Shown one piece after another: positions 1 through 38,261 of a stretch of 38,261 nucleotides of DNA. The notes beneath the pieces were generated by a model. The model was not told where the DNA came from, did not search any database, and worked only from the letters and a program-made list of their open reading frames with translations. How positions within the stretch are numbered: position 1 is the stretch's first letter; every line of letters starts with the position of its first letter. This DNA comes from an uncultured Candidatus Melainabacteria bacterium (lineage in GTDB: Bacteria > Cyanobacteriota > Vampirovibrionia > Gastranaerophilales > Gastranaerophilaceae). Made by a program: the position numbers and the translations under genes. Where the stretch lies: positions 1 to 38,261 of the forward strand of contig CANAJP010000014.1 in NCBI GenBank assembly GCA_947361615.1, in the 5' to 3' direction.

Positions 1-60
1 TGTTTCCTTTATATAATTAGGGCGTAAATTAATACGCCCGTTTTGTTGTGTTAAGAATTG

Positions 61-141
61 TAAAAATGAGTTGCAAATAGGCTAAAACCCAGTCATAATC
101 CCTGATAGGATAGGATAGGATAGGATAGGATAGCGCAATTT
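61..141 (+). promoter_or_regulatory. Conserved leader element, copy A, with GATAG array
   Basis: This stretch upstream of the 159-aa gene is repeated upstream of the unrelated-looking 187-aa gene at 34216. Shared landmarks are TGTAAAAATG, TTGCAAA, AAACCCAGT, ATAAT, CCTGATAG and the GATAG array followed by CG. Short arms at 68-74 (GAGTTGC) and 135-141 (GCAATTT) can pair around the array, and the second copy has compensating changes at two of the pairs. I infer a structured leader RNA or regulatory DNA element. No promoter could be placed with confidence. Confidence 0.55.
104..133. repeat. Pentanucleotide tandem array (GATAG)6
   Basis: Six uninterrupted copies of GATAG end 82 bases before the ATG at 216. 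The paralogous locus has five copies. A pentamer array in a leader can change length by slippage and so alter spacing without altering protein sequence. That it does so here is inference. Confidence 0.9.
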
Positions 142-215
142 ATGTAAATTCTAAGTTTTTCATTTATTAGTATGGGAAATTAAAACTACGGGGGAACGTA
201 GAGAAAGGATTTATT

Positions 216-695
216 ATGGGAATTGCAGCGGTAGCTAGAAAAGTTTATAACACATTGAAATATGGGAAACAAATTGGTGTAACGACGAAAAACGGTGTAA
301 GCTGTTATGCTAACACATCTAAAGGAAAAACAGTTTATACTCGTTTGAATAATGCTAACTCTGTTGTTGGAAAAAAAGTGAAATTTATAGATAGTCCAAA
401 TTTAACTAGAACTATGACCTATGATGCGAAAGGTAATTTATTGGCTGATTCTACACATTATAGAGAACAATTGGGATTTGGTCTTGCAAGTAAGAACCAG
501 CATTCTGCTTTAGTTAGAAATATTCGCAATGAATACAATCTGCTTGGCCAAACTACGCATACTAGCGATATTACGTTTAAGCCAGCGTTAAATGATACAA
601 AGGCCACTGTGTTTAGAAATATTGACAGACAAACCTCTAAAACATATATAAACACATTAGATGGTAGTAAGTACACAATAAAATGTGTTGAATAA
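216..695 (+). CDS. Hypothetical protein downstream of GATAG leader (copy A)
   Basis: I do not recognise this 159-aa protein. It is basic, polar and rich in Asn, Thr and Lys, with no evident signal peptide or membrane segment. The start is well supported: GAAAGGATTTATTATGGG, an RBS and start context repeated letter for letter at the 34216 gene. The protein resembles that gene's product only loosely (initial Met-Gly, basic N-terminus, a Lys-Asn-Gly turn near residue 26). It is a single-gene unit ended by a strong hairpin. The shared leader suggests common regulation. Function is unknown. Confidence 0.75.
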   Translation: MGIAAVARKVYNTLKYGKQIGVTTKNGVSCYANTSKGKTVYTRLNNANSVVGKKVKFIDSPNLTRTMTYDAKGNLLADSTHYREQLGFGLASKNQHSALVRNIRNEYNLLGQTTHTSDITFKPALNDTKATVFRNIDRQTSKTYINTLDGSKYTIKCVE

Positions 696-713
696 GTATA
701 AATATTTAATTAT

Positions 714-733
714 GGGGCGCTTTTAAGCGCCCC
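714..733. terminator. Bidirectional terminator
   Basis: GGGGCGCTT pairs with AAGCGCCCC in a near-perfect palindrome lying between the convergent genes 216-695 and 751-1890. The flanks are T-rich on the plus-strand side and A-rich on the other, so it can serve both genes. Confidence 0.8.
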
Positions 734-750
734 ACCTTTTGTTTATTGGC

Positions 751-1890
751 TTATATTTTTACAAATAGTGACATAACAGGCAAATCCCTTTCTTGAGTCA
801 TTTGGGTGGAAATTTTTTTGTTTTCAAGATATAAGGCGCCTTCAGAATTATCTTTTATGTTGTTTACGATACGTATACTAGGAAGCTTCCCTTTTTCTAT
901 TTGAGGTTGAAGTTTTTCTGTTATCTCTTGGCTTAAGTTTGTAAAGGTTTTGTTGTACATTTGTGAATTTTGTATTAAAAAGTCATCAATACCTGAAATT
1001 AGTTTTCCAGACATTAAAACGGAATCTAGGCCATCTGGCATTTTTTGGCGTATTCCGTCTGCAAGTGCAGTTATATATCTGTCCAGGGCGAATTTTGTCG
1101 CCTCAGGTTTGTTTTTAAGGTTATATTTTTGTGCAAGTTCTTTGTTGCCATTAAGAACTATTCGTGCGTCACCTATATTTGTTAATTCCTGAATAGTTTG
1201 AGGTGAAACATTTTGTTTTGAGAGAAAGTTTTTTATCAAGGCTGGTACTGAACCGCCGTATTCTTCCAGTGCTTGACCGTGTATTAATCTTCTACCGTCA
1301 CGGGATTCTGTTATTTGTAAATAGTTCTCTCCGTTCAATTTTACTTTATTTATGTGGCTTACTCCAAAGCCTCCTCCCGTAGTGATAAACATTGTGGAAT
1401 CACCGTCAAGTTTCGTTTTATTCAATACAGCACATGCAGCCCCAATCATATCATTGAATACGTGTACTGTTGTTTTGAAAGTGTTTTTTAATGGCGAAAA
1501 ATTTACATCCTCAATGCTTTCACCTGTTTCGATACTTTTTATTGTTCTTATTCTTTTAATTTTGTATTCGTTTTCACCGATTTTCTCCGGTCGACCGGTT
1601 GTAAAAATATCTATTGCTTCAAGTTGTCTGGCCGCAGGGTCAGGAAGTCTGTCTGTCGCATTTTTAGCCATATTTTGTGCAAACTTGATACTATCACTAA
1701 TTCTTTTGATGAATTCATCCGAGCTTTTTACTCCGCCCGGGCTGAGATGTTTTGAAAATTCATCAATAATTATTCCTTTATCATAAAGTTTTAGTTTGAA
1801 GCTTCCACCTGCGACGCTTGCTCCGATATCAACGGCAATTTTGTACCCGAAGTTTACATTTCTTCCTTGATTGTTAGTTCTTAAATCCAT
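751..1890 (-). CDS. ROK/ASKHA-fold sugar-kinase-like protein
   Basis: The 379-aa product has the block order of ASKHA-fold sugar kinases. A phosphate-1-like segment AVDIGASVAGGSFKLKL lies near residues 18-34, an acidic VFNDMIGAACAVL segment in the middle (the position of the ROK END-A-A motif), and a glycine-rich MFITTGGGFGVSH loop follows. It is divergent: the phosphate-1 loop carries an insertion and no ROK zinc-binding CxCG motif is visible, so kinase activity is uncertain. The start follows AAAAGGAGTCGAA. Its 3' end faces the 216-695 gene. A glucokinase-like role or a non-catalytic family member are both possible. Confidence 0.6.
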   Translation of the reverse strand: MDLRTNNQGRNVNFGYKIAVDIGASVAGGSFKLKLYDKGIIIDEFSKHLSPGGVKSSDEFIKRISDSIKFAQNMAKNATDRLPDPAARQLEAIDIFTTGRPEKIGENEYKIKRIRTIKSIETGESIEDVNFSPLKNTFKTTVHVFNDMIGAACAVLNKTKLDGDSTMFITTGGGFGVSHINKVKLNGENYLQITESRDGRRLIHGQALEEYGGSVPALIKNFLSKQNVSPQTIQELTNIGDARIVLNGNKELAQKYNLKNKPEATKFALDRYITALADGIRQKMPDGLDSVLMSGKLISGIDDFLIQNSQMYNKTFTNLSQEITEKLQPQIEKGKLPSIRIVNNIKDNSEGALYLENKKISTQMTQERDLPVMSLFVKI

Positions 1891-2067
1891 TTCGACTCCT
1901 TTTGATGCATAAATCTTTAATTGGGGGCTAGTAATTACATATCCTAAGTTAGATATAATGTTTTATTTATAATTGTTGATGTTTTCTGAATATTTTATGA
2001 TGTTTATATCATGTAACATGAAGACTACTATATAGTAAAAGTTTTGTCAAGTCTTTATTATATTTAT

Positions 2068-2274
2068 ATGGATTACGATTTGAAAAAATTTGGCAGATTG
2101 ATAAAAGTTGAACGTGTACGAAATGATTTTTCGCAGGAAGAGCTTGCAGAAAAAGTCGGTGTTTCAATGCGGACAATCTCTTTGATTGAGTCTGGACTTC
2201 AACACCCAAGATTTTTTCTTGTGGTCAAACTTGCTGATATTTTGAATTTTGATATTAATATTTTGCGACAATAG
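2068..2274 (+). CDS. XRE-family helix-turn-helix regulator (single domain)
   Basis: A 68-aa one-domain repressor-type protein. The HTH runs through FSQEELAEKVGVSMRTISLIE, with the usual Q-x-x-L-A and S-x-x-E pattern. I chose the ATG at 2068 over an upstream TTG because the domain begins right after it. There is no clear Shine-Dalgarno. Upstream lie the palindromes CATGTAACATG (2010-2020) and ACTATATAGT, plausible autoregulatory operators. It stands alone between the ROK-like gene (divergent) and the SEC-C gene. Its target is unknown. Confidence 0.8.
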   Translation: MDYDLKKFGRLIKVERVRNDFSQEELAEKVGVSMRTISLIESGLQHPRFFLVVKLADILNFDINILRQ

Positions 2275-2383
2275 TTTTGAAATAAACTGTTTGATTTGAT
2301 GGTTGCACGGTTTAGAACGGCCCGAGTGTCTATTGAGTTTTTAAGGCGTTTAGGATATATTATTTTCGAGGGAGAAATTGTAT

Positions 2384-3679
2384 ATGTTATTAGAAGATTT
2401 GAAAATAGTTAGTGATACGATTAAAAATATAGTGACGTTTATTCAGGAAGATGCAAATGTTAAGGCTGATTTTCAGGAATATATAAAAACAATCGGGCTT
2501 GGACAGAATGCTGTTATGGATTTTAATACAGCGTGTTTGAACTATATTTTTGAACGTCGTTTACAGAACAAACCTATTGCAAGAATTTATCTCGAAAAGA
2601 AAAAAGGTTTGGGGATGGAAGAAAAAGAGGTTTGTCTTTCTCTTTTGAATTCTATTCACTCTGTTTTTGAGATTAAACGTGTGTTGAAAAATGGTTTTTC
2701 CCTTTATAGTGTAATCAATGAAAAAACATACGATGCGGTTTCGCTTGTTAAAATGACGGCGTTTCGCGGTGTGGGCGTCGGTCAGTATGTTGTGGCAAGG
2801 ATTACTAAATATAAAGATGATGTTTGTTTGTTGGAGATTTCCGGAATTCTACCGTCAACCAGACGCGAGGACGCGTTGAGATATTCCGTGGCAAAACTTG
2901 TCGAAAATCCTGAACTTGCTTATCAGGATAACCCTGAAAAGCAGGCTGAACTTGAGGCTGAAATTGAAAATCTTTATCAAAAGTTTGTTGAGTTTTTCAA
3001 TTCTGATGAAGTTATTACGACAAGTAAGTTTGCAGATGATGTAATCGGCGCTTACAATGAATTTGCGGAACTAGGTGAACGTGTCGATGTGCAGGATAAA
3101 ATTCAGGAGCCGGAAGTTTATAAATATTTTAATGTTAGTGAGTTTAATAATTCATATAACGATTTCCTTGAGAATTCTCTTGGCGGATTTTCTGCGCATG
3201 AAGAAGTTTATGACGTCGGCGTAATTTATGATCGCGAGTTGGGGCTTTATGCGGTGCCGTTTTATAAGACTTTCAATAGAATTTTTGAGATTGAAGATTA
3301 CAAGACAATTGAGGGCTACGAAGCTTGCGTGAAATATTTCCTTGAGAATGATAAGCTGCCGGCTAATTTAATTCGTCGTGTTGCTGCGAAAAATGCTAAT
3401 TTTATGGATCGTGTTAATGAGATTATGAAATCAGGCTTTACGCTTGACGGACTTTTACAGCAGTATAAACCGCAATATTTGGAAAAGAAAATTTTCTCTC
3501 CAACTTCTGTACTTTATAAGTCAAAAGCGTTTTCAAATACTCTTGGTATTATTGAAGAAGAGGAAGAATTGCCTGAAGTCCCAGAAGGAATTGATTTTTC
3601 AAATGTTGGCAGAAATGATCTTTGTCCTTGTGGAAGCGGTAAGAAATTTAAACGTTGTTGTGGTGCCAATCGAGTATAG
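2384..3679 (+). CDS. Large hypothetical protein with C-terminal SEC-C zinc motif
   Basis: About 431 aa, acidic, with no signal peptide. The last 25 residues hold a SEC-C motif, RNDLCPCGSGKKFKRCCG, the CxCx8CC zinc-binding signature found at the end of SecA and on many otherwise unrelated proteins. The rest is not recognised. GAGGGAGAAATTG precedes two possible starts. I prefer ATG 2384 (nine bases after GGAG) to TTG 2378 (three bases after it). The 3' end overlaps the convergent flavoprotein gene by 32 bases, so the SEC-C tail is antisense to that gene's C-terminal codons. Confidence 0.75.
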   Translation: MLLEDLKIVSDTIKNIVTFIQEDANVKADFQEYIKTIGLGQNAVMDFNTACLNYIFERRLQNKPIARIYLEKKKGLGMEEKEVCLSLLNSIHSVFEIKRVLKNGFSLYSVINEKTYDAVSLVKMTAFRGVGVGQYVVARITKYKDDVCLLEISGILPSTRREDALRYSVAKLVENPELAYQDNPEKQAELEAEIENLYQKFVEFFNSDEVITTSKFADDVIGAYNEFAELGERVDVQDKIQEPEVYKYFNVSEFNNSYNDFLENSLGGFSAHEEVYDVGVIYDRELGLYAVPFYKTFNRIFEIEDYKTIEGYEACVKYFLENDKLPANLIRRVAAKNANFMDRVNEIMKSGFTLDGLLQQYKPQYLEKKIFSPTSVLYKSKAFSNTLGIIEEEEELPEVPEGIDFSNVGRNDLCPCGSGKKFKRCCGANRV

Positions 3680-4793
3680 CTTGTGCGGCGATGTAGGCGG
3701 TTGACCAGCAGTTTTGCAGGTTAAACCCGCCGCAGAAACCGTCAATATCAAGAACTTCACCGCAAAAATACAGGTTTGGGACAAGTTTTGATTCCATTGT
3801 TTTGGAATTTATTTCTTTTAAATCAACGCCACCGCAGGTGACAACTTCGCCTGCACCTGAATGGCTCAGAATTTTTAATTCAAGTTCGCGAAGATTTTTT
3901 GTTACTAAATCGCGGGTTTTTGAGTTAACTTGAGAGCATTTAATTTCTTCCGATGGGCAGATTGCTGCGGCAAAAGATTTTGGAACGAGTTCACCTATGA
4001 GGTTTTTCAAGGTTTTGTGCGGATTGGCGTTGAACATCTTTTGTAAATCAATTTCCCCTGTTATATCAAGTGTCACAGAATATGGAAAATTTTCGCGCGC
4101 GTTTAGTGATGAAATTTTGAACGCAAGCGGGCCTGAAATTCCATTGTGAGTAAAAAGTAAATCGTCTTGCAAAACTTTTTTGCCAATTTGGGTTTTGACG
4201 TTTTTGAGAACAACACCGCTTGGAAAGAGTTTATCGGTTTTTAGCCCAACTAATGCAGGTTTTGGGGCGATGATGTTGTGTCCGAGGTATTTTGCAATAT
4301 TGTATGATGCGTGACCGCCAACAGCAACTACAATAGCGTCAAATCTATATGAAGCCTCATCCGTAACGACTTCCAGTGTGTCATCAAGTTGATTTACCCT
4401 CAATGCTTTTTCTTGTTTGATTGTCGCTTTTAGGCTGGCCAGAAATTTTTCTCTTACGTCTGCCGCGCTGTTTGAAGTTGGAAAAATTCTATTGTCTTCT
4501 TGTGTGTAAGTTTCGACGCCGATTGAGCGGAAAAATTCCAATGTATCGGCTGTAGCAAATTTTGAGAACACTGAATAAAGAAATTTTTCGCCGCGCGGGT
4601 AGAATTTTGTGAGTTCGCGAAAATCGTATTCCGCATGTGCAAGATTACAGCGGCCGCCGCCTGTGACAAGTAATGTTTTAAGTGGCGACGACATCTCAAA
4701 TATCGTGACGTCACAATCCTGTTGCAAATGATATGCGCAAAAGCAGCCCGCAGGGCCACCGCCGATAATTCCGACCCTATATTCTCGTGCCAT
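3648..4793 (-). CDS. HI0933/BaiN-type FAD-dependent oxidoreductase
   Basis: A 381-aa flavoprotein. The N-terminal dinucleotide-binding GIIGGGPAGCFCAY (about residues 8-21), a TGGGRCN motif near residue 45 and the C-terminal GFCGGFNLQNCW that closes the FAD site are characteristic of the HI0933/YhiN family (BaiN-like). Family substrates are mostly undefined, so I give no gene symbol. The first 17 bases overlap the end of folK, indicating co-transcription and probably translational coupling. Length is typical for the family. Confidence 0.85.
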   Translation of the reverse strand: MAREYRVGIIGGGPAGCFCAYHLQQDCDVTIFEMSSPLKTLLVTGGGRCNLAHAEYDFRELTKFYPRGEKFLYSVFSKFATADTLEFFRSIGVETYTQEDNRIFPTSNSAADVREKFLASLKATIKQEKALRVNQLDDTLEVVTDEASYRFDAIVVAVGGHASYNIAKYLGHNIIAPKPALVGLKTDKLFPSGVVLKNVKTQIGKKVLQDDLLFTHNGISGPLAFKISSLNARENFPYSVTLDITGEIDLQKMFNANPHKTLKNLIGELVPKSFAAAICPSEEIKCSQVNSKTRDLVTKNLRELELKILSHSGAGEVVTCGGVDLKEINSKTMESKLVPNLYFCGEVLDIDGFCGGFNLQNCWSTAYIAAQAILDWHHNNV

Positions 4794-5277
4794 AAAGAAA
4801 TACCATTTCAGGATTTTCTAAATCTTCATGAAGTTCACTGATTGTTTTATGCAAAACAGGGTGTTCAAAGTCCGGAATGAGTTCCAATAGCGGAACAAGC
4901 GTGAATGCGCGTAAGTGAACATATTTATGCGGGATAGTTAATTCGTCACTGTTGATAATCTCTTTTTTGTAGAACAAAATGTCTATATCAATGGTGCGGT
5001 CTTCATAAACGCCTTTTGTCGCCTGTGTTCGGCCAAGTTGTTTTTCTATCCGCTGGCATTCTTCAAGAAGCTTTTGAGGTGTTAAGGTCGTTTTAAGTTC
5101 GACAACCGCATTAACAAACCAGTTGTCAGATTGCATGTTCCAAGGCTCGGTTTCGTAAAAAGCAGAAGTTCTGATTATCTCAACGCCATCAATAGCGCCA
5201 AGCTGCAAACTCGCCTGCTGAATATATCCGATTCTGTCGTCTTTATTAGAACCTAAACTTAAATAAACTATCGCCAT
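4777..5277 (-). CDS. folK: 2-amino-4-hydroxy-6-hydroxymethyldihydropteridine pyrophosphokinase
   Basis: A 166-aa HPPK of the folate pathway, which transfers pyrophosphate from ATP to 6-hydroxymethyl-dihydropterin. Visible hallmarks are YLSLGSNKDDR at the N-terminus, ETEPW near residue 43, WFVNAVVEL, and the DRTIDIDILFY segment near residues 93-103, whose acidic residues bind magnesium. The HPHK-like segment (IPHKYVHLRAFTLVPL) follows. It is the first gene of a two-gene unit with the downstream flavoprotein (17-base overlap). Confidence 0.95.
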   Translation of the reverse strand: MAIVYLSLGSNKDDRIGYIQQASLQLGAIDGVEIIRTSAFYETEPWNMQSDNWFVNAVVELKTTLTPQKLLEECQRIEKQLGRTQATKGVYEDRTIDIDILFYKKEIINSDELTIPHKYVHLRAFTLVPLLELIPDFEHPVLHKTISELHEDLENPEMVFLYGTRI

Positions 5278-5310
5278 GCACTTATTTTACCTGTTTTTAA
5301 GGCGAATTGT

Positions 5311-5346
5311 CAAGATGGGGAACCTTTTTTAAGATTCCCCATCTTG
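5311..5346 (-). terminator. Hairpin terminator downstream of pilin 1
   Basis: CAAGATGGGGAA (5311-5322) pairs with TTCCCCATCTTG (5335-5346), a perfect 12-bp stem starting three bases after the pilin stop codon. On the minus strand there is no long T-run after it, so termination there may be imperfect. On the plus strand it is followed by TTACTATCTTTTT. Confidence 0.7.
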
Positions 5347-5349
5347 TTA

Positions 5350-6288
5350 CTATCTTTTTACGCAATGTACGATGTATTCATCTGTCCTAGGGTGTAGCCA
5401 ATGAGCGCCTGATGTAAAACCTTGCGACCAGCCGAGAGTTTTGGTGCTGACTTTTGATGACCAATAATCAGTATTAGAAGTAAATAAATCACCATTAATT
5501 AATTTTTGGTTTACAAACATTGAGCCTAATTCGTCTAATGTAGGAATTCTATATTCAGAGTCCTGTTCTTTGCAAATAGTAGTAGCTCTTTCCTGAGTGG
5601 CTGTTCTATCCGCAGCCCTTTGAGCCGGTAAATTAGGTGCTGCAAGAACGCTGTCCGTAGGGTAAAATATTGTCATAAAACCGATATCTTTTCCAACCGT
5701 ATTAGGACCTTTGTTTCCGTTCATGTCAAAAATAAGGTTTACACATACTTTTGGCTGTGTATAAACTTTTGCGTATGCGGTTTGAGTGTCATATTCATTC
5801 ATATAATATGCGCAGTTTGGATTGTAGAACATTAATATGCTTTCCCCATTTTGGGTTTCAAATGCTGCGGCTTTTGTGTCTAACATTAATCCTGTAGCAT
5901 ACGGGTTGTCTATCATGTAGGAATTTAGCTCTGAAATTTTTGTGGGTGTTGTAAGTGTTGAACCACTTATAGGTACAATTTTGTTTGGTACACCACAATC
6001 AGTTATGTGATTAGCATCGCAAATATTATTTATTTTTAACACTTTGCTAAGCCCAGAAGTGATAAATGTTTCCGCCCCTGTATCTACTGCTTCCGTTGAA
6101 GATGTGCCTGCTGAATATGTACCATATCCGTTCAAGGCAGGCATGAGCGCGATTGCCTGTGAAAATCTTGCGTATAATGCTTTTCGTTGAGTGTTCCAAG
6201 TCCGCTCGTTAATGTTACCTGTCAAACTTGGTAACGTGATAGCCGCAACAACACCGATAATGGTGAGGGATAATAATATCTCTGCCAT
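5350..6288 (-). CDS. Prepilin-like protein 1, start region separated by frame-breaking poly-G tract
   Basis: This open frame begins at an internal Met inside the class III signal segment. The natural N-terminus lies upstream: reading the pilin frame back gives QYQRYA then FTMAEILLSLTIIGVVAA, a classic type IV prepilin site with cleavage before Phe and Glu at +5, then a hydrophobic helix. The real start is probably ATG 6388 or 6385 (after GAAAGGATGGAT). That ATG is one base out of frame because of the 12-G tract at 6325-6336, and a TAA lies just before the tract in the pilin frame. Eleven or fourteen Gs would restore a leader beginning MMKNLKPEKPCHMALLS. The C-terminal part carries the block NGNKGPNTVGKDIG, shared with pilin 2. 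I read it as a phase-variable surface pseudopilin/pilin, drawn in the OFF state. Confidence 0.85.
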   Translation of the reverse strand: MAEILLSLTIIGVVAAITLPSLTGNINERTWNTQRKALYARFSQAIALMPALNGYGTYSAGTSSTEAVDTGAETFITSGLSKVLKINNICDANHITDCGVPNKIVPISGSTLTTPTKISELNSYMIDNPYATGLMLDTKAAAFETQNGESILMFYNPNCAYYMNEYDTQTAYAKVYTQPKVCVNLIFDMNGNKGPNTVGKDIGFMTIFYPTDSVLAAPNLPAQRAADRTATQERATTICKEQDSEYRIPTLDELGSMFVNQKLINGDLFTSNTDYWSSKVSTKTLGWSQGFTSGAHWLHPRTDEYIVHCVKR

Positions 6289-6324
6289 AGTAAATGCATA
6301 ACGTTGGTACTGCGGCTCGCCTTG

Positions 6325-6336
6325 CCCCCCCCCCCC
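6325..6336 (-). repeat. Poly-G (12) contingency tract in pilin 1 leader
   Basis: Twelve C on the plus strand, read as G12 in the gene, about 17 codons after the upstream ATG. The distance from ATG 6388 to pilin codon ATG 6288 is 100 bases, so one G too many or two too few breaks the frame. In the present frame translation runs into a TAA about 40 codons after the tract. Confidence 0.9.
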
Positions 6337-6476
6337 TACTTAACAGGGCCATATGACAAGGCTTTTCAGGTTTTAAGTTTTTCATCATATCCATCCTTTC
6401 TAATTTTGTGGCTGCAAACCAATAATTCTAAATATAGATGTTATATATGTGGCTCAGCCACTCCTTTCATGTTTTT

Positions 6477-6505
6477 ATTATGTACTATGTTTAAAAATAT
6501 GTCAA
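6477..6505 (-). promoter_or_regulatory. Pilin 1 promoter and leader hairpin
   Basis: TTGACA (6505-6500), a 17-base spacer and CATAAT (6482-6477). The TGA of the -35 is the stop codon of mazG. The about 80-base untranslated leader contains GTGGCTGAGCCAC, an inverted repeat near its 5' end. Pilin 2 has the same promoter geometry and a hairpin of different sequence at the same place. Confidence 0.75.
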
Positions 6506-7278
6506 CGGTTATTATTCAATTCTTTTTTCGCATGTTGCCAGAGTGCTTCAAACTCTGCTGGTTTATAATCGTTAAGCGGTTTTGTCGCTAATTCTTCCAT
6601 CTTACGGAAGCGCGTCATGAATTTTTTGTTGGATTTTAAAAGTGCTTGTTCTGCATCAATTTTGTTCCAGCGTGCAAGGTTGACTACCGCAAACAAAATA
6701 TCGCCGAATTCTTCCTCTTTATGTTCAAAGTCATGCTCTTGGCAGGCTTCTTTGAATTCGTCGAATTCTGAGAAAATACATTTGTATAAGTCTTCTTCAC
6801 ATTCCCATTCAAAGCCGGTTTTGACAGCTTTTTTACTGATTTTTTGTGCTGACATCAAGGCGGATTGAGATTTAGAAATTCCATCCATTGCAGATTTGCG
6901 ATGTTGTTTTTCTTCCTGTTTTAACTTATCCCAGTTTTCTAAAATTTCTTTTGAAGAGTTTACTTTTGTATCTCCAAAAACATGAGGGTGGCGATGGATA
7001 AGTTTTTCGTTTAGAGTCTGTGCTACGTCTTCTATATTAAACGCGCCTTCTTCTTTTGCAATTTGTGAGTGTAAAACAACCTGAAGCAAAACATCACCAA
7101 GTTCTTCACGTAAATGTTTCATATCTCCGCTATCCATAGCATCTACTGCCTCATAGGCTTCTTCAAGCATGTGAGGGCGCAAAGTATAATGTGTTTGTTC
7201 TCTGTCCCACTGACAGCCATTTGGTGAGCGAAGAGTTTCTATTATCTCTATTAATCGTTCTAAATTTTTGTATTCCAT
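6502..7278 (-). CDS. mazG: Nucleoside triphosphate pyrophosphohydrolase MazG
   Basis: A 258-aa all-alpha NTP pyrophosphohydrolase that hydrolyses (d)NTPs to monophosphates. Both tandem MazG domains are visible. The N-terminal one has CQWDREQTH, EEAYEAVDA and the magnesium-binding EELGDVLLQV (about residues 58-67). The C-terminal one has the EEEFGDILFAVVNLARW repeat of that motif, followed by an EALWQHAKKE tail. Length matches the family. There is no strong RBS before the ATG at 7278. Its stop codon doubles as part of the -35 box of the downstream pilin gene. Confidence 0.95.
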   Translation of the reverse strand: MEYKNLERLIEIIETLRSPNGCQWDREQTHYTLRPHMLEEAYEAVDAMDSGDMKHLREELGDVLLQVVLHSQIAKEEGAFNIEDVAQTLNEKLIHRHPHVFGDTKVNSSKEILENWDKLKQEEKQHRKSAMDGISKSQSALMSAQKISKKAVKTGFEWECEEDLYKCIFSEFDEFKEACQEHDFEHKEEEFGDILFAVVNLARWNKIDAEQALLKSNKKFMTRFRKMEELATKPLNDYKPAEFEALWQHAKKELNNNR

Positions 7279-7437
7279 AGTTCAACTTTATCATAAAATC
7301 TATAACTAAAGTATAAAATATTAAAAAATAATACATCATATAGTCGATTAACAATTTTAGACGCTATGGTATTCTAAACTGTGTGATATAGACTAATTAT
7401 GAATAGACATTATACCTATAACGAAAGGACGTAAGTA

Positions 7438-7911
7438 ATGGCAAATTTATCAGTAGCAAGTATTCGTGAACGTATATTCAATACGTCAAAACACGAAAAC
7501 AATGTTGCAAGACCTGCTCATCAAGCATCACAAAACCCGTTCGCAAACATGAACGGCAACTTGTTGAACGCTGATGTTTATGTGTCTTCAAAAAACAACA
7601 ACGCTGAAAAAATTGGATTTTCAGGAAGAATTGAAAAATTGAAAAAAGCAGCACAAGTAAGCTCTTTAACCAACATTGGTGAAAAAATCAGCGCTTGGAC
7701 TCAATCAGCAGTAGCTTTTGGAAAGAAAATTGTTAATACTGCTAAAACTGTTGGAAAATGGTTAAATGAAACAAAAGCAGAAGATGTAATTATGTCTATG
7801 ATTGACAGAACACCATCTCAAAAATATTATTCAACTGCCCCAATTAGCAGTACTAGACAAACATTTGCGGCTTTGGAATCAATTGAAAGCAGCAGAATGC
7901 AGATGGCGTAA
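7438..7911 (+). CDS. Hypothetical protein, first of a two-gene unit
   Basis: Not recognised. The 157-aa product is basic and Asn/Ser-rich, with no signal peptide or long hydrophobic stretch. It has a central amphipathic region (about residues 60-115) and a short IGFSGR motif near residue 60. Start ATG 7438 follows GAAAGGACGTAAGTA. The next gene begins 32 bases downstream with its own strong RBS, so the two are probably one operon. Confidence 0.7.
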   Translation: MANLSVASIRERIFNTSKHENNVARPAHQASQNPFANMNGNLLNADVYVSSKNNNAEKIGFSGRIEKLKKAAQVSSLTNIGEKISAWTQSAVAFGKKIVNTAKTVGKWLNETKAEDVIMSMIDRTPSQKYYSTAPISSTRQTFAALESIESSRMQMA

Positions 7912-7942
7912 CAGGCTTTCTGTGTATTAGGAGGAAATTTTG

Positions 7943-8488
7943 ATGAATAACGATAAAAAAGAAAACACTTTCAGCAAATGGAATTTCAGCTTTGGAAATA
8001 CTTCTAAATCTGAAATGTCAGGAGCTACTGCAGTTTTAGAAAGAGATACTTTTGAATCTTCTTCTATGGATTCAACAGTAAACGCTGATATGCAAAACAA
8101 AAACGATTTCAGCAAAAACAGTTCAGATAAAAACATGAAACACATTGCCAACATTATCAACGGTTTGGCATTGCATGAAGATATGGAATCAATTGAAGTT
8201 TTGAACGAAATCGGTACAAACTCTTCTGTTGATTCAATCAGAGAAATGACAGCAAGAGCGCTTGTAAGAAAAAATATGGCAGAATCTTTGCACATCGTGA
8301 TTATGCACGAAGGTAAAGGTATTAATGACCTTTCAACAAGCGTAGCTATGAGTACAATCAATGAATTGTTATCTTTACAAAATAAAGAAATTGCAATGCA
8401 AGTATTAGAAGAAGCAGTTGCAAATTCTGAAATTGAAATGATAAGAGATAACGCTCGCTCAGTAAAAGCATTGATGGCTCTTTGCTAA
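7943..8488 (+). CDS. Hypothetical alpha-helical-repeat protein
   Basis: Function unknown. I place the start at ATG 7943 (181 aa) rather than TTG 7940 because TAGGAGGAAATTTTG puts AGGAGG about seven bases ahead. Residues 1-60 are polar and probably disordered. From about residue 65 two to three helical pairs with Leu/Ala/Glu spacing (ANIINGLALHEDMESIEVLNE; IREMTARALVRKNM; SLQNKEIAMQVLEEAVANS) look like HEAT-type repeats. It lies 32 bases downstream of the 157-aa gene and directly upstream of a GC-rich dispersed repeat. Confidence 0.7.
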   Translation: MNNDKKENTFSKWNFSFGNTSKSEMSGATAVLERDTFESSSMDSTVNADMQNKNDFSKNSSDKNMKHIANIINGLALHEDMESIEVLNEIGTNSSVDSIREMTARALVRKNMAESLHIVIMHEGKGINDLSTSVAMSTINELLSLQNKEIAMQVLEEAVANSEIEMIRDNARSVKALMALC

Positions 8489-8492
8489 TTTA

Positions 8493-8552
8493 GACAGCGA
8501 GCCGCGGATTGGCAAACCGCGTTTGCCAAACAGGCGGCGTAGAACTGCTTTT
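8493..8552. repeat. GC-rich hairpin repeat, copy 1
   Basis: A 60-base GC-rich block in AT-rich surroundings, starting four bases after a stop codon. Ends GACAGCGAGCCGCGG and AGGCGGCGTAGAACTGCTTTT match copy 2 (35805-35866) closely. The middle TTGGCAAAC-CGC-GTTTGCCAA is a perfect 9-bp hairpin whose sequence differs from copy 2 while pairing is kept. Likely a REP/MITE-like or structured RNA element. Confidence 0.7.
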
Positions 8553-8611
8553 AACTGGTAAATTTTATTATTTTTAATTTTTGATTTTAATGTGTAATTT
8601 TTTATATATAG

Positions 8612-8644
8612 AAAAGCCGGTATTGAACGTGAATACCGGCTTTT
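8612..8644. terminator. Bidirectional terminator
   Basis: AAAAGCCGGTATT (8612-8624) and AATACCGGCTTTT (8632-8644) form a 13-bp stem with a 7-base loop and A/T tails on both sides. It sits between the 7943-8488 gene and the convergent clpB. Confidence 0.9.
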
Positions 8645-8651
8645 GCATTAA

Positions 8652-11258
8652 TTATTTATGTGTTTTGTTGAATGTTATTTCGTCGTTGTCTACATCGATT
8701 ACGATCTCATCACCTTTCAAGAAGTTTTGAGATAATAAAAGTTTAGATAATGGGTTTTCAACGAGTTGACGGATGGTTCGTTTGAGCGGTCTTGCGCCGT
8801 AAATAGGGTTGAAGCCTCTATGTGCAAGAAGTTCTCGTGCATCTTCCGTTATCATCAGGTCGATTTCTTGTGCCGCAAGAAGTTTGCGCAGGTATTCCAT
8901 CTGAATGTCGACAATTTTTGACAGTTGTTGAAGCGTTAATGCTTTGAAGAAGATTGTTTCATCAATCCTATTTAGAAATTCAGGTTTGAAACGTGATTTC
9001 AAAAGTTCTGTGATTTCTTCTTTTGTTTTGTCGAATTCTTCTGTTGAAAGCATTGAATTTACGGTGTTTTCAAGGATTATGTCGCTGCCGATGTTGCTTG
9101 TCATTATGATTAGTGTATTTTTAAAGTCGACTGTTCTGCCTTTTGCGTCGGTCAAACGGCCGTCATCAAAGATTTGAAGCATAATATTGAAAACATCGGG
9201 GTGTGCTTTTTCGATTTCGTCGAAAAGTACGACAGAATATGGCTTGCGTCGAACGGCTTCTGTAAGCTGGCCGCCTTCTTCATAGCCGACATATCCCGGA
9301 GGCGCTCCGACTAAGCGTGCAACATTGTGTTTTTCCATATATTCAGACATATCAATTCTGATGAGCGCGTCCTCATCGTTGAACATAAATTCCGCAAGCG
9401 CTTTGGCAAGTTCTGTTTTACCAACACCTGTCGGGCCAAGGAAGAGGAATGTTCCGATAGGGCGTTTCGGGTCTTTGAGGCCGGAGCGCGCACGGCGGAT
9501 TGCGTCTGAAATTGTTTCGACGGCTTCGTCCTGACCGATTAAACGTTTATGGAGAATATCTTCCATATTAATTAACTTTTGTTTTTCGCTTTCGACAAGC
9601 TTGTTCACAGGAATTCCCGTCCACTTGCTGACGACATTTGCGATATCTTCATCGGTGATTTCTTCTTTCAGCATTCGGTTAGAAACCTTTTCTTGGCCTT
9701 GAATTTCACTTAATTGTTTTTGAAGCTCAAGGAGTTTGCCGTATTTGAGTTCGGCTGCGGTTTGAAGATCGGTGTTGCGTTCTGCCTCTTCAATTTTTTG
9801 TTTGGTTTTTTCGATTTCATCTTTGATACCGGCTTCGCCTGTGATGGAAGCTTTTTCCGTTTCCCATTGTTTTTTTAGAACATTGATACGCGCTTCAAGC
9901 TGTGAAATTTCGGCCGAAATTTCGTTGATTTTTCCGTTTGTCTCTTCGTTGTCGGCTTCTTTTTTTAGTGCTTCGCGCTCGATTTCAAGCTGGATTTTCT
10001 GACGTGAAAGAATGTCGATTTCTTCCGGCATGGAGTCGATTTGAATACGCAAAGATGATGCGGCTTCGTCGATTAAGTCAATGGCTTTATCAGGTAGAAA
10101 TCTGTCAGTAATGTAACGGTCGGAAAGTTTTACAGCGTCAATCAGGGCGCTGTCGAGAATTCTGACACCGTGGTGAACCTCGTATTTTTCTTTAAGACCG
10201 CGCAGAATGCTGATTGTATCTTCTATTGACGGTTCGTTAACCATAATCGGTTGAAAACGACGTTCAAGTGCAGGGTCTTTTTCGATATATTTTCTGTACT
10301 CGTTGATTGTTGTCGCGCCGATTGTTCTCAAAACTCCGCGTGCAAGCATTGGTTTGAGCAAGTTTCCGGCATCCATCGCGCCGTCTGACGCGCCTGCACC
10401 GACTACCATATGAAGTTCGTCGATAAACATTACGATTTCACCGTTGGAGTTTTCGACTTCTTTTAATACTGCCTTTAAACGTTCTTCAAACTCGCCTTTG
10501 TATTTCGCACCTGCGATAATCGCACCCAAATCAAGCGAAACCAGTTTGACATTTTTTAAACTTTCCGGAACATCGCCGCGGACTATTCTTTGCGCAAGCC
10601 CTTCAATAATCGCGGTTTTACCTACCCCCGGTTCACCGATTAGAACCGGATTATTTTTGGTTCGTCTGTTTAAAACCTGTACAATTCGGCGGATTTCATC
10701 GTCACGACCGATAACAGGGTCAAGTTTGCCTTTGCGCGCAAGCGCTGTAAGATCGGTTGAATATTTTTCTAAAGCCTTTAAATTTTCTTCTGCATTTTTA
10801 TTATCCACTTTATTGTTACCTCTTATTTTTTTCATAGCGTTCAAAATTGTATTTGCGCTGACTTTATACTTTTGCAAAAGTGTGAAAACATTTGTTCCTT
10901 CAACCTTTGTCATCGTGAGTAAAATCATATCAAGTCCGACAAATTCGTCTTTGAACTCTTGTGATAACTCCTGCGCTTTTTCCAGAATTCGAAATGTGTC
11001 TTTTGAAAGAATTAATTGCGCGGTGTTGACCATACTGACTGTCGGGAAAGATTTTATTGCGCTCACAAGGTCGTTGATAAAATCTTGATTAAGCAGCTTC
11101 AATTCCTGCATGTAATCTTTTGCCATGCCGTCGTCCTTGACGCAAGCGAGAAGGATATGTTCGGGCTGAATTTCTGAATTTTTATATTGTGCGGAAAAAT
11201 TCAGCGCACTTGCAATAATTTCGTTTGAAAGATTTGTAAATTTTTCTAAGTTTAACAT
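8652..11258 (-). CDS. clpB: ATP-dependent disaggregase ClpB
   Basis: An 868-aa Hsp100 protein that, with the DnaK system, threads and refolds aggregated proteins. Domains in order: double Clp-N repeat (about 1-145); AAA+ module 1 with Walker [11 protein letters not shown] near residue 207 and Walker [10 protein letters not shown]; a coiled-coil middle domain (about 400-525), which separates ClpB from ClpA/ClpX; AAA+ module 2 with [10 protein letters not shown] near residue 605, [11 protein letters not shown] and arginine-finger region FLNRIDE; and a C-terminal D2-small domain. Length is standard. It is monocistronic, ended by the hairpin at 8612-8644. I see no clear CIRCE or other heat-shock operator upstream. 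Confidence 0.96.
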
Positions 11259-11333
11259 AATCGCCGTCCTTTGTTATTTATATTTTAACGACGATTTTTC
11301 AAAAATCAGGATAAATTAATTATTATTTAACTT

Positions 11334-11555
11334 TTATAGTTGGAAGTTATTCAAAACACCCATGTCAATATCTAATGCCTTGCCAATATTGTAATAGTTC
11401 ATAAATCTAAGGTTTGCAGTACCGCATTCAAGTGATGCGATAGTTGTCTGTGTGACGCCGACCATTTCTGCAAGTTTTTCTTGCGTCAGGCCTTTTTTGT
11501 CACGCGCATATTTTATGATATGACCTAATTTTAATAAGACTTCCTCTTTCTCCAT
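11334..11555 (-). CDS. XRE-family regulator of duplicated divergent module 1
   Basis: A 73-aa single HTH domain: ARDKKGLTQEKLAEMVGVTQ forms the first helices, with TIASLECG as recognition segment. The C-terminal YYNIGKALDIDMGVLNNFQL is almost identical to the regulator at 20707-20925. It is divergent from a 60-aa acidic protein gene 95 bases away. Its own promoter (TTGAAA 11591-11586, 17-base spacer, TATACT 11568-11563) ends only seven bases before the ATG, and no RBS is present. I infer a leaderless or near-leaderless mRNA and autorepression through the shared operator. Confidence 0.85.
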   Translation of the reverse strand: MEKEEVLLKLGHIIKYARDKKGLTQEKLAEMVGVTQTTIASLECGTANLRFMNYYNIGKALDIDMGVLNNFQL

Positions 11556-11562
11556 GTGTTTT

Positions 11563-11602
11563 AGTATATGCTATTGACATTTTCTTTTCAATTAATTATA
11601 TT
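11563..11602. promoter_or_regulatory. Face-to-face overlapping promoters with TTGA-N10-TCAA element (module 1)
   Basis: Plus strand: TTGACA 11574-11579, 17 bases, TATATT 11597-11602, driving the small gene at 11651. Minus strand: TTGAAA 11591-11586, 17 bases, TATACT 11568-11563, driving the XRE gene. The two -35 boxes form the imperfect inverted repeat TTGA-N10-TCAA (11574-11591), so one bound repressor could block both. A second AT-only inverted repeat lies at 11593-11603 and 11614-11624. Confidence 0.75.
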
Positions 11603-11650
11603 TAATAATTATAAAATATAATTACTAATAACTAAAAATAGGAGAAAATT

Positions 11651-11833
11651 ATGGACAAAGAATATTTTGATGACAAAATTGACGGCTGCCTTTCAACAAT
11701 TTCAGAAACACTATACAATTTTAGCGATGAAATCGTTAATTTGCACATAATGGTTGAACATATTCGGGTTGCGCAAGATATGCAGGCTAAAATGTCCGAG
11801 CAAGACAGGCAGGCGACGGAGAACTGCTTTTAA
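11651..11833 (+). CDS. Small acidic partner of the XRE regulator (module 1)
   Basis: A 60-aa protein of unknown function with a good RBS (AGGAGAAAATT). Its core (ISETLYNFSDEIVNLH, preceded by acidic DDKIDGCL and followed by MVEHI) is shared with the 53-aa product at 21021. The helix is amphipathic, there is no membrane segment, and its charge is negative. The tail after about residue 50 differs, because its last codons are formed by a copy of the GC-rich repeat end. The fixed pairing with an XRE gene suggests an antirepressor, antitoxin-like partner or regulated effector. None of these is demonstrated. Confidence 0.8.
   Translation: MDKEYFDDKIDGCLSTISETLYNFSDEIVNLHIMVEHIRVAQDMQAKMSEQDRQATENCF
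11804..11831. repeat. Tail-only copy of the GC-rich repeat inside a coding end
   Basis: AGGCGACGGAGAACTGCTTTT matches the right end of copy 1 at 19 of 21 positions and copy 2 at 18 of 21. It is preceded by GACAG, the left-end sequence, as if the middle had been lost. It supplies the last codons (Q-A-T-E-N-C-F) of the small gene. Confidence 0.6.
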
Positions 11834-13128
11834 TTATTGTCACGGAGTTTTTTGTAATTCTCCAGTCCCATAACCCAGCCGTCCTGAAAGACCATTGATT
11901 TCATTACTATTTCTTTGGGAATTCCGGCATGGTGAATGCGCGGAAGAAGATAATCTTCATCGTAGGCTACCGGATTGGTTTTGTCTATGTCACTATTAAA
12001 ACATAGAAATTCCGTCTTGCCGTTCAGTCCTGTGCGCGTTCCGGTTACTACGATTTCATGACCCTTAAGTTTGCCGTTTTTTGTCTTATTTGTTACGCCA
12101 AGAATTATATTCTCTTTTAGCGCAAGTGTGTCTAAAAGTTGTTGTTTTATTGTGTCAAAATCCGCTTCGTAACCCGCAATCTCGCCGTATTCGTTTATTC
12201 GCTGGTAGTTAACAGAAATTATATTCTTATTGCGCACGATTGATTCAACGAAAGTTTTTTCAAATTCAATCAAGCCGCGTTCTGTAACGTTGAATTTCCC
12301 GCTGCGTTTGTCGGTAAGCGAATTATAGCTTTGCTGTGAGCCAATGTGCATAAAAGTAGATTGCATTAAAGTATCAATATTGTTCCGTTGTTTAATGCCT
12401 GAGGGCATTTTGCTGTTCAGGCGAACTTTCAATAACGCGTTTTCATCAGGTTTTAGTGTAAGTTTGATTTTGTCGAAATCGTTTTCTTCCCGAGGAATAT
12501 CGAATGTGTTCAGAAGCCAGATTGCATCAAGGGTTTTATCTGCAAGGTTGTCAGAATCGATAACTTTTTCAACTTTCATATCTTTTGACGTAAGGCCCTC
12601 AACAAAACGCGTAAATTCTGCAGGCTCCAAACTCGCAAGGTCGAATTCTATACACGCGGCCGTACAGGTGCTGGAATCCCGTTTTCCATATAAAGGCGTT
12701 TTAGGGCTGAAAAACGCTTCAAGATAATTCGTTATGCTGTTATCCGATTTCTGGCTGATTAAATATGGATTGTTCAAATGCCCGAGAGTTTCGGAGATTA
12801 TTTCAATGCTATCAAGCCCCTCTGCACGTTCGGTTGTTAGAATTTTGTATAAATTATCCAGCGTTGTGGTTCTGTCATTGGATTTTTTATTAGTCAAAAT
12901 CCCGCAATTACGTAAATTCTCAAGTTCTTTTGTTTTGTCTGCCGGAACCTTTTGCAGAATTGCGTTGTATTGTTTTTGTTCCTTTTCGCTTAATTCTTTT
13001 TTTACAAGTGTGAACGAATCTGCAGGTTGCAGCCCGAACGGATATTGCAACGAAAGGTTAACCATTTGGGGTTTTACGTCGCTTGTGATATAATTCTTTT
13101 GTAAGATGTTCGGTATATAAAGGGACAT
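11830..13128 (-). CDS. Hypothetical protein with possible papain-like Cys-His fold
   Basis: I do not recognise this 432-aa cytosolic-looking protein. I start it at ATG 13128, eight bases after GGAG, rather than at the upstream GTG. A peptidase-C39-like pattern is visible: DSSTCTAACIEF places a Cys at about residue 155 at the head of a helix, and far downstream LKGHEIVVTGTR gives a His near 357 in a beta strand, followed by FLCFNSDID with Asn/Asp near 378-380. That is the Cys-His-Asn/Asp order of papain-like enzymes. Spacing is long, and the assignment is inference. The stop codon shares bases with the convergent 60-aa gene. The TOPRIM gene is divergent, 77 bases away. Confidence 0.6.
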   Translation of the reverse strand: MSLYIPNILQKNYITSDVKPQMVNLSLQYPFGLQPADSFTLVKKELSEKEQKQYNAILQKVPADKTKELENLRNCGILTNKKSNDRTTTLDNLYKILTTERAEGLDSIEIISETLGHLNNPYLISQKSDNSITNYLEAFFSPKTPLYGKRDSSTCTAACIEFDLASLEPAEFTRFVEGLTSKDMKVEKVIDSDNLADKTLDAIWLLNTFDIPREENDFDKIKLTLKPDENALLKVRLNSKMPSGIKQRNNIDTLMQSTFMHIGSQQSYNSLTDKRSGKFNVTERGLIEFEKTFVESIVRNKNIISVNYQRINEYGEIAGYEADFDTIKQQLLDTLALKENIILGVTNKTKNGKLKGHEIVVTGTRTGLNGKTEFLCFNSDIDKTNPVAYDEDYLLPRIHHAGIPKEIVMKSMVFQDGWVMGLENYKKLRDNN

Positions 13129-13205
13129 TTTACACACTCCGTAATCTTATAATATATAAAAAGTTTTTATTTTGCCATATAGTTTGGATATATTTACGAG
13201 GGATT

Positions 13206-14189
13206 TTGAAAAAGATAAAACCGCTTACAACTGAACAAATTTTAATCTCGATTGATAGGCTTACAAGGTTTAAAGAGCCTGAAAAACGTTATATGCGCGT
13301 GTTCGGTGATATTATTACCTCAAATCTTATTGAACCTAAATATAAAAAAACTGATATTGAAAATCTTGATTATAAATTGATTACTGATTTGGCTGTTGAA
13401 ATAATTAATTCATCGCTCCGCAGTTTAGGGCTGGAACCGGTTGAAGATTATTCCATTAACCAGCAGATTTTGGATTATGAAAAATCAATTTTTGACTTGA
13501 CTGAAAGGCAAGAGGTCTTTCTTAAAAATAAAATTAATTACGCTGCGGCTGTACAACTAATTCCTGATGAGGCGGTATTCAATTTGCGTTGGCTGAAATC
13601 ACTTGCAACATCAACGTGTTGCGCTAAAAACCGTAAAGCAAATCTTTATCCGGTTGAAAAAGTTCTACTCGTTGAGGGAATTACAGAAGAAATCCTTTTG
13701 CCAGAGTTCGCTAAGCTTCTGGGATATGAATTTAAGAAAAACGGGGTGTTTGTAATTTCTGCAGGTGGTAAAAATCAGGTAGTAAAATACTTTTATCGTT
13801 TCGCCCAATGCCTTAAAATTCCTATTTTTGTACTTCTTGACAGCGATGCGGAAGAAAATTATGCACAAATTAAACCGCGTTTGCGTGAGGGGGATTTTGT
13901 ACACGTGATTTCCAAAGGCGAATTTGAAGACATTTTGCCAAAATCATTAATAAAAAAGACCATTAATTACGAAACGGAATATATTTCAATGGGCGATACT
14001 GCTACACTTGAAAGCTCGGCATCCACAGTTGAATTTTTAGAAGAGTTTTTTAGAACCCGCGGTATGCACGAGTTTAAAAAAGCAGAATTTGCTTCCTTTG
14101 TTCGTGAAAATATCGCAGGCATTGAAGACATTTCTCCTGAAATTAAAGAGATTATTGGTTGTCTGTCTTCCTGTAATCGTGTTTTGTAG
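13206..14189 (+). CDS. Stand-alone TOPRIM-domain protein (OLD-nuclease-like)
   Basis: A 327-aa protein whose residues about 150-245 form a TOPRIM domain: KVLLVEGITEEILLPEFAKLL gives the catalytic Glu, VISAGGKNQVVKYF the middle strand, and IPIFVLLDSDAEEN the D-x-D metal site, followed by ISKGEFEDILP. This is the pattern of OLD-family nuclease TOPRIM domains. The usual N-terminal ATPase is absent and replaced by about 145 residues I do not recognise. Start is TTG 13206 after GAGGGA, with moderate certainty. A DNA-processing or defence role is inference. It is divergent from the Cys-His candidate gene. Confidence 0.7.
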   Translation: MKKIKPLTTEQILISIDRLTRFKEPEKRYMRVFGDIITSNLIEPKYKKTDIENLDYKLITDLAVEIINSSLRSLGLEPVEDYSINQQILDYEKSIFDLTERQEVFLKNKINYAAAVQLIPDEAVFNLRWLKSLATSTCCAKNRKANLYPVEKVLLVEGITEEILLPEFAKLLGYEFKKNGVFVISAGGKNQVVKYFYRFAQCLKIPIFVLLDSDAEENYAQIKPRLREGDFVHVISKGEFEDILPKSLIKKTINYETEYISMGDTATLESSASTVEFLEEFFRTRGMHEFKKAEFASFVRENIAGIEDISPEIKEIIGCLSSCNRVL

Positions 14190-14269
14190 TAAGAATTGCC
14201 TCCACATTATTGCCGTCTTGCGGAATGCTGAAAAAACGTCATAATGTTTCTAAATAAGGAGGAAAGATT

Positions 14270-15568
14270 ATGTCAGACAAATTAGTCCATGTAAAAGCTT
14301 ACACAAAAGATGATGGTACAAAAGTAAAAGAACACTACCGCGGCGGAGAACAGTCGTTACAAGATAATGAGACAGCCCCTTTACTTGTGGGTGGCGTTAG
14401 TGAAGATGTTTATTATCTATCAGGAACGGATAATGAGTTGCCAGAAGCTGGGTCGCGGTTTTTAGACGCAGTTCAGGCTGTGCTAACAGTTGCTCAAATG
14501 TCTTCAACTATAGTCACAGCTGGCATGAATCTTGTATCAGAACTAAAATCTTCTAATGATCCTCAAGTTGGTGTTCAACTGGAAGATTTAGTTAGTCAAC
14601 TGCGTGAAGTGCATAATGTATCGTTATCCGCAGAGCAAGCAACGTTAGAGAAATTGTCTACCACAACGAATCAGCGTGAATATAAAGAGCTTTATGATAC
14701 CTATATTTCACAGCGCGAGTCAAACCGTTCGACAGGTACCCTGATAAACCGAATTGCGTATTCGGCGGAACACGGAAATTACGACGATGTGGAAAAAGGT
14801 CTAAAAGAATATGAAAGGATTCAAGCTGATTCTTCTGAAAAAGTTCGCGAGCGCGCAAGTTTGAATATGCAACCGAATTATTTGAAGTTTGAAGAACAAG
14901 CGATACCAGAATCTTATCCTTCTACTTCTGAAAATATTGGTAATTTAGTAAGACATACTGTAGTTCCGAATGTGAAAAAACAGGTAATTGGCGGTGCTAT
15001 GAATGTTGTGGATGCATTTGGTGGGCGGGATGCGAATATGCTATGGAAAATCGCAACAGATGATGTCAGAGGCTATAAAGATTATGTAGAACAAAATGGA
15101 TATTTTGTAGATAGTATATCAGATTTGTCATTTGATTTTAAAGATACAGTTAGAGCCAAAGTAAAACAACAATTAGGAGTTGATGATTTAAGAGGCTTGA
15201 TTTTATATCCTGATAGTACCTTAGCGCAAAGTATTATAAGTAGTTCTGAGTATCAAGATTTCATACGGAAGTCTATGAATAAGCTTCAAACTGGTGAGGT
15301 CGTTTCTGGAAGTGTTCGATATCCTTCAGCAAAGGAATCTTTAAATTTGGGTATGGCATTGGGACGTGCAGATATATTAGATACTTATATCAATAAAAAT
15401 GGTGATATAATATCATTTGTATTAGATACCTATGATTTTAATAAGGGGGAAAGTTTGCCTATTGAAGTTGCCCGCAACGTGCAGGAACATGGATTGTTAA
15501 AAGCTTTTTATTCAATAACAATAATATTGGTACCAAAAGAACAATGGTTAAGCTGGATGGTTAACTGA
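14270..15568 (+). CDS. Putative polymorphic toxin (full-length)
   Basis: A 432-aa protein with strong RBS AAGGAGGAAAGATT. The N-terminal HVKAYTKDDGTKVKEHYRGG block (about 7-26) may be a family or targeting motif. A moderately hydrophobic stretch follows (about 65-95). Residues about 148-204 are nearly identical to the start of the orphan module at 16220. The C-terminal 225 residues are homologous to the orphan but clearly diverged, ending with GRADILDTYINKNGDIISF then LDTYDFN. A multi-span membrane protein is encoded convergently and overlaps the 3' end by 21 bases. A toxin role is inferred from the architecture. The DxYD motif recalls colicin M-like domains but the rest of that active site is not evident. 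Confidence 0.6.
   Translation: MSDKLVHVKAYTKDDGTKVKEHYRGGEQSLQDNETAPLLVGGVSEDVYYLSGTDNELPEAGSRFLDAVQAVLTVAQMSSTIVTAGMNLVSELKSSNDPQVGVQLEDLVSQLREVHNVSLSAEQATLEKLSTTTNQREYKELYDTYISQRESNRSTGTLINRIAYSAEHGNYDDVEKGLKEYERIQADSSEKVRERASLNMQPNYLKFEEQAIPESYPSTSENIGNLVRHTVVPNVKKQVIGGAMNVVDAFGGRDANMLWKIATDDVRGYKDYVEQNGYFVDSISDLSFDFKDTVRAKVKQQLGVDDLRGLILYPDSTLAQSIISSSEYQDFIRKSMNKLQTGEVVSGSVRYPSAKESLNLGMALGRADILDTYINKNGDIISFVLDTYDFNKGESLPIEVARNVQEHGLLKAFYSITIILVPKEQWLSWMVN
14711..14883 (+). repeat. Direct repeat R1 (copy 1) within toxin gene
   Basis: About 173 bases repeated at 16223-16395 (offset 1512). The first 45 bases have a few, mostly synonymous, differences. From about 14756 to 14883 I see none. 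The identical tract marks the junction between the toxin trunk and its variable C-terminus, a place where recombination could swap ends. Confidence 0.85.
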
Positions 15569-16129
15569 AAATATATATGTACCAAGTGATATAATCGCAA
15601 CAACTGAACATATAATACAAATAATGTTAATTATGTTCAGTTTTTTGTTCTGTGGTAGTTTTATTAACGCATAGGTTGAATTAAGAAATATAAAGTTTCC
15701 AATAATAAATGTGATAATGTAACTTTTAACTACTTCAATAGGGCTGGTTACTTCTCCTGCAAAAATGGAAATTGCGAAAAATACTGATATTATTCCTATT
15801 AATATAAAGAGCCATAATATGTATTCTAAAATTCCAAATGTAAATGCCCATTTATGTATTGTAGGAATAGTTGAAGTTTTGGAAACATCTTCTTTAAGTT
15901 GTTTTAAAAAATTTTTTGTATCTTTTATGTTTTTGATTAAAAAAGTAAAAAGTCCAATCTGTAATGATATTGTTATAATATTAAAAATAATAAAAGTAAT
16001 TGAAGTAAGTGGATCTTTATTGTGTGGGTTTAATAGGAAACAAAACGTTGCAAGCAGACCAAATGGCATCCATATAATAAGCAAAATCCATTCAGCGATT
16101 AATTCAATTTTGAGAATATGCTTGTTCAT
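15548..16129 (-). CDS. Multi-span membrane protein, candidate immunity protein 1
   Basis: A 193-aa protein with about five hydrophobic helices (near 9-33, 42-66, 95-125, 137-157, 167-190), no signal peptide and Lys-rich loops. Start ATG 16129 is preferred over an upstream TTG. A -10-like TATAGT ends six bases before this ATG, so the mRNA may be leaderless. The first 18 residues and 109 bases around the start are the same in the second copy at 17651, while the rest has diverged. Convergent overlap with the toxin gene and co-duplication with it support an immunity role. No family is recognised. Confidence 0.65.
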   Translation of the reverse strand: MNKHILKIELIAEWILLIIWMPFGLLATFCFLLNPHNKDPLTSITFIIFNIITISLQIGLFTFLIKNIKDTKNFLKQLKEDVSKTSTIPTIHKWAFTFGILEYILWLFILIGIISVFFAISIFAGEVTSPIEVVKSYIITFIIGNFIFLNSTYALIKLPQNKKLNIINIICIICSVVAIISLGTYIFSVNHPA

Positions 16130-16182
16130 ATTCCCACTATAGTCCAAGTGGCCAATAAAGTACAGTAGCCAAATGGCTAGGT
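16074..16182. repeat. Direct repeat R2 (copy 1) spanning immunity gene start and promoter
   Basis: A 109-base stretch repeated at 17596-17704 (offset 1522), identical as far as I can read. It covers the first codons of the membrane-protein gene, its presumed promoter and the palindrome TAGCCATTTGGCTA just upstream. Confidence 0.9.
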
Positions 16183-16219
16183 TGCGTGACTAAACAAGTA
16201 TTTTAATGCCATATATGTT

Positions 16220-17071
16220 TTGCAACGCGAGTCAAACCGTTCGACAGGTTCCCTAATAAATCGAATCGCGTATTCGGCGGAACACGGAAATTACGACGAT
16301 GTGGAAAAAGGTCTAAAAGAATATGAAAGGATTCAAGCTGATTCTTCTGAAAAAGTTCGCGAGCGCGCAAGTTTGAATATGCAACCGAATTATTTTCAAG
16401 TTGAGGACTATCCTGAACCTCAGTATGTAACACCTCCTAAAAGTTGGAATGATGCACTGGGAAGTATTTGGCCTAATGATCCAGAAAAACGTAAAGTGGC
16501 TATTGATCGTACAATGAATGTTGTTGGTGTTTTGGGAAATGAAGATGCCAATATGTTTTGGAAAGTTGGGCTTAATAATGTTAATGCCTATCAAGATTAT
16601 GTCAAGCGTAATGGTTATTTTGTTGAAAGTATTTCGGATTTACCTTTTGGTTTTAAAGATACTGTTAGAAACAAAGTAAAACAACAATTGCATGTTGATG
16701 ATGTAAAGGGATTGGTTTTAAGAGCGGATAGTACTTTATCTGATAAGATTATTAGAAGTATGAAATTTAAGGATTTTATTTTAAAATCAAAGAAGAAACT
16801 TTTGAATGGAGAAGTCGTTTCTGGTAGTATACGTTATTTGAAAAATAAAGAATCTAATTTGTGGGCAACATTTGGAAAAGCGGATATCCTCGATACTTAT
16901 ATAACAAAAAATGGTGATATCGTTTCATTTATTCTTGACACATACGATTTCAATCCAGACGAGGCTGGCTATATTGAGTGGGGGTATTCTATACAAAAAG
17001 CGGGCCTATTAAAAGGTTTTTATTCGATTACAGTGCTAATTGTTCCGAGAGAAGAATGGGTAAATTGGTAG
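16220..17071 (+). pseudogene. Orphan toxin C-terminal module (no N-terminus)
   Basis: A 283-codon open frame that begins abruptly within the toxin homology region: the match to the full-length gene starts at 16223 and the first 147 residues are missing. The only start is a TTG with no RBS, so it is probably silent. The C-terminus parallels the upstream toxin (DANMFWKVG, GYFVESISDLPF, KVKQQLHVDDVKGL, GKADILDTYITKNGDIVSF, LDTYDFN) with many substitutions. The intact frame suggests selection or recent origin. It reads as a spare cassette that could be recombined onto the full-length gene through R1, as orphan tips of other polymorphic toxins do. Confidence 0.7.
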
Positions 17072-17072
17072 A

Positions 17073-17651
17073 TTATGTACAAAGTAAATTTACAGTAATT
17101 AATGTAATAAAATATAAAATTATCAATATCGAGCATGCTAAGCAAATTATGTTTAGTATGCTCAATTTTTTCTTTGTTAATAATTTTCTTAGGGCTGGTA
17201 ATGTATTTATTAATGTAAATGTTCCGCCAAAAGCTACAGAAAAATATATAAGGAGTGGGATAGTACAATCCTCTAATGTTTTATCGTATGATATTCCCAA
17301 AAAAGAAAGCCCTGTTATTATGGGGAATATAAAAACTATAAAAGCCAGGATAAAAATATTTGTAAAAGCGAATAATACTATTTTATATTTTGGGATTACA
17401 TCAACATGTTCGTTTATAGCTGAGTTACAAGCTTGGGTTTTCATAATATTAACGATTATATTAATTAAGATAAAAGTATATAGAATTGATGTTATAGTGT
17501 AAATGATGCGGACTTGATTTGAAAAATTTTTGGGGAGATTTTCTAAGCCTGCCATTACGGCAAATACTAACGTAAACAAGTTGATAGTTAGCCAAATAAT
17601 AAGCAAAATCCATTCAGCGATTAATTCAATTTTGAGAATATGCTTGTTCAT
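17073..17651 (-). CDS. Multi-span membrane protein, candidate immunity protein 2
   Basis: A 192-aa paralogue of the 15548-16129 product. The N-terminus MNKHILKIELIAEWILLIIW is the same and the later helices (around 25-45, 60-85, 105-130, 138-160, 170-190) are conserved in position but not in sequence. It ends one base away from the stop of the orphan toxin module, convergently. Divergence of the partner C-termini and of these two proteins go together, as expected if each protects against its own toxin variant. That specificity is inference. Confidence 0.65.
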   Translation of the reverse strand: MNKHILKIELIAEWILLIIWLTINLFTLVFAVMAGLENLPKNFSNQVRIIYTITSILYTFILINIIVNIMKTQACNSAINEHVDVIPKYKIVLFAFTNIFILAFIVFIFPIITGLSFLGISYDKTLEDCTIPLLIYFSVAFGGTFTLINTLPALRKLLTKKKLSILNIICLACSILIILYFITLITVNLLCT

Positions 17652-17704
17652 ATTCCCACTATAGTCCAAGTGGCCAATAAAGTACAGTAGCCAAATGGCT
17701 AGGT
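17596..17704. repeat. Direct repeat R2 (copy 2)
   Basis: Second copy of the 109-base repeat at 16074-16182. Its right end abuts the stop codon of the lipoprotein gene at 17704, marking the outer boundary of the duplicated array. Confidence 0.9.
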
Positions 17705-18108
17705 CATTTTACCTGCATTATGTTACTCGTTAGCTCTTTTGTCGGATTGTCTTTTGAGTATACCTTGAATTCGTATAGGCCTTTTTCGTTAAACACAAAA
17801 TAGTCCGTGTAATAATATTGTTGTTCGTCTTTGAGTTTTATTGTTTTGCCGTAAACAAGTTTATAACCATAACGCATTTCTTTGTTGTCGCGTTTAAAAA
17901 CCTGTATATAAAGCTGGCGTGTGACGATTGGTTTTGGGAGTGTTACCACGTAATAAACCCGTTCACCGGTTTTAAATACATAATCTGCATCCAATACATT
18001 TTCAGGCGTAATCTCCTGACGATTAAAGACTATGTAGGATTTCTCCTGACAGCCTGCGCCAAGTAATGATATTGAAAGTAATACGAATAACAGACCTTTT
18101 TTCATCAT
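17704..18108 (-). CDS. Small lipoprotein
   Basis: A 134-aa protein with a lipoprotein signal peptide: MMKKGLLFVLLSISLLGAGC, with lipobox LGAGC and acylated Cys at residue 20. The mature part is a beta-rich domain of about 110 residues with many Tyr and Lys, not recognised. The start overlaps the stop of the TPR gene by four bases (ATGA), so the two are translationally coupled. Acting together at the envelope is a reasonable inference. Confidence 0.8.
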   Translation of the reverse strand: MMKKGLLFVLLSISLLGAGCQEKSYIVFNRQEITPENVLDADYVFKTGERVYYVVTLPKPIVTRQLYIQVFKRDNKEMRYGYKLVYGKTIKLKDEQQYYYTDYFVFNEKGLYEFKVYSKDNPTKELTSNIMQVK

Positions 18109-20129
18109 TGTAATACATTTAATTTTTCTCTAACAATGCCCATAGTGTTGCTATCGTCGCTGTATTGCAGGAATGATTGGTAATTTTTGATGGCTTCTTT
18201 CACATTGTTTTGTGATTCGTAAGCGATTCCGAGTGCGAAGTAAGCGTATGAATATGTCGGGTCTATGTCGACAACTTTTTTGAACGCTTTTATCGCTTCG
18301 TCTGTGTTCTTTTCTTCCGCGTTAACAAGGCCGAGGTTGAACCACGCATCTGCGTAGTTGATATCGGTTAAAATTGCTTTTTTGTAGTATGAACCGGCAT
18401 TTTTATTATCTTTTTGTGCTCTGTAAACGTTACCGATTTTTAGCAAAGTTTTTTCATCTGTAGGGTTAAGGTTGAGGGCTTCTTTGTAAGTTGTTAGCGC
18501 AAGATCGTATTCTTTGTTTTTGTAATTTTTGTCCGCACTGCCGAGAAGTTTCTGATATTGTTTGTCAACTTCTGTTTTTGGAGCGTTTTCATCTTCAAAC
18601 GTTACTGTTACGATTGAGATGTTGTCGTCTGCAGAACCTGTTTCGAGCGGTGCAATTTCTTCCACTTTTGGCTCAAGTTCTTTGTTGTAGGCTTCTGTGA
18701 TGAAATCAGCGTATTCACTGCTGTATTCAAGATTTGACGGGCTTAATGAAATCGCTTTTTCATAGAACTCGCCTGCTTTAGCGGTATCTTCCTGTGCACG
18801 GTAAATTCTTGCCATCATATATAGCGGATACCCGTTTTGTTTGTCGACTTCTGCCGCTTTTTCAAAGTATGGAAGCGCTTTGTTGAAATCGTTTTCGACA
18901 TAATAGATTTTTGCCTGTGTAAGAAGTGCTGCAGAAAGATTACGCGTAACTTCGTCATTCGGTTTAACTTTGAGTAACTCAAGGTATAAATCAATTGCCG
19001 GCGGGTATTTTTCCCAGGCGTGCAGCGCTAAGGCTTTGTTAAGTTTCAGGTCGTAATTGTCGGATTCTGTCAGGAGAATTTCGTTATAGCCCTGAATAGC
19101 TTTTTCATAATTCTTTTGAATATGGTATGATTCGGCGAGTGCTTTTTTCATATCAAGATCGCTGGTGTTTTTTGCAAGTGCCATTTCAAAGTTTTTGACA
19201 GCATCGTCGATTTGATTTTCACGTTTTAAGACCATACCGAGATTTTTGTATGCATAACCGTTGTCAGGATACTTTTCAATATATAGCTTATATTGTTTAA
19301 TTGCTTCCTCGTTTTGCTGCATATCAGCAAGCAAATTTGCGTAATCAAAACGGATTACGTTAAGCGCGGGTTCCTGTTCGAAGATTGCAACATATTGCGT
19401 TAATGCTTTTTCATTTTCTTCCATTGCCTGATAGCAAAGCGCTAAAGTTACACGGCAAGAAAGATTCATAGGGTTTTTGTCGAGTTCTTTTAGTAGAAAT
19501 TCAACGGATTTTTTGTATTCTTTTGTTTTATAAAGCGCAATACCGTAGTTGCCGTAGCTGTTGAAATCATCAGGATTTTTTTTGTAGAGTGCAGCAAATT
19601 CGGTTATCGCTTTGTTTACGTCATTTTCAAGCAGGTAGGAATTAGCAAGATTTTCTCTTGCTTCAAAGTGTTCAGGGTATATGCTTAAAAAGTATTCGTA
19701 ATTTTTGATTGCTGGTTTAAATTCTTTACTCATATACTGCGCGTTGGCGATGTTGAGGTAATTGAATTTGTAGTCAGGGAAGATTTTTTGAGCTTGTTCG
19801 TAGTATAAGAGTGCGTCTTTGTACTCACCTTTGTTTTCGTAAATTCCGCCGATACTTATATATATAAAAGCGTCAGTCGGTTTAAGTTCAAGGGCTTTTT
19901 TGTAGGCTTTAAGTGCGGTGTCATAATCTTGTGTGTCCGCGTATAGCCCTGCAAGTTTTGTATAAAGCATAGATTCTTGCGGGCTGATGGAAATAGCCTG
20001 TAATAGCGCTTGAATGGCGTCGGTATATTCTTCTTTATATTCTAACGAGCAGGCTTTTTGATAAAGAGTGTTTGCTTCCGGTGACATACTGGCGAAAGCT
20101 GCATTGCTATTTAACATTACTAATAACAT
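18105..20129 (-). CDS. Exported TPR-repeat protein
   Basis: The open frame gives 674 aa from ATG 20129, made almost wholly of tetratricopeptide repeats (about 15 or more units of 34 residues with the W/L-G-Y-A-F-A-P spacing). They are interrupted near residues 490-530 by a Glu/Asp/Thr-rich linker, then further repeats. The start is odd. ATG 20129 yields only half a signal peptide. Nine to ten codons upstream in frame read TNKRLLISA, completing a textbook signal sequence ending AAFA-S, and a perfect AGGAGG lies just before. That start would be ACG 20156 (or ATT 20159). It is probably a secreted or periplasmic scaffold, coupled to the downstream lipoprotein. Confidence 0.88.
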   Translation of the reverse strand: MLLVMLNSNAAFASMSPEANTLYQKACSLEYKEEYTDAIQALLQAISISPQESMLYTKLAGLYADTQDYDTALKAYKKALELKPTDAFIYISIGGIYENKGEYKDALLYYEQAQKIFPDYKFNYLNIANAQYMSKEFKPAIKNYEYFLSIYPEHFEARENLANSYLLENDVNKAITEFAALYKKNPDDFNSYGNYGIALYKTKEYKKSVEFLLKELDKNPMNLSCRVTLALCYQAMEENEKALTQYVAIFEQEPALNVIRFDYANLLADMQQNEEAIKQYKLYIEKYPDNGYAYKNLGMVLKRENQIDDAVKNFEMALAKNTSDLDMKKALAESYHIQKNYEKAIQGYNEILLTESDNYDLKLNKALALHAWEKYPPAIDLYLELLKVKPNDEVTRNLSAALLTQAKIYYVENDFNKALPYFEKAAEVDKQNGYPLYMMARIYRAQEDTAKAGEFYEKAISLSPSNLEYSSEYADFITEAYNKELEPKVEEIAPLETGSADDNISIVTVTFEDENAPKTEVDKQYQKLLGSADKNYKNKEYDLALTTYKEALNLNPTDEKTLLKIGNVYRAQKDNKNAGSYYKKAILTDINYADAWFNLGLVNAEEKNTDEAIKAFKKVVDIDPTYSYAYFALGIAYESQNNVKEAIKNYQSFLQYSDDSNTMGIVREKLNVLQ

Positions 20130-20201
20130 GGCCGATATGAGTAAACGCTTGTTCGTAATAACCTCCTGAGAGTGAATAACTCTGTCTTCCCTATGTTTAA
20201 C

Positions 20202-20230
20202 ATTCTAGCAGAAAACCGAAAATTTGACAA
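20202..20230 (-). promoter_or_regulatory. Promoter of the TPR-lipoprotein operon
   Basis: TTGTCA (20230-20225), 17-base spacer, TAGAAT (20207-20202) with an extended -10 TG one base upstream. It lies 46 bases before the putative ACG start. Confidence 0.7.
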
Positions 20231-20385
20231 TATTAAATAGCAGGTCGAAATTGTTACAAAAGTTTACATCTTGAAAGCCAAATATAGCGCAACTTTTTAG
20301 TTTTACATGTTTTATACCACTAGCAAAGTTTGTACTTGTATGGTATAATGTGCTGTGTGAAGGCTAACGTGGAAGGAGTTACAAA

Positions 20386-20544
20386 ATGGGAACTACCGAA
20401 ACAACTGAAACCAAAAAGGTTAACAAATCTAAATTCAACGATGAATTTGAAAACTACTTGAAAAAACAATGCTTGAAAACAACATTCAACGGTTCTGAAC
20501 TGGAAACATTTTCTTGGTACCGTAAGGTGTTAGGTTTAGCGTAA
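20386..20544 (+). CDS. Small hypothetical protein (52 aa)
   Basis: A short gene with every sign of expression: extended -10 TGGTATAAT (20341-20349), RBS GGAAGGAG ending at 20378, ATG 20386, TAA 20544 and a terminator 45 bases on. The product is charged and hydrophilic: Thr/Glu-rich N-terminus, Lys-rich middle (KFNDEFENYLKKQCLK), aromatic end ETFSWYRKVLGLA. Not recognised. It forms its own transcription unit. Confidence 0.65.
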   Translation: MGTTETTETKKVNKSKFNDEFENYLKKQCLKTTFNGSELETFSWYRKVLGLA

Positions 20545-20588
20545 AAAGGCAATGCATTCTAAGGTCTAAGATAAGTCGTTTTGAAAAG

Positions 20589-20609
20589 CACCCCGAGGGG
20601 TGTTTTTTT
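20589..20609 (+). terminator. Rho-independent terminator after the 52-aa gene
   Basis: CACCCC-GA-GGGGTG followed by seven T. Confidence 0.9.
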
Positions 20610-20613
20610 ATTT

Positions 20614-20702
20614 TGTCATCCTGAACTTGATTCAGGATCTGTCCAATACTAAAATTATATCCGTGACGTTGGTTAGATTTCGGATTAGATCCGGCATGAC
20701 AA
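20614..20702. repeat. Palindromic interspersed repeat (TGTCATCCTGAAC type), copy 1
   Basis: About 89 bases beginning TGTCATCCTGAACTTG and ending CCGGCATGACAA. The two ends are inverted (TGTCAT...ATGACA), with an internal CCTGAACTTGATTCAGG hairpin. A related element is at 32715-32806. Such elements occur in many bacterial genomes as non-coding REP/MITE-like repeats. Confidence 0.8.
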
Positions 20703-20706
20703 TGGG

Positions 20707-20925
20707 TTATAGCTGAAAATTATTCAAAACGCCTAAATCTATATCAAGGGCTTTGCCGATGTTGTAATAATTCAAAATTTTTAGGTTTACATTTCCGCTT
20801 TCTATTGACGCGATACTATTTTTACTTAAACCAACCAACGCGCCTAATTGTTCTTGCGTAAGTCCTTTTTTATCGCGAGCGTATTTTATGATATGCGCTA
20901 TTTTTAATAAAACTTCTTCTTTCAT
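20707..20925 (-). CDS. XRE-family regulator of duplicated divergent module 2
   Basis: A 72-aa one-domain HTH protein, closely similar to the 11334-11555 product throughout (IIKYARDKKGLTQE, YYNIGKALDID, GVLNNFQL). The recognition helix region differs (LSKNSIASIESG versus VTQTTIASLECG), so the two copies may have separate DNA specificities. Promoter TTGATG (20962-20957), 17 bases, TATAAT (20939-20934), then eight bases to the ATG with no RBS: again leaderless or nearly so. It is divergent from the 53-aa gene at 21021. Confidence 0.85.
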   Translation of the reverse strand: MKEEVLLKIAHIIKYARDKKGLTQEQLGALVGLSKNSIASIESGNVNLKILNYYNIGKALDIDLGVLNNFQL

Positions 20926-20933
20926 TGTATTTT

Positions 20934-20973
20934 ATTATATTATGTTGACAATTTTTCATCAACCATGTATAAT
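20934..20973. promoter_or_regulatory. Face-to-face overlapping promoters with TTGA-N10-TCAA element (module 2)
   Basis: Plus strand: consensus TTGACA 20945-20950, 17 bases, TATAAT 20968-20973. Minus strand: TTGATG and TATAAT as given for the XRE gene. The inverted repeat GTTGA-N10-TCAAC spans 20944-20963. The core TTGA-N10-TCAA has the same spacing as in module 1, and 14 of 18 bases agree. Confidence 0.8.
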
Positions 20974-21020
20974 TGTATTAATCAAGGTAAACTTGTAAAA
21001 AATAAGGCAGAGGAGGAAAC

Positions 21021-21182
21021 ATGGAAAACGAATATTTAGATGACAATATAGATAGATGCTTGGCAACTATTTCTGAAACATTATATAATTTTCAAGATGA
21101 AATTGTTAATATGCACAAGATGGTTGAGTTGATAACATTTTCACGCGGAATTCAGGATAGAAAAACAAAACCCGCAGATTAA
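21021..21182 (+). CDS. Small acidic partner of the XRE regulator (module 2)
   Basis: A 53-aa protein starting MENEYLDDNIDRCLATISET and continuing LYNFQDEIVNMHKMVELI, paralogous to the 60-aa product at 11651. RBS GAGGAGGAAAC is excellent. The consensus promoter upstream predicts strong expression unless repressed. The C-terminus (RKTKPAD) is unlike module 1 because it lacks the GC-rich repeat tail. Unknown function. Confidence 0.8.
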   Translation: MENEYLDDNIDRCLATISETLYNFQDEIVNMHKMVELITFSRGIQDRKTKPAD

Positions 21183-21228
21183 AATCCACGGGTCTATACC
21201 AAGTCTAGTCGCTCGCGCTGACTTGCAA

Positions 21229-21438
21229 TTACTTACTAAATCCCTCTTGATGAAATCTCATCATATTTGCAAGGTGCCATTGCTTTTCTTTGACGTCTTG
21301 AATATGACTTTTGATTTCTTCAAGTTCTGACAACAGAGTTGCCATATCTTTATTCTGTCTTACGTACGGAACTTCGTTTTCGGTTTCCATCCACGCAGGT
21401 GTTAGACAAAGATTTTCGAACAATTCCTTTTCGTTCAC
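21229..21438 (-). CDS. Small hypothetical protein (69 aa)
   Basis: Not recognised. Acidic, with a helical second half (LLSELEEIKSHIQDVKEKQW) that could form a coiled coil, and an aromatic/His-rich end. I prefer GTG 21438, since GGAGG lies five bases ahead of it; ATG 21450 would contain that RBS within its own codons. It lies 36 bases downstream of the 71-aa gene on the same strand, so the pair is probably co-transcribed. Confidence 0.6.
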   Translation of the reverse strand: MNEKELFENLCLTPAWMETENEVPYVRQNKDMATLLSELEEIKSHIQDVKEKQWHLANMMRFHQEGFSK

Positions 21439-21474
21439 ATTTACCTCCATGAGACTGTGTCATCGCATTTAATC

Positions 21475-21690
21475 CTAATCAAACTTTTTTTCGGAAATGA
21501 ATGCGTGAAACATGTCCACTAAATCAAACTTACCGTATTTAAAAGCAACAGGCGCTTTTGTGTAAGCTTCGTTTTCTAAATCCTGAATGGCTTTTACCTC
21601 TCTGTAGGCTGCTGAGTCAAAGTCAAAGCTTGTCATTTCCCCGTAATCTAACATCAGGTCTTCCATGTTTAAAACTTTTTTGTCTGTCAT
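21475..21690 (-). CDS. Small acidic hypothetical protein (71 aa)
   Basis: Not recognised. Starts at ATG 21690 eight bases after AAGGAG, in preference to a GTG three codons upstream. Acidic N-terminal half (MEDLMLDYGEMTSFDFDSA), more neutral C-terminal half ending FHAFISEKKFD. It heads a two-gene unit with the 69-aa gene, located between XRE module 2 and anmK. No motif is recognised. Confidence 0.6.
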   Translation of the reverse strand: MTDKKVLNMEDLMLDYGEMTSFDFDSAAYREVKAIQDLENEAYTKAPVAFKYGKFDLVDMFHAFISEKKFD

Positions 21691-21699
21691 TTCTAACAC

Positions 21700-22156
21700 T
21701 CCTTATTTACCTGAGTTAAGTGTCGGCGTTTGGAGTGGAAAACTTTAGGAAATTTCTTATATTCGTTACAATGTTTAACAATTGTCCATGACCTTTGGAT
21801 TGATGATGTTTCATGCAAAATGATGTTCTGTCAATGATTTAAGCCTTCATTTTTTACGTTAATTCATTAAATTTTCTTCATTAACTTTGTAAATATTTTT
21901 TTTGTCCACTTGTTTCAAAGGGCATGGGCAATTGTAACAAAATTTGCTGGTTTTGTTACTTGATAAACGTGTTACTAAGTTTTAGATTACATGGTGTTGA
22001 GAGATTTAAGGAAAGTATGAAAGAAATAGAGGTGATGGCGAAGTAAAAACTTGGGAGATGAAACGGTGAGGAGAATTCGGAAATAGATTGACAAGTTTAA
22101 AAAAGAAGTAATTTAGGTGAATACAATAATTGATTAGGGATTTTCTTTAAATATTT
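21700..22156. other. Gene-free stretch with one inverted repeat
   Basis: About 457 bases between the 71-aa gene and anmK with no convincing ORF. The only structure I see is GTAACAAAA (21934-21942) and TTTTGTTAC (21951-21959), a 9-bp inverted repeat with an 8-base loop and no T-run, more like an operator or leader hairpin than a terminator. The stretch just before anmK (22000-22130) is purine-rich and may be the remnant of a lost gene. Confidence 0.4.
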
Positions 22157-23281
22157 ATGTGTGAATTAGAAAGTAAAAAGATTATAGGTTTGATGTCGGG
22201 GACATCGTGTGATAGTATTGATGCAGGTTTATGTATTGTTAATCCGGATTTAAGCTGTGAGTTGATTGCGGGGATAAATTATAAATATCCGGTTCATATT
22301 AGAGAAAAAATTTTTCAGGCGTTTAGAGGCGAAAGTTCAATCAAGGATATTTGCCAGATGAACTTTGCTATTGGGGAGTGTTTTGCGAATGCTTGTAATG
22401 TATTGATTTCAGAGCATGGGAAGCCTGATTTGATTGCAAGCCACGGTCAGACTGTGTTTCACAGTCCTAAAGAGGAGAAGTTGGACGGGGTGTCTTTAAA
22501 AAGTACGCTCCAAATCGGGGAGAGTTCTGTTATTGCTGAGAGAACAGGATGTATGGTCATATCAAATTTTAGAGAGGCTGATATTGCAGCAGGCGGTGAG
22601 GGAGCGCCGCTTGTTTGCTTTGCCGATGAAAAATGGTTTAAGCCTTTGCGGAAAAATGTTCTTGTGCAGAATATCGGCGGTATTTCAAATGTGACTGTAG
22701 TTTCACGAGAGGGTGATACTTTTGGATTTGATACAGGCCTTGGAAATATTATGATTGATTACTGCATGAATAAGTTTTTTAACCTTCCTTATGACGAGGA
22801 TGGGAAAGCCGCACATGAGGGGATAGTTGATGACGGGTGGTTGAATTTATTGTTGCAGGACGATTATTATTTGAAAGAGCCGCCTAAAACGACAGGAAGA
22901 GAATATTTTTCAAACTTTTATATTGAAAACGCGCTTAGATATGCGCCGCAGGATAAAAAAGACATTATTGCAACCGCAACGGCTTTGACTGCGCGCACTA
23001 TTGTGGACGCTTACGAAAGATTTATTTTCCCGAACATGAGCGTAGATGAAGTAATTATTGGCGGCGGCGGGGCTTATAACCCTGAACTTATGCGTTTAAT
23101 AAGGAAATATCTTCCGGCTGAAGTTGAACTTAAAACACATGAAGATTACAAAATTTCTAATAATTTCAAAGAAGTAATGGCGTTTGCGCTATTGGGTTAC
23201 TGTAAATATTATGGAATTCCGTCGAATTTACCGAGTTGCACCGGCGCAAAGAAAAGGGTCGTCTTAGGTAAGATAAGTTAA
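22157..23281 (+). CDS. anmK: Anhydro-N-acetylmuramic acid kinase
   Basis: A 374-aa kinase of the ASKHA fold that converts recovered 1,6-anhydro-MurNAc to MurNAc-6-phosphate in cell-wall recycling. Diagnostic segments are IGLMSGTSCDSIDAGL at the N-terminus (about 10-25), ASHGQTVFHSP near 94-104, FREADIAAGGEGAPL (about 136-150), NIGGISNVT and GFDTGLGNIMID (about 195-206). The C-terminal VIIGGGGAYNPELM forms the nucleotide site. The start has no strong RBS. It is followed by an unknown 602-aa gene. Confidence 0.95.
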   Translation: MCELESKKIIGLMSGTSCDSIDAGLCIVNPDLSCELIAGINYKYPVHIREKIFQAFRGESSIKDICQMNFAIGECFANACNVLISEHGKPDLIASHGQTVFHSPKEEKLDGVSLKSTLQIGESSVIAERTGCMVISNFREADIAAGGEGAPLVCFADEKWFKPLRKNVLVQNIGGISNVTVVSREGDTFGFDTGLGNIMIDYCMNKFFNLPYDEDGKAAHEGIVDDGWLNLLLQDDYYLKEPPKTTGREYFSNFYIENALRYAPQDKKDIIATATALTARTIVDAYERFIFPNMSVDEVIIGGGGAYNPELMRLIRKYLPAEVELKTHEDYKISNNFKEVMAFALLGYCKYYGIPSNLPSCTGAKKRVVLGKIS

Positions 23282-23379
23282 TTATTAATAAATGTAACAA
23301 TACTAAAATAGCCTGAAATCCGTTGATTTCAAAACTCTTTATATATTAGAGAGCAAAAATTAACGGAGAGCTTTACCCG

Positions 23380-25188
23380 ATGAGTTTTAGTATTGATATA
23401 AATTCGGCTAACGGTGCGAATTATATACGTCCTAAGAAAGGCGCAGGTCAAAACCCTGCGGCGGTAAAGACTCCTGTTGACATGACCAAAAACGGTTCTG
23501 TTTTTAATGACCCTAATATTTTTTCTGCAGAACCTACGCAAACTTCACCATCTATAACGACAGTTAGACGTCAACCTCAACAAGGCACACAAAAAGGTGG
23601 AAGCAGTATTTTCAACGGTCAAATGAACTTTGTGTCAGGTGGTAATAGCGGTTCAGGTTCTCCAAGTGGAATTAATTCTCTTACTGCCGGTGTTGATCCG
23701 TCTATTATGGGCGGTAAGGAGTCTGCAGGTAACGATGATTTAGGAATCGGACGTGACGCCGGAAAAGGCCGTGAAGCTGCAAAGGCTTTAAAAGAGCAAA
23801 CTTCAGATTTAAAAAACGGTATTCATGATATTGAAAGTCGTGAGGATGATGCTAAAAATATAGGTAAGAAAGGTAAAAAATTACAGGCATCAATAAAGAA
23901 AACTGATGAAAAATTTAAAGAAAAAGAAGCAAAACAAAAAGCTGAGTTTCAAAAATTAGAAGATGAACGTCGTGCGGTTATGCAGGAAATGGATGATGCT
24001 AATAAATCTATTGAAGATTATTCAAGAGAATTAGAAGCAGAACTTGAAGCGGGCTCAGGTAACTTTGAAAGAATCGCCACATTAAGAAGTGCAATCCGTG
24101 AAAAAAGCTCTACAATCACGATTGGTCAGTCTAAAGTTAACGTAATTGGTCGTTCTTCAAAAGCTTTAGTTAACGAAATGACCCGTACGTCTAAAACTTA
24201 TATTAAAACAAACAAAACACATCAGAAAAATTTAGATAAAAACCAACAAAAACTTGAAAAAACGCTTGAAGTTGCGGCAGAAATCGAAGGCATTTCATCA
24301 ATAGTTGAAACAACCGGTGCGATTATCGAAAATTTGGGCCGTGTGTTTAAAGCTTGTGCCGGTATTCCAGTTGTTGGGGCCGCATTGGCTGCAGCAGGTA
24401 CCGTAATGCAACCAATAGGCGCAACAGGTAAAGCTGTTGGACAATGGGGTAAAACTGCCGCACAAATTACACAAACCGTAGCTTATGCATCTGCCGGCAT
24501 GGTTCAACAAGCATTTATGTCGGCTGCTAGCGCACTTCAAACAGGTTCTCAGGCATTTTCATCTTCTAAAGCTGCTGTCGCGGGCTTCAAAAACCTTGGC
24601 AGTGAACTTGATGCAGTGACGAGTCAATCTGAAAATGTCAAGGCTAAGGGTGATGCAGTTGCAAATAAGTCAGAAAATGTTGAAAGTACAGGCGAAGCCG
24701 GTGAAACGGATGGAACGCCATCAACTGATGGAACAACCGGAACTGATAATGTAGAAAATCCCGATAAGACGACTCAAACGGATGGTACTGATTCGACAAA
24801 GGGTGCCGAAGGTACAGATGCGACTGATGGAACTAAAGATACAAAAGGCGCTGATGGTAAAACCGGTACTGAGAAGACAACTGGAGACGCGAAGACTGAT
24901 GGTGCGGACGCGAAAAAAGCTGATGCTGCAGCAGCTAAGAAAACTGAAGCCAAGGTTAAATCGAAAATTAAGCAAACTCTATTACAAGATGGAATGGCCG
25001 TTGTTGGCCAAGCCTTAACAGTAGCCGCTTCCATCTGTGCTATGACTGCAAGCAATTCTGCAAAATCCGGAAAAGGTCATCAACATAGTGATTTCCAAAT
25101 CTCAGCCCGTGCGCAAAAAATCGTTGCTCAAACTATGAGTAAAATGGGTTATAGTGGCCCTGGCAGATTTACAGTTCGTACTAGATAA
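23380..25188 (+). CDS. Large low-complexity/coiled-coil hypothetical protein
   Basis: Unrecognised 602-aa protein with a striking modular composition. Residues 1-130 are Gly/Ser/Asn/Pro-rich and disordered. About 135-295 is highly charged and coiled-coil-like (KEKEAKQKAEFQKLEDERRA). About 300-405 is Ala/Gly-rich and hydrophobic (IPVVGAALAAAGTVMQPIGA; AQITQTVAYASAGMV), enough for one or two membrane-inserting hairpins. About 430-515 is a degenerate Thr-Asp-Gly repeat. A second short hydrophobic segment lies near 535-555. No signal peptide. RBS is GGAGAG. The coiled-coil/hydrophobic layout is reminiscent of membrane-translocated effectors, but I assign no function. Confidence 0.8.
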   Translation: MSFSIDINSANGANYIRPKKGAGQNPAAVKTPVDMTKNGSVFNDPNIFSAEPTQTSPSITTVRRQPQQGTQKGGSSIFNGQMNFVSGGNSGSGSPSGINSLTAGVDPSIMGGKESAGNDDLGIGRDAGKGREAAKALKEQTSDLKNGIHDIESREDDAKNIGKKGKKLQASIKKTDEKFKEKEAKQKAEFQKLEDERRAVMQEMDDANKSIEDYSRELEAELEAGSGNFERIATLRSAIREKSSTITIGQSKVNVIGRSSKALVNEMTRTSKTYIKTNKTHQKNLDKNQQKLEKTLEVAAEIEGISSIVETTGAIIENLGRVFKACAGIPVVGAALAAAGTVMQPIGATGKAVGQWGKTAAQITQTVAYASAGMVQQAFMSAASALQTGSQAFSSSKAAVAGFKNLGSELDAVTSQSENVKAKGDAVANKSENVESTGEAGETDGTPSTDGTTGTDNVENPDKTTQTDGTDSTKGAEGTDATDGTKDTKGADGKTGTEKTTGDAKTDGADAKKADAAAAKKTEAKVKSKIKQTLLQDGMAVVGQALTVAASICAMTASNSAKSGKGHQHSDFQISARAQKIVAQTMSKMGYSGPGRFTVRTR

Positions 25189-25236
25189 TCTATGTTTGTT
25201 TGTGTTAAAATGTCCTTGTAATAATGAGGATATTTT

Positions 25237-26610
25237 ATGAGATTATTTAATTCATTCACAAACCAGATTGAAGAGTTTAAACCTATTGAAGAAAATAAAG
25301 TTAAGATGTATGTTTGCGGGCCGACCGTTTATGATTTTGCGCACCTTGGACATGCGCGTTGTTATATTACGTGGGATGTGCTTTACAGATATTTGAAGTT
25401 CAAGGGTTATGACGTTACATATTGCCGTAACGTTACGGATGTGGATGATAAAATTCTCAAGAAAGCCGAAAAAGAGGGCAAGACACCTGAGGAAGTTTCT
25501 ACGTACTGGTACAAAGCTTTTGCGGAAAGTATGAAGAAACTCAATACTCTTAAACCCGACATTGAACCTTTTGCCACCAAAACGCTTGGCGAAATGATTT
25601 CCATCGCTAAAGATTTGATTAATAAAGGCTATGCTTATGAAGCGAATGGGGATGTTTATTTTCGTGTTAAGAAATTCCCTCAATACGGAATGCTTTCTAA
25701 ACAGCCGATTGACCAGCTTGAAAGCGGTGCGCGCGTTGAAGTTGGTGATGTAAAAGAAGATGCACTTGATTTTGCGCTCTGGAAGAAAGATGAGAAGTTC
25801 GGTTATAATTCTCCGTGGGGCGTTGGCCGTCCGGGGTGGCACATTGAATGCTCTGCGATGAGTCGTAAATATTTGGGCAAAACTATTGATATTCACGCTG
25901 GGGGAGCGGATTTGATTTTCCCTCACCACGAGAACGAAATCGCGCAATCTGAATGTGCAAACGGTTGTAAGTTCGTAAACTACTGGCTTCACAACGGTTT
26001 TGTTACTATCAATAAGGAAAAAATGTCAAAATCTTTGGGCAACTTCCTCACGATTGATGATATGTTGAAGAATTACGACGCGAATACAATTCGTTTCTTT
26101 ATTCTTACAAACCACTACCGTATGCCTGTTGAGTTTTCAGATGAAGCTTTGTCAGCAGCGCAAAGCGGTGTAAAAAGAATGCTTAACGCGAAACAAACTA
26201 AAATTAACGACGAACTCAGACTTGAAGAAACGCCTGAATATAAAGCGTTTGTCGAGGCAATGGATGAAGATTTGAATACATCTAAAGCACTTGCGGTTCT
26301 GTTTGACCTTGCAACACGTGCGAATAAAGATGAAGAAAACGCGTTTACAATCCTGTTCAAACTTGCAAGTGTTCTAGGTTTTAGCTTTGAAAAAGCAAAA
26401 TTAAGTGATGAAGAACTTACTGAGGCTCTGAAGGTTGTCGGTGAAAAACTTGGCCGTGAATTTGCTTCTATGGACGATTTGATTGCATATCGTAAAGAGG
26501 CGCGTGACGCTAAAAATTGGCCTGTTGCCGATGCTATTCGACTTGCGCTTGATGAAGTAAATATTGTGCTGAAAGATTCCAAGGATGGTACGGTTTGGGA
26601 AGTAAAATAG
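25237..26610 (+). CDS. cysS: Cysteinyl-tRNA synthetase
   Basis: A 457-aa class I aminoacyl-tRNA synthetase. Zinc-binding Cys near residue 27 (MYVCGPTVYDFAHLGHAR, containing the HLGH form of HIGH), GRPGWHIECSAMSRKYLG with further zinc ligands, DIHAGGADLIFPHHENE, and the KMSKSLGNF loop near residue 265. The C-terminal DALR-like domain is complete. Length is standard. RBS is GAGGA. It is the first gene of an overlapping set: its last 16 bases overlap the SpoIID gene. Confidence 0.96.
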   Translation: MRLFNSFTNQIEEFKPIEENKVKMYVCGPTVYDFAHLGHARCYITWDVLYRYLKFKGYDVTYCRNVTDVDDKILKKAEKEGKTPEEVSTYWYKAFAESMKKLNTLKPDIEPFATKTLGEMISIAKDLINKGYAYEANGDVYFRVKKFPQYGMLSKQPIDQLESGARVEVGDVKEDALDFALWKKDEKFGYNSPWGVGRPGWHIECSAMSRKYLGKTIDIHAGGADLIFPHHENEIAQSECANGCKFVNYWLHNGFVTINKEKMSKSLGNFLTIDDMLKNYDANTIRFFILTNHYRMPVEFSDEALSAAQSGVKRMLNAKQTKINDELRLEETPEYKAFVEAMDEDLNTSKALAVLFDLATRANKDEENAFTILFKLASVLGFSFEKAKLSDEELTEALKVVGEKLGREFASMDDLIAYRKEARDAKNWPVADAIRLALDEVNIVLKDSKDGTVWEVK

Positions 26611-28322
26611 GTAAAATTTTAACCGCTTCCCTGCTTGCTGGCGTTTTGGGTTTGAGCGCAAATGCTTATCAAATCCCTGAAAAAACTTTGCAGATAGCGC
26701 GCGAACGGATGGTTCAGGCTGTTGAAAAGCAGGGGCCGTCGTCTGAAGTTATTCGGGTTGGAATAGGAAATCAGGCGTTCAATTCGTATAATTATAAAGA
26801 TATTTCGGTTTATGGTACCGATTCTGTCGGAATTTATGACGGAAATAAATTTATTACGACCGTCGGCGCAAACTCTTTGATAAATGTGCGTTTGAGTGCA
26901 AAAGGAATGTTTGAAATTTATTCTGGTTCGAGGCTTCTGGAAGAAGTTTCAGGGCCGGTGCATTTTGTTTGCGATAACGGACTTCTCGGCGTTTCAGGTT
27001 TGAAGCGTGCCGGAAAACCTGCACTTTATCACGGAGCTTTTGAGATTGTGAAGAGCGCGACATCAGGATTTTTCAACCTTGTTAATATGATTGAGGTTGA
27101 AGAATATTTGAAAGGTGTTGTGCCGAACGAAATGCCTATTCGCTTCGGGCTTGAAGCTTTGAAAGCGCAGAGTGTAACGGCAAGAAACTATGTTCTTTCA
27201 CCGCGTGTTAAAGCCTCACCGAATTATGATGTAGTGGATTCTGTCGCAAGTCAAGTATATTACGGCGCGAATACGGAAAAAGATATTGCAACCCGTGCGG
27301 TTCAAGAAACCGAGGGGATTGTGGCGCTTTACGGCTGGGATTTGATTCTGGCGCAATATAGTTCAACTGCAGGCGGATACACAGAAGATTTTTTATACGT
27401 GTTTTCTGACCCGAAAACAAAAGCGTTCCCGTCAGTTGTAAAACCGTACTTAATTGGTAAACCTGATATTCCGGATCAACCGTCGCTGGAAAACGAAGAG
27501 GACGCGCTAAAATTCTACAGTACAACACCTGATTCATTTGACCTGAAATCCCCATATTACCGTTGGACTCGTGAGTGGACTGTCGATGAACTTAAAGCCA
27601 ATCTTGAAATGACTTTGCCTGTGCAGAGTTTGACCGGTTTTGTGACCCCTGAATTTTTGAAGGGCGAAAAACTTGGCGAAATCGAGAATATTGTTGTTAA
27701 ACAACGCGGGAAATCAGGGAAAATTATCGAACTTGTAATTTATACGAATAAAAAACATTATCATTTGTATAAGGAACTTGTTATCCGACGCGCGTTCACG
27801 AAAAATGGAAAAGCATTGCCGTCAGCGAATGTGGTTTTTGTGCCGACATACGGTGAGAATGGTAAGCTCATTTCTATCAAGGCATATGGCGGCGGCTACG
27901 GACACGGGGTTGGAATGAGCCAGTTTGGCGCAGGGTTCATGGCGCAGGAACTCGGAAAATCTTACGAGGATATTCTTTTCCGTTATTATACTGATATTGT
28001 TCTTGCGACAAAACCGATTTCGCTCTCGAAAGATAATAACTTTGTGGCACAAAGTTTTTACGCTAAAAATGATAAGGTTTTTCTTGTTGTAGATAACAAG
28101 GATAAAGTTGCAAATATTATTCTGAATATCAACGGAAAAGACAGAATTTTTCCGCTGCAAAGCCATATCATAGGGGAGTCGATTAACCGTATTGATATCA
28201 CAAAGCACCTCAAAGTGGGGAAAAATAAAGTGGTTTTTGTCTATTCTGACGAAGAAAGCAAGTTAAAAGGTAAGGAATTAAGATTATATATTGAGGTAGC
28301 AAATAGCGATGGAAGAAACTAA
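26595..28322 (+). CDS. Exported SpoIID/LytB-domain protein
   Basis: A 575-aa protein with signal peptide MGSKIGKILTASLLAGVLG then LSANA. The SpoIID/LytB core is clear: MIEVEEYLKGVVPNEMP, FGLEALKAQSVTARNY, ILAQYSSTAGGYTED, and the C-terminal GGGYGHGVGMSQFGA with the conserved His-Gly-x-Gly-Met-Ser-Gln. In Bacillus SpoIID is a lytic transglycosylase acting on denuded glycan; homologues outside spore formers are cell-wall modifiers. A C-terminal beta domain of about 90 residues follows. Start is TTG 26595, inside the end of cysS. It overlaps murJ by 14 bases, tying it to wall synthesis. Confidence 0.88.
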   Translation: MGSKIGKILTASLLAGVLGLSANAYQIPEKTLQIARERMVQAVEKQGPSSEVIRVGIGNQAFNSYNYKDISVYGTDSVGIYDGNKFITTVGANSLINVRLSAKGMFEIYSGSRLLEEVSGPVHFVCDNGLLGVSGLKRAGKPALYHGAFEIVKSATSGFFNLVNMIEVEEYLKGVVPNEMPIRFGLEALKAQSVTARNYVLSPRVKASPNYDVVDSVASQVYYGANTEKDIATRAVQETEGIVALYGWDLILAQYSSTAGGYTEDFLYVFSDPKTKAFPSVVKPYLIGKPDIPDQPSLENEEDALKFYSTTPDSFDLKSPYYRWTREWTVDELKANLEMTLPVQSLTGFVTPEFLKGEKLGEIENIVVKQRGKSGKIIELVIYTNKKHYHLYKELVIRRAFTKNGKALPSANVVFVPTYGENGKLISIKAYGGGYGHGVGMSQFGAGFMAQELGKSYEDILFRYYTDIVLATKPISLSKDNNFVAQSFYAKNDKVFLVVDNKDKVANIILNINGKDRIFPLQSHIIGESINRIDITKHLKVGKNKVVFVYSDEESKLKGKELRLYIEVANSDGRN

Positions 28323-29895
28323 AAAGGATTTTTCGACCGGAGTATTGAAAGCAGCGTGGCTCATTGCGCTGGTAACGATTTTTAGTAAATTAATCGGCTT
28401 TATCCGTGATATTGTGATTGCGAACTGCTATGGAACTTCACTCGTTTCAGACGCTTATTTTTATGCATATCAAATTCCTGCACTTGCGATAATCTTGCTT
28501 GGCGGAGTAGGCGGGCCTTTCCACAGCGCAACTGTTGCGGTTTTTTCGAAAATCATTCCTGATTTTAACGAAAAGCCGTCCGAAAGGGTAAATAAATTAT
28601 ATAGTACATTTATAACTGTAAGCTTGATTGCTTTTACGATATTGGGCGTGCTGTTTTTTGTCTTTGCCGACAAAATTATGGCGCTGATTGTGTCGGAGGG
28701 TAATCCTGAATTAATTTCGCTTGCGGCAGAACATTTGCGGATTATGACGCCTGTCTTTATTATCGGCGGAATAATCGGGATTTATTACGGAATTTTGATT
28801 ACTTATAAGAAATTTATGCTGCCGAACTTTTCACCGATTTTGATGAGTTTGGCGATAATTATAATGATTACGCTTGTAAAAAATGATACATCAGGCATTG
28901 TTCTTGCGTGGGCAACGACAATCGGCGCGGTAGCGCAGTTTTTACTCCAGTTTCCCCAGATTAGAAAACTCGGGTTTAAATTTAAGCCGAACCTTGAAAT
29001 AAAAGGCAACACAGAATTTAAAAACCTTATGGAACTTCTTTTTCCTGCGGCATTGAGTTCAACTGTCGGTCAGCTTCACGTTTATGTTGATATGTTCTTT
29101 GCGTCTTGCCTCATGGCGGGTGCGTGGACGGCAATCGGGTATGCTAACAGAATTTTTCAGTTCCCTGTCGGAATTCTTGTTACGGCGTTTTTGGTACCGC
29201 TTTTCCCGATTTTCTCAAGACTTGTGGCTGAGAAAGATTTTGACGGGATAAGAAATTATTTCAATAAAGGCGTCGGAGTGCTTTTCTTCTGTTCAATTCC
29301 AATTATCATCGGGATTTTGACGGTTGGCGAGGACTGCATAAGACTTGTTTTTGAACGCGGAACATTCGACGCTTCTTCAACAAAAATGGTTACAGAAGCC
29401 CTGATTTTCCTATCACTTGTAATCGTACCGTATGTTTTTCGCGACTCGATTACACGTGTTTATTATGCGTTTAATGATTCTAAAACACCGTTTATTGTCG
29501 CGTTTTCTTCAATTGTCTTGAAGTATCTTGCAAACTTCCTGTTTATAAACATTCTTGGAATGCAAATCAGCGGGATTACATTATCACACGCGGTTGTAAC
29601 CTGCTTCAACGCAGTTCTTCTGGGCTGGTTAATCAGAAAGAAAATCGATTTACAGTTCGGACGTCTGTGGAAAAATTCCTGGAAAATGATTTTATCAGGC
29701 CTTGTTTCGTTCGTGGCATGCCTTGGCGTTGTAATGCTTTTCCACGGCGATACAAAGTTGATTTTGGCGCTGAAAGTTGTGGCTGTTTCGCTTGTCTGCC
29801 TTGCAACTTACGTTGGCGCAAACTTATTATTGAAAATGGAATACTGCGAAATACTTTTCGACCGCTTGAAAGGAAAACTCTATGCTAAAAAATAA
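28309..29895 (+). CDS. murJ: Lipid II flippase MurJ
   Basis: A 528-aa MOP-superfamily transporter with about 14 hydrophobic helices, which moves lipid-linked peptidoglycan precursors across the membrane. The N-terminal TIFSKLIGFIRDIVIANCYG is the conserved MurJ helix 1 and includes the essential Arg. Further family marks are DAYFYAYQIP, LIVSEGNPE and, in the middle, GAWTAIGYANRIFQFPVGI and FLVPLFPIFSRL. Length is typical. It overlaps the SpoIID gene (14 bases) and tsaC (14 bases). Confidence 0.93.
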   Translation: MEETKKDFSTGVLKAAWLIALVTIFSKLIGFIRDIVIANCYGTSLVSDAYFYAYQIPALAIILLGGVGGPFHSATVAVFSKIIPDFNEKPSERVNKLYSTFITVSLIAFTILGVLFFVFADKIMALIVSEGNPELISLAAEHLRIMTPVFIIGGIIGIYYGILITYKKFMLPNFSPILMSLAIIIMITLVKNDTSGIVLAWATTIGAVAQFLLQFPQIRKLGFKFKPNLEIKGNTEFKNLMELLFPAALSSTVGQLHVYVDMFFASCLMAGAWTAIGYANRIFQFPVGILVTAFLVPLFPIFSRLVAEKDFDGIRNYFNKGVGVLFFCSIPIIIGILTVGEDCIRLVFERGTFDASSTKMVTEALIFLSLVIVPYVFRDSITRVYYAFNDSKTPFIVAFSSIVLKYLANFLFINILGMQISGITLSHAVVTCFNAVLLGWLIRKKIDLQFGRLWKNSWKMILSGLVSFVACLGVVMLFHGDTKLILALKVVAVSLVCLATYVGANLLLKMEYCEILFDRLKGKLYAKK

Positions 29896-30472
29896 AGATG
29901 AAATTATTGAAGTATTGAAAAACGATGGTGTAATTGCGTTTGTGACCGACACGGTCTGGGGTTTGGGCTGTCTTCCAAGCAGTGAAAAAGCTGTGAAAAA
30001 GATTTACGAAATAAAAAAACGTGAAGCGCAAAAACCGCTGATTTTGATGTCAAACGAGGTTTTTCATCTTTTGAAACATGTTGAAGTAATCCCGAAAGTT
30101 GGGCAGCAGCTTATTAAAAAATATTTTCCCGGAGCGCTCACGATTGTGACGAAAAAACATGCGGCCTCAACGCCTGATTACCTTACTTCCGGCATGGAAA
30201 CTGTCGGCATTAGAGTGCCAAATAACGATGTTTTTCGTGAAATTTGCGAAATTACGCCGGATCATGTTCTTGCGACGACGAGTGCGAACTTATCGCACCA
30301 GCCGAGCGCTAAGAGTTATGAACAGGCACTGGAAAACATGTCAGGGCTGGCGGATTTGGTGATAGAGGATTACGGCTGCGAATGCGCGGGACTGGAGTCC
30401 ACAGTCGTTGGAATTTTGGATGATGAAAACTACAAAATCTTCCGCCAGGGGGCGGTCGAAATTACCGTTTAA
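29882..30472 (+). CDS. tsaC: L-threonylcarbamoyladenylate synthase
   Basis: A 196-aa Sua5/YciO/YrdC-family enzyme making the activated intermediate for t6A modification of ANN-decoding tRNAs. Seen: GVIAFVTDTVWGLGCLPSS, KKREAQKPLILMS, FPGALTIV, GIRVPNN and TTSANLSHQPSA. Length fits the short TsaC form rather than the longer Sua5 form. Translation is probably coupled to murJ through the 14-base overlap. Its 3' end overlaps the convergent pilin 2 gene by 11 bases. Confidence 0.93.
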   Translation: MLKNKDEIIEVLKNDGVIAFVTDTVWGLGCLPSSEKAVKKIYEIKKREAQKPLILMSNEVFHLLKHVEVIPKVGQQLIKKYFPGALTIVTKKHAASTPDYLTSGMETVGIRVPNNDVFREICEITPDHVLATTSANLSHQPSAKSYEQALENMSGLADLVIEDYGCECAGLESTVVGILDDENYKIFRQGAVEITV

Positions 30473-31574
30473 TACATCTGACTTCGAGGTTGGAGCCATT
30501 ATCATAAGCGTAAACGTGACCGGAGAGGGTATGGATTCCCCAGGTTCTGCCATTTGGCCCCGCTGAAACGATGGAACTTGACCACAGACGTTTTTCTTCG
30601 GAATTTGCTTCTTCTCCGCTTATCAGACTTCTGTTACAAAATACTGAAATAAGTTCTTCTATGTTTGGAATTCTGCTTTCTGCATCTTGTGCCTTACATA
30701 ATGAAGATGCCTCGGCTTGTGGTTTTGTTCCTGCGCTTTTATTTAATGGCATTGGGGCGACTACCACAGAATCATTCGGGTAAAGCACTGTTATAAAACC
30801 AATATCTTTGCCGACGGTGTTTGGCCCTTTGTTTCCGTTCAAGTCGTATACAAAATTTGCACAAATTTTGGTCTGTGCATTGAACCATCTTGTACCATCT
30901 ACTGCAATACTTGTTTCATTCAAACTGAATCTGCAGGCTGGAGAGTAATATGCGACGATGCTTTCCCCATTTTGTGTTTCAAATGCTGCAGCTTTTGTAT
31001 CAATCTGGGAGTATGACCAAACGCTATGTGCAGAACCGTTAAGTTCAGGTGTGCCGTTAAACATACTGTTAAATTCCACTAATGTTTGCGGAAAATTGGA
31101 GAAAGCTATACTTCCGCTTAAAGCTGTAACTTTGTTTGGGATACCGCAGTTGCTTAAATGTTCATTGTCGCATATATTATTAATTTTTAAGACCTTAGAA
31201 AGCCCTGCGGTCAGGAAAGTTTCGGCGACATTATTAGGGTCACCATCCTCTAATATTCCAAATCCATTGATAGCCGGCATAAGTGCTATAGCCTGTGACA
31301 TTCTGGCGTAAAGCGCTTTACGTTGAGTATTCCAAGTCCGCTCGTTGATGTTACCTGTTAGACTTGGTAACGTGATGGCCGCGACTACACCGATAATTGT
31401 AAGGGATAATAATATCTCTGCCATAGTAAATGCGTAACGTTGGTACTGCGACTCGCGTAAAACGCCACCGCTCGTGCTTGCACGCAAGAACGCGGTCTTC
31501 CGTGTCGCGCACTCGTCTCTCCACTTGCTATCGCAAGTTCCGTGGCTCTGCTCGCCTTGCCCCCCCCCCCCCAC
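30462..31574 (-). CDS. Prepilin-like protein 2, start region separated by frame-breaking poly-G tract
   Basis: A paralogue of pilin 1. From the internal Met at 31424 it shares the prepilin helix, the TWNTQRKALYAR block and NGNKGPNTVGKDIG with pilin 1; the C-terminal third diverges. The frame is open back to a GTG at 31574 that is itself part of the poly-G tract and is unlikely to be the real start. The natural start is ATG 31620 after GAAAGGATTTTG, beginning MKNLKPENPCHMALLS as in pilin 1. That ATG is one base out of frame with 13 Gs; 12 or 15 would join them. The leader also has a 99-base in-frame insertion absent from pilin 1. Interpreted as phase-variable and OFF as drawn. Confidence 0.85.
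   Translation of the reverse strand: MGGGGQGEQSHGTCDSKWRDECATRKTAFLRASTSGGVLRESQYQRYAFTMAEILLSLTIIGVVAAITLPSLTGNINERTWNTQRKALYARMSQAIALMPAINGFGILEDGDPNNVAETFLTAGLSKVLKINNICDNEHLSNCGIPNKVTALSGSIAFSNFPQTLVEFNSMFNGTPELNGSAHSVWSYSQIDTKAAAFETQNGESIVAYYSPACRFSLNETSIAVDGTRWFNAQTKICANFVYDLNGNKGPNTVGKDIGFITVLYPNDSVVVAPMPLNKSAGTKPQAEASSLCKAQDAESRIPNIEELISVFCNRSLISGEEANSEEKRLWSSSIVSAGPNGRTWGIHTLSGHVYAYDNGSNLEVRCIKR
31451..31549 (-). repeat. 99-base in-frame insertion in pilin 2 leader
   Basis: Compared with pilin 1, exactly 99 extra bases (33 codons, no stops in the pilin frame) lie between the poly-G tract and the prepilin cleavage region. The insert is GC-rich and holds the hairpins ACTTGC-GATA-GCAAGT and CTTGC-GT-GCAAG. 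On the coding strand AGCCACGG sits directly before the first hairpin, as in the GC-rich repeat at 35805. Kinship with that repeat is likely but not certain. Confidence 0.6.
31560..31572 (-). repeat. Poly-G (13) contingency tract in pilin 2 leader
   Basis: Thirteen C on the plus strand. Pilin 1 has A plus twelve G over the same 13 positions, so total length, and therefore frame, is the same in the two genes. Confidence 0.9.
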
Positions 31575-31703
31575 TTAACAGGGCCATATGACAAGGGTTT
31601 TCAGGTTTTAAATTTTTCATACTTTACAAAATCCTTTCTTGACGTTTTGTCATTATCTAAATATTGAAGTGCCACAGGCACATTCTTTCATTTGCTCTTA
31701 TTT

Positions 31704-31732
31704 ATTTTAAACTATGTTTGGATTGATGTCAA
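31704..31732 (-). promoter_or_regulatory. Pilin 2 promoter and leader hairpin
   Basis: TTGACA (31732-31727), 17 bases including AAACATAGT, TAAAAT (31709-31704). The TGA of the -35 is the stop codon of the HAD gene, just as at pilin 1 with mazG. The leader has the hairpin GTGCC-TGT-GGCAC at the same place where pilin 1 has GTGGC-TGA-GCCAC. Confidence 0.75.
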
Positions 31733-32073
31733 TATTTTGCTTTCCAGTATGCTCTAAAGCTTTCAATATCTTCAAGTGTTTTGTCAAAATTTCCTTGAAA
31801 GCATATACATCTGTCGTCTAAGCATATATACGCAGATTCTTTTACATTTGTAACATCTGAGATAAATTCGTCTAAGCCATTTTCTATAATCCATTTTGAG
31901 GTGAGAAGTTTATTTCTTGTCGTAAAAATTTTTATTTCGTAATCGGCTTTGTTGAATGCGGCTAAAAACTCTTTGGCTCCCTTTTTTATTGGTGGAATGT
32001 AATTTTCATCAAAGTTTCCATTATATTCATTCAAGACACCATCAAGGTCTATAAGTAGTAGTTTTTTATACAT
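31729..32073 (-). CDS. Small HAD-superfamily phosphatase-like protein
   Basis: A 114-aa protein with HAD motif I LLLIDLDGVLNEY (nucleophile Asp about residue 9, acid/base Asp 11), motif II IKIFTTRN with Thr near 51-52, and a late CLDDRCI acidic pair as motif IV. There is no cap domain. It is short for the family but all core motifs are in place. The substrate cannot be predicted. RBS TTGGAGAATTA. Divergent from an XRE gene 90 bases away that may control it. Confidence 0.75.
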   Translation of the reverse strand: MYKKLLLIDLDGVLNEYNGNFDENYIPPIKKGAKEFLAAFNKADYEIKIFTTRNKLLTSKWIIENGLDEFISDVTNVKESAYICLDDRCICFQGNFDKTLEDIESFRAYWKAKY

Positions 32074-32114
32074 TAATTCTCCAACTAGACTGTGAGTAAC
32101 GATTTCTTATAATT

Positions 32115-32127
32115 AGACTATAAGTCT
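32115..32127. promoter_or_regulatory. Palindromic operator candidate between HAD and XRE genes
   Basis: AGACT-ATA-AGTCT, a perfect 5-bp inverted repeat in the 89-base divergent intergenic region, next to a -10-like TATACT. A likely binding site for the adjacent XRE protein by position only. Confidence 0.45.
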
Positions 32128-32162
32128 ATACTATTTGTCAAGATATATTGGAAAATTATAAA

Positions 32163-32369
32163 ATGGATATTTGGTTCAAGGTATTTTCTGATAATGTCAA
32201 AAAGTATAGAGTTGCTAAGAAGTTGAATAAAACAGCTCTTGCAACTTTGGTTGATTGCGATGTTTCTTATATTGGTAAAATTGAACGTGGTGAGAAATAT
32301 CCAAATTTGAAAATGATTATTAAATTAGCAGTGGCTCTCGGTATAGAACCGAAAGATTTGTTTGAATAA
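32163..32369 (+). CDS. XRE-family helix-turn-helix regulator (single domain)
   Basis: 68 aa. The HTH covers LNKTALATLVDCDVSYIGKIE, with a C-terminal IKLAVALGIEPKDLFE helix typical of the family. I chose ATG 32163; a TTG 15 bases upstream is possible, and only a weak GGA precedes it. It is the fourth one-domain XRE protein in the window and is not closely similar to the duplicated pair. It is ended by its own terminator. Confidence 0.85.
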   Translation: MDIWFKVFSDNVKKYRVAKKLNKTALATLVDCDVSYIGKIERGEKYPNLKMIIKLAVALGIEPKDLFE

Positions 32370-32370
32370 A

Positions 32371-32400
32371 AAACGACCAATAATCTTATTGGTCGTTTTT
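32371..32400 (+). terminator. Rho-independent terminator after XRE gene
   Basis: ACGACCAATAA-TC-TTATTGGTCGT with a T-run, starting two bases after the stop codon. Confidence 0.92.
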
Positions 32401-32425
32401 ATATTGCGATATAAAGTTTAAGCCT

Positions 32426-32456
32426 CATAAGGGAGGCGGTTGACCCCGCCCTTATG
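32426..32456 (-). terminator. Hairpin overlapping the ferredoxin stop codon
   Basis: CATAAGGG (32426-32433) pairs with CCCTTATG (32449-32456), extended by an imperfect G/C-rich part. The gene's TAA lies inside the stem. No clear T-run on the minus strand. Confidence 0.55.
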
Positions 32457-32628
32457 CGATTTCAATTGCGCCTACCGGGCAAGCTTCTGCTGCTTCTTTT
32501 ACGCAATCAACGTTTGCTGCAACTGCGTCTTCTTTTACTGTTGCAACGCCATCTACTGAAAATACTGCTTCGCAAATTGATTCGCAAGCGCCGCAGCCTA
32601 TGCAATTTTCGTTAATTTTTACTGACAT
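32452..32628 (-). CDS. Small [4Fe-4S] ferredoxin
   Basis: 58 aa from ATG 32628, nine bases after AAGGAG. CIGCGACESIC supplies three cluster Cys plus one extra. The fourth ligand is in the C-terminal ACPVGAI. An additional Cys in VDCVKEAAE could pair with the extra Cys, as in single-cluster ferredoxins of the Thermotoga type. Acidic, as expected for an electron carrier. Monocistronic; partner unknown. Confidence 0.9.
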   Translation of the reverse strand: MSVKINENCIGCGACESICEAVFSVDGVATVKEDAVAANVDCVKEAAEACPVGAIEIA

Positions 32629-32714
32629 GTTTTTTCTCCTTTTTCTTATTACGGCTTTTGACCGCACATGTATTATATAACAAATATTCTAGATTGTCAT
32701 GTTGTTGTCCTGTT

Positions 32715-32806
32715 ATTGTCATGCTGAACTTGTTTCAGCATCTGGCCAGCGTTAAATTCTGTCGGTATCGTTGGATAGATTCCGGCTCGGAGGCTGGAAT
32801 GACATT
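32715..32806. repeat. Palindromic interspersed repeat, copy 2
   Basis: Starts TTGTCATGCTGAACTTG, has a GCTGAACTTGTTTCAGC hairpin, and ends GGCTCGGAGGCTGGAATGAC. Related to 20614-20702. Its last bases reach the deoB stop codon. Confidence 0.8.
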
Positions 32807-33980
32807 AAAGAAGCCATTCTTTTACTATTCTAGCCACATTGTCAAAACCTACAAGGGTTCCGAGGGCTTTCGCTTCAATTCCTTTGTGATAAACCAGAAG
32901 AGGTACATATTCTCTTGTGTGGTCGGTGCCTTCGACACACGGGTCGCAACCGTGATCGGCCGTGATAATCAATAAATCTTCATCACTCATAGCGTCCATT
33001 ATAGGTGTCAGGTAAGTGTCGATTTCTTCGATTGCCTTGCCGTAACCTTTTGCGTCGTTGCGGTGGCCGTAAAGCATATCCGTATCAACAAGGTTGGTGA
33101 AGATAAAACTTGCGAACGGATTTTCACTTGTATAATCTGCGTAAGCGATTTTTTTTAAATCCAGTTCTTTGTGCATTGCTTTGAGTGTCAATTCAAGCCC
33201 CTCTTTGTTTGAACCTGTATGAATAGCGTGTGTTATGCCGGCTTTTGCAAAAATATCTTCGATTTTGCCTATACCGATAACCTGTCCGCCTTTTGATTTG
33301 ATTTCATCAAGAATTGTATTTTTCGGAATCATTGAGTAGTCGCGGCGGTCTTTTGAAATTCTGCTTGGTTTACCGTCTATGATTTTGTACGGTCTTGCGA
33401 TTACGCGTGAAACATTCCAGTTGCCCTCGTCAAGAATTTTTCTTGCCGTGTCGCACCATGCGTAAAGGGTTTCGAGTGGAATAAAATCTGTGTCAACGGC
33501 GATTTGAAAGACGCTGTCTGCGCTGGTGTAGACAATCGGGAAACCTGTTTTATGGTGTTCGTCGTTTAGTTCTTCAATAATGGCCGTGCCGCTTGCGGGG
33601 CGGTTGGCAAGAATTCCGCCGCAATTTGTTTTTGCGACAAATTCGTCAACAAGTTCTTGCGGAAACCCGTTAGGGAATGTTGCAAAAGGTGCCGGAATTG
33701 TATATCCTGCGATTTCCCAGTGGCCTGTTGTAGTGTCTTTGCCTTTTGCATTTTCTTTCATCGTACCGTATTGTGCAATTGGCTTGTCAACACGTGAAAT
33801 TCCTTGAAAATCCTGAATATTTCCAAGCCCCATTTTTTCAAGGTTTGGAACATTTAAGCCATTGTTGAATTCGCAAACATGTTTGAGTGTGTTGCATTCC
33901 GGAACGTCTTTAAAATCACGACAATCAGGCATCGCGCCGATACCCATTGAATCTATTACAATAACAATAGCTCTTTTCAT
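32805..33980 (-). CDS. deoB: Phosphopentomutase
   Basis: 391 aa from ATG 33980 (AAAAGGAGATTGT just before it; the frame runs further upstream without an RBS). Interconverts ribose-1-phosphate and ribose-5-phosphate in nucleoside salvage. Alkaline-phosphatase-superfamily metal sites: VIVIDSMGIGAMPDC at the N-terminus, the phosphothreonine region KGKDTTTGHWE (about 84-94), and the C-terminal LLIITADHGCDPCVEGTDHTREYVP. Stand-alone. A -35/-10 pair was not identified. Confidence 0.95.
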   Translation of the reverse strand: MKRAIVIVIDSMGIGAMPDCRDFKDVPECNTLKHVCEFNNGLNVPNLEKMGLGNIQDFQGISRVDKPIAQYGTMKENAKGKDTTTGHWEIAGYTIPAPFATFPNGFPQELVDEFVAKTNCGGILANRPASGTAIIEELNDEHHKTGFPIVYTSADSVFQIAVDTDFIPLETLYAWCDTARKILDEGNWNVSRVIARPYKIIDGKPSRISKDRRDYSMIPKNTILDEIKSKGGQVIGIGKIEDIFAKAGITHAIHTGSNKEGLELTLKAMHKELDLKKIAYADYTSENPFASFIFTNLVDTDMLYGHRNDAKGYGKAIEEIDTYLTPIMDAMSDEDLLIITADHGCDPCVEGTDHTREYVPLLVYHKGIEAKALGTLVGFDNVARIVKEWLL

Positions 33981-34040
33981 ACAATCTCCTTTTTTTAAAT
34001 TATAGCAAGAGATTTTGGATGGCGGGCGATTGTAACGAAA

Positions 34041-34128
34041 TGTAAAAATGGATTGCAAAATGCCCCAAACCCAGTGATAATGCCTGATAGGATAGGATAG
34101 GATAGGATAGCGTGGCGGGGCGCAATCT
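34041..34128 (+). promoter_or_regulatory. Conserved leader element, copy B, with GATAG array
   Basis: Same landmarks in the same order as 61-141. The outer arms here are GGATTGC (34050-34056) and GCAATCT (34122-34128). Relative to copy A, a G-T pair becomes A-T and an A-T pair becomes G-C, so pairing is kept. Nine extra G-rich bases follow the array. Confidence 0.55.
34086..34110. repeat. Pentanucleotide tandem array (GATAG)5
   Basis: Five perfect GATAG units, one fewer than at 104-133, ending 105 bases before the ATG at 34216. Confidence 0.9.
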
Positions 34129-34215
34129 CTTTTTTCTCATGGTTTTTATATCCATGTAAGGGAAATCGATTTTAAATTACACGAGTAAAATGGGAATTAA
34201 AAGAAAGGATTTATT

Positions 34216-34779
34216 ATGGGAAATACTATTTCAAAAGGGATTAATTTATTTAAACGTGCATTAGGGTTTGGGGCTAAAAAGTCAGTGCGACAGTTAATCG
34301 GTGAATCAAAAAACGGTATTAAGGTTTTTCGATACACTAAAGCGGACGGCACTCGGGTGACGGAATCTGTAAAAAATGGTCATCTCTATAAAACCGTAAC
34401 TCAAGGACTAGCAAGAGATATCCAGGGTGGAGCAAAAGCTTCTCGTACAACTGTGTTAAATCATGAATCAGGTATTACAACAAAGATTGATAAAACAAAA
34501 AATGTTTTATTATCTCCAAAACAGTGCATATCTAGTTCTTCTTTCGGGGGTGAGGGATTTAGTACGCATGGTCGCTGTTGTGGTGATGGGGGAGAATACA
34601 ATTTGCTTATCCCTAAAACAGCACGTTATGATATAACAACAATTTCCAGAAATGATTTTTCGCCTAATATAGTAAGTGAGGCGTGCTACGTCGTAGGAAA
34701 AGACGGAACCTATGGTTCTATTGCTCGGACTAATGGTGCTTTTAGAACAAATCAATTAATCAAACAATTTAATGTATAA
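34216..34779 (+). CDS. Hypothetical protein downstream of GATAG leader (copy B)
   Basis: 187 aa, unknown. Basic N-terminus with an amphipathic helix (MGNTISKGINLFKRALGFG), then FRYTKADGTRVTESVKNG near residues 40-57. The latter is similar to the YTKDDGTKVKEHYRGG block at the start of the putative toxin at 14270. A Cys/Gly-rich centre (FSTHGRCCGDGGEY, about 115-128) could bind metal. RBS and start context are the same as in the 216 gene. Single-gene unit ended by a strong palindrome. The YTK-DGT match is the only hint of relationship to the toxin array. Confidence 0.75.
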   Translation: MGNTISKGINLFKRALGFGAKKSVRQLIGESKNGIKVFRYTKADGTRVTESVKNGHLYKTVTQGLARDIQGGAKASRTTVLNHESGITTKIDKTKNVLLSPKQCISSSSFGGEGFSTHGRCCGDGGEYNLLIPKTARYDITTISRNDFSPNIVSEACYVVGKDGTYGSIARTNGAFRTNQLIKQFNV

Positions 34780-34784
34780 ATGCA

Positions 34785-34810
34785 AAAAGGCGGTCAATTG
34801 ACCGCCTTTT
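34785..34810. terminator. Perfect palindromic terminator overlapping aroQ end
   Basis: AAAAGGCGGTCAA joined directly to TTGACCGCCTTTT (13 bp arms, no spacer). The aroQ stop codon and its last four codons lie inside the palindrome. It serves both convergent genes. Confidence 0.9.
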
Positions 34811-35237
34811 CAATATAATTTTTCAACGCGCAAAGTGCGAGTTTGTATCCGTCAAAGCCAAGACCACAAATTTGCCCGATTGCGACCGGTGCAATGTATG
34901 AATGATGGCGGAATTCCTCGCGTTTATAAATATTTGTCAGGTGAACCTCAACGGTGGGAAGATTTACACCCGCAATTGCGTCACGAATTGCAATGCTTGT
35001 GTGCGTATAAGCACCGGCATTGATAACAATTCCATCAAAAACGCCTAAAGAAGAGTGAATTTTTTCTACAATTTCACCCTCTATATTACTCTGGAACATC
35101 TCCAAATCAATTCCTAAATCAAAGGAATAAGCGTACAAACATTTTTCTAAATCTTTAAGTGTTAGGGAACCGTATTTTTCAGGTTCTCTGACACCAAGTA
35201 AATTTAAGTTAACTCCGTTTATCACCAATAATTTCAT
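34794..35237 (-). CDS. aroQ: Type II 3-dehydroquinate dehydratase
   Basis: 147 aa. Third step of the shikimate pathway, dehydrating 3-dehydroquinate to 3-dehydroshikimate. The type II signature is complete: INGVNLNLLGVREPEKYG with the catalytic Tyr near residue 22, FQSNIEGEIV, INAGAYTHTSIAIRDA with the Asn-x-x-x-x-x-His pair, VEVHLTNIYKREEFRHHS. RBS AGGA. Its 3' end forms half of the terminator shared with the 34216 gene. Confidence 0.96.
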   Translation of the reverse strand: MKLLVINGVNLNLLGVREPEKYGSLTLKDLEKCLYAYSFDLGIDLEMFQSNIEGEIVEKIHSSLGVFDGIVINAGAYTHTSIAIRDAIAGVNLPTVEVHLTNIYKREEFRHHSYIAPVAIGQICGLGFDGYKLALCALKNYIEKAVN

Positions 35238-35286
35238 GAAAAATCCTCATATAGAATTTACAAGGAAATTTTAACATGAATCATGA

Positions 35287-35631
35287 TTATTTTGCAAATT
35301 CATCAACAAAAGCACTTTGAATGTTCAATGCTTTTAAAGGAGCTTCTGCATCGCCTTGTGCAGCATATCTTGCTTCAGCCATTTCGCCGATTTGCATAGC
35401 TTGCTCACAAAGTTGTGGATTGCTCATAAATTGTTGAACATCAGCGTTAATATTTCCCGCAAAATGAACTTGTGATTGACCGATTGCAGCTTGTGGCATA
35501 TTCGCAAGGCTGTATTCGTTCATTTGTTGTTCGGAAACCTTAACGTCGCTTGAGGCTGGCTGATTTTGTGCTGACTCATTTGTCGCTTTCAGCGGTTGCA
35601 CCGATTTTAAGTTTGGATTGATTTCTGTCAT
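35287..35631 (-). CDS. Hypothetical Gln/Ala-rich protein (114 aa)
   Basis: Not recognised. Starts at ATG 35631 after GAGGATAGAACG; the longer frame upstream lacks an RBS. The N-terminal half is disordered, the C-terminal half helical (VQQFMSNPQLCEQAMQIGEM, ARYAAQGDAEAPLKALN). A short VHFAGN motif lies near residue 66. No signal peptide. Between aroQ and the GC-rich repeat, alone on this strand. Confidence 0.65.
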   Translation of the reverse strand: MTEINPNLKSVQPLKATNESAQNQPASSDVKVSEQQMNEYSLANMPQAAIGQSQVHFAGNINADVQQFMSNPQLCEQAMQIGEMAEARYAAQGDAEAPLKALNIQSAFVDEFAK

Positions 35632-35804
35632 CGTTCTATCCTCATCCTCTGCTACTTGCACGCCAAAAATTATCCAATATTAGCGAGCATCGATTATATA
35701 AAACCCAAAACAAAATTTTTTTGCTAGTTTGTTAAGAAAAAATTACAAAAAATTTATAATCTCATTCTTATTTATCATTTTTCATGATATGATTTGCAAT
35801 GTGA

Positions 35805-35866
35805 GACAGCATAGCCACGGGTTGACCTGCGGGAGCAGGGCAAGCAGGTGGCGAAGAACTGCTTTT
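35805..35866. repeat. GC-rich hairpin repeat, copy 2
   Basis: 62 bases, 38 bases upstream of the histidine-kinase-like gene. Left end GACAGCATAGCCACGG and right end AGGTGGCGAAGAACTGCTTTT match copy 1 at 8493. The central TTGACCTGC-GGGA-GCAGGGCAA hairpin replaces copy 1's hairpin with a different sequence, so fold rather than sequence is conserved there. Confidence 0.7.
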
Positions 35867-35904
35867 CAAGTAATATACAGTAAACAAGAAAGTAATGCAA
35901 CCTT

Positions 35905-37020
35905 ATGAACAATTTTAATTTTCTGGCTAAGCTAAACCCTAATATGATTTTAAAGAATTTACCTATTGCCATTATTGTTACTGATTTGGATGGTAATATT
36001 TTGTGGTTAAATGAAAATACAGCGGCACTGTTTGAGTGTACCAAAAGTGCGATTAGAAAACATACGCTTGATGAACTTGTTATAAATGGGCTTGAAAGTG
36101 TCAGAAGTTCTATTGCAAAAGATGCACCTGTTGCAACTGCGGCTGTTTCTTTGACTGAACAGGAATTTTTTGTTGAGGTTAGTGCTTACGAACAGGATGA
36201 AAAATATTATATTACAATCAGCGATACTACTGCGATTACGAATTTCCTTTCTACTGCCGAAAAATCCGGTAAAATGAATAAGGATAAAAACCAGATGATT
36301 TATAAGATTGCAACAGAGTTGAAATCTCCTGTGCAGTCAATTCAAGGGTTTTCAAAGGCTCTTCTCGACGGGCTCGGCGGTGAATTGACCGACAAACAGG
36401 CTAAATATGCTGGGATTATCAGTAAAAATGCGGTGGATTACCTGTATTTCTTAGATAAATTTATTGAGTTTGCACAAACTGAATCGATGTGTGTGCCGCT
36501 TAATTTGCAGATTTTTGACGTTGTTAACTTTATTCAAAATATAATCAAGGCAAATGACGATTTGTTCTTGATGAAAAATATTAAAGTTAATTTTGACGCG
36601 GAAGAGATTACAAAACGTGCGATTTATTCGGATGAAAATCTGCTGAAAATAATTCTTCAAAATATCATTGAAGCTTCTGTAAAACTTACTGATTTAGGGC
36701 TTCTGGATATAAAACTTTCATATCCTGATCTGGTTGAAGTTAGAAAAAGCGGAATTCATATTCGCGAGGGTCAGACAGAAAATTCTTTCTTAAAAATTTC
36801 TGTTATTGATACTGGTGTCGGTTATACTGAATCCGATTTGGATGATTTATATGAGCCTTACGTTCATATGAACCGTTCTAATAGAAAGAATTTGGTCAGA
36901 ACTTTTGGTTTGGGTTCTGTGAATAACGCAGTTAAAGCTTTGAATGGTGCGTGGAACGTGCGTTCAGAAGTTATGCAAGGCTGCGTGATTACAATCATTA
37001 TACCTATCGAAAAGGAATAA
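35905..37020 (+). CDS. PAS/histidine-kinase-like protein lacking the phospho-acceptor His
   Basis: 371 aa, soluble. A PAS-like sensor (about 15-115: LPIAIIVTDLDGNILWLNE), a dimerisation two-helix region, and a HATPase domain. The H-box reads IATELKSPVQSIQGF: Thr137 occupies the site of the usual His in S-H-E-L-R-T-P. In the ATPase domain the N-box IILQNIIEASVKL keeps one Asn (253) but lacks the second. The G1 box VIDTGVGY (Asp302) and G2 box FGLGSVNNAV are good. It may bind ATP without autophosphorylating. One base separates it from the ABC ATPase gene, so they are co-transcribed. Confidence 0.8.
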   Translation: MNNFNFLAKLNPNMILKNLPIAIIVTDLDGNILWLNENTAALFECTKSAIRKHTLDELVINGLESVRSSIAKDAPVATAAVSLTEQEFFVEVSAYEQDEKYYITISDTTAITNFLSTAEKSGKMNKDKNQMIYKIATELKSPVQSIQGFSKALLDGLGGELTDKQAKYAGIISKNAVDYLYFLDKFIEFAQTESMCVPLNLQIFDVVNFIQNIIKANDDLFLMKNIKVNFDAEEITKRAIYSDENLLKIILQNIIEASVKLTDLGLLDIKLSYPDLVEVRKSGIHIREGQTENSFLKISVIDTGVGYTESDLDDLYEPYVHMNRSNRKNLVRTFGLGSVNNAVKALNGAWNVRSEVMQGCVITIIIPIEKE

Positions 37021-37021
37021 C

Positions 37022-38008
37022 ATGGGAAATGTCATTCTAGACAATATCATTAAAATTTACGACGAAAAACGCGTTATTGATGAGGTGAGCCTAGAGGTCA
37101 AAGATCGCGAATTTGTGGTGCTTGTCGGGGCTTCAGGTTGTGGCAAATCTACTATTCTAAGAATGATTGCAGGGCTTGAAGATATTACATCTGGCGAAAT
37201 CTCTATTGATGGCCGCGTGGTAAATAATGTTTCACCCAAAGATCGTGATATTGCATTTGTTTTCCAGAGTTATGCTCTTTATCCGCACATGACGGTTCGC
37301 GAAAACATTGCATTTGGCTTGAAAATGCGCGGTGTTAAAAAAGATATTATTGAAGAAAAAGTTAAAGAAGCCGCTGAAATCCTTGATTTAACCGAGTATT
37401 TAGACCGTAGACCGAAAGAACTTTCAGGCGGTCAACGCCAGCGTGTTGCGCTTGGGCGCGCGATTGTCAGAAATCCTAAGGTTTTTTTGATGGATGAGCC
37501 GCTTTCAAATTTGGATGCAAAACTTCGTGTTCAAATGCGTTCTGAAATCAAAAAACTGCACGAAAAATTACAGGCGACTTTTATTTATGTAACCCACGAC
37601 CAGACCGAGGCATTGACTATGGGCGACAGAATTTGTGTGCTTGATAAAGGTAAAATTCAGCAGTTTGACACACCGGAAAATGTTTACAACAAACCTGCAA
37701 ATACTTTTGTGGCTGGATTTATTGGCTCATTGCCGATGAATTTTATTGATGGTTCAGTGATTGGCCGTGACGATGTGATTTTAGGCGTAAGACCTGAAAA
37801 AATGTTGTGCGGTGCGGATATTAAATTGAGCGTGGCTGTTGAAACGGTGGAACTTTTAGGTTCTGAAAAAATTATTTATTTTGCGATTGGCAACAGTAAG
37901 TGTTGTGCTAAAATCGACGCTTCACGTGAAATTGGCGAAACCGTAGAACTCGGTATTGATAAATCTGATTTGCATTATTTTGATAAAGAAACTTTAAAGA
38001 GATTATAA
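37022..38008 (+). CDS. MalK/UgpC-type ABC transporter ATP-binding protein
   Basis: 328-aa ATPase of carbohydrate-uptake ABC transporters. Walker A GASGCGKST (36-44), Q-loop FVFQSYALYPHMTV, signature LSGGQRQRVALGRA, Walker B VFLMDEPLSNLD, H-loop YVTHDQTEA. The C-terminal 90 residues form the TOBE/OB-type regulatory domain (LGVRPEKM), though shorter than in MalK. No permease or binding-protein gene is nearby, so it may serve several transporters, as MsmK-type ATPases do. That role is inference. It follows the kinase-like gene with one intervening base. Confidence 0.9.
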   Translation: MGNVILDNIIKIYDEKRVIDEVSLEVKDREFVVLVGASGCGKSTILRMIAGLEDITSGEISIDGRVVNNVSPKDRDIAFVFQSYALYPHMTVRENIAFGLKMRGVKKDIIEEKVKEAAEILDLTEYLDRRPKELSGGQRQRVALGRAIVRNPKVFLMDEPLSNLDAKLRVQMRSEIKKLHEKLQATFIYVTHDQTEALTMGDRICVLDKGKIQQFDTPENVYNKPANTFVAGFIGSLPMNFIDGSVIGRDDVILGVRPEKMLCGADIKLSVAVETVELLGSEKIIYFAIGNSKCCAKIDASREIGETVELGIDKSDLHYFDKETLKRL

Positions 38009-38059
38009 AAACGCGCAATTTTTACCCTGAATTTGCGTTAATATTCATGTGGTAGTGTG

Positions 38060-38261
38060 ATGAATAACGTAACTTTAAATCAAAATGCTTTCAATCGAGA
38101 TTACCGGTTTTTGCCTCAACAGCCGGTTAAACGTGCGTATGCACAGCCGTCGCAGGATGAATTCTCTACTGCAACGACAGCGGTCGGAGCAGCGGGGTTA
38201 TTGCGCCTAGCACAATTCGGTTTGGAGAAACTTTCCGGTATTTGTGCGTCTAAACTTATGG
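38060..38261 (+). CDS. Hypothetical protein, truncated by window end
   Basis: Open from ATG 38060 to the last base, 67 codons seen, no stop. Begins MNNVTLNQNAFNRDYRFLPQ, then a proline/glutamine-rich part and an Ala/Gly/Leu-rich segment (TTAVGAAGLLRLAQFGLEKL) that could be a membrane-associated helix. No clear AGGAG; GTGGTAGTG lies upstream. Not recognised. Confidence 0.5.
   Translation, partial: MNNVTLNQNAFNRDYRFLPQQPVKRAYAQPSQDEFSTATTAVGAAGLLRLAQFGLEKLSGICASKLM

Follow-up and report, generated by a model that had tools for sequence, protein, structure and literature searches.

In Neisseria, the pilus gene pilC, which occurs in one or two copies and encodes a tip and biogenesis protein, undergoes phase variation through a poly-G tract in the part of the gene that encodes the leader. 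The genes described here share the leader-region G tract with pilC, but they constitute a large family of diversified pilins. The switching of pili by poly-G tracts is as such already known: in Bifidobacterium breve UCC2003 it acts on sortase-dependent pilus operons (PMC9187656). The likeness to our case is close, as B. breve UCC2003 is also a gut commensal, in which the pilin gene is split by a G tract (of approximately 9-12) following the signal region, and the tract length joins the frame (PMC9187656). On the other hand, B. breve contains two Gram-positive sortase-pilus operons, whereas here a genome carries about 100 single genes for type IV-like pilins, with a genus-wide bias to one particular frame. 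The poly-G phasome of Campylobacter comprises many unrelated genes, with tracts mostly of G9-G10 and 5-81 loci per strain; common to both cases are a low-GC genome and many intragenic G tracts of 7-15, mostly with poly-G on the coding strand (PMC6321876), but here a single family contributes about 100 copies, its tracts are longer and the frame bias is strong. In open-access full texts (subscription papers and preprints lie outside this search) we found no report of phase variation or of poly-G pilins in Gastranaerophilales or Melainabacteria, in agreement with the first-pass annotation of this DNA, which knew of no description in the lineage. The poly-G pilins appear to be a set of switched surface genes that is very large and has so far not been described.

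The pilin locus and its paralogues

The window, i.e. the whole analysed stretch of 38,261 nucleotides, belongs to a genome of the Candidatus Gastranaerophilus lineage (G000; 1.83 Mb in 108 contigs, 95.6% complete). The first-pass annotation had placed on its minus strand a ribosome-binding site, an ATG, a leader, a G12 tract and a type IV prepilin region, and had called the gene (pilin 1) OFF as written, with one G too many; all these elements were found again in the sequence (Table 1). Downstream of the tract the prepilin cleavage region reads CAAGGCGAGCCGCAGTACCAACGTTATGCA^TTTACTATGGCAGAG, and ATG 6388 lies 100 bases (1 mod 3) from the pilin ATG 6288, which leaves the leader frame and the pilin frame disjoined; loss of one G from G12 joins them. 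The window contains just two G/C runs of at least 7 nucleotides, and the placement of G12 in the leader of pilin 1 is not due to chance, because the other run, G13, sits in the leader of a second pilin (30462-31620, minus strand), which follows the same plan and is likewise one G above the in-frame length (the state referred to below as +1, with ON for in-frame copies).

Table 1. Coordinates of the two pilin genes and their elements in the window
Feature	Position	Strand	Remarks
Sigma-70-type promoter of pilin 1, TTGACA-N17-CATAAT	6477..6505	-	read from sequence
Short palindrome GTGGCTGAGCCAC in the 5' UTR of pilin 1	6449..6461	-	read from sequence
Shine-Dalgarno AAAGGA of pilin 1	6394..6399	-	read from sequence
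Start codon 6388 (or 6385) and pre-tract leader of pilin 1, MMKNLKPEKPCHMALLS(R)	6337..6388	-	
G12 tract of pilin 1, one G above the in-frame length	6325..6336	-	
Post-tract leader of pilin 1 in the pilin frame, QGEPQYQRYA	6295..6324	-	predicted to be removed by prepilin peptidase
Mature pilin 1, N-terminus FTMAEILLSLTIIGVVAAITLPSL..., Glu at position 5	5353..6294	-	
Lcl_C / C-type-lectin-like C-terminal domain of pilin 1	5356..5589	-	Pfam Lcl_C and Foldseek
Inverted repeat GATGGGGAA...TTCCCCATC past the pilin 1 stop, terminator-like	5313..5344	-	read by eye, unscored
Second pilin: ATG 31620, leader and G13 (31572-31560), frame +1	31560..31620	-	copy L026
Second pilin: post-tract leader and pilin body	30462..31559	-	

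Pilin 1 has 113 matches in its own genome, of which roughly 90-100 are near full length and mostly 46-68% identical; nearly all are free of internal stops, a single short match being the exception. A 58-residue core probe finds 103 copies in this genome, 100-125 in each of five of the six congeneric species and 18 in the sixth, which has zero G10 words; in other genera of the family the count ranges from 9 to 117. Across 21 genomes the copy number correlates with the number of G10 words (Spearman 0.74). The own genome contains 127 runs of at least G10; most of the internal ones occupy a constant position within pilin leaders, and some others are long, located at contig ends and artefact-like. 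Contigs often break at pilin genes, and several contig ends (L029, L298, L305, L309 and others) show coding-strand runs of about 50 C, which are probably sequencing artefacts at G tracts and match the Illumina artefact termed "G's end" (PMC9187656). The named relatives that possess the family are Gastranaerophilales MAGs, e.g. the koala Candidatus Gastranaerophilus phascolarctosicola Zag_221 (PMC4040986). Many copies are also present in record JAMPIJ010000001.1 (L156), from a MAG titled Fusobacterium sp., which is probably mislabelled.

The copies, analysed on stretches around the genes, share a common anatomy. A strong ribosome-binding site of the AAAGGA/GGAGG type is found in 111 of 117 copies, and in 84 of 117 a sigma-70-like promoter lies no more than 130 nt from the ATG, where shuffling would lead one to expect 0.3; the palindrome in the 5' UTR of pilin 1 is not a general part of the family (7 of 125 copies). 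The pre-tract leader type of pilin 1 recurs in many paralogues. The majority of copies examined carry a G tract in the leader-coding region, mostly G11-G14 (G9-G16 among 122 resolved copies), which is pure and usually begins 27-52 nt from the ATG; between the tract and the pilin the leader continues for 10 to about 590 nt, in the pilin frame, and ends in A/G^FTMAEILLSLTIIGVVAAITLPSL. In the natural short-tract allele L241 the reading is continuous, MKKLNVLISAGGTALSRSSCAFTM. Copies devoid of the tract have ordinary short leaders such as MKKAFTM, and five of them (L045, L115, L137, L187, L222) are presumably always on.

The stretch between tract and pilin is crowded with dispersed repeats, TGTCATCCCGAACTTGTTTC being present in 25 of 85 long inserts. 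The leader inserts, 18.8 kb in all, lack stops altogether in the pilin frame but contain 310 and 345 in the two remaining frames, a count that is conditioned on an open pilin frame; when copies are taken free of such preselection, 117 of 123 have a pilin frame that stays open as far as the tract. We infer that this stretch can tolerate inserts because prepilin peptidase would discard the whole of it. The palindromic repeats (TGTCATCCCGAACTTGTTTC and relatives) are inserted in frame and read as CHPELVSGS or MLNLFQHL; they also occur elsewhere in the window (20614, 32717) and are reminiscent of the Rickettsia palindromic elements. The length of the leader insert differs greatly between orthologues.

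The N-terminus of pilin 1 displays the features of a class III signal, namely (G/A)^F, Glu5 and a hydrophobic helix (A^FTMAEILLSLTIIGVVAAITLPSL), and scores 17.3 bits with TIGR02532 (cut-off 16.3); with Pfam N_methyl it also reaches 17.3, below the cut-off of 21.2. Its C-terminus matches Pfam Lcl_C with 25.5 bits (E 1.8e-5), below the curated cut-off of 34.9. An AlphaFold2 model of pilin 1 has a mean pLDDT of 79, and the best Foldseek match of the C-terminal domain is the C-terminal domain of Legionella Lcl (PDB 8q4e; E 3e-4, probability 1.00, rmsd 2.5), followed by C-type lectins. The two domains share the fold, but here it is carried on a type IV pilin stem, at 19% identity. Since the 40-residue stem is almost invariant across the copies, while much of the C-terminal half is variable, the family appears to combine one conserved assembly part with many binding faces. 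A termite relative has pilA, pilB, pilC, pilT and pilD (PMC5877343). We found no Peptidase_A24 prepilin peptidase in the own assembly (95.6% complete) and one in each of the six congeners; the missing gene is probably in an assembly gap.

Over the first 40 residues, +1 copies agree with the consensus at 0.997 and ON copies at 1.000, while the third codon positions of the core are just 46% identical between paralogues, i.e. near saturation. As this core is nearly invariant, and the inserts are open in the pilin frame only, the out-of-frame genes are not decayed, and purifying selection is equal in +1 and ON copies.

Frame statistics and orthologues

Among 122 fully resolved copies pooled from six species, the frame from the start codon to the pilin is +1 in 90, ON in 23 and -1 in 9; ten copies of Zag_221 with N in the leader and the long poly-C contig ends lie outside this count. 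The commonest tract length depends on the flank sum (start to tract plus tract to pilin): it is G13 when the sum is 0 mod 3 (55 of 82 copies), G12 when it is 1 mod 3 (15 of 18), and G11 or G14 when it is 2 mod 3 (17 of 22). When tract lengths were shuffled among genes within species, the maximum of +1 copies in 20,000 permutations was 69, against 90 observed. A model with a weight on +1 is superior to a free length distribution with a cost of ON (likelihood ratio, p = 6e-15, or p = 2.6e-9 after thinning to one copy per leader and flank type), where both p-values are optimistic, as copies and species are related. The fitted preference for +1 is 11-fold over -1 and 5-fold over ON. The bias is clear in four species (G000, G001, G002, G004); the remaining two, G003 and G005, have seven resolved copies each, with four ON and two +1 in G003.

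Of 22 pairs of positional orthologues with matching 5' flanks, 9 differ in frame (ON versus +1 in 7 of the 9), and tract length among the relatives, which the first-pass annotation had suggested comparing, is not invariant. The 13 pairs that agree equal the expectation for independent draws (12.9), hence the frame is not merely inherited. In five pairs +1 is kept despite unequal tract lengths; pilin 1 itself (G12, flank sum 1 mod 3) has an orthologue in G001 with G11 and a flank sum of 2 mod 3, both being +1. Judging from these comparisons, both the pairs that differ and those that keep their frame with unequal tracts, the frame turns over between species and then returns to one favoured state.

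Several simpler accounts were considered and rejected. A pure mutational equilibrium of tract lengths does not accommodate a preferred length that shifts with flank length. Recent duplication carrying +1 along is at odds with the near saturation of paralogue third positions and with orthologue frames that look independent. Alternative starts in the pilin frame are not available, as in +1 copies this frame closes a few codons upstream of the tract and ATG or GTG occur only sporadically. Finally, a toxic out-of-frame peptide does not account for the avoidance of -1, as the median ORF, 366 aa in frame, is alike in the two other phases (21 aa in +1, 22 aa in -1).

A probable poly-G switch and its alternatives

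We consider it probable that poly-G slippage at the DNA level gates the approximately 100 pilin genes, and that they rest at a length one G longer than ON. The slipped-strand switch put forward in the first-pass annotation thus remains the best explanation, in view of the orthologues that differ in frame, but it had been described for a single gene and in fact concerns about 100 genes per genome, genus-wide. According to this proposal, each of the scattered genes would be transcribed on its own, from a promoter that looks constitutive, and would have a ribosome-binding site and a start codon; its expression would be gated by the length of the G tract in the leader-coding region. Replication slippage by one G would join or disjoin the leader and pilin frames; as most copies rest one G above ON, loss of one G would be the most accessible event and would yield an intact prepilin. 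Prepilin peptidase would then cut at A^F and thereby discard the part encoded upstream, including the tract glycines and the inserts, so that the exposed product would be a pilin with a variable lectin-like C-terminal domain, and cells in a population would bear differing subsets of about 100 surface binders. The analysis establishes the anatomy, the size of the family, the frame statistics, the purifying selection and the unequal tracts of orthologues, whereas slippage within populations, leader cleavage, surface display and the role in binding are inferred. The own genome contains MutS-family genes, so its tracts may slip less readily than those of genomes poor in repair functions.

If switching were random and selection acted only against ON, 90 copies in +1 versus 9 in -1 would not be explained: a memoryless ON/OFF switch predicts equal numbers, and +1 must either be specially selected, as it is one contraction from ON, or be productive through RNA polymerase slippage or +1 frameshifting. 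A bias towards loss of G combined with counter-selection of ON could give the same result, because, of the two OFF lengths that separate one ON length from the next, +1 is the shorter. Slippage in decoding equally could explain it.

The latter leads to the strongest rival of the DNA-level switch, programmed decoding, which we regard as unlikely. Here +1 would be the working state, RNA polymerase slipping by -1 or +2 G or the ribosome shifting by +1 on GGG codons, and a small set amount of pilin would be made from unchanged DNA. In the fuller form of this scenario, which we regard as equally unlikely, about 70% of the 100-member family would be held at +1 and read in this way, giving many lectin-like pilins at low, noisy levels, while DNA slippage would be superimposed on this and fix individual genes in a fully on or fully off state. 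The maintenance of +1 (90 of 122) across near-saturated paralogue divergence and varied flanks speaks for such decoding, as do the purity of the tracts, the equal purifying selection on +1 and ON copies, and the order +1 >> ON > -1, which fits a productive +1 and a truly silent -1. Genes with programmed frameshifting or transcriptional slippage have a conserved frame transition at a homopolymer (PMC3711429, PMC1088944), which the pilin tracts may resemble, but the pilin orthologues also occur in frame, and a product from the out-of-frame pilin template is a prediction of this reading. Frame differences in 9 of 22 orthologue pairs and the ON state of 23 of 122 copies would be needless for a fixed recoding signal; moreover, the right flanks and inserts vary widely, leaving no constant stimulator past the tract, and an Rfam search of the target locus gave zero known RNA elements.

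The possibility that the assembly miscounted, which the first-pass annotation had itself raised, would mean that assemblies systematically add one G and most copies are really ON; we consider this improbable. Illumina reads do fail in G tracts, assembled tract lengths can err, and a reference G11 of B. breve proved to be 60% G12 in culture (PMC9187656); the long C runs at contig ends mentioned above also resemble an Illumina artefact. However, the same assembly also has similar tracts inside non-pilin genes, and 6 out of these 9 are in frame as written, whereas only 6 of 46 pilins are (Fisher p = 0.002, with a small control of nine tracts, to which a wider search for additional non-pilin tracts added nothing useful). 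Furthermore, miscounting would be blind to the reading frame, whereas the observed tract lengths change in step with flank length; +1 prevails in most assemblies of the other species too. Ordinary decay of a dead, expanded pilin family by homopolymer frameshifts agrees with the majority of copies being out of frame as written, but is hardly credible given the almost invariant core at near-saturated third positions, the lack of internal stops in nearly all of the 113 matches, the retained promoters and ribosome-binding sites, and a frame break that falls at the tract.

As a separate observation, at least nine non-pilin genes of the own genome have coding tracts of G10-G14 or C10, mostly in frame (L278, L280, L281, L283, L284, L285, L286, L287, L288), and are candidates for further contingency genes.

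Implications for the family

In practical terms, gene callers will miscall or split many of the poly-G pilins, and MAGs of this genus tend to break there. If the proposed switch is true, these pilins would, by our own count, be among the largest homopolymer-switched gene families in bacteria, in a gut lineage of the cyanobacterial phylum. They also make it possible to study how the resting state of a contingency locus is determined, using about 100 copies side by side in each genome across six species, since the excess of +1 over -1 can be measured and a neutral switch does not predict it.
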